From Aquificota bacterium (GTDB lineage: Bacteria; Aquificota; Aquificia; Aquificales; Hydrogenothermaceae): a DNA stretch of 64,000 nucleotides. The stretch is taken from positions 46,564-110,563 of the forward strand of contig JAADDZ010000009.1 of NCBI GenBank assembly GCA_013153635.1, given 5' to 3'. The notes under the pieces are model-generated. The model saw only the letters and a list, made by a program, of their open reading frames with translations. It did no database searches and was not told the origin of the DNA. Each line of letters begins with the position of its first letter. Within the stretch, counting starts at the first letter, position 1. The translations under genes were made by a program, and so were the position numbers. Below are positions 1 through 64,000 of this stretch, piece after piece.

Positions 1-1989
1 GCTGGAAGAACAGGATACTTTTTATTAATCGTAACAGGAGCTATTGGAGGAATAGGTGGAAATGGTTGGCACAAATGGCATGTATTAGGAGTAGGAGCAA
101 AAGGTGGAAAAGCTACTTTAAAAGAAAAACCGGGTCCTGTAGATGATTGGAACGAACTCTTGTGGCCACCAGAATGGCCGTTATCTACTTACGAACTGTC
201 CTTCCTTTTACCTCATCTATTGTCTGACGATGAATGGAGACAAAAATGGGAAAAAAGAGGTCTTAAAATTCCCGGAAAATTAAAATTATGGATTTCTAAG
301 ATATACAATCCAGTATGGATTAATCCAGATGGCTTTAGATGGATAGAGGTTTTGAGAAACGAAAATAAGATGGAGTTAACAGTAAATCTATCTCCTACTT
401 GGTCAGAGACCAACTGGTTCTGTGATTATATACTCCCTGTAGGATTAGCTGGAGAAAGACATGACAACCAATCAGCAGAAACAAAACCAGAGAGATGGAC
501 TGCTTTTAGACAGCCAGTACTAAGAGTGGCTCTTCAAAAGATGGGGTGGAAGCCAAAAGTCCCTTGGAGAGCAACATTGGAAGCACACAAAAAAGCTGGT
601 CTTGGAGAAGTATGGGAAGAAAACGAGTTTTGGATTAATCTTATGTGGGAAGTAGACCCAGATGGTTCTCTAGGAGTGAGACAGTACTACGAATCAAAGA
701 AAAATCCGGGTAAACCTGTAACTATAGAAGAGTGGTATGATGCGGCGTTTGGTACTCTACCAAACTTGAGCAAGGTATGTCAAAAATTAGGAGTAACTCC
801 TTATGAGTACATGAGAGATAGAGGTGCATGGACAGAAGAAACAGATGTGTACAACGTTCATGAAAGAGAACTCCCTTATGACCCTACAAAGAATGCAATA
901 AAGTACAAAGGAAAATGGATACCTCTATCTGAATGTGAAATAGATGAAGATACAGGCGCAGTTTACCTAAAACATCACGGTGCAAGAGAATGGCATAGTG
1001 AAAGACATACTATAGCTGTTAAGAAAGATGGCAGATACCTTCAAGGTTTCCACACACCTACAGGGGTGCTTGAGTTTTATTCAAAGACCTTTGTTGAGTG
1101 GAAATGGCCTGAATATGCGATACCTGTCTATCCTAGAGATAAAGAAGAGAGAAAGAAAATGGTTCATATAGTAACTCATGTACATCACGACTACATGACA
1201 GAAGAGAACGCTTTTGCTTTGAATCCAATATTCAGGCTTCCTTACAATATTCACACAAGGTCTGTAAATGCTAAATGGCTGATGGAAATCTCTCAAAACC
1301 ATAACCCTATATGGATATATGAAGGTGATGCTAAAAGATTGGGTATAAAAAGAGGAGATGCTATCAAACTTAGAGTAGTAGATACTGTTTCTGGTATAGA
1401 GGTTGGATACTTTGTGGGAATGGCTATTCCAACTCAAGCTACAAGACCGGGAGTTGTTGCGTGTTCACATCATTCTGGAAGATGGAGATTAAAAACTACC
1501 GTAAAAGTAGATAAATATGAGCTAGGAATATTAAGGTATGGTTCAGCTCTTGCAGATATGAAAGAAGAAGGGTCTGTTAAAAAGATAAGATGGATAAAAG
1601 GTGTAGAAAGATTTAAGGTGGAAAAACAAGGTGATGAATTTAAATGGCCTTATCCAGAATTTAATAAAGATATGGAGTTTGTTTGGTGGAGAGGAGATAC
1701 AGGAGTATGGCAGAATTCTGTATTCCCTGCTAACCCAGACCCGTTATCTGGAATGCACTGCTGGCATAAAAAAGTTCTTATAGAAAAGGCTGGTCCAGAA
1801 GATAAGATAGGTGACGTAGTAGTAGATATAGAAAAGACATTCAAAGTATATCAAGCTTGGAGAGATGTATTAACTAGACCAGCACCTGGTCCTAACTACC
1901 TAAGAAGACCAAAATGGTTCAAGAGACCTTGGTATCCACACACAGATAAGTCTTATAGAATGCCAACTGGTGAATCTCACGGAGAGTAA
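1..1989 (+). CDS. DMSO reductase family molybdopterin oxidoreductase, catalytic subunit (5' end missing)
   Basis: The reading frame is already open at base 1, so only the C-terminal 662 residues are visible and the TTG at 160 is not the true start. The C-terminal third (about bases 1160-1560) has the pattern of the molybdopterin-dinucleotide-binding domain of this superfamily, including a block ending in ACSHHSGRWR. The N-terminal [4Fe-4S] and Mo-ligand regions lie outside the window. A TorD-type chaperone follows, which supports a complex molybdoenzyme needing cofactor insertion. Substrate cannot be read from this part; sulfur-compound oxidoreductases (SoeA- or PsrA/PhsA-like) are the likeliest in a sulfur-metabolising thermophile. 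That assignment is inference. Confidence 0.85.
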   Translation, partial: AGRTGYFLLIVTGAIGGIGGNGWHKWHVLGVGAKGGKATLKEKPGPVDDWNELLWPPEWPLSTYELSFLLPHLLSDDEWRQKWEKRGLKIPGKLKLWISKIYNPVWINPDGFRWIEVLRNENKMELTVNLSPTWSETNWFCDYILPVGLAGERHDNQSAETKPERWTAFRQPVLRVALQKMGWKPKVPWRATLEAHKKAGLGEVWEENEFWINLMWEVDPDGSLGVRQYYESKKNPGKPVTIEEWYDAAFGTLPNLSKVCQKLGVTPYEYMRDRGAWTEETDVYNVHERELPYDPTKNAIKYKGKWIPLSECEIDEDTGAVYLKHHGAREWHSERHTIAVKKDGRYLQGFHTPTGVLEFYSKTFVEWKWPEYAIPVYPRDKEERKKMVHIVTHVHHDYMTEENAFALNPIFRLPYNIHTRSVNAKWLMEISQNHNPIWIYEGDAKRLGIKRGDAIKLRVVDTVSGIEVGYFVGMAIPTQATRPGVVACSHHSGRWRLKTTVKVDKYELGILRYGSALADMKEEGSVKKIRWIKGVERFKVEKQGDEFKWPYPEFNKDMEFVWWRGDTGVWQNSVFPANPDPLSGMHCWHKKVLIEKAGPEDKIGDVVVDIEKTFKVYQAWRDVLTRPAPGPNYLRRPKWFKRPWYPHTDKSYRMPTGESHGE

Positions 1990-2002
1990 TATAATTCTTG
2001 AG

Positions 2003-2022
2003 GGGGCTAAAAGCCCCTTTTT
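2003..2022 (+). terminator. Rho-independent terminator after the molybdoenzyme gene
   Basis: A GGGGCT / AGCCCC stem (2003-2008 with 2012-2017) closed by an AAA loop is followed by TTTTTA. It lies between the molybdoenzyme gene and torD, so the chaperone would be made at a lower level by read-through or from its own promoter. Confidence 0.8.
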
Positions 2023-2063
2023 ATTTAAAATTTCTATTGTAGTTTTAGATTAAAGGAGAAAAG

Positions 2064-2699
2064 ATGGGAACAGTAGAGGAAACACAAGCACGGGTTAATA
2101 TGTATGGACTTTTGTCAAGACTTTTGATAGAAGAAGTTGATTTTTATACGCTAGAAAAAATCAAAGAAAATAAAGATTTACTTGATTTATTCCCTAAGAC
2201 AAAAGAATGGGATTTATTTTGGGAAAAGGATACTCAAAAGCTTATAGAAGAAGACCTAAATGTAGATTTTACAACTATTTTTATTTTAAATGCTTACCCT
2301 TATGAATCAGTATTTGTTAATGATGAAGGTTACATAAACCCAACGATAACAAACCCTACCCTTATGTTCTATAAAGACCATGGATACTCTATAGACCTTA
2401 ATGAAACAAGAGCTTTATCTCCTGACCATATTGCAGTAGAACTTGAATTTATGATGAATCTTATACAAGAGGAACTAAACGCAATAGCGAAAGAAGATGA
2501 GGAAGAATTAAAAAGGATAAGAAATATACAAAAAGATTTTCTTAAAGAACATCTTGCTAACTGGGGAACTATTTATCTACTATCAGCTAGGGAACTAGCT
2601 CAAACACCTTTTTACCAAGATGTTAGCACTCTTGCTATGGAATTTTTATTAAACGATTACGAATATATAAATGAGCTTTTAGGTACTCAAAAAAATTAA
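2064..2699 (+). CDS. TorD/DmsD-family molybdoenzyme maturation chaperone
   Basis: A 211-residue, probably all-helical protein with the family pattern: YPYESVF near residue 77, then PDHIAVELEFM near residue 120. Such chaperones bind the leader and apo-form of DMSO-reductase-family enzymes and promote cofactor insertion before export. AAAGGAG at 2053-2059 sets the ATG start. It lies 74 bases behind the oxidoreductase gene and is its likely partner, although a terminator hairpin separates them. The 3' end overlaps that of the convergent fabZ gene by 4 bases. Confidence 0.85.
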   Translation: MGTVEETQARVNMYGLLSRLLIEEVDFYTLEKIKENKDLLDLFPKTKEWDLFWEKDTQKLIEEDLNVDFTTIFILNAYPYESVFVNDEGYINPTITNPTLMFYKDHGYSIDLNETRALSPDHIAVELEFMMNLIQEELNAIAKEDEEELKRIRNIQKDFLKEHLANWGTIYLLSARELAQTPFYQDVSTLAMEFLLNDYEYINELLGTQKN

Positions 2700-3157
2700 T
2701 CTTTTATTTTCTTTGCTACAGCTAGTAATGTAGCTTCTACGGCTATTTCTGTATCTACTTTTGCTATTCCGTGGATTTTACCAATAGTTTTCTTAAAGTG
2801 GAGTCCTTTTATTTCAAATACTATTTGGTCTCCGGGGAAAACAGGTCTTCTGAATTTAGCGTCATTTATACCTGCAAAGAAAACAGTATATTTTGTGGTA
2901 TCTAAATGGACTTTTTGAGTAAGTAAATATGCTCCGATTTGAGCCATCGCCTCTATTATTAGAACTCCGGGCATTACAGGATATTCAGGAAAATGTCCTA
3001 CGAAATAAGGTTCGTTAATAGTAACATTCTTTATAGCTTTTATAAAGAGGTTGTCTAAATCAAACTCTACTATTCTATCTACCAATAAAAAAGGATACCT
3101 ATGAGGTAGAACTTTCATAATTTCTAAAATATCAATATGTTTTTTCTCTGGAGACAT
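2696..3157 (-). CDS. fabZ: 3-hydroxyacyl-[acyl-carrier-protein] dehydratase FabZ
   Basis: A 153-residue hot-dog-fold protein of normal FabZ length. LPHRYPFLLVDR (residues 17-28) and GHFPEYPVMPGVLIIEAMAQ (54-73) are the signature blocks; His55 and Glu69 are the expected catalytic pair, 14 residues apart as in other FabZ proteins. It dehydrates beta-hydroxyacyl-ACP in cytosolic type II fatty acid synthesis. It is the last gene of the 6289-to-2696 operon, 10 bases after the prenyltransferase gene, and not in an lpx cluster as in many Gram-negatives. Confidence 0.96.
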   Translation of the reverse strand: MSPEKKHIDILEIMKVLPHRYPFLLVDRIVEFDLDNLFIKAIKNVTINEPYFVGHFPEYPVMPGVLIIEAMAQIGAYLLTQKVHLDTTKYTVFFAGINDAKFRRPVFPGDQIVFEIKGLHFKKTIGKIHGIAKVDTEIAVEATLLAVAKKIKD

Positions 3158-3167
3158 CTGTATCCTC

Positions 3168-4031
3168 CTAATTAAAAAAATAAATATCGCTAAAAACGAT
3201 GATAAAAAATATTATACTTATGAAACCGTTCACTGTAAAAAAAGCTTTATTAATTTTCGAAAGATTTTCATGAGTTATTAGTGAATGTTCGTATATTAAA
3301 AAGATACCTAACATAACCAGTCCAGTAAAATATACAACTCCGAGATTTGCACTTATACCAGTTAAAATTAAAAATATCAGTGTCAAAAGGTGAAATACTC
3401 GGGCAGTAATCAAAGCTTTCTTTATCCCAAATTTTGCAGGTATTGAGTGTAGGCCTATTTTTTTGTCAAAATTTATATCCTGAATAGCATATAGTATGTC
3501 AAACCCAGACACCCAAAAAGCCATAGCCAAACCTAGATAAATCATAGATAACTCTATCTTTCCTTTTAAAGCTATAGAAACTGCAATAGGAATAAGAAAA
3601 TATATAATCCCTAATATAAAATGTACGAAAGTAGTAAACCTTTTTCCTAGAGGATACAGTATAAGAAACAAAATCACTATTGGAGATAGATAAAAGGCAA
3701 GCTTGTTTAACATGTATGCACTAAAGATAAATACCACAGAAGATACAATAGCTAACATTAAGATTTCTATAGGTTTTACTAAACCTTTTACAGAAGCCCA
3801 GTCTTTTGTTCGTGGATTTAATTTATCAAAAGGAAGGTCAAAAAATCGATTAAAAGCCATTCCCGCAGTTCTTGCTGATATTAAGGCGACAAGAATCCAT
3901 AAGATTTTTTCTAAAGGAGGAAAACCTTTCTCTAATATAACTACAGCAGATAGAGCAAAGGGAAGAGCAAATATGGAATGCTCGAATTTAGTTAATTCTA
4001 GGTAGATTTTTAGTTTAGATAGAAGTTTCAT
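3168..4031 (-). CDS. mqnP: UbiA-family prenyltransferase, probably MqnP of menaquinone synthesis
   Basis: A 287-residue integral membrane protein with eight or nine hydrophobic segments. The first Asp-rich motif is NRFFDLPFD (Asn61, Asp65, Asp69); the second, DILYAIQDINFD, lies near residue 180. These bind the Mg-prenyl diphosphate. The family attaches polyprenyl chains to aromatic acids. The choice of MqnP (futalosine route) over UbiA is inferred from the Aquificota setting and the UbiD-family gene at 26786. It overlaps the HAD gene by 4 bases (ATGA), so the two are translationally coupled. Confidence 0.82.
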   Translation of the reverse strand: MKLLSKLKIYLELTKFEHSIFALPFALSAVVILEKGFPPLEKILWILVALISARTAGMAFNRFFDLPFDKLNPRTKDWASVKGLVKPIEILMLAIVSSVVFIFSAYMLNKLAFYLSPIVILFLILYPLGKRFTTFVHFILGIIYFLIPIAVSIALKGKIELSMIYLGLAMAFWVSGFDILYAIQDINFDKKIGLHSIPAKFGIKKALITARVFHLLTLIFLILTGISANLGVVYFTGLVMLGIFLIYEHSLITHENLSKINKAFFTVNGFISIIFFIIVFSDIYFFN

Positions 4032-4819
4032 TTTATTTCTAGATAGGTTAGTAATTCAGATAAACTGTCAAATATAAAGTCTGGCTCAAAATTTTCTTTT
4101 ATATCTGATATTTGATATTTACCAGTAGTTAGAAAAACGGTTTTTAATCCTAGCTTTTTGTACCCAGCAAGGTCTATGTATAGGTCATCGCTGATAATCG
4201 CTAGTTTCTCTGGGGGAAAATTAAAAGATTGAAAAATGTATCTGTTGTATATATCGCTCATTTTACCAAAATGGGTATAATCTTCGTTACATGTACATGC
4301 ATACACAAACATTTTGCTTATAGCTCCTACTCCGGGAAAAAGTAAACCATCTCCATCTTGAGAAAGGAGGTTGTTGTTCATAGCGTACAATTTGGCGGTA
4401 TGTCTTTTTAGAGCAGTGGTAGCTATTTTTAGTTTTTCAAAGTCCAGATTCCTATCCTGTGCAATCAGTACTGCATCTACTTTTGGGTCATCTTGTATTT
4501 TAAAACCATGTTTTTTTAAATAATTTACAAGAGTATTTTCCCCAATAACGAATATAGATTTTATATATTCTTCATTTAGCACCTTTGGTGCAAGTGAAAG
4601 AGGAGAGAAAATATCTTCTTTATTTATCGGTAGTCCTTTATTTTTTAATATTTTTGCTATATCTTCTGGAGGTATCCGTGAGTTATTGGTAGCTATTTTA
4701 AAAGGTATGTAATTACTACGGAGTTTCTTTATAAATTCTGGTGCATCTTCAAACACACTAAAGTCTTTATCTTTTACCAAAACTCCATCTAAATCTATTA
4801 GAAATCCTTTTATATCCAT
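4028..4819 (-). CDS. HAD superfamily (NagD-like, subclass IIA) phosphatase
   Basis: A 263-residue protein starting with the HAD motif I DLDGV (nucleophile Asp9, acid Asp11). It continues with TNNSR (motif II) near residue 46 and IISDDLYIDLAGYKKLGLKTV near residue 210, where motif IV normally reads GDxxxTDI. The large C2 cap between motifs II and III fits the NagD/phosphoglycolate phosphatase subclass, so the substrate is probably a small phosphorylated metabolite. It sits between a TetR gene (2-base gap) and the prenyltransferase gene (4-base overlap). No specific substrate can be assigned. Confidence 0.85.
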   Translation of the reverse strand: MDIKGFLIDLDGVLVKDKDFSVFEDAPEFIKKLRSNYIPFKIATNNSRIPPEDIAKILKNKGLPINKEDIFSPLSLAPKVLNEEYIKSIFVIGENTLVNYLKKHGFKIQDDPKVDAVLIAQDRNLDFEKLKIATTALKRHTAKLYAMNNNLLSQDGDGLLFPGVGAISKMFVYACTCNEDYTHFGKMSDIYNRYIFQSFNFPPEKLAIISDDLYIDLAGYKKLGLKTVFLTTGKYQISDIKENFEPDFIFDSLSELLTYLEIK

Positions 4820-4821
4820 AG

Positions 4822-5409
4822 TTATCTTTTTAATATTCCATAGAAGAGTTGAGATATTAAAAGGTCTGGGTCTTCTACTATAGAGCCATTCTTTTGTGCC
4901 ATAACAAAAGCAAATACCTTTGCCTGTATAATACCTAAAAAGAGCATAGCAGTATCTTCAGAGTTTATATCTTCTCTAACAAAACCTTCTTTTTGTCCTT
5001 GTTCTATGATTTCTGCTAATCGACATTTGTAGTTTTCTAGAAACTCCTTGAGGATATTAAAAAACTTTGCATTTTGACTTCTTGAGAACTCAAAACATAG
5101 TACAGGAACAGCTCCTTTAGTCTCTTCTAGAACCTCAAAATGAGCTTTTAGTACTAGTTCTAGTTTTTCTTTTGTGTTTTTTCCTTCTTTTAATGCGATG
5201 TCTACCGCATTTAAACATCTTGTTATGTACCTGTTTATAATTTCAAGTATTATCTCGTCCATAGATTTAAAATGTTTAAAAAGAGCCGCATCTGTTATTC
5301 CTAACCTGTTTGCTATGTTCTTTGCTGTAAATTTTCTAAGACCTTCTTTTACAATTATTTCTGCTCCTACTTCTATGATTTTTTCCTTCGTTGAAAGTTC
5401 TTCTTTCAA
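4822..5409 (-). CDS. TetR/AcrR-family transcriptional regulator
   Basis: A 195-residue protein whose N-terminus (about residues 7-54) is a TetR helix-turn-helix: IIEVGAEIIVKEGLRKFTAK, then ANRLGITDAALFKHFKS. The C-terminal 130 residues are helical and divergent, as expected of a ligand-binding and dimerisation domain. The gene is second in a five-gene operon between a DHH phosphoesterase and a HAD phosphatase. Autoregulation or control of lipid genes such as fabZ is plausible, but no operator could be pinned down by eye. Confidence 0.9.
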   Translation of the reverse strand: MKEELSTKEKIIEVGAEIIVKEGLRKFTAKNIANRLGITDAALFKHFKSMDEIILEIINRYITRCLNAVDIALKEGKNTKEKLELVLKAHFEVLEETKGAVPVLCFEFSRSQNAKFFNILKEFLENYKCRLAEIIEQGQKEGFVREDINSEDTAMLFLGIIQAKVFAFVMAQKNGSIVEDPDLLISQLFYGILKR

Positions 5410-5422
5410 TTCATATCCTCCT

Positions 5423-6289
5423 CTAATTAAAAAGTATCATATCGCAAAAATCTTTAAGTGGAACTACTGCTCCTGCCGCATTTTTATGTCCACCACCCCC
5501 GAGGATTTTTGCAAGTTCTAAAGCAGAAGGACTCACAAAATCACAGCTCCTAAAACTAAATTTTACTATATCTCCGCTTATATTAAAAAGGGCTATAGGC
5601 TCTTTGTATTTTTGGCACATTAAGTTGCCAATTTCTGATTGAAATAGTCCTGTATTGAATGCTTTTACTTTATAATTACCTATCTTAAGGTAAGTTTCTT
5701 TGGCTTTTTCTATAAAGTAGTTTACGATGTAGTCTGTATATTCAGACAAAATTTTTCCTTTTTCTAGGATTTTTTCTATAGGTTGGTCGAGGAGTTCTAC
5801 TACTTTTTCTGGTTTATTTGTGAACAAAAAAAGATATGCGTTTGCATATTTTGTTTTTTCTCCGTATTTCCATGTCCATATATCTTTATCTTCTACGAAC
5901 TTTATAAGAGGAGGTATCTCCTCTCCTTTGAATAAATATATCCATGCAAGAGAAGCTCCTGACCTATTATTGTCAAATATATATTCAAAGTTTTTATACT
6001 TTTTCGCTAAACTTTCTAATAGACTTTTAACTCCTATATGATGGTCTATTAATACCACTTTTCTTGCCTTTTTTAGTAGATTTTCTAAATCTTCTTTTTT
6101 TAAAGAAAAATCTACTATATAAACAGTAGTATTTTTGTCTACGTTAGATAAGATAGCTTCTATATCCTCTTGAGAATAATTATGTTCTAACGGAACAAGC
6201 ATACAGTCAGGGAACTTTTTCAGTAAAACAGCCGCCGCTGTTGTCCCATCTGTACAGTTTTTATGATAAATACAAATAATTTTTTCCAT
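5423..6289 (-). CDS. DHH-family phosphoesterase with DHHA1 domain
   Basis: A 288-residue protein with the DHH metal-site motifs: CTDG (Asp14), VDFS (Asp60) and DHH (82-84). A C-terminal DHHA1 substrate-binding motif, GGGGHKNAAGA, lies near residue 267. This size and order match the short cytosolic DHH/DHHA1 proteins related to NrnB and oligoribonuclease-like phosphoesterases, which split short nucleic acids or related phosphodiesters. RecJ is unlikely at this length. It is first in its operon; the 208-base gap upstream is shared with the divergent nrd promoter. Confidence 0.88.
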   Translation of the reverse strand: MEKIICIYHKNCTDGTTAAAVLLKKFPDCMLVPLEHNYSQEDIEAILSNVDKNTTVYIVDFSLKKEDLENLLKKARKVVLIDHHIGVKSLLESLAKKYKNFEYIFDNNRSGASLAWIYLFKGEEIPPLIKFVEDKDIWTWKYGEKTKYANAYLFLFTNKPEKVVELLDQPIEKILEKGKILSEYTDYIVNYFIEKAKETYLKIGNYKVKAFNTGLFQSEIGNLMCQKYKEPIALFNISGDIVKFSFRSCDFVSPSALELAKILGGGGHKNAAGAVVPLKDFCDMILFN

Positions 6290-6422
6290 TTAAAAACCTT
6301 ACAATATAGTTTTATAATACTATATCATGTATCTAATACCTTTCAACTGTATATGTTATCTATTTGTAATTTTATGAATAACTTATCTTTAAGTTCTTCA
6401 TGTAGATTGAAAAATTTTCAAG

Positions 6423-6451
6423 TTGACACATACTAAATATAGTGTTATGTT
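6423..6451 (+). promoter_or_regulatory. nrd operon sigma-70 promoter
   Basis: A perfect -35 TTGACA (6423-6428) is separated by exactly 17 bases from a -10 TATGTT (6446-6451). The whole spacer is occupied by the first NrdR box, so repressor binding would directly block RNA polymerase. Confidence 0.8.
6430..6445 (+). promoter_or_regulatory. NrdR box 1
   Basis: ATACTAAATATAGTGT matches 14 of 16 positions of the NrdR consensus ACACWATATATWGTGT. It fills the -35/-10 spacer of the nrd promoter. NrdR is the (d)ATP-sensing repressor of ribonucleotide reductase genes; no nrdR gene lies in the window. Confidence 0.78.
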
Positions 6452-6460
6452 TATTCGAAA

Positions 6461-6476
6461 ACACTATATATAGTAT
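6461..6476 (+). promoter_or_regulatory. NrdR box 2
   Basis: ACACTATATATAGTAT matches 14 of 16 consensus positions. It starts 31 bases after box 1, the three-helical-turn spacing typical of paired NrdR sites, and lies just downstream of the predicted transcription start. Confidence 0.78.
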
Positions 6477-6497
6477 AGATAGTTGGAGGTGTCTCTT

Positions 6498-7487
6498 ATG
6501 TCAAGTCTAAATTTTATCGGTAAAACTTCTGTAAGAGATAATATCAGATTAACAGATAATCCTAAGTATCCGGTTTTTAAGAATTTATATGTTAAGCAAA
6601 AAAAAGCTGTATGGTTTCCAGAGGAACTAAACATACAGCAAGATGTTTTAGACTATAAATCTTTAAATCCTACAGAAAAAGACCTGTTTGACAGTGCCGT
6701 AGGATACTTTGCTTCATCAGAACTCCTTGTTCAAAATGTCTTAGGTAATGGATTTTTCCCTGTTTTAACAGACCCTTACGTAAAGATGTCTTTCACTGCC
6801 CAGATGTTCATGGAAAATATCCACAGTGATTTTTTTGAAATCATTCTAAATACTTTTGATATGGATAGGAAAAGAGTTTACAATATCACCCTTGAAGATA
6901 AGCTTCTCATGGAAAAACAAGAATTAATAATAAGAGCTGTTGATAGGATAACTTATGGAAAAGCTGACCCAGATAGCTTAGAGGGGAAAAAACAGATATT
7001 AACATCAATACTGTTAAATAACATTATTCAAGAGGGTCTTTTCTTTTACTCTGCGTTTGCTCACTTTTTTGCGATGAAAGATGTAGGAAAGATGAAAAAT
7101 GTAGTTTCTGGAGTAGAGCTAGTATTGATTGATGAATCCTTACATCTTCAAAACGGTATAGAGGCTATACTTACAATAATCGAAGAAAATCCAGAAATCG
7201 TTGACGATATTAAATTTGTGGAAAACATAAGAGATACGATTATAGATGCAGTAGAGCTAGAGTTAAATTACTTAAAAACGAAGTTTGGAGGGACAACCAT
7301 CTTTGGTGTATCTTACAAAGAACTTGAACAATATATGAAATATATAGCCGATAGAAGACTTGAAGAACTTGGGTTTGACCCCCAGTTCAAAATATCTCAA
7401 AATCCCCTTAAATTTCTCCAAAAAGAAGACGTTAAAAAGCTTACAAACTTTTTCGAAGTTTCTTCTACAGAATACACAAACTTCTAA
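6498..7487 (+). CDS. nrdB: Ribonucleotide reductase beta subunit, class Ic-like (radical Tyr replaced by Phe)
   Basis: The ATG at 6498 is preferred because GGAGGT (6485-6490) sits 7 bases upstream; this gives 329 residues. The carboxylate/His metal site is visible as Glu75, Glu106, His109, Glu179, Glu213 and His216. The intervals (31, 3, 70, 34 and 3) suit an R2 four-helix core. Two positions depart from class Ia. The first ligand is Glu, not Asp, and residue i+7 of ExxHxxx(Y/F) is Phe113 in place of the radical Tyr. Both are hallmarks of Mn(IV)/Fe(III) class Ic subunits such as that of Chlamydia. With NrdA it reduces ribonucleoside diphosphates. Confidence 0.95.
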   Translation: MSSLNFIGKTSVRDNIRLTDNPKYPVFKNLYVKQKKAVWFPEELNIQQDVLDYKSLNPTEKDLFDSAVGYFASSELLVQNVLGNGFFPVLTDPYVKMSFTAQMFMENIHSDFFEIILNTFDMDRKRVYNITLEDKLLMEKQELIIRAVDRITYGKADPDSLEGKKQILTSILLNNIIQEGLFFYSAFAHFFAMKDVGKMKNVVSGVELVLIDESLHLQNGIEAILTIIEENPEIVDDIKFVENIRDTIIDAVELELNYLKTKFGGTTIFGVSYKELEQYMKYIADRRLEELGFDPQFKISQNPLKFLQKEDVKKLTNFFEVSSTEYTNF

Positions 7488-7508
7488 AGGATTTAGGAGG
7501 TGGGAAAA

Positions 7509-9914
7509 TTGCAAAGAATAGTTGTCAAGAGAGACGGAACAGAAGAAAAATTTCAGATGAAAAAGCTTATAAATGCAATATTCGCCCTTTTAGATGGGCT
7601 TGATATACCAGATGATTACGAAATTGTTTTTAAGGTAGCAAAGGAACTTGATTTAAAAATACCCCAGAGAGTTACTACAGAAGAGTTAGATTATCTAGTT
7701 CTAAAAGCTATAGAACAGCTAATACCGAAACACCTCATATATGACACTCTTGCCTCAAGGCAACTTCTCAAAATTATAAATAGGAGAATCGATAGGAGAT
7801 TTGGCTCCTTTAAAGACTATATAGAGTATGGAGTAAGACAAAATCTCCTAAAAGAAGAACTTCTTAATTTTGATATAGATTATCTAGAACAAAATATAGA
7901 TTACTCTAGAGATTCTCTCATTGACTATTTTGGACTTACCACCCTGAAAGATAGGTATCTAACTAAAGATAGAGAATTTGAAATAATAGAGAAACCACAA
8001 TGGTTCTTTATGAGAGTTGCAATGGGTATAGGAAATAATGAAGAGGAAATACTAAAAATCTACAATAAAATATCTAACCTTGAGTACCTCCATTCTACTC
8101 CTACTCTTTATAACTCGGGTACTACCACAAATCAGTATTCTAGTTGCTATGTAAACGTTATTGATGACTCTCTAGAGAGTATAATGGATAAGGCTAAAGA
8201 AACTGCCTTCCTTGCAAAGTATGCAGGGGGAGTTGGAACTGATGTTACAAGAATAAGAGCCACAGGCTCAAAAATACATTCTCTAAATGCAAAATCTTCT
8301 GGAATAATTCCATTCATAAAGATTTTTGACACAATAGTAAACGCTATTCAGCAAGGAGGAAGAAGAAGAAGCTCCCAAGTTATGTATCTCCAGCCTTGGC
8401 ATTTAGACATAGATGCGTTTTTAGACCTAAGAGAAACTACTGGAAACCCTTATTTCAGGACACCTTCACTAAACACTGCTGTATGGATGCCAGATGAGAT
8501 AATGAGAAGAATAAAAGAAGGAGAGCCTTTGTACCTATTTGACCCAGCAGAATGTCCAGAGCTTGTAACTAGTCATGGAGAAGAGTTTACAAAACATTAC
8601 TTTGAATGTATAGAAAAAGCTGAAACTGGTCAACTTAAAATGTGGAAAAAGATAGATAGCCAAGAATTCTTCAATAGATACCTATTCAAACTTGCAAAAA
8701 CAGGCCACCCTTGGCTTACCTTCAAAGATAGACATAACGAGCATAACCCTTGCCCAGAGTATAGTGTTATAAATTCTAGTAACTTATGTACAGAAATCTC
8801 AATCCCAAACTCACCAGAAAGCACAGCTGTTTGTACTCTTGCTTCGGTGAACCTTGCAAGACATATAAATGAAGACAAAACAGATATAGACTGGGATAAG
8901 CTAAAAGATACAATAGAAACAATGGTCTTAGCCCTTGATAACATATTAGACAAAAACTTCTACCCTTCAGAAGAAAGCCGAAAAAATACTATGGATTTAA
9001 GACCCCTTGGAATAGGTCTCATGGGATTTGCTGAAGCCTTAGTAGACCTAGGTATTCCTTATGATTCTGATGCGGCTGTAGATATGGCGGAGAAGATAGC
9101 TAAGTTTATGAGAGATACTGCATACAAAAAATCCCAAAAACTTGCTGAAGAAAGAGGAGCTTTCCTACATTATGAAGAGATGAAAAAAGCAGGTAAACCC
9201 TACCCATATCCGCCAAGAAGAAATGCAGTCTTACTAGCTATAGCACCTACCGCATCTATTTCAATAATTGCAGGGACAACTTCTTCTATAGACAGTTACT
9301 TTTCAAATATATATTCAAGAGATACTCTTTCCGGGAAATTTATTGTAATAAATAAAAAACTGATGGAAGAACTAGATAAAAAAGGTTTATGGAATGAGGA
9401 GATAGCCGAAAAGATAAAATCTCAAGGAGGTTCAATCCAATATATACAAGAATTAGAAGGGAATATAAACAAATCTCTTTATAAAACAGCTTACGAGATT
9501 CACCCATACAGACAGATAAAAATAGCCGCCGCATTTCAAAAATACATAGATCAAGCAGTATCCAAGTCTCTATATATAGAGGAAGACCTAAGGAATAAAA
9601 TGTTTGATATATATATGTATGCTTGGGAGGAAGGCTTAAAATCTACTTACTACTGTTTTATTGATAAAACGGTAAAAGGAGAGAAATATATGCAAAAGGT
9701 GAACAAGAGAGGTTCAAGAAGAGGATTCGGTTTACTGAAAGAAAGAGTGAAAGCTTCTCAATCAGAGAATAATCAAGAATACGAATTAAAGGAGATAGAA
9801 GAAAAAGCTAGAGAAAAATACGGAGATGAGATAGTAGAAAAAGTAAAATCTGGAAATATAGAGGCATGTCCTACAGACCCACTACTTTCAAAAATATGTC
9901 CAAGTTGTGAGTAG
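7509..9914 (+). CDS. nrdA: Ribonucleoside-diphosphate reductase alpha (catalytic) subunit
   Basis: A TTG at 7509 is the likely start, as AGGAGGT (7495-7501) lies 7 bases upstream; a GTG at 7500 overlaps that site. The 801-residue product has an N-terminal ATP-cone (RDGTEEKFQMKKL), the redox Cys in SSCYVNV, and the active-site strand SSNLCTEI that carries the thiyl Cys and Glu. PTASIS, a TYY radical-transfer pair near the end, and a C-terminal ICPSCE relay pair follow. No intein or split is seen, unlike some Aquificota nrd genes. It lies 21 bases after nrdB and is co-transcribed. Confidence 0.96.
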   Translation: MQRIVVKRDGTEEKFQMKKLINAIFALLDGLDIPDDYEIVFKVAKELDLKIPQRVTTEELDYLVLKAIEQLIPKHLIYDTLASRQLLKIINRRIDRRFGSFKDYIEYGVRQNLLKEELLNFDIDYLEQNIDYSRDSLIDYFGLTTLKDRYLTKDREFEIIEKPQWFFMRVAMGIGNNEEEILKIYNKISNLEYLHSTPTLYNSGTTTNQYSSCYVNVIDDSLESIMDKAKETAFLAKYAGGVGTDVTRIRATGSKIHSLNAKSSGIIPFIKIFDTIVNAIQQGGRRRSSQVMYLQPWHLDIDAFLDLRETTGNPYFRTPSLNTAVWMPDEIMRRIKEGEPLYLFDPAECPELVTSHGEEFTKHYFECIEKAETGQLKMWKKIDSQEFFNRYLFKLAKTGHPWLTFKDRHNEHNPCPEYSVINSSNLCTEISIPNSPESTAVCTLASVNLARHINEDKTDIDWDKLKDTIETMVLALDNILDKNFYPSEESRKNTMDLRPLGIGLMGFAEALVDLGIPYDSDAAVDMAEKIAKFMRDTAYKKSQKLAEERGAFLHYEEMKKAGKPYPYPPRRNAVLLAIAPTASISIIAGTTSSIDSYFSNIYSRDTLSGKFIVINKKLMEELDKKGLWNEEIAEKIKSQGGSIQYIQELEGNINKSLYKTAYEIHPYRQIKIAAAFQKYIDQAVSKSLYIEEDLRNKMFDIYMYAWEEGLKSTYYCFIDKTVKGEKYMQKVNKRGSRRGFGLLKERVKASQSENNQEYELKEIEEKAREKYGDEIVEKVKSGNIEACPTDPLLSKICPSCE

Positions 9915-9922
9915 GAGAGAAA

Positions 9923-10069
9923 ATGGGGCAGATATATAATCCAAATGACTTTCTATGTCAGGTATGTGCATATAAAACATGTCTCCTTGAGAATAAAGGA
10001 AGAGAGCTTATAAGAAAGAAAATAAGAGATATTGAAAAGCATAAAAAGGATAAAAGGAAGAGAACTTAG
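9923..10069 (+). CDS. Small Cys-containing protein at the end of the nrd operon (48 residues)
   Basis: The ATG at 9923 follows AGGAGA (9913-9918), which overlaps the nrdA stop codon, so the ORF is well placed for coupled translation. The N-terminal third holds CQVCAYKTC (Cys12, Cys15, Cys20); the remainder is a charged Lys/Arg-rich helix. I do not recognise a family. The CxxC-x4-C pattern could bind a metal or serve as a redox relay. The position suggests a role linked to ribonucleotide reduction, but that is inference from context only. Confidence 0.6.
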   Translation: MGQIYNPNDFLCQVCAYKTCLLENKGRELIRKKIRDIEKHKKDKRKRT

Positions 10070-10120
10070 AGTTTTCTTTAGTTGATATTTATGAAAAAGA
10101 ATATTAGTATATTTTATATA

Positions 10121-10149
10121 TTGACAAATAAAGCCAAATAAATTAGCAT
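10121..10149 (+). promoter_or_regulatory. Probable promoter of the porin-like gene
   Basis: TTGACA (10121-10126) lies 17 bases from TAGCAT (10144-10149, four of six to TATAAT). The leader to the start codon is about 50 bases and contains AGGAGGTAGGAG directly before the ATG. Confidence 0.5.
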
Positions 10150-10206
10150 TATAAAAAATTTATAAACTCTGAAAGTAAATAATAACTATATTTAGGAGGT
10201 AGGAGT

Positions 10207-11157
10207 ATGAAGAAAGTTGTAGGTTTAGCAGCAGCAGGGCTACTAGCTGTATCAGCGGCAAATGCTGGGAATTTTGGAACTGCTTTTGAGGATATAACTC
10301 TCTTTGGTGGAATAGGTGCTGGGTGGTATAACGACAGAGCAGATTTTAGTATTACTACTTTGGCGGTAGGGCTTACTCACCCTGTTTCTAGTAAAAGTCC
10401 AGTAGGATTTACTGTTGCTATTGCAGATTTTGGAATTCCTGTCGTTCATTTAGACAACGAAGTTCTAAGAAATCCTTTTGGCGGTGGAGATGTTCACGAT
10501 TTTGACCTTTATTTAGGATACTTCTCTCTTATGCTTGTTGAAGGAGTTACTCTTGATGCAGGTCTACTATGGCAGAACTTTGGTAACGCTCCTGTTACTA
10601 TCTTAAACCCTCATATTACAAGACCTGTTGCTTTTGTAGCTCAACCTGTTTTATTTGCTGGAGCTAGAGTTAATTTTGATTTAGGTGGCTTTAAAGCTTA
10701 TCTTGGTATAAACGATGGTAGTGCGCTAGGTGGAGCTCATGGAGGTGGTGTTACTGATAATGGATATGAGGCAGGAATTAAAGGAGATTTAGGTACTGTT
10801 AAAGTATCTTTAGACTATTTTAAAAACGATGACAGCTCGTCAACTATTAATGCTACTGCCGCTGGAGATGTTGGTGGAATATTACTTGCTTTAGAAATAA
10901 ACAGAATTACTGATATTCCGGGAACAACTGATGATTTGACAACGGTAGCTTTAAAAGCTAATTTTGACCTTGGAAGTATCAAATTACCAGTGAGAATAGA
11001 AAAAGCTTCTGACTATGTAGATGTTACAACTTTAACTGTTACACCTACTTGGCACCCTACAAAAAATTCTTTTGTAAGAGCAGACCTCATTCTTAGAAGT
11101 GGTGATGATAAAGAAGACAGCCATAATTTAATAGCTGAATTTGGTTATCTCTTTTAA
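10207..11157 (+). CDS. Outer-membrane beta-barrel (porin-like) protein
   Basis: A 316-residue product with a signal peptide (KK, hydrophobic core, cleavage after AANA near residue 20). Alternating hydrophobic/polar strands follow, and the C-terminus EFGYLF ends in Phe, as expected for BAM-inserted barrels. Many Gly and Asp turns (for example GGGDVHDF and GGAHGGGVTDNG) fit loops of a 14- to 16-strand barrel. The gene is monocistronic with its own promoter and terminator, and its strong ribosome-binding site suggests abundant expression. The solute carried cannot be told from sequence. Confidence 0.8.
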   Translation: MKKVVGLAAAGLLAVSAANAGNFGTAFEDITLFGGIGAGWYNDRADFSITTLAVGLTHPVSSKSPVGFTVAIADFGIPVVHLDNEVLRNPFGGGDVHDFDLYLGYFSLMLVEGVTLDAGLLWQNFGNAPVTILNPHITRPVAFVAQPVLFAGARVNFDLGGFKAYLGINDGSALGGAHGGGVTDNGYEAGIKGDLGTVKVSLDYFKNDDSSSTINATAAGDVGGILLALEINRITDIPGTTDDLTTVALKANFDLGSIKLPVRIEKASDYVDVTTLTVTPTWHPTKNSFVRADLILRSGDDKEDSHNLIAEFGYLF

Positions 11158-11188
11158 AAGCTAAAGTATAAAATTTACTGTAAGCCTG

Positions 11189-11219
11189 TCGGGTAAAACC
11201 CGATGGGTTTTTTATTTTT
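11189..11219 (+). terminator. Terminator after the porin-like gene
   Basis: Two mutually exclusive hairpins overlap: TCGGG/CCCGA (11189-11203) and AAAACCC/GGGTTTT (11195-11211, GAT loop). The second runs into TTATTTTT and is the classical terminator form. Confidence 0.75.
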
Positions 11220-11228
11220 GAAACATTA

Positions 11229-11257
11229 TTGACACGATTGTAGTTAGGGAATATAAT
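11229..11257 (+). promoter_or_regulatory. tRNA-Gly promoter
   Basis: TTGACA (11229-11234), a 17-base spacer and TATAAT (11252-11257) form a perfect consensus promoter. Transcription would begin around 11264, a few bases before the mature tRNA. Confidence 0.88.
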
Positions 11258-11270
11258 ATATACCGCTTTT

Positions 11271-11345
11271 GCGAGAGTAGCTCAGCGGTAGAGCACTTCC
11301 TTGCCAAGGAAGGGGTCGCGGGTTCGAATCCCGTCTCTCGCTCCA
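11271..11345 (+). tRNA. tRNA-Gly (anticodon GCC)
   Basis: A seven-base acceptor stem GCGAGAG pairs with CTCTCGC. The D-loop contains AGCGGTAGA, the anticodon stem CTTCC/GGAAG encloses TTGCCAA with GCC at 11303-11305, and the T-loop is GGTTCGAATCC. The 3' CCA is encoded (11343-11345). It is convergent with the DUF501 gene, whose stop is 2 bases away. Confidence 0.97.
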
Positions 11346-11346
11346 T

Positions 11347-11790
11347 TTATCCTATTTTATCTAAAACATATTCTCCGATAGGATTCTCAAATCTTTTATC
11401 TCCTAAGTGATAGGCTGTCCATAGATGTAAACATTTTATTTTAAGTGGTTTAGTTTTGAAATCTCTAATTCCTCCAATGCCTGTATTTAGTAAAACATTT
11501 TTGATTATTTTGGCTTGCTGTGAGCTAGAATTGAAAATGTCTGGATATTTTTCTTTTAGGATTTGCTTTCTTATTTTGATTTCTAATTTGTGTAGGTTTA
11601 TAAAGGTTATAAAAAGATTTTTGTCTTTGGTAAATTTTTTGGATAGGTAGATTATAGTACCTTTTTCTTCTAGTTGCGAAATTTTCTTTCTAAGGTTTTT
11701 TTCTAGTATCCAAAATCTTGTTGGGTTTGGGGTGAGTGTTTTGCTTTTTTCTATTATGTTGCTTTGAACTACTGGTTTAGTTGTTTTCAT
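11347..11790 (-). CDS. DUF501 family protein
   Basis: A 147-residue protein with the DUF501 hallmarks: NPTRFWILEKNLRKKISQLEEKG near residues 22-44, and a C-terminal block with GIGGI, then KCLHLWTAYHLGD and NPIGEYV. The family is widespread and of unknown biochemical function; in some bacteria it is near cell-division or polyphosphate genes. Here it overlaps engB by 14 bases and is the last gene of the tig-clpP-clpX-engB unit. Cytosolic, with no signal peptide or membrane segment. Confidence 0.82.
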   Translation of the reverse strand: MKTTKPVVQSNIIEKSKTLTPNPTRFWILEKNLRKKISQLEEKGTIIYLSKKFTKDKNLFITFINLHKLEIKIRKQILKEKYPDIFNSSSQQAKIIKNVLLNTGIGGIRDFKTKPLKIKCLHLWTAYHLGDKRFENPIGEYVLDKIG

Positions 11791-12370
11791 CTAAGGTGGT
11801 AAATATGTATGATACTAGTTCTTTTATGCCTGTACCTTCTTTTGCTGATGTTAGAAATATAGGAGTGTTGTCTGGAAGGTCGAGAGTATCTTTTATCTGT
11901 TTTTTTAGTCGTGCTTTTTCACTTTGGTTTAGTTTGTCTACTTTTGTTGCTACAATCACATATGGTATTTCTAAGCTTTCAAGCCATTCTTTCATCAATA
12001 TATCTAAGTTCGTAGGTTTGTATCTGCTGTCTACAAGGAGAAGGACTAGTTTTAAATTGTCTCTATTGTAGAAATAGTTTTCTATCATTTCTTTCCATTT
12101 TTCTCTTTCTTTTTTGGAAACTGCGGCATATCCGTATCCGGGAAGGTCTACGAAGTATATCTTGTCATTTAGAGAAAAAAAGTTTACAAGTTTTGTTTTT
12201 CCGGGGTTTGCACTGACTTTTGCTATGCTCCTTTTAAAGATTGCGTTAATTAAGGAAGATTTTCCTACATTAGAACGACCTACTACCGCTACTTCTGGTT
12301 TTACTGGTGGTGGATAATCTTTTGGTTTAACTGCACTTTTTATAAATTCTACTTTTTTTATTGTAGCCAT
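11777..12370 (-). CDS. engB: Ribosome-biogenesis GTPase EngB (YihA/YsxC)
   Basis: A 197-residue GTPase of usual EngB length with G1 GRSNVGKSS, G3 DLPGYGYA and G4 TKVDK in order. EngB proteins act in large ribosomal subunit assembly in the cytosol. The gene lies 4 bases after clpX and overlaps the DUF501 gene, inside a protein-quality-control operon. That neighbourhood couples nascent-chain handling and ribosome assembly. Confidence 0.96.
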   Translation of the reverse strand: MATIKKVEFIKSAVKPKDYPPPVKPEVAVVGRSNVGKSSLINAIFKRSIAKVSANPGKTKLVNFFSLNDKIYFVDLPGYGYAAVSKKEREKWKEMIENYFYNRDNLKLVLLLVDSRYKPTNLDILMKEWLESLEIPYVIVATKVDKLNQSEKARLKKQIKDTLDLPDNTPIFLTSAKEGTGIKELVSYIFTTLDENN

Positions 12371-12374
12371 TTAT

Positions 12375-13604
12375 TTAGCTAGCCTTTTCATACACGAAAA
12401 TTGGTTTTTTTCGTTCTTTTACAACTTCTTTATCTATTACTACTTTTTTTATTCCGGGCATGTTTGGTATTTCGTACATGATATCTAACATTATTTCTTC
12501 TATTATAGCTCTTAGACCTCTTGCTCCTGTTCTTCTTTGAATCGCTTCTTTTGCTATTTCTCTTACTGCGTCTTCTGTGAATTCTAGTTCTACTCCTTCT
12601 AAGGCGAGGAGTTTTTTATACTGTTTTATAAGGGCATTTTTTGGTTCTGTAAGAACTTTTACTAAAGCGTCTTCATCAAGTTCTTCTAAGGTTGCTATAA
12701 CTGGAATTCTTCCTACAAATTCTGGTATAAGTCCATATTGGATTAGGTCTTCTACACGTACTTTTGATAGTATATTTTTTTCTTCTTCTTTTGTTTTTAT
12801 TTCTGCTCCAAATCCGATAGTTTTTTTTCCGATTCTTTTTTTGATTATTTCTTCTAAGCCTACAAAGGCTCCTCCTAATATGAACAATATGTTTGTTGTA
12901 TCTATCTGGATAAATTCTTGGTGTGGGTGTTTTCTTCCTCCTTGGGGTGGTATGTTTGCTATAGTGCCTTCTAGTATTTTTAGGAGTGCTTGCTGGACTC
13001 CTTCTCCTGAAACGTCTCTTGTTATTGATGGATTTTCACCAGATTTTTTTGCTATTTTGTCTATCTCGTCTATATAAACTATTCCTCTTTGGGCTTTTTC
13101 TATGTCGTAGTCTGCTGACTGTACCAACCTTACTAGGATACTTTCTACATCTTCTCCTACGTATCCTGCTTCTGTTATGTTTGTTGCATCTGCTATTGCA
13201 AAGGGTACATCGAGTATTTTTGCTAATGTTCTTGCAAGCAGTGTTTTTCCTGAACCGGTAGGTCCTATTAAAAGGATGTTACTTTTTTCTAATTCTACAT
13301 CTTGATCTAGTTTCCCTATCTGTTCTTGGGAGTGTATTCTTTTGTAATGGTTGTATACTGCTACTGATAGGATTTTTTTTGCTTTTTCTTGTCCTATTAC
13401 GTATTCATCAAGTTTTTCTTTTATCTGATTTGGTTTTGGGAGTGTTTTTATCTTTTTGTGGGTTTCTTCTTTTAGTTCTTCTTTTACTAGCAGGTTGCAT
13501 TGGGATATACAGTCATCACATATGTATACTTCGTTGGGACCTGCTATTAAAACTTTTGCTTCTTCTTGTGTTTTTCCGCAAAAAGAGCATTTATTTTCTG
13601 TCAT
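12375..13604 (-). CDS. clpX: ATP-dependent Clp protease ATPase subunit ClpX
   Basis: A 409-residue AAA+ unfoldase. The N-terminal zinc domain has CSFCGK and CDDCISQC. Walker A is GPTGSGKT, Walker B is VYIDEIDK, and the IGF-type ClpP-contact loop is seen as TIGFGAE. ClpX recognises tagged or unfolded substrates and feeds them into ClpP. The start codon overlaps the clpP stop by one base, so translation of the two is coupled. The only GATATC found by eye in the window (12480-12485) is inside this gene. Confidence 0.97.
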
Positions 13605-14209
13605 TATTTTCTTCCTTCTATTACTTTGTCTATTAATCCGTATTCTTTTGCTTCGTATGCAGACATAAAGTAGTCTCTTTCTGTGTCTTGCTCAATTTTT
13701 TCTAATGGTTGTCCAGTATTTTTTGCTAGGTGTTCGTTTAGGAGCTTTTTTAGTCTAAGTATTTCTCTGGCGTGGATTTCTATGTCTGTTGCTTGTCCCT
13801 GAAATCCTCCCAATGGTTGATGTATCATTATTCTAGCGTTAGGTAGGGCATATCTTTTTCCTTTCGCTCCTGCCGCTAATAGAAAAGCTCCCATTGAAGC
13901 GGCTTGTCCCATACATATTGTAGATACATCTGGTTTTATATAGTTCATTGTATCGTATATGGCTAGTCCTGCGGTAACAACTCCTCCGGGTGAGTTTATG
14001 TACATGTATATATCTTTTTCTGGGTCTTCAGCCTCTAAGAAGAGGAGTTGTGCCACTATAAGGTTTGCTATGTGGTCATCTATAGGAAATCCAAGTAGTA
14101 TAATCCTATCTTTAAGGAGCCTTGAGTAGATGTCGTAGGCTCTCTCTCCACGAGGAGTTTGCTCTATAACTATTGGTACTAACTGATTAATAATCTTATC
14201 TATGTCCAT
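13604..14209 (-). CDS. clpP: ATP-dependent Clp protease proteolytic subunit ClpP
   Basis: A 201-residue serine peptidase of standard length. The catalytic Ser lies in [14 protein letters not shown], the His in [10 protein letters not shown], and the catalytic Asp is expected in the following IEQDTERD region. [27 protein letters not shown] is the typical N-terminal block. Fourteen subunits form the cytosolic chamber capped by ClpX. It is 14 bases after tig and one base into clpX, the classical tig-clpP-clpX order. Confidence 0.97.
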
Positions 14210-14223
14210 ATGTTCCTCCTAGT

Positions 14224-15576
14224 TTATTCTTTTTTTTCGGTGGTTTGGTTTTCTTCTTTTTGCTGGGCTTGTGTTTTTTCTTGTTGCTGTTGTTCTTTCA
14301 TTCTTTTTTCAAATTCTTCTCTAGAAATTTCTTTTATATTAGCTTTTTCTGCTATTTTTTCAAGTACTTTTTTTCTAAGTATTCCAAATGTTATATTTGG
14401 CAGTAGTCCTTGTTCTTCAAGGGTTCTTCTGATTTCTTCTGGTGTTGTGTTGTAGGCTTTTGCTAATTTTGATATTTCTTCATTTATCTCTTCTTCTGTA
14501 ACTTCTATGTTTTCTTTTTCAGCTATTTTGTTTATTATGAACATCAGTCTTACGTTTTTTTGTGCTGTTGGTATTAAGTTTTCTTTTGCGGTTAGAAGCA
14601 TGTCTTGATTTGGTTGTATTCCAAAAGATTGGAGTTGTCTTGCATAGTCTTGTAGTAGTGCCTCTAGCTCTGCTTCTACTAAGGTTTGAGGTACAGGGAA
14701 GTCGTATTCTTTTATTAGTTCGTCTATTATTTTTTGTTCAATTTCTCTTTTTTCGTCTTCTTTAAATCTTTTTTCTAGGTCTTCTTTTATTTTTTGTTTT
14801 GCTTCTTCTGCTGTTTCTCCTAGTCCTATTTTTTTGACAAATTCGTCATTGAATTGGGGAAGGACTTTTTTGTAAACTTCTAAGATGGTTATTGTTACAT
14901 CTGCTTTTCCTTTTTCGTTTCCTTGTTCATCTAGGAGGGATATGTCTTTTATCTCTATTGTGTCTCCTTTTTTCTTACCTATTAGCTTTTCTTCTATTTC
15001 TTGTCTTAATGCTCCACTTCCTAATACTACTTCAAATTCGTCTTCTTCTTCTTCTCCTTCTTTTGATATTATGTGGTATCTAATTTTTATTTTATCTCCT
15101 TGTTCTATCTCTTTGTCTGCTGGTTCATAAGTTACATTTTGATTTAGTAGGTTTTCTATTACTTTGTTTATGTCTTCTTCTTTTACTTCTTTTTTTACTA
15201 CTTCTACGTTTAATCCTTCGTATTCTTTGAGTTCAAATTCTGGTGCTATTTCGAAACTTACTTTTAGTTTTAATTCGTCTTCTCCTTTTAGCTCTACATC
15301 TCCAAAGAAAATTTGGGTAACAGGAGTTAATCCTTCTTTTTCTAAGATTTTAGGTAGATTTTCTTCTATAAATTTTCTTGCTACTTCGTCTTGTATGTGT
15401 TCTTTATATCTTGCCATGATTATAGATTTTGGCACATGACCTTTTCTAAATCCTTTTAGACTTACCTCTTTGGAAACTTCTTTTAGAACTTCTTCTACTG
15501 TTTGTTTTATTTTTTGACCTTTTTCTTGTATTGTTAGAGTTCTTACTAGCTGATTTTCTTCTACAACGACGCTCAT
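14224..15576 (-). CDS. tig: Trigger factor (ribosome-associated chaperone and prolyl isomerase)
   Basis: A 450-residue protein. The ribosome-docking signature GFRKGHVPKSI is near residue 42, followed by a central FKBP-type domain (KIRYHIISKEGEEEEDEF onward) and a helical C-terminal chaperone domain. The last 25 residues are a Gln/Lys/Glu tail. Trigger factor binds near the ribosome tunnel exit and shields nascent chains. AAGGAG precedes the ATG. The 39-base gap to the upstream pabC-like gene leaves open whether it is co-transcribed or has its own promoter. Confidence 0.96.
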   Translation of the reverse strand: MSVVVEENQLVRTLTIQEKGQKIKQTVEEVLKEVSKEVSLKGFRKGHVPKSIIMARYKEHIQDEVARKFIEENLPKILEKEGLTPVTQIFFGDVELKGEDELKLKVSFEIAPEFELKEYEGLNVEVVKKEVKEEDINKVIENLLNQNVTYEPADKEIEQGDKIKIRYHIISKEGEEEEDEFEVVLGSGALRQEIEEKLIGKKKGDTIEIKDISLLDEQGNEKGKADVTITILEVYKKVLPQFNDEFVKKIGLGETAEEAKQKIKEDLEKRFKEDEKREIEQKIIDELIKEYDFPVPQTLVEAELEALLQDYARQLQSFGIQPNQDMLLTAKENLIPTAQKNVRLMFIINKIAEKENIEVTEEEINEEISKLAKAYNTTPEEIRRTLEEQGLLPNITFGILRKKVLEKIAEKANIKEISREEFEKRMKEQQQQEKTQAQQKEENQTTEKKE

Positions 15577-15615
15577 TTAATTTCTCCTTTTGGTTTGGTT
15601 AAAATCAAACAATTA

Positions 15616-16359
15616 TTATAACATTATATCTTTTACTTTTATTATTCCGTGTAATGCGTTGGTTGTGAATATGTAGTGGGCATTTTTTAGGTCTTTTATA
15701 AAGAATCTTCCTTCTACTACTGTAAACCCTTCTTTTCTTGCTTCTTGTAATATTATTTTTCTGGTTATTCCATCTAATAATCCACAGTCTATAGATGGAG
15801 TGTATAGATATTTTCCTTTTACCCAAAAGATATTTGCTGTGGTTGTTTCTGTTATTTCGTTGTTTTCATTTAGGAATATAGCATCGTCAAAACCTTTTTC
15901 TTGAGCATATCTTTTGGCTAGTATGTTTGATTCGTAGTTTATGGATTTTACTTTTACTAGGGGGTTTGAACTGTGTCTTTTAAATGGGGCTATTGTTAAG
16001 GTTATTTCTTTTTTTTCTGGGGGTATGTAGTCTTTTGCTATTATGAGGAGGTGGCTTTTTTGTGGTTTTGATGCGAGGTATGTATCTCCACTACCGATAA
16101 GAATGGTTTTTATGTATAGGTCTTTGTTTTTGTGTTTTAGTACTGTGTTGTTTATCTGGTTTATATAATCTTCTATAGGAATAGGTGGTATGTTTAGGAT
16201 TTTTGCTCCATTTATGAGTCTTTTGTGATGATGTTGGATATAATTTGGGAGTTTGTTTTTGTATCTAAAGGTCTCAAACACTCCTTCGCCATACATCAGT
16301 CCTCTTAGTATTTTCTTATTTAGAAATTGTTTTCCGTCAAGGGTGATAACTTCCTCCAT
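15616..16359 (-). CDS. pabC: Class IV aminotransferase, probably aminodeoxychorismate lyase
   Basis: A 247-residue PLP-fold type IV protein. YGEGVFETFR near residue 29, the Lys-containing VKSINYESNILAKRYAQEKG near 122, and ITETTTANIFWVKGKYLYTP (about 148-167) are the family blocks. The short length fits PabC, which makes 4-aminobenzoate for folate, better than IlvE or D-amino-acid transaminase. The class is hard to split by eye, so a branched-chain or D-Ala activity remains possible. It overlaps the GT39 gene by 23 bases. Confidence 0.78.
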   Translation of the reverse strand: MEEVITLDGKQFLNKKILRGLMYGEGVFETFRYKNKLPNYIQHHHKRLINGAKILNIPPIPIEDYINQINNTVLKHKNKDLYIKTILIGSGDTYLASKPQKSHLLIIAKDYIPPEKKEITLTIAPFKRHSSNPLVKVKSINYESNILAKRYAQEKGFDDAIFLNENNEITETTTANIFWVKGKYLYTPSIDCGLLDGITRKIILQEARKEGFTVVEGRFFIKDLKNAHYIFTTNALHGIIKVKDIML

Positions 16360-17944
16360 TTTTTTCTCCTTTCTTATATATTACACACATTTTATCGAAA
16401 CCAGACATATCTCCTTGTTGGGCTTTTATAACATATTTTAATAATGTTAATATACGCGAATCTCCTCTGTTTTTGTATATATATCCACACCATATTTTTT
16501 CTGTTTTTGGAAATTTTTTTATGTTATGTTCATAAATTATTGCTATATAGGGGATTTTGTGTTTTTTTATCTGACTTATACTCATCTTTCCGTATAGTTT
16601 CCTTTGGGCATAAAATATGAGATTGTTTAGAGATTTGTCTTCTACAAAGATGGGTATTGTTTTATCTGGAACATGCTGTAGAATCAGATTTCCAATTTCT
16701 TTGTATGGTCTATATTTTTCTACGATTGGAGAGACAAATATTACTAAAAGAAGATAAAAGCTAGTTATAAGGGCTACAGGGATATAGATTATCTTTTTGA
16801 TGGCTAGTAGCAATATTACTAATAATAGAGTAAATAATAGGTATAGTGGAGATATGTTTAGGTGAATAACTCCGTATACTATGTAGGTAGCTATGTATAT
16901 AGATGGGATTAATATTGCTGTGTAGAATAGGATTCTCCAGATTTTTTGATGGTTTTTATAGTTTGTTATCATGTATCCAGCAAATATGGACAAGACTGGA
17001 AAAGCCTGTAAAAAGTAGTTTGGTATCTTTCCTGCTGAAAGGGTGAAAATAATGTACATTCCTCCTATCCATGAAAGGAAAAAAGAAAAATGTTTTGTAT
17101 TTGTTTTTATAGCTGTGATGATGCCTAAAAAGGCTATCCATACAAATGGTAAGAAAGCCCACGGGAGTACTTTTATGTAATAAAGGGGTTTTAATTCTCG
17201 GAGAAACTCGTCATATCCGGTGGCTCTATGTATAGTTTCTCTGAATACTTCTTTTATAAGCCATACTCCTTGGTCTAAAAAAGCATACAGATACCACCAC
17301 CCGCCTATAGTTAAGGTTAGTATTATACCTTTTGGTAGATTTAGCTTCTTTATCTCTATGGATAGATTTTCTAAAGAGCCTTTTGTTTGAAATATTAAGT
17401 ACAGAAATACAATAAATCCTATGATGATGTAGTATGGGAATCCTTTTGTTAAGACGGTAAGACCTAAAAATGTATAGAACAAAGTAAGATAAGATTTTTG
17501 ATTGGTTTTATAACCTTTTAAAAAAAAGTATAAGCTTGCTGTGAAGAAAAACAGTAGAGGTATTTCTGGAGCTGTATATCTTATGTTTCCTATGAACATC
17601 GGTGAAAAGGCTAATGCTAAAACACTATAAAAAGCGATACTAGGTGAGAAATATACTCTTGCTAATTTGTATGTAAACAGTATAGAAAGTATACCAAATA
17701 TAAACATTGGGAATCTTATAGCAAATTCATTTAGACCAAAGATTTTTGTGCTGACGATTATAGACCAATATGTTAAAGGAGGTTTGTGAAGTCGTGGCTC
17801 GTAGTTGTAGTATGGGATTACATAAGATTTTAGTTCTATCATTTCTCTAACACTTTCAGCGTAGAGGGCTTCATTTTTCATCCATATATCGTTTAATCCT
17901 ATATTCCATAAGGATATAAAACTAAAAACGATTCCAAATATCAC
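16337..17944 (-). CDS. GT39/ArnT-like membrane glycosyltransferase
   Basis: A 535-residue polytopic protein. The first periplasmic loop carries NEALYAESVREM, then HKPPLTYW, the layout of ArnT/PMT-type transferases that use undecaprenyl- or polyprenyl-phosphate sugars. About eleven hydrophobic segments follow, then a soluble C-terminal domain. The start is uncertain: the GTG at 17944 has no ribosome-binding site nearby, while AGGAGA (17973-17968) sits 5 bases before an in-frame ATT at 17962 and 8 bases before a CTG at 17959. The acceptor is probably lipid A or a cell-surface glycan. Confidence 0.8.
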   Translation of the reverse strand: MIFGIVFSFISLWNIGLNDIWMKNEALYAESVREMIELKSYVIPYYNYEPRLHKPPLTYWSIIVSTKIFGLNEFAIRFPMFIFGILSILFTYKLARVYFSPSIAFYSVLALAFSPMFIGNIRYTAPEIPLLFFFTASLYFFLKGYKTNQKSYLTLFYTFLGLTVLTKGFPYYIIIGFIVFLYLIFQTKGSLENLSIEIKKLNLPKGIILTLTIGGWWYLYAFLDQGVWLIKEVFRETIHRATGYDEFLRELKPLYYIKVLPWAFLPFVWIAFLGIITAIKTNTKHFSFFLSWIGGMYIIFTLSAGKIPNYFLQAFPVLSIFAGYMITNYKNHQKIWRILFYTAILIPSIYIATYIVYGVIHLNISPLYLLFTLLLVILLLAIKKIIYIPVALITSFYLLLVIFVSPIVEKYRPYKEIGNLILQHVPDKTIPIFVEDKSLNNLIFYAQRKLYGKMSISQIKKHKIPYIAIIYEHNIKKFPKTEKIWCGYIYKNRGDSRILTLLKYVIKAQQGDMSGFDKMCVIYKKGEKNGGSYHP

Positions 17945-18044
17945 CCATTTTCTTTTCAGAATTTTTATCTCCTGTTAATTTTTTTGTTTTTAAATTACTA
18001 TTTATATAGAAATTAAAATGATTACTCAATATGTTAAACGAAAA

Positions 18045-18818
18045 ATGAAAAATATATCTCTTACTATAGCTGGAAGTGACCCAAGTGGAGGTGCTGGGTT
18101 ACAGGTTGATTTGAAGGTTTTTAAAGAATTAGGAGTTTACGGTATGGGGGTGGTATCTTCTCTCACTGTTCAAAACTCTAAAGGAGTCCTTTGTACATAT
18201 CCGTTAACAAGAGGTGCGGTATTTCAGCAGATAGACGCTTTGTTTAGAGATTTTAAGATAGATGCTGTAAAAACAGGAATGTTACTAAAAACAGAAGTAG
18301 TAGAAGAAGTGTACAAAGCTTTAGAAAATAAGAATGTAAAAATAGTGGTAGACCCTGTTTTAGTATCGTCTTCTGGAAAACCTCTTTTAGAAGAAAAGGC
18401 TATATCTGTGTTAAAAGAAAAACTTTTCTCTATATGTTCTATACTCACTCCTAATCTTCCAGAATTAGAAGTTTTGACAGGTATTGAGATAAAAGGGGAA
18501 GACGATATAGAAAAAGCTGGTAAGTACTTGATAGATTTTGGCGTGGATACTGTAGTGGTTAAAGGAGGGCATCTAAAAAAAGGTAAAACAGTGATTGATT
18601 ATATCTTTTACGAAGGTAAGTTAGAAAAGCTAGAGTACCCAATGGTGAATGTAGATGATGTACATGGTACTGGGTGTGTACTTTCATCAGCAATCACTGC
18701 TTATCTGTCTTTTGGTTATGAACATTATAAGGCGATAAGGCTGGCTAGAGCTTTTCTACAGTACAAATTAGAATCTGTTAAAAAGTTAGGTACAGGTTCT
18801 TTTTATTTTATTTTGTAA
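18045..18818 (+). CDS. thiD: Hydroxymethylpyrimidine/phosphomethylpyrimidine kinase
   Basis: A ribokinase-fold kinase with LTIAGSDPSGGAGLQVDLK at its N-terminus, VKTGML in the middle, TPNLPE, and DDVHGTGCVLSSA near residue 210, which carries the anion hole and catalytic Asp. It phosphorylates HMP twice for thiamine synthesis. The ATG at 18045 fits the family; an in-frame ATG at 18018 adds nine residues. Neither has a good ribosome-binding site. No thiamine riboswitch is evident in the short gap upstream. Length 257 is normal for ThiD. Confidence 0.94.
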   Translation: MKNISLTIAGSDPSGGAGLQVDLKVFKELGVYGMGVVSSLTVQNSKGVLCTYPLTRGAVFQQIDALFRDFKIDAVKTGMLLKTEVVEEVYKALENKNVKIVVDPVLVSSSGKPLLEEKAISVLKEKLFSICSILTPNLPELEVLTGIEIKGEDDIEKAGKYLIDFGVDTVVVKGGHLKKGKTVIDYIFYEGKLEKLEYPMVNVDDVHGTGCVLSSAITAYLSFGYEHYKAIRLARAFLQYKLESVKKLGTGSFYFIL

Positions 18819-19429
18819 GATACAAGTACTCCATCTCTAACAGGGAGTATAACAGAGAAAAAATTCTCCAAAGAGAACATATACTCGTTAAACTCTTTTA
18901 TAGCTTTGGTTTGTTTGTCTAAGTTTTTTTCTATTACTTTTCCTTTCCACAAGGTATTATCTGCTATAATGATTCCTCCTATTGAGAGATTTTCTTTTAG
19001 TGTTTCTACAGCTTTTTTATATTTTGTTTTTTGAATATCAATAAATAGAATATCTATATTTTTATACATAGATGCTATTTCTACAGCCTCTCCTACTTTA
19101 AACTCTGCTTTTTCTAATAGATTTCCTGCGGTAAAAAATTTTTTTGCCAAGTTTAGATTTTCAGGACTTAAATCAGTGAGAACTATTTTTCCTTTATCTA
19201 AAGCTTTCGCAAACCAGTAACCAGAGTAACCAAATCCAGAGCCTAGCTCTACAATGAGTTTTGGGTCTTTTATCTTTGAGAGTATGTACAAAAGTCTTCC
19301 TACTATCCTATCTACAATAGGAAAACCTGTTTCATGTCCAATCTCTTCCATCTCTAACAGTATTGGGTCTCTTGGAACTGATAGATTGTATATATAACTT
19401 TCTATATCTGGATTAGTTATGAAGTTCAT
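18803..19429 (-). CDS. SAM-dependent O-methyltransferase (COG4122 / caffeoyl-CoA OMT type)
   Basis: A 208-residue Rossmann methyltransferase. Motif I is VELGSGFGYSGYW near residue 60, the SAM-binding acid is in VLTDLSPEN, and IDILFIDIQKTKY followed by GGIIIADNTLWKG are the later motifs and metal-site region of this family. The acceptor is unknown; bacterial members methylate catechol-like or other small hydroxylated compounds. It overlaps the alpha/beta-hydrolase gene by 4 bases and its 3' end overlaps that of the convergent thiD by 16 bases. Confidence 0.86.
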   Translation of the reverse strand: MNFITNPDIESYIYNLSVPRDPILLEMEEIGHETGFPIVDRIVGRLLYILSKIKDPKLIVELGSGFGYSGYWFAKALDKGKIVLTDLSPENLNLAKKFFTAGNLLEKAEFKVGEAVEIASMYKNIDILFIDIQKTKYKKAVETLKENLSIGGIIIADNTLWKGKVIEKNLDKQTKAIKEFNEYMFSLENFFSVILPVRDGVLVSYKIK

Positions 19430-20196
19430 TCTTCTTTGAGGGTCTGTTTTATAAAGGGGATTATAATCTGATTGAACTCTTTTGGATTTTCAAAGGGAGG
19501 AAGATGTGCAGAGTTTGGAACTACATGAAATCTAGCTCCATCTATCCCTTTTGCTATTTTTTCAACGACTTTGGGAGGCGTTACTTTCTCATCATCTTTA
19601 CCTGCAATTACCAAAGTAGGTACATATATCGTCTTCAATATTTCTGTGTTGTCTTCTCTTTCAGCAAGAGCCTTCAGAGCTTTAATTATACCCTTCTTGG
19701 TAGCTTTTTCCATTATGCATCTTAATGTTCTCATTTTATACTCATCTTGTTTTGTCGTTGGCGATGTTTGGAGGTCTAGCATTACGTCTATTAAGAATTC
19801 TTTACCATTTTGTTCTATTCTTTTTATGAGGGCGTATCTCGCTTTTCTTGCCTCATTATCGTCTGCTTCTGCTCTTGTAGCTGTAAAAATGAGTCCTTTT
19901 ACATACTCTTTATACTTTTTCCAGATTTGGAACATTATATACCCACCCATACTATCTCCAATTAGTACAAGGTCTTTTATACCTAGTTGATGAACCTGCC
20001 AGAATATACTGTCTGCAAGGGTTTCTATTGTATAATCAACATCTGGGGGTGGATTATCACCAAAGCCCGGATAGTCTACAGCTACAAATGGTATATTTTC
20101 TTTTTGGAAGGCTTCCATCTGAAAACGGTACATATCTTTATTGAGAGGAAATGCATGAAGTAATAAAACAGCCTTTTGGAATCCTATTTTCATCAT
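19426..20196 (-). CDS. Alpha/beta-hydrolase fold protein
   Basis: A 256-residue soluble hydrolase. The nucleophile elbow is GDSMGG (Ser near residue 83), an oxyanion-region motif HAFPLNKD is near residue 13, the catalytic acid is in VIAGKDDEKVTPP, and the catalytic His in PNSAHLPPFENP. This completes a Ser-Asp-His triad, so an esterase, lactonase or thioesterase activity is likely. Substrate cannot be deduced. It is the first gene of a two-gene unit with the O-methyltransferase. Confidence 0.87.
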   Translation of the reverse strand: MMKIGFQKAVLLLHAFPLNKDMYRFQMEAFQKENIPFVAVDYPGFGDNPPPDVDYTIETLADSIFWQVHQLGIKDLVLIGDSMGGYIMFQIWKKYKEYVKGLIFTATRAEADDNEARKARYALIKRIEQNGKEFLIDVMLDLQTSPTTKQDEYKMRTLRCIMEKATKKGIIKALKALAEREDNTEILKTIYVPTLVIAGKDDEKVTPPKVVEKIAKGIDGARFHVVPNSAHLPPFENPKEFNQIIIPFIKQTLKEE

Positions 20197-20396
20197 TTAA
20201 CCGTTTAGTTTTATTTGTATAGTTAGATTTTAGAATAAAACTTTGACTAAAATCAATTTTTAAAGCTTAAAAACTTTTATAAGCGGTGTATCTTTTGTAT
20301 ATAATTATTTGGGACATATATGTATTAAAATTTTGAAAAAATTTTGTAAAAAGATATTTTTTTATATTCAAAACTCTATTTACAAAGAGGCAAGAT

Positions 20397-21995
20397 ATGG
20401 CAAAGCAGATACTTGTATATGATACAACCTTGAGAGATGGTACACAGGCAGAAGGAGTTAGCGTGTCTGTAGAAGATAAATTGCGAATAGCAGAGAAACT
20501 TGCAGATTTTGGAGTTCATTACATAGAAGGAGGTTGGCCCGGCTCTAATCCAAAAGATAAACAGTTTTTTAAGGAAGTTAAAAAGCTAAACCTAAAAGAT
20601 ACCAAAATTACAGCTTTTGGTTCGACAAGGAGAGCCTATTTAAAAGTAGAACAAGACCCCCAAATACAAGATTTGATAAAAGTAGAAACGCCGGCAATAA
20701 CTATTTTTGGTAAAAGCTGGGATTTGCATGTAACCCAAGCATTAAAAACGACTTTAGAAAAAAATTTAGAGATGATTTTTGATAGTATTCAGTATCTAAA
20801 AAGATATACAGATGAAGTAATCTTTGATGCAGAACATTTTTTTGATGGGTTTAAAAGTAATAAAGAATATGCTTTATCTATTTTGAAAGTTGCCCAAGAA
20901 GCGGGTGTGGATTTTCTTGTCCTTTGTGATACTAATGGAGGGACTCTTCCCCATGAGATAGAACAGATATTTACTGCTGTTAACGATGCTGGTATAACTG
21001 CAAAGTTAGGTATCCATGCTCATAATGATTCTGATACTGCCGTATGGAACTCAATAGTTGCTGTTACAAAAGGAGGAGCTGTTCAGATACACGGGACTAT
21101 AAACGGTTTTGGAGAAAGATGTGGAAATGCTAATCTCTGTACTATAATACCAAATCTCTCCCTAAAGTTAGGATATGAAACGATACCTAAGCAGAACCTA
21201 AGAAAACTAAAAGAAATATCAAACTTCGTTGCAGATATAGTAAATCTTCCAGTTCCCAAAAATATGCCATATGTAGGAGATAGTGCTTTTGCTCACAAAG
21301 GTGGTGTTCACGCATCAGCAGTGTTAAAAAATCCAAAGCTCTACGAACATATAAATCCAGAAGAGGTAGGAAACCGAAGAAAGATTCTTGTTTCTGATTT
21401 GGCAGGGAAAAGCAATATTATATACAAAGCTAAAGAGATAGGGATAGAGTTAGATGAGAAAGACCCAAGGGTAAATGACATCATAAAGGAGATAAAAGAG
21501 TTAGAAAACTATGGGTATCATTTTGAAGCCGCAGAAGCATCTTTGGAGCTTTTGATTAGAAAACATCTAGGCTTACTACCGAAGTTTTTTGATTTAGACG
21601 CTTATAGGGTTTTAATAGCAAGGAGATATACAGACAAAACACCTATATCTGAAGCTACAGTGAGAATAAAGATGGAAAGTTCTTATGAGCATACTGCATC
21701 TTTGGGACACGGTCCTGTTAATGCTTTAGACAAAGCATTAAGGAAGGCTTTAATATCGAAATACCCTTCTTTAAAAGAAGTGGAACTTATAGATTATAAA
21801 GTGAGGATAGTTAATGAAAGCGGAGGTACTGCCGCAAAGATAAGAGTGCTAATAGAAAGTAAAGACAAGGAAAAAAAATGGGGGACAGTTGGGGTATCAG
21901 ACAACGTTATAGAGGCATCTTGGCAAGCTGTAGTAGATAGTTTTATATATAAACTTGTTAAAGATAATGTAAAGCCTTTAGAAAAGGAAGTTTAA
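20397..21995 (+). CDS. cimA: (R)-citramalate synthase
   Basis: A 532-residue HMGL-like TIM-barrel enzyme with [20 protein letters not shown] at residues 9-28, [11 protein letters not shown] (metal His pair), [15 protein letters not shown] and [14 protein letters not shown]-terminal LeuA-type regulatory domain begins near residue 400. The [11 protein letters not shown] block and this length indicate the citramalate synthase subgroup over isopropylmalate synthase. It condenses pyruvate and acetyl-CoA to start threonine-independent isoleucine synthesis. The 200-base gap upstream is AT-rich with no clear leader peptide or riboswitch. Confidence 0.92.
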
Positions 21996-22001
21996 TTTTA
22001 A

Positions 22002-22877
22002 ATGGTAGTACAAAGCAAGAGAATGTTAAAAAGAAAAGTAAAACAAAGATTTAGAAAAACATTTATGAAGTTTCTAAGAAAAGAGAGGCTACTAGATAGG
22101 ATTCAGGACGAAAGCAAAAATTGGACTGTAAAAGGTTTTATTGATAGAGATAAAAATATCTATGAGATAACAAGTGATACTAAATTAATCTCCAAAATTT
22201 TAGAAATTCAGATACTACCGTTTATATTGAAATTTGGAAAAGAATATAAATATGAAGTAAAACTACCTAAGCATCAAAATACCTACCCAGATTTTACGCT
22301 TATAGATTTGGAACTAAATCAAAAGATAGCATTAGATTTAAAAACTAGTTACAAAGAGAAAGGTAAGTTGAAAGGTTTTACTTTAGGTTCTCATGGCACA
22401 TATTTTAGAGATAGAAATAGTACAAAAAATATAATGTATCCATATAAAGAATACGCAGGACATTTTATCTTAGGTCTAATTTATGAAAGAGTAGAAAAAA
22501 GTGATATTGATGTTAAAGTTTATTCAATTGACGATTTGGAAAAAATAGTTTCCTCTATAAAGAATATAGAAATATTTTTATGTGAAAAGTGGCAAGTGGC
22601 TAGTGATAAACAAGGTAGTTCCAATACTGCAAATATTGGGAGTATAAAAGATTTAGAAAAGTTAAAAAATTGTGAAGGAATTTTTACTATATTTGGGGAA
22701 GAAGGAGAAGAAATTTTTGATGATTACTGGATTAACTATGGAATCATAAACCCAAAAACAAAAGAAAAAATAAAAAATGTTAAAGAATTTCTTGAATATA
22801 AAAATAGAAATGACCTAATAGATATTTTAAAAAAGTCATCTGGAGAAAATGATGAAGATACTAACTCCACCAATTAA
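22002..22877 (+). CDS. EcoRV-like type II restriction endonuclease
   Basis: The 291-residue product tracks EcoRV from end to end by remembered sequence. It has SDTKLISKILE (Glu68), then TYPDFTL (Pro96-Asp97) and IALDLKTSY (Asp112-x-Lys114), which make the PD...DxK catalytic site. TKNIMYPYKEYAGHFILGLIYERV, then SSNTANIGSI and DDYWINYG, follow in the same order. About 21 extra basic residues precede the EcoRV-like start, so a downstream ATG (22023 or 22065) is possible. GATATC is the expected target by homology. It lies 6 bases after cimA and overlaps the methyltransferase gene by 29 bases. Confidence 0.9.
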   Translation: MVVQSKRMLKRKVKQRFRKTFMKFLRKERLLDRIQDESKNWTVKGFIDRDKNIYEITSDTKLISKILEIQILPFILKFGKEYKYEVKLPKHQNTYPDFTLIDLELNQKIALDLKTSYKEKGKLKGFTLGSHGTYFRDRNSTKNIMYPYKEYAGHFILGLIYERVEKSDIDVKVYSIDDLEKIVSSIKNIEIFLCEKWQVASDKQGSSNTANIGSIKDLEKLKNCEGIFTIFGEEGEEIFDDYWINYGIINPKTKEKIKNVKEFLEYKNRNDLIDILKKSSGENDEDTNSTN

Positions 22878-23685
22878 AATACAAGGGAAAAAAAGTAAAT
22901 TAGCAGAATGGATATTGAGCTTTATACCCTCTGATTTTGTAAATAATAAAATCTATATAGAACCATTTGTTGGTTCTGGAGTTGTAGGTTTTAATTTAAA
23001 TCCAAAGAAAGCTATATTTGCAGATATAAATCCACATATAATTAGGTTCTATAAAGATTTACAAAAAGATATAATTACTCCAAATATTGTTAAAAATTTT
23101 CTTATTTCAGAGGGAGAAAAACTAAAAATAAAAGGTGCAGATTACTATTATGAGGTTAGAGAAAGATTTAACAAAGAACCTAGCTCTTTAGATTTTATAT
23201 TCCTAAATAGAGCCTCTTTTAACGGAGTCATTAGATTTAACAAAAGGGGAAACTTTAATGTCCCTTTTTGTAAAAATAAAGATAGATTCTCTAAAGCATA
23301 TATTACAAAGATATATAATCAAATTAATTGGCTTTATTTTAGAATAAAAAATAACGATTGGATATTTTTAAATGAAGATTTTAGAGAAGTTTTAAAAAAG
23401 GCTGACAAGAATAATCTTGTTTATCTTGACCCTCCATACATAGCAAGGCATTGCGACTATTTTAATAAGTGGAATGATAAAGATGAGCAGGATTTATTTA
23501 ATCTAATACTAACTAAAAAATTCTATTTTATATTATCTTCATGGCAGAAAAACTCATATAGAGAAAACCCTTATCTGTTTAAATATTTTGAAAAAAATTT
23601 TAAAATTCATACAAGAAAACATTTTTACATTGTAAAAGGAAAAAAAGAAAAATCCATCTATGAAGCTGTGATTATGAATAGATGA
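22849..23685 (+). CDS. D12-class DNA adenine methyltransferase, partner of the EcoRV-like nuclease
   Basis: A 278-residue Dam-family enzyme: SAM motif I EPFVGSGVVGFNL near residue 39, FLNRASFNGVIRFNKRG near residue 124, and catalytic motif IV DPPY near residue 198. D12 methyltransferases make N6-methyladenine; M.EcoRV belongs here and protects GATATC. The start lies inside the nuclease gene (29-base overlap, GGAG just upstream), so the pair is co-expressed in nuclease-first order. An ATG at 22852 is an equally possible start. Confidence 0.92.
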   Translation: MMKILTPPIKIQGKKSKLAEWILSFIPSDFVNNKIYIEPFVGSGVVGFNLNPKKAIFADINPHIIRFYKDLQKDIITPNIVKNFLISEGEKLKIKGADYYYEVRERFNKEPSSLDFIFLNRASFNGVIRFNKRGNFNVPFCKNKDRFSKAYITKIYNQINWLYFRIKNNDWIFLNEDFREVLKKADKNNLVYLDPPYIARHCDYFNKWNDKDEQDLFNLILTKKFYFILSSWQKNSYRENPYLFKYFEKNFKIHTRKHFYIVKGKKEKSIYEAVIMNR

Positions 23686-23708
23686 AATATTCAATACAAG
23701 GAGGTAGA

Positions 23709-24278
23709 ATGAAAAATAGTCATTGCTTTGTTACTGTTCTCCATTATCCCGCCTTAAATAAAGATGGAAAATGGATAGTGACCTCATTTACTACTTTAGA
23801 CTTTCACGACATTGCAAGACCTGCTAGGACTTATGAGCTTGGAGCTTATTATATAGTCCAACCTTTAGAAGCACAGCAATTTGTGATAAAAGAGCAGAAA
23901 AAATACTGGACAGAAGGTTTTGGTAAAGAGTTCAACCCAAGGAGATATGAAGCCGCAAAGATTGTTGAACTTAAAACATCTCTATCTGAAGTGATTGACG
24001 ACATTAAAAATAAAACAGGAAAAGAACCAAAGCTCGTTGCAACTTCAGCAAAGGAGTATCCTCAAACGGTTTCCTATCAAGAACTTAGAAAAAAGATACA
24101 AGCAGTGGAGGATATTTATCTTTTAATGTTTGGAACTGGTTGGGGTATGCCTTCAGAGCTTGTAGAAGCTTGTGACTATGTGTTAGAACCTATTCTCGGT
24201 GCTGGAGATTACAATCATCTCTCTGTAAGAAATGCCGCATCTATCATAATGGATAGACTCTTTTCACCAAACAGGTAA
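23709..24278 (+). CDS. SPOUT-type RNA methyltransferase (Methyltrn_RNA_4 / COG4752)
   Basis: The ATG at 23709 is preferred because AAGGAGGT (23698-23705) lies just upstream; this gives 189 residues. The trefoil-knot SAM site is visible as LLMFGTGWGM, then VLEPILGAGDYNHLSVRNAASIIMDRL at the C-terminus, close to TrmD-like knots. The family is known from structures and genome surveys but its RNA target is not established to my knowledge. It is 11 bases before mraY and likely co-transcribed with it. The restriction genes sit between cimA and this gene. Confidence 0.87.
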   Translation: MKNSHCFVTVLHYPALNKDGKWIVTSFTTLDFHDIARPARTYELGAYYIVQPLEAQQFVIKEQKKYWTEGFGKEFNPRRYEAAKIVELKTSLSEVIDDIKNKTGKEPKLVATSAKEYPQTVSYQELRKKIQAVEDIYLLMFGTGWGMPSELVEACDYVLEPILGAGDYNHLSVRNAASIIMDRLFSPNR

Positions 24279-24289
24279 AGGAAGGTTAA

Positions 24290-25351
24290 ATGTTATATCA
24301 CTTACTTTATCAATATTTTGATGTAAATCTATTTAAATATATAACCTTTAGAGGATTCCTTGCATTATTAACCGCTTTTTTTCTTTCACTTATTATTTAT
24401 CCATACATAATAAAAAAATTGAGAGCTATACAGAGATTAAAAGGAGGTTACAAAAGAGATTTTCTAGATAACCATGTTTCTAAAAGATATACTCCTTCTA
24501 TGGGAGGAGTTCTTATCGGTATAACTGTTGTGGTTTCTTCTCTTTTGTGGTGTAGGTTTGACAATTTTTTTATCTGGGTTTTACTTTTTGTACTTGTTTC
24601 TTTTGGAACTTTAGGTTTTATAGACGATTGGAAAAAGTTAAACAAAAAAGCTGGGATTTCAGCAAGGGTGAAGTTTCTGTTCCAGATTATCTTTGCTTCT
24701 GTTGCTTCTTTGGCGTTGTATGTTTATCCAAAGTTTAATTCTATTTTGTACTTTCCCTTTTTTAAAAATCTGTACTTTGATTTAGGTATTTTTTATTTTT
24801 TCTTTATGATTTTTATTATTGTAGCTTCTTCTAATGCTGTAAATCTTACAGATGGTCTTGATGGTTTGGCTATAGGTCCTGCTCTTATTTCGATTTCCGC
24901 TTTTTCTATATTTGCCTATATTGCTGGAAATGCTGTCCTATCTAGTTATCTTTTCTTACCTTTCATAGAAGGAAGTGGAGAGGTAGCTGTGTTTTTAATG
25001 GCTTTACTTGGTGCTGGGCTTGGATTTTTATGGTTTAACTCTTTCCCTGCTGACATTTTTATGGGAGATTCAGGCTCTCTTTCTATAGGGGCGGTACTAG
25101 GGACTGTAGCAATAATAACTAAACAAGAGATAGTATTGGCTATCGTTGGTGGGATTTTTGTGGTAGAGACCCTTTCTGTAATTATACAGGTTTTTTACTA
25201 TAAACTTACAGGAAAACGGATATTTCTTATGGCACCTATTCATCATCATTTTGAAAAGCTAGGAATCCCAGAAAACAAAATAGTTGTACGTATATGGATA
25301 ATATCTATTATCTTAGCAATCATAGCCCTTTCTACCTTAAAAATCAGATAG
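24290..25351 (+). CDS. mraY: Phospho-N-acetylmuramoyl-pentapeptide transferase
   Basis: A 353-residue protein with ten hydrophobic segments and the MraY signatures: KRYTPSMGG near residue 65, FIDDWKK (catalytic Asp pair), SSNAVNLTDGLDGLA, FMGDSGS and PIHHHFEKLG. It transfers phospho-MurNAc-pentapeptide to undecaprenyl phosphate to form lipid I at the inner membrane. It lies outside a dcw cluster, which is common in Aquificota. The nearest partners are an RNA methyltransferase upstream and a sensor gene 64 bases downstream. Confidence 0.97.
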   Translation: MLYHLLYQYFDVNLFKYITFRGFLALLTAFFLSLIIYPYIIKKLRAIQRLKGGYKRDFLDNHVSKRYTPSMGGVLIGITVVVSSLLWCRFDNFFIWVLLFVLVSFGTLGFIDDWKKLNKKAGISARVKFLFQIIFASVASLALYVYPKFNSILYFPFFKNLYFDLGIFYFFFMIFIIVASSNAVNLTDGLDGLAIGPALISISAFSIFAYIAGNAVLSSYLFLPFIEGSGEVAVFLMALLGAGLGFLWFNSFPADIFMGDSGSLSIGAVLGTVAIITKQEIVLAIVGGIFVVETLSVIIQVFYYKLTGKRIFLMAPIHHHFEKLGIPENKIVVRIWIISIILAIIALSTLKIR

Positions 25352-25415
25352 ATTTAAGTTTGTCTCTCTTCTAGACGAAATCTGGTATAGTACAGAATAA
25401 AAGGAGTGTTTTGCT

Positions 25416-26789
25416 GTGAGAACAAACATTCTACGAAAAGAGGTAGAATCTCCTTTTGAGAATGATGAGATATTTTTTTCTACCACTGATTTAAAAGGTA
25501 TCATAAACTCTGGAAATGATGTTTTTGCACGGGTAAGTAAATATCCTATAGAAGAGATGATAGGTAAGCCTCACAATATTGTAAGACACCCAGACATGCC
25601 AAAAGTAGTATTTAAGTTACTTTGGGACTATATCCAAAGAGGAAAACCGATAGTAGCATACGTGAAAAATATGGCAAAAGATGGCAGTTATTACTGGGTT
25701 CTTGCGGTAGTCTCTCCTTTGTTCAATGAAGAAGGAGAAGTCTACAGATATATATCTATAAGAATAAAACCTACTTCTGATTTTTTCAAAACTATACAAA
25801 AGCTATACAAAGAACTTATAAAAGCAGAGTATTTAGGTGGTATAGAGGAGAGTAAAACTCTTTTGGAGCAAAAATTAAAGGAGTTAGGTTTTGATAGTTA
25901 TGATGATTTTATGAAAAAAGCTCTTGAGCTTGAACTAAAACAAAAAGGGTCTGTTTTGGAAAAACAGATAGACATATCAGAAATAGACAAGGATTTTATA
26001 GACCTATTTAATATGTACAAAATTTTTAAGAATATAGAGGTTACCTATCAGAATATATACGAGTTTTTATATTCATTTTCCAAAGTAGGGGCAACTATAA
26101 AAGAGAAAGCTCAAGACATATTGACTATCTCTGAAGATGTGAGACTTATCTCTCTAAATTCTTCTGTTGAGTCTTATAAGCTTGGTTCCCAAGGTAACTC
26201 CTTTTTTGTATTATCTACAGAGATGAGAAAAACAGCAGAAAAAAGTGGAAAGCTGACTCAAAAAATGGAAAATATCCTAAACGATACATTAAAAGATATA
26301 GATGATATGGTTTTTTACATGAATCTATCAAAGTTAGGTATATACATGATGAGTAATTTCCTTGCTGAAGTTTTAACGAGAGATGTACTTAATAGATTGA
26401 CTACTATAATGACTGATATTTTGGACAATTTTAGATTTGTATCTTATTATCTAAACAAATTGGACAGGATTTCTTCAGGGCTAAACAGTAGTTTAAGTGA
26501 AATATTAACGATAATCAATAGTGTAAATATCCTTATAAAGAGACTTCACTTTTTGTATTTAACAGGAATGGTAGAGTCAGCTCATCAAGTTAAAACAAGT
26601 TTTTCTCTTATCTTTACTCAAGTGAGTAATCTTGTAGAAAAAACAAAAGGTACTATAACAGAGTTAAGTATAGAGTTAAAAAATGTTCTAGAAGTGAACA
26701 AAAACTTAAATTCAGAACTAAAATCTATAATAAGCTTAACAAGAGATGTTAAAACCAAATTCGAGGAAGAGCAGTTTGTAGAAACTTAA
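25416..26789 (+). CDS. Soluble Aer-type PAS protein with degenerate chemoreceptor signalling region
   Basis: A 457-residue protein without membrane segments. Residues 15-125 form a PAS domain with the Aer-like block GKPHNIVRHPDMP and a KDGSYYWVLAVVSPL strand. A central helical region follows. LISLNSSVESYKLGSQGNSFFVLSTEMRKTAEKS near residue 245 resembles the methyl-accepting receptor helix that precedes the signalling tip, but the rest is not a standard hairpin. It may sense redox state through bound flavin or haem and act on chemotaxis or pilus motility. AAGGAG (25401-25406) supports the GTG start. Confidence 0.72.
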   Translation: MRTNILRKEVESPFENDEIFFSTTDLKGIINSGNDVFARVSKYPIEEMIGKPHNIVRHPDMPKVVFKLLWDYIQRGKPIVAYVKNMAKDGSYYWVLAVVSPLFNEEGEVYRYISIRIKPTSDFFKTIQKLYKELIKAEYLGGIEESKTLLEQKLKELGFDSYDDFMKKALELELKQKGSVLEKQIDISEIDKDFIDLFNMYKIFKNIEVTYQNIYEFLYSFSKVGATIKEKAQDILTISEDVRLISLNSSVESYKLGSQGNSFFVLSTEMRKTAEKSGKLTQKMENILNDTLKDIDDMVFYMNLSKLGIYMMSNFLAEVLTRDVLNRLTTIMTDILDNFRFVSYYLNKLDRISSGLNSSLSEILTIINSVNILIKRLHFLYLTGMVESAHQVKTSFSLIFTQVSNLVEKTKGTITELSIELKNVLEVNKNLNSELKSIISLTRDVKTKFEEEQFVET

Positions 26790-28624
26790 TCAGTTTCTAT
26801 TATTTGGTACTTTTTTATAAAGTTTTCATCTATCTTTATAATACCTTTTTTAGCTAATCTTGATATAACTTGTTTATCACAAAATACATCACTTGGCCAT
26901 TTTCTCTTGTATCCATCAATACTTGTTTTTACTGTAGCATCTATACCTATTATATCTTCTACCCATACATCATAAAGAGCATCTATGTTGTTAGTTATCC
27001 TCCATACAAGCATGTAAGGATTATCAAGGTCATTTTGATAATCATCAATAAATATAACTATTTTTAGATGGTCTTTTAATTTTTTTATTTTTTTAAAAAG
27101 TTCTCTCATTGGTTTTGATTTCTTGACTTTTACTACGGTTATAGGGTTAGGGGTATCTTTAAAAAACTGTTTTAGTTCTACTACAGAGCTGTCTAAAGAT
27201 TTGAATTTTTCCTCTAGTTCCTTGTCTTCTAAAACAGATAAGTTACTGTCGGTTATAGTACCGCTTTGAGTTACATCTATACCAAGTTTACCACCGACTA
27301 ACTCCTCATAACTAGCATGGTCTAACTGGTCTACGACACCTTGAGTTATGAGTATATTTTCAGGGGTTAACCTATTTAAAACATAGTAAGCTAAACCTTT
27401 ATAATCTGTTAAATCAGGAGCATCTTTTTTTACAAAGATAGCGTGTTTTACAAAACTCATCTGTCCCACACCCCAAAAAGCATGCATTATTTGCTTGGCA
27501 TGTCCTTTATAAAGAGGATTTATCTTTGTCAGGATAAGATTGTGAAACACAGCATTTTCCGGCATATGGTAGTCCACTATATCTGGATTGGTAGTTTTTA
27601 GTAAAGGCAAAAATATCCGTTCTGTTGCCCACCCCATATATTTGTCCTCACAAGGAGGTTTTCCAACTACTGTTGCATAGTAGATAGCCTCTTTTTTTAT
27701 TGTTATAGCTTTTACATCGATGAGAGGAAACATCTCGATAGGAGTATAGTAACCTGTATGGTCTCCAAAGGGTCCCTCTGGGACTAAGATGTCTGGGTTT
27801 ACTTCCCCCTCTATTATAATGTCAGCATCTTCAGGTACATACAAATCGTTGGTTATACACTTTACAAGTTTTGCTGGTTTTTTTCTTATAAATCCATAAA
27901 GGAGCAACTCAAAAATTCCATATGGCATAGGAGCTTGTCCACACCAAGTATACAAAGGGTCTCCACCTATAGCTATAGCTACAGGCATCTTTTTTCCGTA
28001 TCTTTTATATTCATGAAAAAAATGATTTGCATCTTTATGAACTTGCCAATGAGCTATAAGCTGATTATGAGATAGTTTTTGTAACCTATACATTCCTACA
28101 TTTGATATACTTGCATCTAAACTTTGGGTATAAATCTGTCCTGCAGTTATGAATTTTCCTGCATCTTTAGACCAAGTTTTCAGTATAGGAATCTTATCTA
28201 GATTTACCTCATTTCCAAGATAGTGAACCTGCCTAAAGGTACTCTTTTTATTTTTTCTTTTTGGGAAAACACTCTTTAATTGAAAAAGTTTTTTAAAAGA
28301 GGAGATTTTTTCTTGTATATTAGTAGGAGGCTTTATTTTCAAAATCTGCTCTATCTCTTTAGCAATATCATCTGGGTGTTTTCCAAAAATAACCTCTGTC
28401 ATATCAAAACCAGCAAACAGATTCATCACCACAGGTATGTTGTACTTTCTATCTTCCAAACTATCTATAGGATTTGTAAACAGAAGGACGTTAGGTTTTT
28501 CTTTTTTGATTTCTATATATGCGATATGTGGAATCTCAAGGTTCACATCTAAAGGTTCATCAAAAACTTTCAATCTACCTTTTTGTTTTGCAATTTCTAA
28601 AAACATTTTTAAATCCATGCTCAT
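26786..28624 (-). CDS. UbiD-family decarboxylase, probable MqnL of menaquinone synthesis
   Basis: A 612-residue protein with the UbiD layout: VGMYRLQKLSHNQLIAHWQVHKDA near residue 175, IAIGGDP, then VPEGPFGDHTGYYTP near residue 285, which carries the catalytic Glu/Asp network around prenylated FMN. HAFWGVGQMSFVKH lies near residue 385. It decarboxylates aromatic quinone precursors and needs a UbiX-type flavin prenyltransferase made elsewhere. Assignment to the futalosine branch is inferred from the mqnP-like gene at 3168. Its 3' end overlaps the PAS gene by 4 bases. Confidence 0.88.
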   Translation of the reverse strand: MSMDLKMFLEIAKQKGRLKVFDEPLDVNLEIPHIAYIEIKKEKPNVLLFTNPIDSLEDRKYNIPVVMNLFAGFDMTEVIFGKHPDDIAKEIEQILKIKPPTNIQEKISSFKKLFQLKSVFPKRKNKKSTFRQVHYLGNEVNLDKIPILKTWSKDAGKFITAGQIYTQSLDASISNVGMYRLQKLSHNQLIAHWQVHKDANHFFHEYKRYGKKMPVAIAIGGDPLYTWCGQAPMPYGIFELLLYGFIRKKPAKLVKCITNDLYVPEDADIIIEGEVNPDILVPEGPFGDHTGYYTPIEMFPLIDVKAITIKKEAIYYATVVGKPPCEDKYMGWATERIFLPLLKTTNPDIVDYHMPENAVFHNLILTKINPLYKGHAKQIMHAFWGVGQMSFVKHAIFVKKDAPDLTDYKGLAYYVLNRLTPENILITQGVVDQLDHASYEELVGGKLGIDVTQSGTITDSNLSVLEDKELEEKFKSLDSSVVELKQFFKDTPNPITVVKVKKSKPMRELFKKIKKLKDHLKIVIFIDDYQNDLDNPYMLVWRITNNIDALYDVWVEDIIGIDATVKTSIDGYKRKWPSDVFCDKQVISRLAKKGIIKIDENFIKKYQIIETD

Positions 28625-28715
28625 AATTTTACACGATTAGATATGTTATCTTACGAAAAAAGTTTATATAAGCGGATTTTACTAAGATTTTCTTATTACT
28701 TTTATATAAAAAAAC

Positions 28716-28743
28716 TTGACAATGAATATTTAAGATTTATACT
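28716..28743 (+). promoter_or_regulatory. Promoter of the unknown 230-residue protein
   Basis: TTGACA (28716-28721), a 16-base spacer and TATACT (28738-28743). A downstream TATAAT (28743-28748) overlaps but would give a 21-base spacer. Confidence 0.65.
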
Positions 28744-28788
28744 ATAATACAGAGCTAAGCGAAACAGATGATAATGGAGGGGTACACA

Positions 28789-29481
28789 GTGGATTTATAC
28801 CAGTTGAGAGAGTTACAGGCTATACACACTCTCGTATTTGAGACACTGGGACAACCAGAAAAAGAAAGAGAATTCAAACTAAAATCTCTAAAAAGATGGG
28901 GCTTTGACTTACTTTTTGGTAAAAAAGCTGGGAAAGCTACATTTTTCACTTGTGAATCTGGAAAACGAGAGAAAGGGGAAAAATACAAAGAAAATGATGT
29001 ACATTACGAAGTTGAAGAAATCATAAATGAACTTCCTAAAAACAAAAAGATATATGCCCACATAGAGATGATAAATGGACGAGCTTATCTAGTTGCTGAC
29101 CTAAGAGAAAGAGAAGAAAATATAGAGATTCTTCGTGTTCCTGCTGGGTCTATACTTCTTGCATACTTCAAAAAACACAGACTACATCACCTTATACAGT
29201 CCCTAAAAAATGTAGGTACTGCTTCAGAACTTGTAAAACAGAGAGGTCAAGAAGGTAAACCAGTACCTTACGAAAATCTTCCTAATGTAGCTAGAAGATT
29301 CCTAAGAGGAGCAAAAGATGTAGAAGAAAATGCAGGATTTGGGAGGGTTGCTCTTTCTTACTGGGGAGAAAACAAAGACAAAGATGCTAGATTTAGAGTA
29401 TCATGGTTATTACCTACTATTGCGCTTTTTGATATAAACATAGCAGAAAAAGCTGACAAGCTTCTTTCTGCTTTTAAATAG
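28789..29481 (+). CDS. Protein of unknown function upstream of the prefoldin genes
   Basis: A GTG at 28789 preceded by GGAGGGG (28776-28782) is the likely start, giving 230 residues. I do not recognise a family. The protein is soluble, Lys/Glu-rich and mixed alpha/beta. Visible blocks are [40 protein letters not shown], and an Arg-rich [11 protein letters not shown] segment. It has a consensus-like promoter of its own and is followed by a structured 240-base gap and two prefoldin-like genes. Whether it belongs to that chaperone set is open. Confidence 0.7.
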
Positions 29482-29721
29482 AGCTGGGGAGGTTTATTAG
29501 GGGATGCTTCTTCTCAGCTGTTCGCCTTTTATCTTTAGCCGGGGAGGATTTCCAACATACCAAAAAGGAAATCCGTTCCTCCCCGGAATAAAAACAGACA
29601 AAGACAATCGAAGTTTTGCATCTTCGTTTTATCAGCCTTTATTTAGTAATATAAAAATTTACAAAAATCTGTATTTTCTTTTAGAGAAAAAATTTATCTA
29701 AATAAAAAGGAGGGTACAAAA
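29482..29721 (+). other. Structured intergenic region before the prefoldin genes
   Basis: This gap holds two strong hairpins and no credible gene. The first pairs AGCTGGGGAG with CTTCTCAGCT. The second has an outer CCGGGGAGG / CCTCCCCGG stem and an inner ATTTCC / GGAAAT stem with a 3' bulge. Both 5' arms share the direct repeat GCYGGGGAGG. No U-run follows either hairpin, so they are not ordinary terminators. A regulatory leader, an mRNA-stabilising element or a small RNA is possible. Confidence 0.6.
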
Positions 29722-30162
29722 ATGGCAAAAAGAAAAACAAAGGACACACCAAAAGTATCTTTAGAGGAGCTAAACAGAGAGCTAAGAGGATACATAGCTC
29801 AAATAGAAGCTCTTAGAACAGAGATAGCCGCAATAGATACAGCGATTGCAGACCTACGAGCGGTAATAAAGACAATCAATAACATCAAAGACCTTGGAAA
29901 AGGTAAAAACATCTTGATTCCTATAGGAGCTATAGCCCAGATAGAAGCCAAGATAGAAGAACCAGATAAAGTAGTTGTCAGTATAGGAAACGGTATATCC
30001 GCAGAATTGAGTGTAGAAGAAGCTCTAGCTCAAATCGCCAAAGAAATAGCTACACTACAGGCTCTTAGAAGAGCTTTAGAAGAAGCGATAGTAGAAGCTT
30101 ATGCGAAAACAGAGGAGCTACTGGAGAAAACAAAGGCTTTAGGGGCAGAAGAAGGCAAATAA
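29722..30162 (+). CDS. Prefoldin alpha-like subunit
   Basis: A 146-residue coiled-coil protein with the alpha-prefoldin plan. Helix 1 covers about residues 12-52; four short strands follow (NILIPIG, IAQIEAKIEE, KVVVSIGNG, SAELS; about 72-102); helix 2 runs to about residue 142. The central VSIGNG turn and SVEEALAQIAKEI helix start are typical. Prefoldin is a jellyfish-shaped holdase of archaea and eukaryotes; finding it in a bacterial setting suggests transfer from archaea. The AAGGAGGG ribosome-binding site is strong. It sits 13 bases before a beta-like gene. Confidence 0.82.
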   Translation: MAKRKTKDTPKVSLEELNRELRGYIAQIEALRTEIAAIDTAIADLRAVIKTINNIKDLGKGKNILIPIGAIAQIEAKIEEPDKVVVSIGNGISAELSVEEALAQIAKEIATLQALRRALEEAIVEAYAKTEELLEKTKALGAEEGK

Positions 30163-30175
30163 GGAGGAAAATCTT

Positions 30176-30391
30176 ATGGAAGATAAAACCAAGGAGATAG
30201 AAGCTCTACAGACCTTAAAAAAAGAACTCGAAGATACCTTAAGTGTAGTTCAGGAGCTAGAAGGAGCAAGGAGGTTTTTTTACAATACAGGTACTATATG
30301 TATAGAGATGAACAAAGAGGAAATAATAGAGTTAGTTAAAACAGAAATAGAAGAAATAGAAAATATGATAAAAGAACTAGAAACCAAATAA
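30176..30391 (+). CDS. Miniature prefoldin beta-like subunit
   Basis: Only 71 residues, against about 115-120 for archaeal beta prefoldin. Two short helices (about 3-30 and 45-70) flank a single hairpin, RRFFYNTGTICIEMNKEEII, which resembles the beta-prefoldin hairpin and the start of its second helix. The tentacle coiled coils would be shortened by about half or more. It follows the alpha-like gene by 13 bases with AAGGAGG upstream, so the pair could form an alpha2-beta4-like complex with short arms. Function is inferred. Confidence 0.7.
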   Translation: MEDKTKEIEALQTLKKELEDTLSVVQELEGARRFFYNTGTICIEMNKEEIIELVKTEIEEIENMIKELETK

Positions 30392-30418
30392 AAATAAAAT
30401 AAAAGGAGGTCAGGCAGT

Positions 30419-31309
30419 ATGAAAAAAATACTTAGTATCTTAGTAGCAACCGTTTTATCTATATCAATATCATTTTCACAAAGCTCTGATAAAAGTCAAA
30501 CTACAGAGCAATTGATGGAAACAGCAGGGAAAAGAAGTGTAGAGAAAGTAAAGGCAGGAGAGATAGAGAAGGTAATCCAAGAAGCTTTAGCAGTTTTCCA
30601 AAAGTCCCAACAGCTCCTATTTCAGTTAACTCACAATCAGATAGACCAAGCTAAAAAAACTGTAAAAGAGATACAACAGAGATTGGAAAAACTAGACAAA
30701 CAGTACAAAGGAAAAATCGATAAACTCCCTATACAAGTAGTTATAATAGAAGTAGATGGTATAGATGACATAGAGTTAGCTGAAAAACTCAAGAAAGAAG
30801 CAAAAAAACTGTTAGAAGAAAATGATGTACCTTCTGCTAGAGATATACTAAATGCTCTTAGAAATGAGATAGTAATTGAAACTCACTATCTACCTTTAGA
30901 AATATACAAAGACACAATAGACCTTGTAGCTAAATTTTTAGAAAAAAATAATATTCCAAAAGCTGTAGAAGCATTGAATATAGCTTTAGGTACTATCGAA
31001 ATAGAGCAAACAATCATACCAAAACCTATCGCAGAAGCCGTATTGCTAGTACAAGATGCAAAAGCAATCTTCAAAGAAGATAAAAAATCAGCTCTACAAC
31101 TGTTAGAAGAGGCAAAAAGAAAACTAAAACTCGCAAAAGCTCTTGGTTATATAAGAACTGAAAAAGAGATAGAGCCTCTAATAAAAGAGATAGAAAAACT
31201 TGAAAAACAGATTAGAAAAGAAACTGCTGAAAAAGTTCTATTCGAAAGTCTAGAAAAGAAAATAAAACAGACTCAAGAAAAAGCTACAGAAACAAAACAA
31301 AGAAAATAA
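30419..31309 (+). CDS. YfdX family periplasmic protein
   Basis: A 296-residue protein. Residues 1-20 are a signal peptide (MKKILSILVATVLSISISFS). The rest is helical and matches YfdX: a first AL/KAG-rich helical region, LPIQVVIIEVDGIDD, ARDILNALRNEIVIETHYLPLEIYKDTIDLVAKFLEKN, then a final Lys/Glu coiled tail. Enterobacterial YfdX is acid- and stress-related with chaperone-like behaviour. The gene is 27 bases after the prefoldin-beta-like ORF with AAGGAGGT upstream, so a periplasmic chaperone is co-expressed with cytosolic prefoldins. Confidence 0.78.
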   Translation: MKKILSILVATVLSISISFSQSSDKSQTTEQLMETAGKRSVEKVKAGEIEKVIQEALAVFQKSQQLLFQLTHNQIDQAKKTVKEIQQRLEKLDKQYKGKIDKLPIQVVIIEVDGIDDIELAEKLKKEAKKLLEENDVPSARDILNALRNEIVIETHYLPLEIYKDTIDLVAKFLEKNNIPKAVEALNIALGTIEIEQTIIPKPIAEAVLLVQDAKAIFKEDKKSALQLLEEAKRKLKLAKALGYIRTEKEIEPLIKEIEKLEKQIRKETAEKVLFESLEKKIKQTQEKATETKQRK

Positions 31310-31325
31310 TCTGTAGCTTATCACT

Positions 31326-31347
31326 GGGGGGGTTATCCCCCTTTTTT
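31326..31347 (+). terminator. Terminator of the prefoldin-yfdX operon
   Basis: GGGGG (31328-31332), TTAT loop, CCCCC (31337-31341), then TTTTTT. It overlaps the 3' end of metF on the other strand by two bases. Confidence 0.85.
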
Positions 31348-32221
31348 ATAAAAGATGTTTTATATTTTCGTAGATTTGGATAGTTGCGTCAGACTTATTT
31401 AGTGTATAAAAATGAAGACCTTTTACCCCATGCTCCAACAGGTCAATACACTGTTTTGTAGCATACTCAATACCTACCTTTTTAACTTCTTCTGGTTTAT
31501 TCTCTACCGCTTCTAATCTCTTTACTAGTTCTTCTGGTATTGTAGCTCCACACATAAGTGCAAACTTTCTTATCTGTTTGAAGTTGGTTATCGGCATGAT
31601 TCCCGGAATGATAGGAATGTCTATTCCTTCTTTTGATACTTTTTCTAAAAAGTCATAGAAAAATCTATTATCAAAAAACATTTGAGTAATTGCAAATTCT
31701 GCTCCAGCTTCGACTTTTTTCTTAAAGAAGAATATATCTCTTTCTAGGTTAGGACTCTCTGGGTGTCCTTCTGGATAGGCGGCGGTAGCGATACAAAAGT
31801 GATTTCCAAAGTTTTCTTTTATGAGTTGTATCAGCTCAACTGCGAATTTACAGCTATCTTTTGGTATCTCAAAATCTTTTATATCAGCAGGAATATCTCC
31901 TCTTAGGGCTAATATATTTTCTATTCCTATCTTTTTGTAGTCTGTTAGTATTTCTAATATTTCTTCTTTTGTATGTCCTATACATGTAAGGTGAGCCATC
32001 ACAGTGAGGTTTGTTTTTTCATGTATCTTTTTCACAATGTTTCTAGTTCTATCTCTTGTACTTCCACCTGCTCCGTATGTAACTGATACAAAAGTAGGAT
32101 TTAGTGATTCTAACTCTCTTATGGTATTGAACAACTGGTTTTCTGCTTGTGAATTTTTGGGAGGGAAGAACTCAAAAGAGATGCTCTTATTTACCTGTTT
32201 AAGGATATTCGAGATTTTCAT
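31346..32221 (-). CDS. metF: 5,10-methylenetetrahydrofolate reductase
   Basis: A 291-residue TIM-barrel flavoprotein of normal bacterial length. The signature blocks are SFEFFPPKN near residue 15, [15 protein letters not shown] near residue 47, [21 protein letters not shown], and [16 protein letters not shown] near residue 180. It reduces methylene-THF to methyl-THF for methionine synthesis. It lies downstream of the ferredoxin gene after a hairpin, so electrons may come from a ferredoxin-like donor, but that is speculation. Confidence 0.96.
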
Positions 32222-32241
32222 GCTATATAGTATAACTTATA

Positions 32242-32270
32242 AAGATTAGGGGCTAAAGCCCCAAAATCTT
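32242..32270 (-). terminator. Hairpin at the end of the ferredoxin gene
   Basis: A nested stem: AAGATT/AATCTT outside and GGGGC/GCCCC inside a TAAA loop. On the minus strand it spans the ferredoxin stop codon and is followed by TAATCTTTAT, a weak U-tract, so it may act as a leaky terminator before metF. Confidence 0.6.
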
Positions 32271-32613
32271 ACATACCACCCGGCATACCCGGCATACCCG
32301 GAGGTTTACCTTTTGATGTGACAAGCCTTTCTACAGGCTCTCCTCCAATAATGTGTTTTTCTATGATTTCTGGTACATCTTCCGGTTTTACATTACCATA
32401 CCAAACAGCGTCAGGATATACCACTACAGTAGGTCCTAACATACAAGGACCTAGACAGCCAGTAGGGGTAACAGCCATTTTTTCAAAAAGATTTTTATTC
32501 ATCATCTCTTCTTGGAATTTCATAAAAATTTGGTCTGAACCTTGAGCGCCACAAGACGGCATGCCCGGGGGCTTCTTTTGCAAACATACAAAAACATGAC
32601 GAAACTCTGCCAT
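32269..32613 (-). CDS. Thioredoxin-like [2Fe-2S] ferredoxin
   Basis: A 114-residue protein matching the thioredoxin-fold ferredoxins first known from Aquifex. Cluster ligands are Cys10, Cys21, Cys53 and Cys57 (CLQKKPPGMPSC, and GCLGPC). The loop KPPGMP between the first two Cys recurs in the C-terminal tail, which ends in a PGMPGMPGGM run; that tail has no obvious role. It is cytosolic and a likely electron carrier. GGAGGT precedes the ATG. Confidence 0.9.
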   Translation of the reverse strand: MAEFRHVFVCLQKKPPGMPSCGAQGSDQIFMKFQEEMMNKNLFEKMAVTPTGCLGPCMLGPTVVVYPDAVWYGNVKPEDVPEIIEKHIIGGEPVERLVTSKGKPPGMPGMPGGM

Positions 32614-32692
32614 ATAACTTTACCTCCGTTTCTTTTTATATTTCACTATTTTAAAAGGTTCGTGTAAAAACTAAAAATGATTTTTATTATAG

Positions 32693-33856
32693 TTATCTTA
32701 GGATTTCTTCTATTTTGGTTATGTATGCATCAGAAAATCCTAGCTTCTTTATTTTTTGGAGCATTTCTTGAGCTTCTTGTTTTGTTTTGTACAATCCACA
32801 GTAAATTATGAATTTTGTTTTATCTATATCTTTTATAAAACACTCATCTAGGTTTATCTGTTTTAGTACTCTTTTAGCTTTTTCTTCAGAGAATAGAGTG
32901 ATTGTTCTTACAGTATAAAATTTTTCTTTTGAGATAATTCCAGCTTTTTTGAATGCTATTATCCTTTCTTTAGCTAATTTTCCGTATTTTGTATTGAACT
33001 TTGATGCTTTTTTGTAATACTCCACAGCTTTTTTATAGCTTTTGTACTGCTCTTGAATAACTCCTAGCATATAATAAGCGTAATCTTTGTAATCTTTTTC
33101 TAATGTTAGAAGTTTATAATACCTTTCAGCTCTTATAAAATCTTTTTTCTTAAAGTAGTAATTAGCTAAAAATTCTATAATTTTTGGCGTTTTGAACGTT
33201 ATCTGTTCAAAGGTTTTTACAGCCATCTCTTCTTTTCCAAGTTTTATAAAAGCCAATCCTCTATAATAAAGAGCGTCATCTTTTTGTTCTGGTAGAAAGT
33301 TCTCTGGTCTTGCTGTAAGTCTTAGTACATCATAATAGTTGCCGAGTTTATAAGCCGCAAGAACTTTGAGCATGTTTATACTCTTTAGGTCTGGTAGAGC
33401 TATAAGCTTGTCCCACATCTTGTATTTGTAGTAGAGTTTTCCTAAGCTTTCGATGATTTTTTCTCTCTCTTTACCAGTGGTGAGAGGTAGCAATTTTTCT
33501 AAAACTTGTATAAGTTCTTGCTCTTTACCTTTTTCTTTTAGGAGTTTTGCTCCAAGTACGAGTATTTCCTTTTTTTCTTTTAGAGATATGTTTTCGTTGT
33601 CTAATGTTCTTATCAGCTGTAATAGTTTTTCATCATTCTTTGTAAAATAGTAAGAGCCTGCTAATATCTTTATAACTTTTTCTCTTTTTGGGTCGTCTTT
33701 TGGAGCCTTTTTTAGATATTCTTCAGCCTTTTGAGCGGCTATAGAGTAGACTTTGTCATTGTACGCGCCTTGTATCAAGAGTAACAACCTGTTTAGGTCT
33801 TCTTTTGCAAAAGCAAAGCTGAAAAAAAGCATCAGTATAAATAAAATCCTCATCAT
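32693..33856 (-). CDS. Secreted TPR-repeat protein with C-terminal SPOR-like domain
   Basis: The ATG at 33856 is preferred because it places a clean signal peptide (RILFILMLFFSFAFA) at the N-terminus; a GTG at 33886 would add ten residues. The 387-residue product has TPR-like helical repeats over about residues 20-290, for example DYAYYMLGVIQEQYKSYKKA. Its C-terminal 70 residues (FYTVRTITLF to the end) resemble a SPOR domain, which binds denuded peptidoglycan. A periplasmic envelope-assembly or division role is likely; no precise homologue is recognised. Confidence 0.75.
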   Translation of the reverse strand: MMRILFILMLFFSFAFAKEDLNRLLLLIQGAYNDKVYSIAAQKAEEYLKKAPKDDPKREKVIKILAGSYYFTKNDEKLLQLIRTLDNENISLKEKKEILVLGAKLLKEKGKEQELIQVLEKLLPLTTGKEREKIIESLGKLYYKYKMWDKLIALPDLKSINMLKVLAAYKLGNYYDVLRLTARPENFLPEQKDDALYYRGLAFIKLGKEEMAVKTFEQITFKTPKIIEFLANYYFKKKDFIRAERYYKLLTLEKDYKDYAYYMLGVIQEQYKSYKKAVEYYKKASKFNTKYGKLAKERIIAFKKAGIISKEKFYTVRTITLFSEEKAKRVLKQINLDECFIKDIDKTKFIIYCGLYKTKQEAQEMLQKIKKLGFSDAYITKIEEILR

Positions 33857-33946
33857 GTTTTTAATTATAACAGAACTTATAGACACAAAAAAAATGTAGA
33901 AATTTTAATCCTTTCTCTAAAAGGAGGTTTTTCCGAAAAAATTATT

Positions 33947-34966
33947 ATGATAAATATTAAGCCTTTAATAAACCCTTACGAATACATACAAATCACAAAA
34001 CCAAAAGGGTACTCTATATCCTTAAAAGTGGGAGAGATAGTAAAAGCAGAAGTGGTAGATATACTTCCCTCTGGTGGTGTAGTTATAAGAATGAAAGGAG
34101 CTTACATAACAGTAAGGACAGAGATTCCACTCCAAAAAGATAGTTCTTTGCTTTTACAGATTTTACAACTTCCCGAAGATAACAGGCTAAAAATATCACT
34201 CTTATCAGTGCTTAATCAAAAAGGACAGATAAACATAAACAAAGCTGAATTTTCAAGATTGGATATAAAGTCTCTAGCTTCTCTTATAGATATTGAGAAT
34301 GTAACCGAGTTTGAAAAAATTATGCTTTTTCAGATAATAAAAGAGAAAATATCCCCTTATAGAAATGTTATCTATCCCTTATCGATAAACAGTATATATC
34401 CTGACAATCTAAGATATGCAGTATACAACAGCGGTATATTTCTAGAGTCAAAACTAAAAAATATCTTAAAAGGCAAAAAAGAAGACCTAAAGAATGATAT
34501 AAAAGCGAATCTTTTACAGCAAATAGAAGATAACAACCTGTTTCATAATCTACTACAGACCAATACAAAAAAGAAAGCTCTCCTAAATGATATATATCTA
34601 TACCAGTTACTATCTAAACTCACAGAATCAGTGTATACATACATACCGATAAGTCTTAAACAGATAAAAAACTTCGACTTTTCTTACAAAAGAGAACAAA
34701 ATGGAGGAAATTTTGTCAAACTAGACCTATCTTTTGAAGAAAAAGGTAGAGTTCTTGTCATAGTAACTTATTACCAAAACTATCTTAATATTTTTTTCAA
34801 ATTTGAAGACAGTGATTTTAAAAAACAGGCAGAGAATCATATAGACAAACTAAAACAAAAACTCTCACCTATAAAAATAAATATCTTCTTTATAGAAGAT
34901 AAAGTACCCTTTGATAGATTAGAAACATTCGAAATATCAAAACATCTCTTGGATATAAAAACATGA
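33947..34966 (+). CDS. FliK-like flagellar hook-length family protein
   Basis: A 339-residue protein with an N-terminal beta-rich block (GEIVKAEVVDILPSGGVVIRMKGAYITVRTEIPL) and a C-terminal FliK-type domain (VKLDLSFEEKGRVLVIVTYYQNYLNIFFKF). It lacks the long central region of typical FliK. The partner gene starts within its stop (4-base overlap) and encodes a free FlhB C-terminal domain, as in the ylqG-ylqH pair of Bacillus. That supports a link to flagellar type III export. Confidence 0.68.
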   Translation: MINIKPLINPYEYIQITKPKGYSISLKVGEIVKAEVVDILPSGGVVIRMKGAYITVRTEIPLQKDSSLLLQILQLPEDNRLKISLLSVLNQKGQININKAEFSRLDIKSLASLIDIENVTEFEKIMLFQIIKEKISPYRNVIYPLSINSIYPDNLRYAVYNSGIFLESKLKNILKGKKEDLKNDIKANLLQQIEDNNLFHNLLQTNTKKKALLNDIYLYQLLSKLTESVYTYIPISLKQIKNFDFSYKREQNGGNFVKLDLSFEEKGRVLVIVTYYQNYLNIFFKFEDSDFKKQAENHIDKLKQKLSPIKINIFFIEDKVPFDRLETFEISKHLLDIKT

Positions 34967-35223
34967 AAAAAAAGGCTGTAGCTCTAAACTACGAAAAAAA
35001 TAAAGATTTAGCCCCAAAAGTAAAGGCAAAAGGGGAAGGTCTGATAGCCGAAAAAATAATACAGATAGCCCATCAAAACAACATTCCTATAAAAGAGGAT
35101 AAAGAACTTATACAGATACTATCCTCTATCCCTTTAGACCAAGAAATCCCTCCAGAACTTTACAAAGCAGTGGCAGAGATTTTTGCCTATATTTACTCTA
35201 TAAGTAAGAAAAAAATTGACTAA
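34963..35223 (+). CDS. FlhB C-terminal-domain homologue (FlhX/YlqH type)
   Basis: An 86-residue soluble protein equal to the cytoplasmic tail of FlhB. It has AVALNYEKNKDLAPKVKAKGEGLIAEKIIQIAHQNNIP, where FlhB proteins have the segment following the NPTH cleavage site, then a short EIPPELYKAVAEIFAYIY end. It has no membrane part and no NPTH. Such free-standing domains are found in flagellate and some non-flagellate bacteria. It overlaps the FliK-like gene by 4 bases. Confidence 0.82.
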   Translation: MKKKAVALNYEKNKDLAPKVKAKGEGLIAEKIIQIAHQNNIPIKEDKELIQILSSIPLDQEIPPELYKAVAEIFAYIYSISKKKID

Positions 35224-35241
35224 CAGATAAAAATTTTTTAT

Positions 35242-35260
35242 GATAATGATAATAATTATT
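35242..35260 (+). promoter_or_regulatory. Fur/PerR-type operator before the peroxidase gene
   Basis: GATAATGATAATAATTATT matches 17 of 19 positions of the classical Fur box. It lies 19 bases before the peroxidase start codon. Fur and PerR sites are similar, so either iron or peroxide control is possible. Confidence 0.65.
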
Positions 35261-35279
35261 AATAAATGGAGGGTAAGCT

Positions 35280-36332
35280 ATGAAAAATCTAAAAAAAGCT
35301 GTTTTTGGCATAGTCGCTACAACGCTAGCGGTAACCTGCTCCTATGCTGGTGATGATAGTAAACTTTTGGAGCAGGCAAAAGCGTATTTCAAACCTCTGC
35401 CAAAGGTAACTCCAGCACCAGCTTATAACCCAACCACTCCACAAAAGGTAAAGCTTGGGAAAATGCTTTACTACGATCCTAGACTCTCTTTAAGTGGTGT
35501 TATCAGTTGTAATACCTGCCATAACTTGTCTTTCTTTGGCTCTGATGACCTTGAGACATCTTTAGGGCATAAATTTCAAACAGGTGGTAGAAATGCTCCT
35601 ACAGTGTTAAATGCTGGTTTCCAGATAGCTCAATTCTGGGACGGTAGGGCAAAAGACCTAGAAGAACAAGCAAAAGGTCCTATCCTCAACCCTGTAGAGA
35701 TGGCTGTACCTAATCCAGAGTTAGTTATAAGCAGACTAAAAACGATAAAAGAGTACGTACAACTGTTCAAAGAGGCTTTCCCACAGGATAAAAACCCAGT
35801 AAATTATGATAATGTAGCAAAAGCTATCGCTTCTTTTGAGAGAACATTGGTAACCCCTTCTAGATTCGACGAATTCCTAAAAGGAAATACAAAAGCCCTA
35901 ACTAAAAAAGAAAAAGAAGGTCTCCGTCTATTTATAACCAAAGGTTGTGCCAGTTGTCATCAAGGAGTAGCTGTTGGTGGAACGATGTTTCAAAAAATGG
36001 GTGTAGTAAAACCTTATCCTACTGGACTATTAGGAGAAGACCTTGGAAGGTATAACGTAACCAAGAAAGAAGAGGATAAACATGTTTTCAAAGTACCTAT
36101 CCTAAGAAATATTACAAGAACTTATCCATACTTTAGTACTGGAAAGATATGGGATATAAAAGAAGCAGTTCAAATAATGGCAGAATATCAGTTAGGGATA
36201 AAACTAACACAAGACGAAATAGACAAGATAGTAGCATTTTTAGACTCTCTAACTGGAGAAATTCCTAAAGATGCTCTAACACTTCCAGTTTTACCTCCAT
36301 CAACCCCACAGACACCAAAACCTCAATTATAG
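35280..36332 (+). CDS. Di-haem cytochrome c peroxidase (CcpA/MauG family)
   Basis: A 350-residue secreted protein: signal peptide to about Ala23, haem site 1 CNTCH (Cys77, Cys80, His81), and haem site 2 CASCH (Cys223, Cys226, His227). The spacing and length match bacterial di-haem peroxidases, which reduce periplasmic hydrogen peroxide with electrons from cytochrome c or a quinol pathway. A Pro-rich tail ends the protein. TGGAGGG (35267-35273) supports the start. A Fur/PerR-like box precedes it and a terminator follows, so it is monocistronic and probably peroxide- or iron-responsive. Confidence 0.94.
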   Translation: MKNLKKAVFGIVATTLAVTCSYAGDDSKLLEQAKAYFKPLPKVTPAPAYNPTTPQKVKLGKMLYYDPRLSLSGVISCNTCHNLSFFGSDDLETSLGHKFQTGGRNAPTVLNAGFQIAQFWDGRAKDLEEQAKGPILNPVEMAVPNPELVISRLKTIKEYVQLFKEAFPQDKNPVNYDNVAKAIASFERTLVTPSRFDEFLKGNTKALTKKEKEGLRLFITKGCASCHQGVAVGGTMFQKMGVVKPYPTGLLGEDLGRYNVTKKEEDKHVFKVPILRNITRTYPYFSTGKIWDIKEAVQIMAEYQLGIKLTQDEIDKIVAFLDSLTGEIPKDALTLPVLPPSTPQTPKPQL

Positions 36333-36339
36333 ATTAAAC

Positions 36340-36359
36340 GGGGCATTAAGCCCCTTTTT
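36340..36359 (+). terminator. Terminator of the peroxidase gene
   Basis: GGGGC (36340-36344), ATTAA loop, GCCCC (36350-36354), TTTTT. Confidence 0.85.
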
Positions 36360-36417
36360 AAATCATTGTGAATTTTTGCTAAAATGAAGCCTACCAACTA
36401 AAGTGAGTGAGGAAAAT

Positions 36418-37665
36418 ATGGACAAAATGTTAGTTCATATATGCTGTGGAGTAGATGCGGTTTGGGCTATTAGAAAATTAAAAGAACAGTTTCCAGATAC
36501 GAAAATCAAAGGTTTTTTCTATGACCCTAACATACACCCCGAAGAAGAATATGAGCTAAGGTGGATAGAAACCAAAAGAGTTTGTGACTCCTTAGATATA
36601 GATTGTATAAAAGGGGAATACGACCTAGAAAACTGGTTAAATCAAGTAAAAGGATACGAAAATGAGCCAGAAAGGGGAGAAAGATGTTCTATATGCCATG
36701 ACATTCGACTAGAAAAAACAGCAAAAGTGGCAAAAGAGTTAGGATTTAACAAAATAACGACTGTTCTTTTGATGAGTCCTAAGAAAGATTTTCAGGTTCT
36801 AAAGCAGATAGGAGAACATATAGCCCAAAAATATGGAATCCAGTTTCAATCTGTAGAGTTTAGAAAAGGTGGTGGAATAGAGATGATGAACAAGCTCTCA
36901 AAACAGCAACAACTCTACCACCAAAATTACTGTGGCTGTATATATGGTCTTTTTAAACAAAGACAAGGTTTGGATATAATAACAGAGCTTGTATCCTTTG
37001 GTAAAGGAAGACTTGCAGGAAGTAGAGAAGAATTACTGTTTATAAAACAGATAAGGTCTTTTTGTGAAAATTTAGGAGTTTCATGCAAAGAACAGACCTT
37101 TAGTTTTATAAATTGGAAGCTAATATCTTCTATAATGAAGATACAAAAACAACCGGTATACCATACACTACTTCCTTACTCTTCTCCTATAAAAGGGATT
37201 TTAAGAGCAAAGATTGAGAGTATTATAGAAAAAGCTGATAAATATATATACAAACTAAACAAAACAGATACACAGATATGGAAACTAAAAAAAGAGTTAA
37301 AAGAAATTCCTCTAAAAGAGCCAAGAATTTTAACTAATCCAGTATTCATAGTAGGAAAAGATACAAACTTAGAGATAGGTCAAAAGATAGAGCTTCAGTT
37401 AAAAACCGAGTTTGATGCTTCAGCAAAGTCTCAAAACCTTATAATTGGTGATATAAAATCTCCAAATAAAATATTTTTTCATAGTGATACCCTACCTGAT
37501 GGAACTATGGGAGCAGATTTAAAAGAGATAATTTCTTGTATAAAACAAAACGAAGAACCACTAAAAAGAGGCTCTATCTGTATTGTAGTACTTGGAGCAA
37601 GTACTGTAGGTAATTTGGGAAAAAGAGCCTTTTTAGAATATACAGAGCTTGAGTCTAACCTTTGA
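36418..37665 (+). CDS. queH: Epoxyqueuosine reductase QueH with long C-terminal extension
   Basis: The ATG at 36418 follows TGAGGA (36408-36413); a GTG at 36403 has no such site. The first 190 residues are QueH (DUF208): HICCGVD (Cys9-Cys10), GERCSICHDIRLEKTA (Cys90, Cys93) and YCGC near residue 180. QueH reduces epoxyqueuosine in tRNA with a 4Fe-4S/iron site. The remaining 220 residues are an extension of unknown fold ending in ICIVVLGASTVGNLGKRAFLEY. Standard QueH is about 180-240 residues, so this is nearly twice as long. Confidence 0.86.
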   Translation: MDKMLVHICCGVDAVWAIRKLKEQFPDTKIKGFFYDPNIHPEEEYELRWIETKRVCDSLDIDCIKGEYDLENWLNQVKGYENEPERGERCSICHDIRLEKTAKVAKELGFNKITTVLLMSPKKDFQVLKQIGEHIAQKYGIQFQSVEFRKGGGIEMMNKLSKQQQLYHQNYCGCIYGLFKQRQGLDIITELVSFGKGRLAGSREELLFIKQIRSFCENLGVSCKEQTFSFINWKLISSIMKIQKQPVYHTLLPYSSPIKGILRAKIESIIEKADKYIYKLNKTDTQIWKLKKELKEIPLKEPRILTNPVFIVGKDTNLEIGQKIELQLKTEFDASAKSQNLIIGDIKSPNKIFFHSDTLPDGTMGADLKEIISCIKQNEEPLKRGSICIVVLGASTVGNLGKRAFLEYTELESNL

Positions 37666-39373
37666 ACTTTTCTCCAGAGATGGTTATGAATCTATAAAAG
37701 ACCCCTTTTTTCTTTATTAGTTCGTCCTTAGTTCCTTCTTCTACTATCTTTCCTTTATCTATCACTACTATTCTTTGGGTTTTTTCCAAAATCTTTAGCC
37801 TATGGGTAATCATCAGGATAGTATTCTTTTCAAACTCTGAAAATATATTGTTTATCACCTCTTCCTCTGTTTTTACATCAAGGGCAGAAGTCCCTTCATC
37901 TATGATAAGAATGTTCGGTCTTTTCAAAAAGATTCTTGCTATAGAGAGCCTCTGCCTTTCTCCTCCGGATAATCTAGAACCCTTTTCTCCAAGTACAGTA
38001 TCCAGACCTTTTTCTAGCTTGAATACAAAGTCGGCTTTTGCTTTTTTTAGAGCTTGTATTATCTCTTCATCAGTAGCATCAGGTTTTGCGATAAGCAGGT
38101 TGTTTCTAACTGTGTCATTGAATATAAAAACATCTTGAGAGACCATGCCAATTCTCTTTCTCAAAGAAGAGACCCTATACTCCCTTAGCTCATGCTCATC
38201 TAGAAAAACCTCTCCTTGATAATTCTTTATAAGAGCTGGAAGAATCTTTACCATAGTAGACTTACCAGAGCCGGTAAGTCCTACGATACCTAATTTTTCT
38301 CCAGCTTTTATACGGAGGTTTATACCATTTAGGATTTGATTTTCCTTTATTTTTAGGTACACATCTTTATACAGTATTTTTTCCTTTAGACCTTTAAACT
38401 CTATACCTTTATCTTCCTCTTGGGGTATCATCAAAAGGAATCTCAATCTATCGATAATCGGGTTTAGAGCTTTTATCTGTACCGCTCCCCTTTGTAAAAC
38501 TTGGAGAGAATTTATTAAAATAACTACACCTCCTAAAAAAGAGAAAAATTCTCCAGTAGAAAGGTTACCGCTGATAATTCTATAACCACCATAAAACACA
38601 ATCGCCGCAGTAGCAGAGTATCCAATAAACTCAACTACCGCTAGATATATACTCTCATAAAAAATATCTTTTTTCTGTCGGTGGTAGAGTTTATTATTAA
38701 TCTTTTGGAAAAGGGCGATAAAAGGCTTTTTATCAAAAAGTTTAACAACTTCTATTCCTGTAAGTATCTGATTTATAATCTGGGTAAATTCTGCAAAACT
38801 CTCTCTAAGCCTTTGAGAATACTTTTTCCTTTTATTCCCAAAGTAATTTAACGCCAAAGCCAAGAAAGGAACAGATACCAAGAATATCAAAAATAACTGC
38901 CAATCTCTATATATGAGAACTATTATCATAGCAACCACAGTAAATATCTGGGTAATAAGATTCACACTCAAAAGTTTTACAGTTTTGGTAAAAGCCTCTA
39001 AATCGTTTGTAATCCTACTTAGAATATCTCCAAGATTATTGTCAACAAAAAAAGAAGGCTCTGCGTTTAGTATTTTGTTATAAATGTCAGCCCTAATATT
39101 CCTAACAACTTTGAATATAGCAAGAGGATACAGATAATCTCTCATAAAAAAACCTAGCTGTTTAAAAAATGCTATAACTACGATAGCGGTAACAACAAAC
39201 TTTAGAGAGGTTAAATCCTTTGCGATAAAAACATCATCAATGATGTTTTTTATTATAAAAACGATTCCCGCCATCGCCAAAGATTCTATGATTCCCCCGA
39301 AAATAGCAAAAAGCATAAGATAGCTATAAGGCTTAAATAGTTTCCATAAGAAAGAGAAGTTATTTTCTTTCAT
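37655..39373 (-). CDS. MsbA-like ABC exporter (fused permease-ATPase)
   Basis: A 572-residue half-transporter. Six membrane segments cover about residues 12-300 and the ATPase follows: Walker A GLTGSGKST, ABC signature LSGGERQRLSIAR, Walker B ILIIDEGTSALD, and MITHR. Size and domain order fit MsbA or a related lipid/glycolipid flippase. It overlaps the upstream glycosyltransferase gene by 14 bases, so a lipid-linked sugar or lipid A substrate is likely. Its 3' end overlaps the end of queH by 11 bases. Confidence 0.9.
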   Translation of the reverse strand: MKENNFSFLWKLFKPYSYLMLFAIFGGIIESLAMAGIVFIIKNIIDDVFIAKDLTSLKFVVTAIVVIAFFKQLGFFMRDYLYPLAIFKVVRNIRADIYNKILNAEPSFFVDNNLGDILSRITNDLEAFTKTVKLLSVNLITQIFTVVAMIIVLIYRDWQLFLIFLVSVPFLALALNYFGNKRKKYSQRLRESFAEFTQIINQILTGIEVVKLFDKKPFIALFQKINNKLYHRQKKDIFYESIYLAVVEFIGYSATAAIVFYGGYRIISGNLSTGEFFSFLGGVVILINSLQVLQRGAVQIKALNPIIDRLRFLLMIPQEEDKGIEFKGLKEKILYKDVYLKIKENQILNGINLRIKAGEKLGIVGLTGSGKSTMVKILPALIKNYQGEVFLDEHELREYRVSSLRKRIGMVSQDVFIFNDTVRNNLLIAKPDATDEEIIQALKKAKADFVFKLEKGLDTVLGEKGSRLSGGERQRLSIARIFLKRPNILIIDEGTSALDVKTEEEVINNIFSEFEKNTILMITHRLKILEKTQRIVVIDKGKIVEEGTKDELIKKKGVFYRFITISGEKFKG

Positions 39374-40736
39374 AAAGCTCTATAAGTCCACCTTTGTATT
39401 CGTATGACTTAATAAGTTTACCATCTTTATAGTCACTACAGGTTATCAGATATTTCCAGTCCGGGTATACAAATGGAAAGCCTACTATCTTTTTTAGGTC
39501 TCTTTCTACAAAGAAACATACAGCCTTAAATTCATTACAAGAACAAGCTATCTTTTGATTTTTGTCTATTATAGAAACTATATCAGCTGATATTTTCTCT
39601 ATAGAACCGTATTTTTTCGATTTTTCAGGTATTACGACTAAACCGTACACAAATCTTAACAGTATAGAGATTATACTTAGGACAAAGAAAGTTCTTATTA
39701 TCCAATCTTTTTGAGGTTTGTTTAGAATGTATCCAAAAACCACAGCAACAAAAGGGAGCAAAGGGAGAATATATCTCGCATCAACGGTATACATACCTTT
39801 ACCCCCAGCAAAAAGTAGGTAAGGAACATAATTTATCAAAATAATAAGTAAAAATGCCTTTATAGGGTGTTTTAGAATCTGAACCTTGTATCTAACCAGT
39901 ACAAAAAGTACAAGCAAACTAGTCAAAAGAGTTTGTTTTATATTCTGTATAGGAAAAGATATAAGATGTGTAAAAAATTTGTGAAAATCTTTAGAGCCTT
40001 CTGCTCTCATAGCAACTTCAAAAAACATCATTTTCAGATAATCTACAGGGCTAACTGTCTGTATAAGCCAAGCGGCAGGAATCAAAACAGCCAAAATATA
40101 AGAAACGATAAAAGGTTTGGAAAAAAGTTTAAAATACTCTCTGTAATATATAGAAAGTCCAAGAAATGTTAGACCAAAAAATCCATAAGCATTAAAACCC
40201 TTTAGTAAAAATGCTAGTCCAGCAACAACCCCAGACATAACTATAAAACTACCATTTTCTTTCGTAAATCCAAGATACTGTAAAAACATCATAACAGCGA
40301 TAAAAAAAGTAAAAGTAGCGTCAATCTCCCCAAGATAACCATAGAAAAAAAGAATATCCCCAAAAGTGATAAAAGATAGACCACATATAAAAGCTAAAAG
40401 GCTATTCTTAAAGACTTTATAACTAAAGAAAATCACTGCCAAAGAACTAAAAAAAGTAAAAAATACAGACAAGATTCTAACAGTTAAAACATTCCACCCG
40501 ACTATCTTAGAAGATAAGATAGTTAACCACATAAACATTGGTGGTTTATTAAAATAATAAGCCCCTAACCTTGTAGGTTGAAAAAAGTCTCCTCTAAGGT
40601 ACATCTCATAAGCTAAGGTAAGGCGGAGAGGTTCATCTCCAACAGGTTCTAAAACACCTAAATTTACAAACATAGATAAAAACGCCAAAAGTATCAAAAT
40701 AAGAGCAAAAAGCTCTCTTCTATTGATTTTCCCCAT
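39360..40736 (-). CDS. GT39/ArnT-like membrane glycosyltransferase, paralogue 1
   Basis: A 458-residue polytopic protein. The first outer loop has GDEPLRLTLAYEMYLRGDFF and NKPPMFMWL, the ArnT/PMT active-site layout. About ten membrane helices follow. The short C-terminal soluble part has CSCNEFKAVCFFVERD and ends in KSYEYKGGLIELYERK. Very similar blocks occur in the 41630 gene, so the two are duplicates. It overlaps hemC (17 bases) and the ABC gene (14 bases). The role is probably transfer of sugar from a polyprenyl phosphate to lipid A or glycoprotein. Confidence 0.82.
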   Translation of the reverse strand: MGKINRRELFALILILLAFLSMFVNLGVLEPVGDEPLRLTLAYEMYLRGDFFQPTRLGAYYFNKPPMFMWLTILSSKIVGWNVLTVRILSVFFTFFSSLAVIFFSYKVFKNSLLAFICGLSFITFGDILFFYGYLGEIDATFTFFIAVMMFLQYLGFTKENGSFIVMSGVVAGLAFLLKGFNAYGFFGLTFLGLSIYYREYFKLFSKPFIVSYILAVLIPAAWLIQTVSPVDYLKMMFFEVAMRAEGSKDFHKFFTHLISFPIQNIKQTLLTSLLVLFVLVRYKVQILKHPIKAFLLIILINYVPYLLFAGGKGMYTVDARYILPLLPFVAVVFGYILNKPQKDWIIRTFFVLSIISILLRFVYGLVVIPEKSKKYGSIEKISADIVSIIDKNQKIACSCNEFKAVCFFVERDLKKIVGFPFVYPDWKYLITCSDYKDGKLIKSYEYKGGLIELYERK

Positions 40737-41640
40737 AAATCTCTTCTAAAACCTTTTTTGCTCCTTGTTCCAACAGTCTTTCTGCTAGAGATACCCCTAA
40801 CATTTTGGCTTCTTTTAAAGAACCACTAATCTTATCCTTAAATACTCTATTTCCTTCCAAGTCAGAAACAAAGCCAATTAGCTCAATCTCTCCATCTTTT
40901 ATCTCACTATAGGCGGCTATAGGAACTTGACACCCGCCTTCTAAAGTAGCAAGAAAACTTCTTTCAGCTGTAGCTCTAATCTGACTGTCTTTACTGTTTA
41001 AAATAGAGACTGCATCTATAATCCTTTTGTCATCTAGCCTACCTTCTATACCTAAGAACCCTTGACATACAGCTGGTATCATCTCTTGAGGAGAAAACAC
41101 TTTTTTCACCCTCTTTTCAAAACCTAACCTCTTTAAACCAGCATAAGCCAGTAAAATCCCATCATACTCACCTTGTTCTAACTTTTTGATTCTCGTATCC
41201 ACATTTCCTCTAAGGTCTTTAGTTTGTACTTTTGGAGCTAATATCTTTAGTTGAGCTTTCCTCCGTAGACTACTAGTACCGATGACAGAATTTTCGTCCA
41301 TACTATAAACATCTTCATATTTAACAGACAAAAAAGCGTCTCTAGGGTCTTCTCTATCTGAAACTGCAATAATACCTAAACCTTCAGGAAAATAAGTAGG
41401 AACATCTTTTAAAGAATGAACAGCTATATCGATTTCACCCCTTAAAAGAGCTTCTTCAATCTCTTTTACAAAGAGACCCTTGCCTCCTACCTTTGCCAAA
41501 GGAACATCAAGGATTTTGTCTCCTTTTGTAGTTATCTTTATAAGCTCCACTTGATAACCGTGCTTTCTCAAAATATCAGCTACATAATTAGCCTGCCAAA
41601 GAGCAAGCTTGCTTTTTCTAGTACCTATTCTAATTTTCAT
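40720..41640 (-). CDS. hemC: Porphobilinogen deaminase (hydroxymethylbilane synthase)
   Basis: A 306-residue enzyme of standard length: RIGTRKSKLALWQA at the N-terminus, HSLKDVPT near residue 80, SSLRRKAQL and DLRGNVDTR in the middle. The dipyrromethane-cofactor Cys is in LEGGCQVPIAAY. It polymerises four porphobilinogens in haem and sirohaem synthesis. It is sandwiched, with overlapping ends, between two paralogous GT39 genes, an odd home for a haem gene. hemH lies just upstream on the opposite strand. Confidence 0.97.
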   Translation of the reverse strand: MKIRIGTRKSKLALWQANYVADILRKHGYQVELIKITTKGDKILDVPLAKVGGKGLFVKEIEEALLRGEIDIAVHSLKDVPTYFPEGLGIIAVSDREDPRDAFLSVKYEDVYSMDENSVIGTSSLRRKAQLKILAPKVQTKDLRGNVDTRIKKLEQGEYDGILLAYAGLKRLGFEKRVKKVFSPQEMIPAVCQGFLGIEGRLDDKRIIDAVSILNSKDSQIRATAERSFLATLEGGCQVPIAAYSEIKDGEIELIGFVSDLEGNRVFKDKISGSLKEAKMLGVSLAERLLEQGAKKVLEEIYGENQ

Positions 41641-42988
41641 CTTTACTCCTTTTGTACAGCTTTATAATTCCTTTTCTGTATTTGTAAGATTTAATCAGTT
41701 TACCACTATCTAGATTATTGCAGTCAATCAAATAATCCCAATCTCTTTCAAGATGAGGGAGTTTTAAAATCTTGTCCTCGTACACCTCTACAAAGAAACA
41801 CACAGATTTGTGAGACCCTTCACAGTTGCAAACTATATTCCCATTATCAATAATCTTAGCCATATCAAGAGCTATAGATTTGATATTTCCATCTTTTTTC
41901 ATTATATATGGTACCAAAAAAACACCTGCAAAAAGTCTAAGAACGATAAAAAATGCAACCGCTACAAAGAAAGCTTTTTGTAAAGTTTTAGAATTTCTCG
42001 ATAAAGCATAACCAAAAACAACAGCAAAGATAGGAAAAAGAGGTAACACATACCGTCCATGACTCCCAACAGAAAACAGATAAGGTAGATAATTTATACC
42101 AATAATAAAAAACAAAAGTTTTACATCTTTATTTAGAGGGATTTTTTTTCTAATAGCCATATAAATAAAAAAAACACTAGCAGGTAAGGTCTGTTTTATG
42201 TTAGTCAGAGGATAACCTAAGATATGTTTAATCAAGGCATGAGAGTCCTTTTTAACTCTTTGAGTTCCTTCATACAAAAGAGTCTTCAACAAAGTTATAG
42301 GCTGTGAAGTCGAAAAAATCCACACAGCAGGAACTAACAGAGCAAAAACATAAGACAGAAGGAAGATTGGTCTAAATAAAACAAAAAACTTTTTATAAAA
42401 TACAGCCATAACCAAAAAATTAGTCCCAAAAAAAAGATAAGAAGGTATACCTTTGAGAAGAAATGATAGACCAGCTACCACACCAGACAGTACGATAAAA
42501 ATCCCTTTATTCTCTCTAAAACCTATAAACTGGAGAACAAACATAAAAAAAACAAAAAAAGTAAAAGTAGCATCAATCTCGCCTATCCACCCATACCAAA
42601 AAAGCACATCAAAAAAAGACAGATAAGCAACAGCTCCAAAAAACCCAGCCTTCTCATCTTTGAATAGATATTTTGAAAAAAAATAGATTAACAAAGCGGT
42701 CAAAACGACAAAAAAGATAGACAAAGCTCTAATCGTTACCGCGTCCCAGCCAAAAATTTTTGAAGAAACAACAGTAAACCAATAGAACAAAGGAGGTTTG
42801 TTCAGATAGACCTCTCCAAGATAGGTAAGATTTATAAAATCTCCACTTTTGACCATCTCAAAAGCAGGAATAAGCCTTTTAGCTTCTTCTCCTCTAAGGT
42901 TATAACTGTTTAGATTTATACTCATAGAGACAATGTAGACAACCAAAAAAAAGAAAAAATATAAACGCAGATTCCCCCTAACTTTCAC
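41630..42988 (-). CDS. GT39/ArnT-like membrane glycosyltransferase, paralogue 2
   Basis: A 452-residue polytopic protein with GEEAKRLIPAFEMVKSGDF and NKPPLFYWF in the first outer loop, about ten membrane helices and a C-terminal CNCEGSHKSVCFFVE block. It ends in KLIKSYKYRKGIIKLYKRSK and is alignable with the 39360 gene almost throughout. It is first in the four-gene overlapping unit, its stop overlapping hemC by 11 bases. A Cys pair is kept in the C-terminal part of both paralogues. The acceptor is not known. Confidence 0.82.
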   Translation of the reverse strand: MKVRGNLRLYFFFFLVVYIVSMSINLNSYNLRGEEAKRLIPAFEMVKSGDFINLTYLGEVYLNKPPLFYWFTVVSSKIFGWDAVTIRALSIFFVVLTALLIYFFSKYLFKDEKAGFFGAVAYLSFFDVLFWYGWIGEIDATFTFFVFFMFVLQFIGFRENKGIFIVLSGVVAGLSFLLKGIPSYLFFGTNFLVMAVFYKKFFVLFRPIFLLSYVFALLVPAVWIFSTSQPITLLKTLLYEGTQRVKKDSHALIKHILGYPLTNIKQTLPASVFFIYMAIRKKIPLNKDVKLLFFIIGINYLPYLFSVGSHGRYVLPLFPIFAVVFGYALSRNSKTLQKAFFVAVAFFIVLRLFAGVFLVPYIMKKDGNIKSIALDMAKIIDNGNIVCNCEGSHKSVCFFVEVYEDKILKLPHLERDWDYLIDCNNLDSGKLIKSYKYRKGIIKLYKRSKDEN

Positions 42989-43110
42989 CTAAGCACCTAT
43001 ATAAAAAAATTTATCCAAAATTATACCAAATTAGAATAAGTTATAACTTTTTCAATTTGAAATTAGAACTACGCTGATATATCATTGTTCAAAAACAAAA
43101 AGAGAAAAAA

Positions 43111-44061
43111 ATGAAAAAAACAGCGGTCATTCTCCTCAATATGGGAGGTCCTGACAGTTTAGAAGCGATAGAGCCTTTTTTATACAATCTCTTTTCTGAC
43201 CACGATATTATCCAAATTCCAAAGCCGATTCAAAAGCCACTAGCTAAGCTCATAGCCAAGATAAGAGCAAAAAAAACAAGAGAATACTACCAATACATGG
43301 GAGGAAAATCCCCCCAAAAAGAGCAAACATTAGACCAAGCCAGAGAACTCCAAAACATTCTAGGTGATAGATATATAGTGACAGTCGCTATGAGATACTG
43401 GTATCCATTTACAGAAGAAGCTTTAGAAAAACTAAAAGATGAAAATATCGATAAAATCGTCCTACTACCTTTGTATCCCCAATACAGCAGAACAACTACA
43501 GGTTCTTCTTTTAACGAATTCTATAGAAATCTAAAAAAGTTTCAAAAAGAAGGTTACTTTAAAAACACAAAGATAATTCAGATAGAAGATTATCACGACC
43601 ACCCCCTTTTTATAAAAGCTTGGGTAGAGCTTATAAAAGAATATGTCAAAGACAAAGATTATTACTTTTTGTTTTCAGCCCACAGCTTGCCAGAGAAAAT
43701 TATAAAAAAAGGAGACCCTTACAAAGCTCAAGTTGAAAAAACAGTAGAGCTTATCATGGAGAATTTCCCAGACACAAAATACTCAATAGCATATCAAAGC
43801 AAAGTAGGACCTGTTAAATGGCTAGAACCTATGACAGATAGAGAGATAATAGACCTTGCAAAGAGAGGAATTAAAAAGTTAGCAGTTATACCAGTAACCT
43901 TTGTATCAGAGCATTCAGAGACATTGTACGAATTGGACAAACAATATGGGTCTCTTGCACAGGAACACGGGATAGAGTCCTATCTAAGGATTCCTACATT
44001 ACAAACCCAAGAACTGTTTATCCAAGCCTTAAAAGATATTGTTACTAAACAAAACACTTAG
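43111..44061 (+). CDS. hemH: Ferrochelatase
   Basis: A 316-residue protein: AVILLNMGGPDSLE at the start, YYQYMGGKSPQ, MRYWYPFTEEAL, then PLYPQYSRTTTGSSF. The catalytic His lies in FSAHSLPEK near residue 190, and the C-terminal EHSETLYELD holds the acidic metal-path residues. It inserts Fe(II) into protoporphyrin (or a coproporphyrin, depending on the route) at or near the membrane. It is divergent from the operon holding hemC, with a 122-base gap between. Confidence 0.96.
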   Translation: MKKTAVILLNMGGPDSLEAIEPFLYNLFSDHDIIQIPKPIQKPLAKLIAKIRAKKTREYYQYMGGKSPQKEQTLDQARELQNILGDRYIVTVAMRYWYPFTEEALEKLKDENIDKIVLLPLYPQYSRTTTGSSFNEFYRNLKKFQKEGYFKNTKIIQIEDYHDHPLFIKAWVELIKEYVKDKDYYFLFSAHSLPEKIIKKGDPYKAQVEKTVELIMENFPDTKYSIAYQSKVGPVKWLEPMTDREIIDLAKRGIKKLAVIPVTFVSEHSETLYELDKQYGSLAQEHGIESYLRIPTLQTQELFIQALKDIVTKQNT

Positions 44062-44064
44062 ACT

Positions 44065-45429
44065 TTAGTCTTTTTTAGATTCAGAGGTGAGATATTTATC
44101 TAACCTATATCTAAACTCTCTCAAGTTAAGACCCAAAAGCTGTGCGGCTTTTGTCTTGTTTCCTTTTGCCAAATCTAACGCATTTAAAACATACGATTTT
44201 TCAATCTCATCTATAATTTCTTTTAGATTTATGCCTTCTGGAGGGATATTAACTTTTACTGGTAATGTTTTCTTTTCTAGCTTTTGGTGAGATTTTAACA
44301 CTCCATCTTCAGATAAGATAATCTCTTTTTCTACAATATTTCTTAGCTCTCTGATGTTACCCTTAAAGTTATAGTTCATAACAAGGTCTATAAAAGAGCT
44401 ATCAATTTTTTCTATATTTTTTCCATACTTTTGAGCAAATTCATTAATAAACTGCTCAACAATCTGTAAAATGTCCTCTTTTCTCTCATTTAGAGAAGGC
44501 ATATAGATAACAATACCAGCTAGCCTATAGTACAAATCCTCTCTAAAGTTACCTTTCTTTATTTCCTCTTCGAGATTTTTATTGGTAGCCGCTATAACTC
44601 TAACATCTACATTAATCTCTTGAATACCACCTACCCTTCTAAACTTCTTTTCTTCTAAAAAATGAAGTAATTTAGCTTGAAGGGATAAAGGCATCTCCCC
44701 AATCTCATCTAAGAACACCGTTCCCCCATCTGCAATCTCAAAAAGCCCTTTCTTTTCAGAAACAGCACCGGTAAAAGCTCCTTTTTCGTGACCGAACAAT
44801 TCTGACTCAAGTAATTCTTCTGGGAGACTTGCACAGTTAATAGAGACAAAAGGTTTGTCTTTTCTAGGGCTTAGTTTGTGTATAAGTTTTGCGGCTACAT
44901 TCTTTCCAGTACCACTTTCTCCAGTAATCAAAACATTTATGTCATAAGGAGCGATTTTGTATATAATCTCTTTTACTTTAGTGATAGCTGGAGAATTACC
45001 TGTTAGCTCTATATCTTCAGGTAATCTACTTTCTTTTAGCTTTTTTTCAAGCTCTATCTTCTGCTTTACATTTCTTATAAGAATCTTTAAGTCTGGTAGG
45101 GAAAAAGGTTTAGGTACATAATCATAAGCACCAAGTTTCATAGTTTCTACAGCAGTATCAGAAGAGGCAAAGGCTGTTATCATGATTACTTCTGTATCTG
45201 GGCTTTTTTGTTTTATAGCTTTTAGGACTTCTATTCCATTTCCATCAGGAAGCCGTATATCAACAAGAGCCAAATCAAAGTACTCTTTTTTTATTATCTC
45301 TTTTGCTTCTTTTTCAGAGTACGCACTTTTAACCTCAAAACCAAACTCACTAAATATTATCCCTAAAATTTCTACTATATTTTTTTCATCATCAACAATT
45401 AATACTTTTAATTTATTTTCCATGTTCAT
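44065..45429 (-). CDS. pilR: NtrC-family sigma-54 response regulator, PilR-like
   Basis: A 454-residue regulator. The receiver (residues 8-120) has VDDE and phospho-acceptor Asp in LALVDIRLPDG. The AAA+ domain has Walker A GESGTGKN, a GAFTGA sigma-54 contact loop and Walker B VFLDEIGEMP; a Fis-type helix-turn-helix (KAAQLLGLNLREFRYRLDKY) ends it. It overlaps the kinase gene by 17 bases. The pilin gene 1.6 kb away on the other strand has a sigma-54 promoter, which makes a PilR role likely but not proven. Confidence 0.88.
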   Translation of the reverse strand: MNMENKLKVLIVDDEKNIVEILGIIFSEFGFEVKSAYSEKEAKEIIKKEYFDLALVDIRLPDGNGIEVLKAIKQKSPDTEVIMITAFASSDTAVETMKLGAYDYVPKPFSLPDLKILIRNVKQKIELEKKLKESRLPEDIELTGNSPAITKVKEIIYKIAPYDINVLITGESGTGKNVAAKLIHKLSPRKDKPFVSINCASLPEELLESELFGHEKGAFTGAVSEKKGLFEIADGGTVFLDEIGEMPLSLQAKLLHFLEEKKFRRVGGIQEINVDVRVIAATNKNLEEEIKKGNFREDLYYRLAGIVIYMPSLNERKEDILQIVEQFINEFAQKYGKNIEKIDSSFIDLVMNYNFKGNIRELRNIVEKEIILSEDGVLKSHQKLEKKTLPVKVNIPPEGINLKEIIDEIEKSYVLNALDLAKGNKTKAAQLLGLNLREFRYRLDKYLTSESKKD

Positions 45430-46582
45430 GCCCTACCGGTATTATGATAGCAAACTTCGCACCTCCAAGCTTGCTCCTTCCTACCTTAATGTCCCCTCCT
45501 AACTCAATGATATATTTTTTTGCTATAGCTAGTCCTAGACCAGTACCTTTATCTCTCTTCGTAAAAAAAGGTTCAAAAATCTTTTCGTAGTCCTCTATGG
45601 ATATACCTCTACCGTCATCTTCTACATTTAAGACAATAAAATTGTCTTTTCTTTCAGCCGAAATTACGACTTCCTTTCTAGCCCATTGGACTGCATTTTC
45701 TATGATATTCTTCAAAACTAGCTTTAGAGCCTCCTTCGATATATAACTGTACAGGTGTCTATCAATACTCATCGATATATTCACATTTTTATCTTTATTT
45801 TCCTCTTTTAATTCATGTATTATCTCGTCACATAAGGCTCTGATGTTAACCTCTGAAAAATTTTTATCCACAGGTCTAGAAAAGGTTAAAAATGTGTTTA
45901 ATAAATCCTCTATTCTCTTACCCTCGCTTTTGATAATATCTATCATCTTTTCTCTGTGAGGAGAGCTGTCTATCAGTTCTACAGCTGCAAGTAATGAAGT
46001 CATAGGATTTCTAAGCTCATGAGCAAAATCTGCACTTATCCTATATATTCTTTTGAATATCTCATTTTGTTTTTTTTCTTCTTCTAATAGAGAGATATAT
46101 TTATTCTGTTCTTGGAATCTGCTGTGTAAACTTAATCCTGCATAATTTATCGCAACCAAAGAAAGAAGTATAAAAAATATATTCATTATAGTTTCTGTGT
46201 CTAGTCCATGATATTTATAGACGATAAAGCTGTAGAAAAAAACGATAAAAATAGGTAAAACATAAGACACTTTTTTTCCTGTTAAAAATGCGTACAAAAA
46301 AGTAGGGAACAAGAACAGTATAGATAGATAACTTAAATATAAATACCCTATGTACAAAAGAGCCAAAATAAATACAATATCAAGGATAAAATCAAAAACA
46401 GAAACTTTCTTTAGAAGAAAAAACAGAGAAAGTATCGCAGTTAGGTTATATACAATCAGTATCAATATTACATTTTTGTAGTCTTCATAATTTTCTGGAA
46501 AGAATACAAAGAAAGACAAAAGCAGGAAAGCAAAAACTAACCTGCTTATCTTATAAGCAATATATATATTTTTGGTGTCCAA
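45413..46582 (-). CDS. pilS: Membrane sensor histidine kinase, PilS-like
   Basis: A 389-residue kinase with six hydrophobic segments in the first 155 residues and no large periplasmic domain, the PilS plan. The DHp His is in ADFAHELRNPMTS, the N box is LKNIIENAVQWA, G1 is DDGRGIS and G2 is GTGLGLAIAKKY. A TTG start is used, with AAGGAT upstream. The next gene is a sigma-54 regulator overlapping by 17 bases and the pilin gene is nearby. PilS/PilR usually tunes pilin level; here that is inference. Confidence 0.85.
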   Translation of the reverse strand: MDTKNIYIAYKISRLVFAFLLLSFFVFFPENYEDYKNVILILIVYNLTAILSLFFLLKKVSVFDFILDIVFILALLYIGYLYLSYLSILFLFPTFLYAFLTGKKVSYVLPIFIVFFYSFIVYKYHGLDTETIMNIFFILLSLVAINYAGLSLHSRFQEQNKYISLLEEEKKQNEIFKRIYRISADFAHELRNPMTSLLAAVELIDSSPHREKMIDIIKSEGKRIEDLLNTFLTFSRPVDKNFSEVNIRALCDEIIHELKEENKDKNVNISMSIDRHLYSYISKEALKLVLKNIIENAVQWARKEVVISAERKDNFIVLNVEDDGRGISIEDYEKIFEPFFTKRDKGTGLGLAIAKKYIIELGGDIKVGRSKLGGAKFAIIIPVGHEHGK

Positions 46583-46596
46583 TATCTATCCTTAAT

Positions 46597-46815
46597 CTAT
46601 TCTTCTATATTTTCTTTTCTGACTATAATCGCCCTTCCTTTAGCTATCTCATCAATAGCTATAACAGTTTTCTTTAATGGGATACCTTCTTCATTTACAT
46701 AGCTCTCTATTCCTGTTTCGTATAGTTCTTTGGCTAACTTTGCCGCCGCATGAACTAGCTCATACCTGTTGTTTACCTTTTTTAGAGCTTCCTCTATCAG
46801 TGGACGTCTACCCAT
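46597..46815 (-). CDS. rpoZ: DNA-directed RNA polymerase omega subunit
   Basis: A 72-residue protein with RRPLIEEALKKVNNRYELVHAAAKLAKEL and a KKTVIAIDEIAKGRAII end, the omega-subunit pattern. It helps the beta-prime subunit fold and mediates ppGpp effects in some bacteria. GAGGAGGT precedes the ATG. gmk, the common rpoZ neighbour, is 1.1 kb away; the pilA and VanZ genes sit between them. Confidence 0.92.
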   Translation of the reverse strand: MGRRPLIEEALKKVNNRYELVHAAAKLAKELYETGIESYVNEEGIPLKKTVIAIDEIAKGRAIIVRKENIEE

Positions 46816-46917
46816 AAAAATACCTCCTCTATAAATTAGACTATTATTATAATTTATTTAAATAATTATAGGAAATATAAAAAGTATATTCTTAAGTTAT
46901 TCAAAAATAATAACTTT

Positions 46918-46954
46918 TTACAAAAATTGTCACCTGAACTGACAAAAATTGTCA
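46918..46954 (+). promoter_or_regulatory. Tandem upstream activating sites of the pilin gene
   Basis: TTACAAAAATTGTCA (46918-46932) and TGACAAAAATTGTCA (46940-46954, a perfect inverted repeat) differ at one base and lie 22 bases apart, two helical turns. They are about 85-110 bases upstream of the predicted sigma-54 start site, the usual enhancer distance. TGTC cores match the known PilR recognition element. Confidence 0.7.
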
Positions 46955-47005
46955 ACTTTTTGTTTCCTTATTCTGTTTTAGCTAATAATACCACACAAAA
47001 TTTTT

Positions 47006-47021
47006 TGGCACACTTATTGCA
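47006..47021 (+). promoter_or_regulatory. Sigma-54 promoter of the pilin gene
   Basis: TGGCAC (47006-47011), 5 bases, TTGCA (47017-47021) matches the -24/-12 consensus TGGCAC-N5-TTGCW exactly. Transcription would start near 47033, about 27 bases before the pilin ATG. Confidence 0.88.
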
Positions 47022-47059
47022 TATTAAAATATCAAACAAAACAAACCAAGGAGGTATTG

Positions 47060-47521
47060 ATGATGGAAAACATCACTCTACAACAGGAGCAACAGCTCCA
47101 ACAAAAGAAAAAAGCCCAAAAAGGGTTTACTCTAATCGAGCTACTTATCGTTGTAGCTATCATAGCTATCCTAGCCGCTATAGCTCTTCCACAGTTCTCT
47201 AAGTACAAACAAAGCGCTTATAGAGATGCTGTAAGAAGTGACATCAAGAATGCTGTTACTGCAATAGAAGCGTTCGCCGCTGATTTTGGAAATTATCCAA
47301 ACGCTACAAGTTGTGGACCAGGACCTGCCCAATGTGACCTTACAGACGGAACGAATACTATAAATAATGCTCTTAATGTTTCCAGAAATGTTACAATTAC
47401 AATAGCTACACAGACTTGTTCAACAGGAGAAGCTGGATATACAGTAACAGGAGAACATTCTGAATTAGGTGGCTGGAATGCTTCTTACGATTCTTGTACA
47501 GGAGCATATACAGGTTTCTAA
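47060..47521 (+). CDS. pilA: Type IV major pilin-like prepilin
   Basis: A class III signal: KKKAQKG|FTLIELLIVVAIIAILAAIALP, with Phe+1 after the cleaved Gly and Glu+5, followed by a hydrophobic helix and a small head of about 100 residues. Three Cys are visible (in SCGPG, TQTCST and DSCTG), plus one in AQCDL, so two disulphides are possible. The leader is long and Gln-rich, 21-22 residues. ATG 47060 or 47063 follow AAGGAGGT (47048-47055); a TTG at 47057 is also in frame. The gene has a sigma-54 promoter and its own terminator. Confidence 0.93.
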   Translation: MMENITLQQEQQLQQKKKAQKGFTLIELLIVVAIIAILAAIALPQFSKYKQSAYRDAVRSDIKNAVTAIEAFAADFGNYPNATSCGPGPAQCDLTDGTNTINNALNVSRNVTITIATQTCSTGEAGYTVTGEHSELGGWNASYDSCTGAYTGF

Positions 47522-47532
47522 ACTACTTTCAC

Positions 47533-47886
47533 TTAAGGGGCTTTATGCCCCTTGTTTATTTTATTTATCATCACTATTCCTAAAAGACCTATCCCCAATC
47601 CTACCACATCAGCAACTATATCTAAAAGTGAAGGGTCTCTATTTGGAGAAAAAATTTGGGCAATTTCTATCAAAATTCCAAAGATTAATCCAGTTAAAAA
47701 CGCAAATAACTTAGAAACCCTAACAAAAGAAAAATAAAAGAGAAAAACATAAACAGCAAAAGCGACAGCATGCTCAATCTTGTCACTTAAATCTGTTTTA
47801 ATTATCTTTTCAGGATAGGGATATACAGATAGAAAAAAGATAACTAATATATATGTAAAAAAAAGTATCCTTACAAAAATTTTCAT
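47533..47886 (-). CDS. VanZ-like small membrane protein
   Basis: A 117-residue protein with four hydrophobic segments. SDKIEHAVAFAVYVFLF and the block FGILIEIAQIFSPNRDPSLLDIVADVVGLGIG are the VanZ-family signatures. The family is of uncertain function; the founding member gives low-level teicoplanin resistance. It is last in the nuo-gmk unit, 18 bases after gmk, and its stop lies within the pilin terminator hairpin. Confidence 0.85.
   Translation of the reverse strand: MKIFVRILFFTYILVIFFLSVYPYPEKIIKTDLSDKIEHAVAFAVYVFLFYFSFVRVSKLFAFLTGLIFGILIEIAQIFSPNRDPSLLDIVADVVGLGIGLLGIVMINKINKGHKAP
47535..47560 (+). terminator. Terminator of the pilin gene
   Basis: AAGGGGC (47535-47541), TTTAT loop, GCCCCTT (47547-47553), then GTTTATTTT. 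The end of the convergent VanZ gene lies inside the hairpin, so it may act in both directions. Confidence 0.8.
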
Positions 47887-47904
47887 AATCTATATCGTTT
47901 AAAT

Positions 47905-48537
47905 TCAACCTTTTAAAATTTCTCTTAACTTTTCATCTTTTATCTGATTCACGTCAAATCTCTCTACTTTTAGTCTAAAAGACAGTATTATATGTTTTAA
48001 ATCTTCTTTCGCCTTCATTAAATCATCGTTTATAACAATATAATCGTATTCCTTCCAAGCTGGTAGCTCTTTTTTGGCTGTTTCAATCCTCTTTCTTATT
48101 TCTTCTTCTGATTCCCCTCTATTCCTCATTCTCTCTATAATTGCATCTAAACTAGGTGGTAGAACAAATATAGCAACCGCTTCTTTGAAATTTTTTTTGA
48201 TTTTTCTCATTCCTTGGACATCTATCACAAGTAAAAGGTCTACCCCTCTTTCTAAGAGTTTAAAAACCTCTTCTTTAGGAGTACCATAATAATTCCCATG
48301 TACTACTGCATACTCAAGAAAATCACCCTTCTTTATCCTTCTTTGGAACTCTTCTTTGGACAAAAAGAAATAATCTACTCCTTCCTTTTCTTCGGGTCGT
48401 GGTTTCCTAGTAGTGCATGTAACAACCCGTTTTATATTTGGGATTTCTTGGAGGATTAAATTGGCAAGAGTAGTTTTGCCCCCTCCTGCTGGAGAGGACA
48501 ATATAAACAAATTTCCCTTAAGTTTTTTATCTTCCAA
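47905..48537 (-). CDS. gmk: Guanylate kinase
   Basis: A 210-residue P-loop kinase: [11 protein letters not shown] (P-loop), then [25 protein letters not shown] and [17 protein letters not shown], the GMP-binding region. A late [19 protein letters not shown] helix is the lid region. It phosphorylates GMP to GDP in the cytosol. It overlaps nuoN by 11 bases, so it is translated from the tail of the respiratory operon. Confidence 0.96.
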
Positions 48538-50089
48538 CGCCAGCCATCAATAAAGAGCTAATAGTAGTTGTCAAAGTCCATATCTGCGTCGGATATACAC
48601 CCAGTATAAGAACAATAACCGCAAGAATACCTAAAGATAACTTCTCTGTAAGAGATATATTTAAACGATTTTTAACTGTAGGTTCATACATATACATGTT
48701 AGCTACTACTTTGATGTAGTATCCAGCAGAGACAATACTAGTAATCACCAAGACAATAGCTAGCCACCATACTTCATAACCAATCAATGCAAGAAATACT
48801 CCCAATTTTCCAATAAAACCTACAGTAGGAGGTATTCCAAGAAGAGAAAACATAAACACAAGCATAATCAGTGCAGATGCAGGTTCTCTCTTTGCCAATC
48901 CTTTGAAATCATCTAGAGAGTTACTCCAACCTTCATTTTTTTCTAACGAAGAAAGAAGTAAGAAAGCCCCTGCACCCATAAATAGATAAACGATAGAGTA
49001 AAAAGCCAATGCCGCAAAACCCATTCCTGTAGGAGCGGCTAAAGCGGCTGTGATGTATCCTGTGTGAGCTATAGAAGAATAAGCCAGCATTCTTTTTACA
49101 TTTTTTTGTCTTAATGCAACAAAATTACCCAAAATCATAGATGCGGCGGCAAACAAAGCCCAAGCAAGACCCCAAGTCTCTGTAACAGAAGGGAAAGCTT
49201 CGACAACTATTCTCAAAATAATCGCATAAGTAGCTATTTTTGCTGGAACTGCAAGGAAAGCTGTTACAGGAGTAGTAGCTCCTTCATAAGCATCTGGCGC
49301 CCAGTGGTGAAAAGGAACAGCAGAAGCTTTAAGAGCTAAACCAATAAGTAATAGAACAAGCCCTCCTATCAGTCCTACATCTAGATTATCAGATATGATG
49401 AGAGTTTTGGCTATTTCTTTAAAATCGAAAGTTCCAGTCCTACCATACAAAAGAGCAATAGCATAACTTACAATAGCTGTACCTGTACCACCAATGATAA
49501 GGTACTTGTAAGCCCCTTCTTTTGATTTGTAATCTCTCCTATACAGTCCAATTAGTACATAAAGGGCTATAGACATCAGCTCTAAACCAATGTAAAAAGA
49601 GATAAGATTTGGAGAAGAGACCATAATAAACATACCAACAAGAGAGAACAAAATTAGATAATAGTACTCACCGTAATAGCTCTTCTTTGATTCAACGTAC
49701 GGTCTTAGGTGAATTAAAACAAATATAGTTCCCACAATTAAAAACAGCTTAAATACCAAAGCAAACAGGTCAACCACATAAAGACCATATAAGGTAACAA
49801 AATTTTCTAAAAAGTTATTCAGTATAAAAGAATAAAAAACGTTTTGTGAAGCTTCTTTTAAAGTTATCGGAGATAAAATCAATTTTAATATACCTAGTAC
49901 AACTACTAAAATAAACAAACCAGAACCTAAAAGACCCAAGATAGATACAGCAGAGATAACTTTTCTATTTTTGGTAATAAGCTCTAAAATAAAAACTGTA
50001 AAAGCTGTGATTAAAAGGACGATTTCCGGAATCAAAATTACAAAATTAGGCATTCCAAGTCCAGATACTAACTGCTCTATAACAGACAT
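48527..50089 (-). CDS. nuoN: NADH-quinone oxidoreductase subunit N
   Basis: A 520-residue antiporter-like membrane subunit with about 14 hydrophobic segments. [33 protein letters not shown] carries the conserved broken-helix Lys region, and [15 protein letters not shown] is the second half-channel signature. One of three proton-pumping units with NuoL and NuoM. It starts 3 bases after nuoM and overlaps gmk. Confidence 0.95.
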
Positions 50090-50092
50090 CTC

Positions 50093-51607
50093 TTAGCCTC
50101 CTAATAGCCTTATCTTGAAAAGAATAGCCTCGGTTGTCTTTTGTATAAGATTGACCCACCAAGAAGGGTATATCCCAATAACAAACATAAAAATCACAAG
50201 AGGTAAAAATGACAAAAATTCAGAAGTAGAAACATCTTTTAACTGTTTCCATTTGTGTAACCTTTCTTCGTCTAAAAGCTCTTCTTCAAACATAGTTTTT
50301 CTATAGAGCCACAATGTATAAGCCGCACCTAAAATAAGACTTAATCCTGCAAGAGTCGCTGTTAAAATACTAACCTGAAAAGTTCCTAGTAAAGATAGAA
50401 ACTCTCCAACAAATCCAGAAAGTCCGGGCAACCCTACAGAAGCCATAGCCGAAATCATAAATAAGACTGCAAAAATCGGAACAAACCTAGCCATACCTCC
50501 TAATTTGCCCATCTCATAAGTATGAGTTCTCTCGTATATAAAACCTGCCGCAAGGAATAAAGCCGCAGAAGTTAATCCGTGAGAAATCATCGTAATAATA
50601 GCTCCATTTACACCAAAATCATTAAGAGCAAAAGTACCTATAGTAACAAAACCCATGTGAGATACAGAAGAATAAGCTATAAGCCTTTTTATATGAGTTT
50701 GAGCTATAGCCATCATAGCCGTGTAGATAATAGCTATTACCCCAAGGGTAAACATCACAGGAACGAAATATTTAGAAGCTTCTGGGAACCAAGGTAGAGA
50801 GAATCTAACAAAACCATAAGTACCCATCTTTAAAAGAACTGCCGCAAGAATCACAGACCCAGCTGTAGGAGCTTGAACGTGCGCATCAGGAAGCCATGTA
50901 TGGAAAGGCCACATAGGGACTTTGATAGCAAAACCAAGAGCAAGTAAAAGGAAAAATATAAGTTCCAATGTAAACGGTAGTTGAGTATTAATCAAACTAA
51001 AATAACTAGTAGATAGCTCACCAGTTTGGAAGTAACTAGCAACATATAAACCGATAACCCCTATTAACAAGAATAGAGAACCAAAGAATGTATAAATGAA
51101 AAACTTAGTAGCCGCATAGATTCTTTCAGCATAACCCCAAACACCAATAATCAAAAACATAGGTATAAGGATAGCTTCCCAAAATATATAGAAAAACACC
51201 AAATCCCAAGCAACAAAAACACCAAGAGAGCCTGCCTCAAGCACCAAGAAAGCTATAAAATACTCTTTAATACGCTTATTTATGTTTGTACTCCAGATAA
51301 ATGCCACCAAAAAAGATAAAGCAGTTAGCCAATAAAGGGTTAAACTAAGAGCATCTACACCTACTTCATAAGAAACACCTAACCAAGGTATCCATTCATA
51401 CTTTTCATAAAACTGAATTTTGTAAGAAGAAGGGTCATAAACCAGTAACATATAAGAAGAAATAATAAAAATAACAGCAGAAATAGCTATACTTATAGGT
51501 TTTGCAAACCTATCTTTTAGGAACATCAAAACCACTGCCGCAATCAAAGGAAGCAGTATCGTTATCGTTATCCATGGTACATCTGCTTTTACAAACTCTA
51601 CAGACAT
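50093..51607 (-). CDS. nuoM: NADH-quinone oxidoreductase subunit M
   Basis: A 504-residue membrane subunit. GVSYEVGVDALSLTLYWLTAL, FYIFWEAILIPMFLIIGVWG (conserved Glu of helix 5) and WPFHTWLPDAHVQAPTAGSVILAAVLLKMGTYGFVRF are NuoM/ND4 blocks, followed by KRLIAYSSVSHMGFV. It pumps protons in the distal arm of complex I. It is 15 bases after nuoL and 3 before nuoN. Confidence 0.96.
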   Translation of the reverse strand: MSVEFVKADVPWITITILLPLIAAVVLMFLKDRFAKPISIAISAVIFIISSYMLLVYDPSSYKIQFYEKYEWIPWLGVSYEVGVDALSLTLYWLTALSFLVAFIWSTNINKRIKEYFIAFLVLEAGSLGVFVAWDLVFFYIFWEAILIPMFLIIGVWGYAERIYAATKFFIYTFFGSLFLLIGVIGLYVASYFQTGELSTSYFSLINTQLPFTLELIFFLLLALGFAIKVPMWPFHTWLPDAHVQAPTAGSVILAAVLLKMGTYGFVRFSLPWFPEASKYFVPVMFTLGVIAIIYTAMMAIAQTHIKRLIAYSSVSHMGFVTIGTFALNDFGVNGAIITMISHGLTSAALFLAAGFIYERTHTYEMGKLGGMARFVPIFAVLFMISAMASVGLPGLSGFVGEFLSLLGTFQVSILTATLAGLSLILGAAYTLWLYRKTMFEEELLDEERLHKWKQLKDVSTSEFLSFLPLVIFMFVIGIYPSWWVNLIQKTTEAILFKIRLLGG

Positions 51608-51622
51608 TCTTTACCCCCTACA

Positions 51623-53569
51623 TCAGCTTAAGAATAAAAACAGTGATAAAAATATCAAAATACCTACAGCCATTTGAGCAAGATAAGCACTAATTCTACC
51701 AGTTTGAGACAATCTTAGAAAATCTCCAAAAGTCATAGAAACCTTTCCAGAACCATTTACTACACCATCTATAACAAACTTATCTCCCGCTTTCCACATG
51801 AATTTAGAAAGCTTGTAATATCCATACGCAAAAATCGCATAGTAGATATGGTCAAAATACCATCTATTGTAAAAAAGTAGATAGATAGGTCTAAATGTGT
51901 TTGCCACCCAAGCAGGGTCAATAACTCTAACCTGATACATAAGGAAAGCCAAAAATATACCACCAATAGCAGTAAACAGTATCAATAGTCCAAGAGGGGA
52001 GGTTAGAGAATGTATTAGAAAATGCCATGCATCTTCTATAATATGTACATGATGCGCTCTAGATAGACCTTCTTCCACTAATAACTTTGTTTCTTCTGGT
52101 AAAAACTTCATCTGTGAAGGGTCTAAAGAAGGTCTTAAGAAATTCATGAAAAACTCTCTAAAAAATCCAAGAACAACAGCACCAGTAGCCAATACAATAA
52201 GAGGTATTGTCATATTTGGAGGAGATTCATGTACATGGGATTTTATGTGAGGGTCTAGCCTGTCCCCATTTTCAAATGCAAGGAAATATAACCTAAAGAT
52301 ATAAAAAGCTGTTAATCCTGCACCACCCCATAATAGAACCCATACAACCCAGTTTATCTCATAAGCTCCTTCTATGATAGGGTCTTTACTAAAGAACCCA
52401 GAAAAAGGAGGAATACCTGCAAGAGCTAATGCTCCAACAAGGAAGGTAGCCGCAGTTATAGGCATATATTTTCTAAGCTGACCCATCTTTTGTATGTCTA
52501 GAATGTGATGAATAGCAACCAATACACTACCAGCCGCCAAGAATAAAAGAGCTTTAAATACTGCATGAGAGGCTAGATGGAACATTCCATCTTTGAATAG
52601 ACCTAACCCTTCAGCCGCAAACATATATCCCAACTGGGATAGAGTTGAATAAGCGATAATCCTCTTAATATCATTTTGCACCAATCCCATAGTAGCGGCT
52701 ATAAATGCAGACATAGTACCTATATAAAGGACAGTGTCTAAAGCAACTTCAGAAGAAGCAAACACTGGCATTATACGAGCAACCATATATACACCAGCCG
52801 CAACCATAGTAGCGGCATGAATCAAAGCAGAAACAGGGGTAGGACCTTCCATAGCATTTGGAAGCCATATATGTAGTGGTATCTGGGCAGATTTACCAAC
52901 CGCTCCACCAAATAATAACAGAGCTATAGCTGTTATAGTCCAAAAACCAACTTCTGGAAGTTTTTCAAAGATTTCAAGGTAGTCTAAAGTCCCGAATGTA
53001 ATAAAGGCAAGTAATACTCCTAACAAAAATAGCCAGTCACCTACTCTGTTCACAATAAAAGCTTCTAACGCCGCAACAGATGCAGATTTTTTGTAATGCC
53101 AAAATCCAATAAGGAGGTAAGACGCAAGACCAACACCCTCCCAGCCAAAGAAAAGCTGAATTAGATTATCTGCTAATGTGAGCATTAACATCATAAAAAC
53201 GAAAAGAGAAAGATAAGCAAAAAATCTAGGATATGAAGGGTCTCCTTTCATATAACCTGTAGCAAAAATAAAGATAAATGTAGAAACTACAGTAACAACA
53301 CAGGTCATAAGGGCAGAGAGAGGGTCCCATAGAATACTTACAGCTATTTCATAATCTCCAAGGGGCATCCAAGTAAATAGTTTGAGATTGTAATAATCCC
53401 CAGTTATTGCTACTTGATAAAATCCGTAAACTGAAAATATCGCAGAGATAGCTACGCCTATTACAGCAACAATCCCTGAAAGAGGTTCTTTTAACAGCTT
53501 ATAACCAAATAAACTTATAATAATAAACGCAACTAGAGGTGAAAAAGGTATGACCCATAAGTATTCCAT
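51623..53569 (-). CDS. nuoL: NADH-quinone oxidoreductase subunit L
   Basis: A 648-residue subunit, the longest antiporter-like member. LFFGWEGVGLASYLLIGFW, VGKSAQIPLHIWLPNAMEGPTPVSALIHAATMVAAGVYM and KRIIAYSTLSQLGYMF are the ND5 signatures. The C-terminal extension contains the lateral-helix region and a final membrane anchor. It starts 13 bases after nuoK. Confidence 0.96.
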   Translation of the reverse strand: MEYLWVIPFSPLVAFIIISLFGYKLLKEPLSGIVAVIGVAISAIFSVYGFYQVAITGDYYNLKLFTWMPLGDYEIAVSILWDPLSALMTCVVTVVSTFIFIFATGYMKGDPSYPRFFAYLSLFVFMMLMLTLADNLIQLFFGWEGVGLASYLLIGFWHYKKSASVAALEAFIVNRVGDWLFLLGVLLAFITFGTLDYLEIFEKLPEVGFWTITAIALLLFGGAVGKSAQIPLHIWLPNAMEGPTPVSALIHAATMVAAGVYMVARIMPVFASSEVALDTVLYIGTMSAFIAATMGLVQNDIKRIIAYSTLSQLGYMFAAEGLGLFKDGMFHLASHAVFKALLFLAAGSVLVAIHHILDIQKMGQLRKYMPITAATFLVGALALAGIPPFSGFFSKDPIIEGAYEINWVVWVLLWGGAGLTAFYIFRLYFLAFENGDRLDPHIKSHVHESPPNMTIPLIVLATGAVVLGFFREFFMNFLRPSLDPSQMKFLPEETKLLVEEGLSRAHHVHIIEDAWHFLIHSLTSPLGLLILFTAIGGIFLAFLMYQVRVIDPAWVANTFRPIYLLFYNRWYFDHIYYAIFAYGYYKLSKFMWKAGDKFVIDGVVNGSGKVSMTFGDFLRLSQTGRISAYLAQMAVGILIFLSLFLFLS

Positions 53570-53582
53570 CTCTCTCCTCGTT

Positions 53583-53888
53583 TTATAATTTTAATTCTGT
53601 TAGTTTTTCTACATCTACATCTTTTCTTAATCTGTAGATAGCCATAACAAGCCCAAGACCTATTGCGGCTTCAGCCGCCGCTATAGTAAGAATAAAAAAT
53701 ACAAAAACTTGACCAGCAACATCATGGAGTTTCATATCAAAAGCAACAAACGCTATATTTACTGCGTTTAACATGAGTTCTGTAGACAGCAAAACCGCAA
53801 TTATGTTTTTTCTTACAGTGACACCTACAAGTCCAAGAACCATTAAAAGTCCACTAAGGGCAACATAGTACTCATACGGAATGCTCAT
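53583..53888 (-). CDS. nuoK: NADH-quinone oxidoreductase subunit K
   Basis: The ATG at 53888 (MSIPYEYYVALSG) follows GGAGG by 7 bases and gives the usual 101 residues; an upstream ATG at 53936 would add a 16-residue basic stretch. Three membrane segments with the conserved Glu positions in LLSTELMLNAVNIAFVAF and ILTIAAAEAAIGLGLVMAIYR. The start lies inside nuoJ (17-base overlap). Confidence 0.95.
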   Translation of the reverse strand: MSIPYEYYVALSGLLMVLGLVGVTVRKNIIAVLLSTELMLNAVNIAFVAFDMKLHDVAGQVFVFFILTIAAAEAAIGLGLVMAIYRLRKDVDVEKLTELKL

Positions 53889-54408
53889 TATTTTCCTCCA
53901 TAACTTGCTCTTTTCTCCCAAGTAGTATCGCTCCAATCATAGCAACTAGTAATATCAAAGAGGCAACTTCAAATGGGAATAGATATTTTGTGAACAGCAT
54001 AGAAGAAACAGCCTTTATATTTCCTACTTCTTTTAATACTTCAGGAGAAAAAATACCTGTAGCAGATGCCCAAGCTCCGTATATGGAGACATAGGCAAGC
54101 TCCATAAATATACCAAAACCTACAGGTATAGAGATTAGCATATATTTAGGGTCTACAGACTGACCTTTGTACTCTGGGACTGTAGATATAACTAAGACAT
54201 AAAATACAACTATCGCTACTGCGTATATGAGTATCTGTAAAGAACCTATCAGTTCTGCACCAAGATTAAAAAAAAGTCCAGAAACGGCTATCAAAACAGA
54301 AATCAATGAAAGGATATTGTATACAATGTTCCTTGCAAAAACTACTCCAAATGCTGAAATCACAGCAAGGGCAGAAAAACTCCAAAAGGCTATCACGTGT
54401 AAGTCCAT
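53872..54408 (-). CDS. nuoJ: NADH-quinone oxidoreductase subunit J
   Basis: A 178-residue membrane subunit with five hydrophobic segments. NIVYNILSLISVLIAVSGLFFNLGAELIGSLQILIYAVAIVVFYVLVI holds the conserved pi-bulge helix region of ND6. Its last codons contain the ribosome-binding site for nuoK, giving a 17-base overlap. It also overlaps nuoI by 16 bases. Confidence 0.94.
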   Translation of the reverse strand: MDLHVIAFWSFSALAVISAFGVVFARNIVYNILSLISVLIAVSGLFFNLGAELIGSLQILIYAVAIVVFYVLVISTVPEYKGQSVDPKYMLISIPVGFGIFMELAYVSIYGAWASATGIFSPEVLKEVGNIKAVSSMLFTKYLFPFEVASLILLVAMIGAILLGRKEQVMEENNEHSV

Positions 54409-55001
54409 CTAATTTGCCCCCATAATTTTTCTCTTGCTTTATCATCTATCCAGATTCTATCTGGTTCGTTATATCTTCTCTTGTCAAAAGATATTCCTCT
54501 TTCACACATGTCATTCATATGGATAACACAGCTTGCTCTATTATCTGATGCATTTTCAAACTCATCTGTCATAATAATACAGTCCACAGGGCATGCATCT
54601 ACGCACAAACCACAGTAGAGGCAATTTAGGAGATTCATATCGAACCTCGTTACCCTTTTTTTACCGTTTGGTAACTGCTGTGCCTCTATTTTGAACAATG
54701 ACGGCATGGGACACGCTTGCTGACACATATAACAAGCTACACACCTACTTTCCCCTTCATGAATTTCCATAAATTTCTCCAAAACAACGAAAGAAGGAGG
54801 CTCTTTCCCGTCTTTTACCCTATGAGCGTGAGTTCCTCTAAACCTTTTTGGAGGGGTTAATTTTTCATAAGGGTATTTGGTAGTAATAGTTTTTCTAAGT
54901 AAATTTTTAAAAGTTACCTTTAATCCAGACAAAAAGTCAGCGAAAAAAACTCTTTCTATATTCGAAAGTTTAGGTCGCTCTAAATATTTTACTTTAACCA
55001 T
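54393..55001 (-). CDS. nuoI: NADH-quinone oxidoreductase subunit I (2 x [4Fe-4S])
   Basis: A 202-residue peripheral-arm subunit with two ferredoxin-type motifs: CVACYMCQQACP near residue 83 and CLYCGLCVDACP near residue 127. They bind clusters N6a and N6b that lead electrons toward NuoB. The N-terminal 60 residues include the FRGTHAH entry segment. It lies one base after nuoH. Confidence 0.96.
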   Translation of the reverse strand: MVKVKYLERPKLSNIERVFFADFLSGLKVTFKNLLRKTITTKYPYEKLTPPKRFRGTHAHRVKDGKEPPSFVVLEKFMEIHEGESRCVACYMCQQACPMPSLFKIEAQQLPNGKKRVTRFDMNLLNCLYCGLCVDACPVDCIIMTDEFENASDNRASCVIHMNDMCERGISFDKRRYNEPDRIWIDDKAREKLWGQIRWTYT

Positions 55002-55002
55002 T

Positions 55003-56013
55003 TTAGCCTTTGATAATTATTATTCCTGCTGTGATAAAGATGTTTAAAAAGGTAAGTGGTAGCATTACTTTCCATGCGATTTCTGTAATCTGGTCTACTC
55101 TATATCTAGGTAAAGTCCAATGAACCCATAATAAAAACATAAATACTAAAAACAGTTTTAGCATAAACCATATATAAGGAGACACAGCTCCAAATATGTG
55201 AGGACCATTCCACCCACCAAAAAACAAAATCACAGCCATAGCACTAAGGACAAAAGTAGCTATATACCATTCTGCGAGAGGGAACAGTCCGAACTTCATT
55301 CCAGAGTATTCTGTATTGTACCCTGCAACTAATTCTGCCTCTGCTTCTTGAACGTCAAAAGGTGTTCTACCGGTTTCTGCTAATATTGAGAATAAAAAGA
55401 CCACAAAGGCTAGAGGCTGATACCAGATAAAAGCTCCAAAAAATCCTTGCTGTGCTTCTACAATCTCTCTAAGTGAGAATGTTCCTGCTAGCATGATAGG
55501 TCCAACTAATGCAAAGCCAAGAGCTACCTCGTATCCGATGAGAACTGCCGCTTTTCTAAGTCCACCAATCATCGGATATTTAGAGTTAGAAGCCCACCCA
55601 GCAAATATAACTCCATAGATACTTATACTTCCAAATGCAAGAGCTAATATAAGTCCAACATTAACATCAGATATGTAAGGTTTTACCTCATACCCAAAAA
55701 TGGTTATAGGCTCACCAAAGGGAATAACAGCTAGTATCATAATAGCAGGAACAAAAGCCATTAGTGATGCAAGATAAAACAGATACTTATCAACAAAATT
55801 TGGAACAATATCTTCTTTTGTTAGAACTTTTAAAGCATCAGCTATAGGCTGTAATAAACCGTGGAATCCTACATGTAGAGGTCCCGGTCTTTGCTGTACA
55901 TGACCAGCAAATTTCCTCTCTACAAGAGTAAGATATGCGGCTAATAAAAACATACCTATAATAAAAATTATAGATTTGATTCCTATACCTATTATGACTG
56001 CTAAAAGTTCCAT
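55003..56013 (-). CDS. nuoH: NADH-quinone oxidoreductase subunit H
   Basis: A 336-residue membrane subunit with eight hydrophobic segments. ERKFAGHVQQRPGPLHVGFHGLLQPIADALK is the quinone-chamber block, and ETGRTPFDVQEAEAELVAGYNTEYSGMKF is the Glu-rich loop that contacts NuoB and NuoCD. Near-standard length for ND1. It follows nuoCD by 70 bases. Confidence 0.97.
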   Translation of the reverse strand: MELLAVIIGIGIKSIIFIIGMFLLAAYLTLVERKFAGHVQQRPGPLHVGFHGLLQPIADALKVLTKEDIVPNFVDKYLFYLASLMAFVPAIMILAVIPFGEPITIFGYEVKPYISDVNVGLILALAFGSISIYGVIFAGWASNSKYPMIGGLRKAAVLIGYEVALGFALVGPIMLAGTFSLREIVEAQQGFFGAFIWYQPLAFVVFLFSILAETGRTPFDVQEAEAELVAGYNTEYSGMKFGLFPLAEWYIATFVLSAMAVILFFGGWNGPHIFGAVSPYIWFMLKLFLVFMFLLWVHWTLPRYRVDQITEIAWKVMLPLTFLNIFITAGIIIIKG

Positions 56014-56083
56014 CTCAACCCCATTACATAGGCTTTAGTAGATTTTTATATTACCATACTATTATGAAAAATCAAACAATGTT

Positions 56084-57838
56084 TTATCTATCTGTTTCTC
56101 CAACTACTGGGTCAAGACTCCCAAGTAGGACTACCGCATCTGCTACTGTTCTTCCTATGATAAGTTCTGGAAAAATCTGAAGGTTGTAAAAAGCCCCTGA
56201 CCTTATTCTTAATCTGTACGGTTTTCCTTCTCCTTTATTTATTATGTAAAAACCTAGTTCTCCTCTTGGGTTCTCTCCTGAAGAGTATATCTCTCCTTCT
56301 GGAGCTTGTTCTCCATATATCCTAAGATTAAAGTCTTTTACCATAGCCTCTATAGAATTAAATGTTTCTTCTAAGGTAGGTAGTACATAGGGGTTATCAG
56401 TTGCAAGGTATTTGTCGTCTTTTAACTTTTCTAACTTCTCAATACATTGTTTTACTATCTCGAGACTCTGCCTCATTTCTTCCATTCTTACCAAATACCT
56501 GTCGTAACAGTCTCCTTGTGTTCCTAATGGGATTTCAAAATCGACTTTGTCATAAGCATCAGTAGGGTCTGTAAATCTTATGTCGTATGGTACTCCTGAA
56601 CCTCTAGCTACTACACCTGTGATACCGTAACTATAAACATCTTCTTCTGTTATTATCCCAAGACCTATATTTCTTCGAAGCCAGATTCTATTTTTTGTTA
56701 ATATGTCTTCATATTCTTTTAGTTTTGATGGAAAATCTTTTATAAAGTGTTTGATAACATCAATAGCTCCTTGTGGTAAATCCATTCTCACTCCACCTAT
56801 TCTCATGTAGGTAGAGTTAAGTCTGATACCAGCTATCCCTTCTATAATGTCCATAATTTTTTCTCTTTCTCTAAAGGTGTACAAGAATATAGTCAAAGCT
56901 CCTAAATCTAGGGCAAATGTTCCTAGCCATAGAAGATGGGAGTTTATTCTTTGAAGTTCACATAGCATTGTTCTAATCCATTTTGCTTTCTCTGGGACTG
57001 GTACATCAAGGAGTTTCTCTACTGCGTTTACATATGCTACGTTACTACAGATGGCAGATATGTAATCCATTCTGTCTGTATAGGGAATCACTTGGGTGTA
57101 TGTGATGTCTTCTGATAATTTTTCTATACCTCTGTGTAGCTGTCCTAGTATGATTTCACAGTTTTTAACTGTTTCTCCTTCTAAGTCAAAGATGAACCAT
57201 ATAGTTCCGTGAGTTCCCGGGTGTAATGGTCCCCAGTTTAGTACTATCTGGGCTTTTTTTTCAGGCATTCTTGTTTTTTGGGTTACCTCTAAGTCTTGTA
57301 GTGTTGGTATTGCCGTGTGGTATGGGTCGTAGTCGTGACTTGGATAGGAGTTTTCTGGTTCGTTCAAAGAGGGTAGATAGGTATTTTTGATGCCTTCTTT
57401 TGGGAAGTCTTTCCGAAGTGGATAGTATGGGTAATTTTCCCACATGAACATTCTAACGAGGTTTTCGTGTCCTTGGAATTTTATTCCAAACATGTCATAG
57501 GCTTCTCTTTCTGCCCACTTTGCTCCTTTCCACAGGTCAGTTATAGTAGGAAGTTCTTCATTGGTAGCCCATGTTTTTATTATGATTCTTTCTTTGTACT
57601 GGGGAGAGTATAGTATGTACACTCCTTGGAATCTTGGATTTGATAATGGATAATCCACACAGCTAAAGTCGATAAACATCTTAAATTGATATTCAGGGTT
57701 TTCTTTTAGAAATGATAGAAACTCTTTTAGTTTTTCTTTTTCTATCTCTACAGAGATGTTATCTTTGTACTGATTTATTTTTATCGATGGAAAATGCTCT
57801 TTTAGTTTTTCTGCTTTTTCTTTTTTTATCCACGGCAA
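56084..57838 (-). CDS. nuoCD: NADH-quinone oxidoreductase fused subunit C/D
   Basis: A 584-residue fusion. Residues 1 to about 175 are NuoC (ITDLWKGAKWAEREAYDMFGIKFQGHENLVRMFM, then PLRKDFP). From about 195 on it is NuoD: LNWGPLHPGTHGTIWF, QLHRGIEKL, YTDRMDYISAICSNVAYV, with the quinone-site His and Tyr, and a C-terminal SLDPVVGETDR. NuoC-D fusions occur in enterobacteria and some other lineages. It is 57 bases after nuoB. Confidence 0.96.
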   Translation of the reverse strand: MPWIKKEKAEKLKEHFPSIKINQYKDNISVEIEKEKLKEFLSFLKENPEYQFKMFIDFSCVDYPLSNPRFQGVYILYSPQYKERIIIKTWATNEELPTITDLWKGAKWAEREAYDMFGIKFQGHENLVRMFMWENYPYYPLRKDFPKEGIKNTYLPSLNEPENSYPSHDYDPYHTAIPTLQDLEVTQKTRMPEKKAQIVLNWGPLHPGTHGTIWFIFDLEGETVKNCEIILGQLHRGIEKLSEDITYTQVIPYTDRMDYISAICSNVAYVNAVEKLLDVPVPEKAKWIRTMLCELQRINSHLLWLGTFALDLGALTIFLYTFREREKIMDIIEGIAGIRLNSTYMRIGGVRMDLPQGAIDVIKHFIKDFPSKLKEYEDILTKNRIWLRRNIGLGIITEEDVYSYGITGVVARGSGVPYDIRFTDPTDAYDKVDFEIPLGTQGDCYDRYLVRMEEMRQSLEIVKQCIEKLEKLKDDKYLATDNPYVLPTLEETFNSIEAMVKDFNLRIYGEQAPEGEIYSSGENPRGELGFYIINKGEGKPYRLRIRSGAFYNLQIFPELIIGRTVADAVVLLGSLDPVVGETDR

Positions 57839-57894
57839 AATAGTACCCTTTTTATCTAAGTGTTGATAAAGGGGATAGACCCCAGTAATTTAAT

Positions 57895-58416
57895 CTAACT
57901 TTTTATTGGAAATGAGGCGGTAGGAGTTCTAACTGGTATCTCTTCTAGCTCTTTTCCTTCTTGTCTAGCTTTGATTTTTTTCTGTAGTTGATGGATTCCC
58001 CATAGTAATGCCTGTGGAGTAGGGGGACACCCGGGGACGTATACGTCTACAGGTATTATTCTATCTATACCTTGTAAGGTTGAATAGGTAGGGAAAGGTC
58101 CACCTCCAGAAGAACACCCACCCATAGAAATAACCCATTTTGGGTCTGGCATTTGGTCGTATATTAGTTTTAGCATTGGGGCTACTTTGTTTACAACTGT
58201 ACCAGCTACAATTAAGACATCGGACTGTCTAGGAGAACCTCTAAATATTATTCCTAATCTATCTGTATCAAATCTAGATGCGGCGGTGTGCATCATTTCT
58301 ATAGCACAGCAGGCAAGACCTATAGATACAGGCCATAAGGAGTTTCTCCTTCCCCAGCTTAGAACTTCTTCTACAGTTGTTAATATTATTCCGTTGTTTC
58401 CGCCTATTATTGCCAT
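57895..58416 (-). CDS. nuoB: NADH-quinone oxidoreductase subunit B
   Basis: The ATG at 58416 follows AAGGAG by 8 bases and gives 173 residues; an in-frame ATG at 58437 lacks a site. Cluster N2 ligands are the tandem Cys36-Cys37 in [16 protein letters not shown], and VPGCPP. N2 passes electrons to quinone. The start overlaps the nuoA end by 10 bases. Confidence 0.96.
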
Positions 58417-58778
58417 TTTAACGCTCCTTTTTTCCATGCGTAAACGTATCCTAAAATCAATATAAGCAAGAATAGAAACATTTCAGTGAATATAAATGCG
58501 GCATTTATTTTTGCTATGTATTTAAAAACTACCGCCCAAGGAAATACGAATGCGGCTTCTAGGTCAAATAGAACTAATAAAAGCCCTAAGAGGTAGTATT
58601 TTTGGTCTATAGATGTCCATGAAGTTTTATCGTATAGAGGAACCCCACACTCATAAGGATACCCTTCTAGGGGGTCTGGAATTTTTGGGGCTATAAGTCT
58701 GTTTAGTATCAAAAGACCTATTCCTAAGGCTGTACTTATAACAAAAAATACGAGTATTGCTAAGTAGCCTTCTCCCAT
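58407..58778 (-). CDS. nuoA: NADH-quinone oxidoreductase subunit A
   Basis: A 123-residue subunit with three membrane helices. [12 protein letters not shown] is the TMH1-2 loop and [25 protein letters not shown] carries the conserved acidic residues of helix 2. It is first of the ten-gene nuo unit A-B-CD-H-I-J-K-L-M-N. No nuoE, nuoF or nuoG is in the unit, so the NADH-oxidising module is either encoded elsewhere or replaced. Confidence 0.95.
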
Positions 58779-58849
58779 CGTTCCACCTCTGTAAAATCAA
58801 ACAGCATTTTACTAAAATACCTGAAGTTTGGACAGATTTCAAGTTTGGT

Positions 58850-59287
58850 TTATTTTTGGAATTTTTTGGCTTCTTGTTTTGCTATAGTGTCACATATTTC
58901 GTTTTCTTTGTGTCCAGAGTGGGCTTTTATCCATGTTACATCTATTTTGTGGGTTTTTAGAAGGTTGTATATGTTTTGCCAGATATGTTTATGTTCTATA
59001 TCCTTTTTTTTGCTGTTTTTCCAGTTGTTGTTTGCCCAGTTATGTATCCATTTTGTTATTCCGTTTGCTACATATCTTGAGTCTGTGTATATACTTACTT
59101 GAGCTGGTTCTTTGATAGCTTTTAGACCTTCTAATACTGCTTTTAGTTCCATTTCGTTGTTGGTGGTATGTTTTTTTCCACCTTTTAGTATTTTTTGATG
59201 GTTTTTGTATTTTAGTAAAGCACACCAACCTCCAGCTCCGGGATTTCCTAAAGATGAGCCGTCTGTATAGAGTTTTATTTTTTTCAT
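58850..59287 (-). CDS. rnhA: Ribonuclease HI
   Basis: A 145-residue protein: LYTDGSSLGNPGAGGW (first catalytic Asp), NNEMELKAVLEGL (catalytic Glu), IYTDSRYVANGI (second Asp), the basic-protrusion region WANNNWKNSKKKDI, and KAHSGHKENEICDTIAK (final Asp). It cleaves RNA of RNA-DNA hybrids. It overlaps the tonB gene by 4 bases, an unusual operon partner. Confidence 0.95.
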   Translation of the reverse strand: MKKIKLYTDGSSLGNPGAGGWCALLKYKNHQKILKGGKKHTTNNEMELKAVLEGLKAIKEPAQVSIYTDSRYVANGITKWIHNWANNNWKNSKKKDIEHKHIWQNIYNLLKTHKIDVTWIKAHSGHKENEICDTIAKQEAKKFQK

Positions 59288-60141
59288 AGCTCTATGAGAA
59301 TGTATTCTATAGGAATTTCTACGGTCATTTCTTTTCTCTCTGGAGGTGGTTTTGGAATCTTTTTTATTTTTTCAAATATCCTTTTTGCTCCATAGCTAAG
59401 TATTGGTGAATCACTGTATATAATCTCTATGCTGTTTGTGTCTATAGTTCCGTCTGGTAGTATAGTAAACTTTATTATCACTGTTCCTTCTATTCCTAAT
59501 TTTTTTGCTTTTAGGGGATAGAATTTATTTTTTTCAAATTCTTCTTTTATATATTTTAGATAATTTTCTATCTCTTTTTCTGTTTTTTTGGGTTTGTCTT
59601 TTTTTTCTGCTGATATTTTTGTTTTGTCTGATATGCCTTTTAGCCCAAATAGGTTGTCTGGTATCTGTATGTCTTTTTCTAGCTCTTGGTTTATTTCATT
59701 TGATATTTCTATGTTTACTGGTTCTGCAGGTTTGATTTTAGGCTCTTTTATCTCTTTTTGTTTGGGGGGTTCTTTTGGTTGGGTTTTTTGCTCTGCTATT
59801 TTTTCTTGTTTTGGTTTTTGGGTTTTGGGAGGTTGTGGTTTTTGTTTTTTTGGTTTTGATTTTTTTGGTTCTGTTTTTTTGGGGGTGTCTTTTTTGGTTT
59901 TCTTTGGCTTTGGGGAGGGTTTTTTTGTTTTTTTGGGTATTCCTTTTTTCTTTTCTTTTTTTACTGAAGGTGTTTTGGATATTTTTTTTGACGGTTGTTT
60001 TGGAACTATTTTTATAAAAATCTGTTTTTCTTTTTTTGGTGGTTGGTCTTTAGGTGTCAATAAGTATAGAGTGAGGAAGAGGATTAGATGAAGGGTTAGA
60101 GAAAGTACCAGTCCAATTAGGAGATATTTTGTGGTTTTCAC
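59284..60141 (-). CDS. TonB-family energy transducer
   Basis: A 285-residue protein. One N-terminal membrane anchor (LIGLVLSLTLHLILFLTLYLL) is followed by a Lys/Pro/Glu-rich spacer to about residue 165 and a C-terminal TonB domain (NKFYPLKAKKLGIEGTVIIKFTILPDGTID onward). The extreme Lys-Pro repeat (KPKKTKKDTPKK type) spans the periplasm. It follows ExbB and ExbD genes, so it likely delivers proton-motive energy to outer-membrane receptors, or a Tol-like role. AT-rich codons make the spacer DNA strongly biased. Confidence 0.88.
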   Translation of the reverse strand: MKTTKYLLIGLVLSLTLHLILFLTLYLLTPKDQPPKKEKQIFIKIVPKQPSKKISKTPSVKKEKKKGIPKKTKKPSPKPKKTKKDTPKKTEPKKSKPKKQKPQPPKTQKPKQEKIAEQKTQPKEPPKQKEIKEPKIKPAEPVNIEISNEINQELEKDIQIPDNLFGLKGISDKTKISAEKKDKPKKTEKEIENYLKYIKEEFEKNKFYPLKAKKLGIEGTVIIKFTILPDGTIDTNSIEIIYSDSPILSYGAKRIFEKIKKIPKPPPERKEMTVEIPIEYILIEL

Positions 60142-60145
60142 TGTT

Positions 60146-60544
60146 CTATTTTATGGTTTCTATGATGTAGTTTTCTAAACCTTCTTCTCTACATATGTCT
60201 ATTATGGATATTACATTTTGGAATTTTGTATCTTTGTCAGAGCGAAGTATAACTGGTGTGTTTTTGTCTTTTAGGGTTTTGAGGAACTCTTTTAGTTGCT
60301 GTTTTGTGGTTTGTTTTCCGTTTAGGAAGATTTTTCCTGTTTTATCGATGGATATTTCTATTTTATCTTTTATCGTTTTTCCTGTTTCTGCTGTGGTGGA
60401 TTTTGGGAGGTTTAGTTTTATTTTACCTTCTACAATGAAGGTTGCGGCTACCATAAAGATAATTAGTACTACTAGAATTATATCTACAAATGGGGTCATA
60501 TTTATTTCTGATATTTCCTTGTCATCTTCGTCTATTAGTTTCAT
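60146..60544 (-). CDS. exbD: ExbD/TolR-family protein
   Basis: A 132-residue protein with one N-terminal membrane segment: NMTPFVDIILVVLIIFMVAATF includes the conserved Asp of the proton channel. A periplasmic domain follows, ending with VILRSDKDTKFQNVISIIDICREEGLENYII. It is 4 bases before the TonB gene and 2 after ExbB. Confidence 0.92.
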   Translation of the reverse strand: MKLIDEDDKEISEINMTPFVDIILVVLIIFMVAATFIVEGKIKLNLPKSTTAETGKTIKDKIEISIDKTGKIFLNGKQTTKQQLKEFLKTLKDKNTPVILRSDKDTKFQNVISIIDICREEGLENYIIETIK

Positions 60545-60546
60545 CT

Positions 60547-61011
60547 TTACTCCTCTAAATCTAATGGAAGATGCTTTTTTTCTTCGTATATTAGAAGGAT
60601 TGTTTTTATTTTTCTGACAAAAAAGTTGTAGGCTATTACAGATGGTATTGCTACAAATAGTCCTAAAGCTGTTGCTACTAGTGCTTCTGAAATTCCACCC
60701 ATCACTACTTTTATTCCGAATTCATTAGATTGGGCTAGTGCGTGAAAGGCTTCTATTATGCCGAGTACTGTTCCAAATAGTCCGATAAACGGAGCGTTAT
60801 TTCCAAATGTGGCAAGGATTCCTAGTCTTTTTTCTAGGGCTAGTTTTAGTTGTAGAGGTTTATAGGAGAGCATATTTTTTTCTAAATGTTTTATTACTAT
60901 AGCTCTTTCTATTATTACGGCTATAGCTATGATACTCATTATTATGAGGAGATATAGGACAGGTTTTTCTCCTATTAGGGCTAACTTTAGTATTACTTGG
61001 GTTATGTCCAT
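60547..61011 (-). CDS. exbB: ExbB/TolQ-family proton channel protein
   Basis: A 154-residue three-segment membrane protein, short for the family. The C-terminal half has [64 protein letters not shown], the ExbB/TolQ/MotA channel signature. Its start codon overlaps the SCO1 stop by one base. With ExbD it forms the energising motor of the TonB system. Confidence 0.92.
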
Positions 61012-61613
61012 CAGTTTTCCTTGATTAGTTTTTCTACGTCTTCTACTATTTCTTCTACAGGTAGGTACATAGTTTTAAACTCTTCTACTATGTTTCCTTT
61101 CTTGTCTATAATGGTTACTTTTGCGGTATGGTTTATCATTCTGTGTTTCATTACCATATCTCCGTGTTTCATCTCCATGTATCCTTTGTCTTGAACAAAT
61201 ACATTATAATCTTTCCATATTTTTTTTAGGGAGTTTTTGTCTCCTGTTAGAAATACCCAGTTGGTAAATCCTTTTTCTGTTTTGTATTTTTTTAGTCTTT
61301 CGGGAGTATCTAGCTTTGGGTCTACAGTTATGAATATGATTTTGTATTTTCCTTTTAGTCCTTTTTGGTTGAGTTTGGTTTCTACTTTTTTTAAAAATGC
61401 TGTTAGAGTGGGGCATACATGGGGACAGTGGGTATATCCATAGGTGACTATTAGTACTTTTCCTCTGTAATCTTGTAGTGAAAATGGTTTTCCTTCTTCG
61501 GTGATGACTCCTTTTATCTCTGGAGCTTTTTTAGGTAGGTCTTTTGTTGAGCCGTGTAGGGCAAAAGACAGATGAAATAATATCAAAGGTATTATTAATA
61601 AAAATTTTTTCAT
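61011..61613 (-). CDS. SCO1/SenC-family copper chaperone
   Basis: A 200-residue secreted thioredoxin-fold protein. The signal peptide covers about residues 1-18. [12 protein letters not shown] carries the copper-binding Cys63 and Cys67, and the expected His ligand lies in [12 protein letters not shown]. The preceding [14 protein letters not shown] stretch is Met- and His-rich and may add copper sites. SCO1 helps build the CuA or CuB centre of cytochrome oxidases. Co-expression with ExbB-ExbD-TonB suggests a metal-uptake link. Confidence 0.93.
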
Positions 61614-61690
61614 CTTTTTCCTCTCTCATATGTTTTTTTGACAGTATATATCACAGATTTGTTAATTTCAATTTAATTTAAATGTGAATT

Positions 61691-63088
61691 TTACTTTCTG
61701 AATTCTGAAGGGTCTATACAGAACTTTTTTAGAAGTTTTTGTAGAGACTGTCTCTCTATATTTGCTAATTTTGCGGCTTGGGAGATGTTACCTCCTGTAA
61801 TAGAGAGTAGAATCCTAAAGTAGCTTTGGGCAAATTTTTGAGTGTGTATCTCTTTGGCTTTTGAGTATTCAAAGGGGAATTCCCTTTCTTGTTTAGTTAT
61901 GTATGGTGGTAGATGTTGGAGGTCTATTATCTCTTCTGCGGTTATACAGGCTTGGTTTATTATGTTTTCTAGCTGTCTAATGTTTCCTTCCCATCTGTAG
62001 TTTACTAAGGCTATTAGGGCTTCTTGGGATAGCCCTTTTATATTTTTTCCATATTTTTCGTTAAATTTTTGTACAAAGTAGTTTGCAAGTAGGGGAATGT
62101 CATCTTTTCTTTCTCTAAGGGGTGGTATCTCTATTTTTATTCCTTCTAGTCTAAAGTAGAGGTCTTCTCTAAAGAGTCCTTTTTCTACTAACTTTTTTAG
62201 GTCTTTGTTGGTTGCGGCTATAACTCTTACATCTACTTTTATTGGGTTTACGTCTCCTATTCTTCGTATCTCTTTTTCTTGTAAGAATCTTAAGAATTTA
62301 CTTTGTATGTTTGGTGGCATTTCTGATATTTCGTCTAGAAATACAGTTCCTCCGTGAGCTAGTTCTAATATTCCTTTTCTGTCTTCTGTTGCTCCGGTAT
62401 AGATTCCTTTTTTAGTACCAAAGAATTCAGATTCCATAACTTCTGGAGCTATTGCGGCACAGTTTATTGCTAGGAATGGTTTGTTTTTTCTGTGGCTTGC
62501 TTCGTGTATTGCTTTTGCGAATAGTTCTTTTCCTACTCCACTTTCTCCATAGATTAAGACGGTAAAATCAAAGATGGCTACTTTTTTTATGTATTCTATC
62601 AGTTCTTTCATATATGTGTTTTGAGTGATTATAAAGTTTAGGTTTGATTTTGATGTTTTTATGGTTTGGAGCTGTTTTTTTAACTCTTTGTTTTCTCTTA
62701 GTACTTTTGCTTTTTTTACTGCTTCTTCTATCAGTTTCCATACTAAAGGATCGTTAAAGTTTATCGGTTTTGTTATATAGTGAAATGCTCCGCTTTTCAT
62801 ACAAGATACTGCGGTATCTATAGTACCGTATGCTGTTACTACGATGAAGCTTGTTATATCATTGTTTTCTCTTATTTTGCATAGGAGTTCTTCTCCTGAC
62901 AGCTTTGGCATCTTTAGGTCAGAGATTACAAGGTCGTAGTCTTGTTTTTTTGCTATGTCTAGAGCTTCTTCTGGGTCATCTGTTATATCTACTTGGTATC
63001 CTTCATCTTCCAAGATTTCTTTCATCGTAACTAGTATGTCATGTTCATCGTCTACTATCAGAATTTTCCCTTTTTCTGTGTTCATCAA
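61691..63088 (-). CDS. NtrC-family sigma-54 response regulator with GIYTGA variant
   Basis: A 465-residue protein: receiver (VDDE; Asp in LVISDLKMP), AAA+ domain with Walker A GESGVGKE and Walker B VFLDEISEMP, and a Fis-type C-terminus (AAKLANIERQSLQKLLKKF). The sigma-54 contact loop reads GIYTGA instead of GAFTGA, with Phe changed to Tyr. It overlaps the kinase gene by 4 bases and forms a two-component pair. The target genes are not evident. Confidence 0.9.
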   Translation of the reverse strand: MMNTEKGKILIVDDEHDILVTMKEILEDEGYQVDITDDPEEALDIAKKQDYDLVISDLKMPKLSGEELLCKIRENNDITSFIVVTAYGTIDTAVSCMKSGAFHYITKPINFNDPLVWKLIEEAVKKAKVLRENKELKKQLQTIKTSKSNLNFIITQNTYMKELIEYIKKVAIFDFTVLIYGESGVGKELFAKAIHEASHRKNKPFLAINCAAIAPEVMESEFFGTKKGIYTGATEDRKGILELAHGGTVFLDEISEMPPNIQSKFLRFLQEKEIRRIGDVNPIKVDVRVIAATNKDLKKLVEKGLFREDLYFRLEGIKIEIPPLRERKDDIPLLANYFVQKFNEKYGKNIKGLSQEALIALVNYRWEGNIRQLENIINQACITAEEIIDLQHLPPYITKQEREFPFEYSKAKEIHTQKFAQSYFRILLSITGGNISQAAKLANIERQSLQKLLKKFCIDPSEFRK

Positions 63089-64000
63089 AGTTCCTCTGCT
63101 GTTGGTAGTTCTATTATAAATGTAGTCCCTTTGGTCTGTTCAGTTATAAGGTCTATCTTTCCTCTATGTTCTTTTATCACTTTTTGAAGAACAAATAGTC
63201 CAAGACCTGTTCCTTCATCTTTTGTTGTGAAGAATGGTTCGAAAATCTTATCTTTTATACTGTTAGGGATACCTTTTCCACTGTCTTTTATCTCTATTAT
63301 TGCGTTGTTGTTTTTTTTGTATAGTTTTATATATAGTTTTCCTTTATAGTTCATCGCTTCTAATGAGTTTATTATTAAATTTACAATACCGTGTATAAGG
63401 GCGTTTTTATCACCATATACATAAATATCATTTTCTATATTTTTTTCAATTGTTACTTGATGTTTTTTTACGAGGGAGAGTTCTAAAGCTTCTTCAAGTA
63501 AATTTTTTAGGGATATGGTTTCTGTTTTTTGATATGCTGGTTTTGAAAAGTTTAGTAGTCTTCCCATTATATCTGTGCTTCTTTCTACATTTTTTTCTAT
63601 CACTTTTGCAAGCTGTTCTAGTTTTTCGTTGTCTATTTTTTGGGAAAGTTTTTTTATTCTAAATGCGGCTTGGGAGATAGCGGCTAGGGGGTTCCTTATA
63701 TCGTGAGATAGTCCTGCTACTAATCTTCCTAGTATTGCTAGTTTTTCTGTTTGGATTACATGGGTTTCTAGTTCTTCTTTTCTAGTTATGTCTTCTATAA
63801 GTATTAGTATGCTGTCAAACTCTTTTTCGTTTTCTATTTTCATAGGAAAGGCTTTTATGTGATACACAAATTCACCTTTTTTGTTTGAAGAGATAGTTGT
63901 TTCAAATCTCTTTTTTTGTTTTAGAACATTTTGTAATTGGTCTTTGAGAGGTTCTATCTGGGGTAGTAATTTTAATAGGTTGTAGTTGTCTTTTTCTTCT
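63085..64000 (-). CDS. PAS-containing sensor histidine kinase (5' end beyond window)
   Basis: The frame stays open to the end of the window, so the GTG at 63867 is not a real start. Visible from the N-terminal side are a PAS-like end (GEFVYHIKAFPM), a coiled linker, the DHp His in VAGLSHDIRNPLAAIS, the N box LIINSLEAM, and the ATP-lid blocks DSGKGIP and GTGLGLFVLQ. It is cytosolic in the visible part. It is the partner of the GIYTGA regulator directly downstream. Confidence 0.9.
   Translation of the reverse strand, partial: EEKDNYNLLKLLPQIEPLKDQLQNVLKQKKRFETTISSNKKGEFVYHIKAFPMKIENEKEFDSILILIEDITRKEELETHVIQTEKLAILGRLVAGLSHDIRNPLAAISQAAFRIKKLSQKIDNEKLEQLAKVIEKNVERSTDIMGRLLNFSKPAYQKTETISLKNLLEEALELSLVKKHQVTIEKNIENDIYVYGDKNALIHGIVNLIINSLEAMNYKGKLYIKLYKKNNNAIIEIKDSGKGIPNSIKDKIFEPFFTTKDEGTGLGLFVLQKVIKEHRGKIDLITEQTKGTTFIIELPTAEEL

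Follow-up and report, generated by a model that had tools for sequence, protein, structure and literature searches.

Organization of the locus

The window, i.e. the whole stretch of 64,000 nucleotides analysed here, comes from an Aquificota genome of Hydrogenothermaceae type (28 contigs, 96% complete). Among named relatives, it is closest to a Hydrogenothermaceae MAG (90% identity), followed by Persephonella MAGs (73-79%). Between a single conserved promoter and a single terminator, it carries genes for a UPF0128 protein, the remnant of a gene called c2, a prefoldin of the gamma type, a very small prefoldin beta (hereafter mini-beta) and a YfdX protein:

28716-28743, + strand: sigma-70-type promoter of the operon, TTGACA-16-TATACT, 11 of 12 consensus bases, predicted from sequence
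28768-29481, + strand: UPF0128/TIGR00703 family protein, 237 aa, putative first gene of the operon (Pfam 8.5e-96, TIGR00703 4.5e-96)
29504-29701, + strand: c2 remnant, a 65-aa ORF derived from a 240-aa stand-alone Csm5-fold gene (tblastn 8e-14)
29708-29714, + strand: ribosome-binding site AGGAGGG of the gamma-prefoldin gene, 7 bases ahead of the ATG
29722-30162, + strand: gamma-prefoldin orthologue (alpha-fold prefoldin), 146 aa (PDB 6vy1 7e-33, profile 2.5e-45, tree)
30162-30167, + strand: ribosome-binding site AGGAGG of the mini-beta gene, from sequence
30176-30391, + strand: mini prefoldin-beta, 71 aa, with 31 aa before the hairpin and 22 aa after it (PF01920; profile matches to 3aei and 2zdi)
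30404-30409, + strand: ribosome-binding site AGGAGG of the YfdX gene, from sequence
30419-31309, + strand: YfdX-family protein, 296 aa, signal-peptide-like N-terminus (PF10938 5.1e-21)
31326-31342, + strand: intrinsic terminator-like hairpin with T run, from sequence

The last three ORFs had been pointed out in a preliminary description as a prefoldin pair followed by YfdX, and they lie where it placed them, with AGGAGG-type ribosome-binding sites, a terminator-like hairpin and the short gaps that it gave: 13 bases (30163-30175) between gamma-prefoldin and mini-beta and 27 bases (30392-30418) between mini-beta and YfdX. The transcription unit is longer than these three genes. It most likely starts at 28768 with UPF0128 as its first gene, because the predicted promoter lies there and no comparable element was found in the window before the gamma-prefoldin gene. 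Indeed, a TTGACA/TTGATA-17/18-TATA-like element occurs at the equivalent place 5' of UPF0128 in all 17 loci inspected, which belong to two families. This promoter resembles a housekeeping promoter, and a search for the CIRCE heat-shock operator at the operon found none; heat induction of the Aquificota operon is therefore unsupported. A strong RNA hairpin (29538-29586; z -3.3 for 29530-29650) is also present inside the c2 remnant, upstream of the gamma-prefoldin gene, and is perhaps explained by complementary codons of the conserved GFP and GNP/GKP motifs.

A gamma-prefoldin in a bacterium

Profile searches, which the preliminary description had proposed as a check, find prefoldin similarity in both ORFs of the pair. 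The ORF 29722-30162 matches nearly full length both the Pfam family Prefoldin (PF02996; 1.4e-24, 86.8 bits for a cut-off of 23.2) and TIGR00293 (1.1e-27, 96.7 bits for a cut-off of 53.9). No other protein of the window genome matches PF02996; in a set of 14 well-known control genomes, the family is restricted to the four archaea.

This ORF had been taken for an alpha-type prefoldin. The alpha fold holds, but not the identity, since the top solved relative of the 146-aa protein in a single-sequence PDB search is 6vy1 (7e-33), true alpha subunits reaching 1.3e-9. The entry 6vy1, whose deposited name is 'Prefoldin subunit alpha 2' and which comprises 14 chains of one sequence, is presumably the gamma-prefoldin of the deep-sea archaeon Methanocaldococcus jannaschii, a protein said to have been first described in 2007 by Whitehead et al. 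A profile built from 18 Aquificota orthologues gives the same preference (6vy1 2.5e-45, archaeal alpha 1.8e-15). The window protein and 6vy1 align without gap, over both coils and the two assembly hairpins, with 65 of 129 residues identical (50%): 23/36 in the four-strand assembly region, i.e. the sheet that builds filaments, and 42/93 in the coils. Furthermore, gamma and alpha prefoldins form separate clades in a maximum-likelihood tree (support 98/96). Judged by sequence, profile and tree, the alpha-type ORF is thus an orthologue of the filament-forming gamma-prefoldin.

A trimmed prefoldin beta

The second ORF (30176-30391) matches Prefoldin_2 (PF01920) at 7.6e-7, with 29.5 bits for a gathering cut-off of 27.6, and all 15 aligned members of its family match PF01920 with an E-value of 0.01 or better. 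The presence of a prefoldin pair in a bacterium is therefore upheld. The very short coils that the preliminary description attributed to this beta-like subunit are borne out, but the protein is not a canonical beta, its score against the corresponding model TIGR02338 (gimC_beta) being 14.5 bits, below the curated cut-off of 73.

The mini-beta family profile matches PFD beta2 (3aei, 7.3e-8) and beta (2zdi, 4.3e-6), and its alignment to these solved betas runs from the last part of helix 1 through the hairpin into the first part of helix 2; in the canonical beta 2zdi (117 aa), this corresponds to residues 29-83 only. Prefoldin beta subunit 2 (3aei) is the nearest solved relative over this stretch but is larger (99 aa, as against 51-71 aa for most mini-betas), its coils being longer on either side. 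The hairpin is preceded by 19-31 residues (60-64 in genomes of the family called f2 below) and followed by 13-22 in 15/15 members. In the window protein, where the hairpin has 31 residues before it and 22 after it, the two long coiled-coil arms of canonical beta are absent. By sequence, the 71-aa protein is thus a trimmed prefoldin beta in which the assembly hairpin is kept and most of the client-binding coil length is lost, and the mini-betas are a family distinct from canonical prefoldin beta. Matches to polyubiquitin were also obtained with mini-beta in a single-sequence PDB search; they were rejected as an artefact of summed weak repeats, as they disappear in the profile search.

Distribution and gene order in Aquificota

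Whole-genome searches covered 136 Aquificota genomes and the 14 control genomes. Gamma-prefoldin is present in 47 of the 136, spread over five families (f1 to f5). An HMM detects mini-beta in 46 of these 47 genomes and in none of the 89 genomes devoid of gamma-prefoldin (Fisher p 1e-35, kinship ignored); in the 47th (G113), a mini-beta missed by the HMM was read by eye from the DNA directly after gamma-prefoldin. This association in 47/47 genomes suggests a situation unlike that of M. jannaschii, whose gamma-prefoldin does not interact with beta-type subunits. UPF0128 is found in 45/47 and c2 in 46/47 of the gamma-prefoldin genomes, counts that likewise ignore relatedness. DUF505 is found in 45/47 of them and also in 20 genomes without gamma-prefoldin, and YfdX in 31/47, being located elsewhere in the genome in several cases. 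Globally, the gene set is present or absent nearly as a whole, and several genera mix members with and without it.

The gamma-prefoldin and mini-beta genes are neighbours in f1, f3, f4 and f5. The order in f1 and f5 is UPF0128 - c2 - gamma - mini-beta, with YfdX (in some f1) and/or the membrane-associated c4 and c5 downstream of mini-beta; DUF1931 and UPF0114 also belong to the cluster of some f1 genomes. The f2 genomes (G001, G007) display the order gamma - c4 - c5 - UPF0128 - c2 - mini-beta - DUF505, and in f3 the loci are split, gamma-prefoldin and mini-beta being apart from c2 and YfdX. The genes flanking the cluster are ordinary and vary with the genus (MutS, EngA, carbamoyl-phosphate synthase and others).

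Several additional features of these loci deserve mention. The proteins c4 (~160 aa) and c5 (~188 aa) form a conserved membrane-associated pair without known family (L032:6679-7730, L067:5797-7243), often followed by DUF1931 and found too in genomes without gamma-prefoldin. DUF505 (650 aa) adjoins mini-beta or gamma-prefoldin in f2 and f4 (L049:2157-4127, L056:4264-6195, L066:2073-4004) and occurs, among the control genomes, in Thermotoga maritima and M. jannaschii only. Several f3 genomes carry two UPF0128 copies. In one Persephonella-type genome, an SMC-like protein that matches PADLOC mad3 is encoded just 3' of the cluster (L042:10756-12348).

A stand-alone protein with the Csm5 fold

In nearly all gamma-prefoldin Aquificota genomes, UPF0128 is adjoined by c2, which encodes a 240-aa protein belonging to no Pfam family (full copy, for example, L032:4262-4981). 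The AlphaFold2 model of this copy (pLDDT 72, pTM 0.73) retrieves, as the top twenty Foldseek matches, chains of the type III-A Csm complex, Csm5 (prob 1.00), and superposes on 6mur_F with a Z of 14.5 and 3.0 A over 222 residues (VIA-align). Comparison of the c2 profile with genuine Aquificota Csm5 by hhalign gives 97.8% and an E-value of 1.1e-12. The model of the type III-A CRISPR RAMP protein Csm5, TIGR01899, is matched by 4 of 16 c2 members (best E 1.7e-6), below its curated cut-off (17.8 versus 38.3 bits for the first member). The Csm5 fold of c2, predicted by modelling, is thus well supported. However, c2 is about 120-160 residues shorter than Csm5 and stands alone: in a scan of ten flanking genes at five loci, no cas gene was found.

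Only a remnant of c2 is present in the window. It matches the first ~44 residues of a relative's gene (tblastn 8e-14), the start being kept and the middle deleted, and probably retains the original stop also. No full-length c2 was found elsewhere in the window genome. Since c2 has decayed to a 65-aa ORF there, it is dispensable for the function of the remaining genes.

YfdX and the chaperonin context

The ORF 30419-31309 matches PF10938 at 5.1e-21 (75.7 bits for a cut-off of 26.6) over positions 6-146 of the 149 of the profile, and its N-terminus, MKKILSILVATVLSISISFSQ, looks by eye like a signal peptide. A secreted-type YfdX does lie downstream of the prefoldin pair, as first described, but its linkage to it is loose (31/47 genomes): YfdX is a looser member of the operon, UPF0128 and the Csm5-fold protein being the tight partners. 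YfdX proteins are ATP-independent periplasmic chaperones (PMC8407380). Here too, YfdX would probably act as a parallel chaperone of this kind, co-expressed from the gamma-prefoldin unit in some lineages.

The union of two cytosolic holdase subunits with a periplasmic YfdX had been noted as a system not known to be described in bacteria. It has a precedent, since the tLST heat-resistance island, or locus of heat resistance, encodes YfdX proteins (PscA/PscB) together with the cytosolic sHsp20 and ClpK (PMC8407380) and thereby offers a parallel for the joint operon of gamma-prefoldin and YfdX. The tLST differs in being a proteobacterial island that has sHsp and ClpK where the window operon has prefoldin; neither sHsp nor ClpK is encoded between the promoter and the terminator of the window unit.

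The window genome (96% complete) has a single Cpn60 gene, of GroEL type and located beside GroES, and no group II chaperonin. As its sole chaperonin is GroEL, the hand-off of clients to a thermosome, as known for prefoldin, cannot operate in this genome.

A probable cross-domain history

In a maximum-likelihood tree that includes one archaeal gamma sequence and has several long end branches, the M. jannaschii protein nests among the bacterial gamma-prefoldins, as sister to f3 (support 100/99). Its identity with f3 reaches 67% (for example L055:6823-7254 compared with 6vy1), and a tree forcing all bacterial gamma-prefoldins into one clade is rejected (p-AU 0.023). The place of the M. jannaschii protein inside the bacterial sequences indicates that the gene has probably moved between domains at least once, in a direction that a tree with a single archaeal gamma does not fix. 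As regards vehicles, IMG/VR and PLSDB were both searched for gamma-prefoldin and no match was found in either; nothing in these two databases thus points to carriage by phages or plasmids.

The patchy distribution (47/136 genomes) and this cross-domain sister relation are what would be expected if the locus were an inert or recent archaeal fragment, or an assembly contamination, without any role in bacteria. Such an origin is highly improbable, given that a single intact copy is found in many near-complete genomes with conserved gene order, promoter and ribosome-binding sites, and that the genes are conserved over five families amid ordinary neighbours varying by genus. Archaeal contamination in particular was rejected, the conserved loci being found in near-complete genomes of few contigs.

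A proposed capped holdase filament and its rivals

The gamma-prefoldin of M. jannaschii forms non-polar filaments that grow via beta-sheet interfaces, and an engineered mutant with one interface blocked caps them (PMC4895442). Its transcription increases 26-fold on lethal heat shock, the filaments form in cells and the protein binds neither alpha nor beta (PMC11117396). Its Aquificota relatives differ from it in occurring in bacteria that lack a group II chaperonin and in always being accompanied by mini-beta.

The reading that we favour, with a probability of about 50%, is that the Aquificota gamma-prefoldin assembles into a filamentous holdase, that mini-beta sets its ends or its length, and that its clients go to systems other than a thermosome. 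Gamma-prefoldin would polymerise via its two hairpins into brush-like filaments holding unfolding proteins; what speaks for such self-assembly here is how well the sheet region is conserved (23/36 identical). The hairpin of mini-beta would dock on the unpaired hairpin at the filament end, and growth would stop. The ratio of gamma-prefoldin to mini-beta would then set the length, with long capped filaments at one extreme and a small gamma/mini-beta oligomer at the other. The held clients would pass to GroEL/ES or other bacterial machines, since a group II chaperonin is absent from the genome. The action proposed for mini-beta, binding through one interface at the filament end and halting growth, is that of TERM, the engineered cap; however, TERM is a laboratory-mutated gamma subunit, whereas mini-beta, the candidate cap, is a natural beta-type subunit. 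One observation runs counter to a pure cap: in f2, mini-beta is encoded apart from gamma-prefoldin and has a long N-terminal helix that a cap would not need. Furthermore, capping would not be general if M. jannaschii has no mini-beta.

Adjacent alpha-fold and beta-fold genes are also the classical prefoldin arrangement. Like the canonical archaeal alpha2-beta4 prefoldin (1fxk, 2zdi), the window pair associates both folds, the mini-beta profile matches canonical beta over the hairpin, and the co-occurrence of the two proteins is universal (47/47). These features would fit a discrete hexamer of canonical layout, with two gamma and four mini-beta subunits, i.e. a jellyfish with two long-armed subunits and no filaments in cells. 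However, the partner is here a filament-type gamma, and mini-beta lacks most of the coil length by which canonical beta grips its clients. Compared with canonical prefoldin, moreover, the alpha-fold subunit is only ~29% identical to alpha and the window genome has no thermosome partner. The alpha2-beta4 assembly put forward in the preliminary description is not the default expectation, the M. jannaschii orthologue forming homopolymers without binding alpha or beta (PMC11117396), and we regard the hexamer as rather unlikely.

Another reading gives more weight to the neighbours. The almost perfect tracking of gamma-prefoldin by UPF0128 and the Csm5-fold protein, neither of which is a known chaperone, would be accounted for if gamma-prefoldin were a structural or scaffold filament (for instance for the Csm5-fold protein, UPF0128 or RNA) rather than mainly a holdase, mini-beta being an adaptor that recruits partners. 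M. jannaschii is, consistently, the sole carrier of UPF0128 among the 14 control genomes, and the Csm5 fold is well supported; for UPF0128, the AlphaFold2 model is too poor to be used (pLDDT 36). By contrast, the window genome has lost its Csm5-fold gene yet retains gamma-prefoldin, mini-beta and YfdX, and the genes lie at separate loci in f3. A mainly structural filament is quite unlikely in view of these cases.

The capped holdase filament can be extended to a more inclusive proposal, in which natural gamma-prefoldin filaments capped by a mini-prefoldin would be associated with an exapted CRISPR Csm5 protein and UPF0128, in a module transferred between Aquificota and Methanocaldococcus. Taken as a whole, this proposal is tentative and rather doubtful.

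Implications

Prefoldins have been stated to be absent from bacteria (PMC5635000, PMC5220055) and gamma-prefoldin has been called unique to M. jannaschii (PMC11117396). No discussion of bacterial gamma-prefoldin genes was found in the literature searched, which excluded the 2007 founding paper; the bacterial genes may be annotated in databases, as TIGR00293 recognises them. Contrary to the published absence, gamma-prefoldin is found in about a third of 136 genomes of the heat-loving Aquificota, always with a one-hairpin partner. That it is so closely linked to a stand-alone protein with the Csm5 fold was unexpected and offers a lead. If mini-beta is indeed a natural heat-stable cap, it would be useful for protein nanowire work, which now depends on an engineered cap. 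More largely, what limits the length of natural gamma-prefoldin filaments, and what role a prefoldin plays without group II chaperonin, become testable questions in these bacteria.
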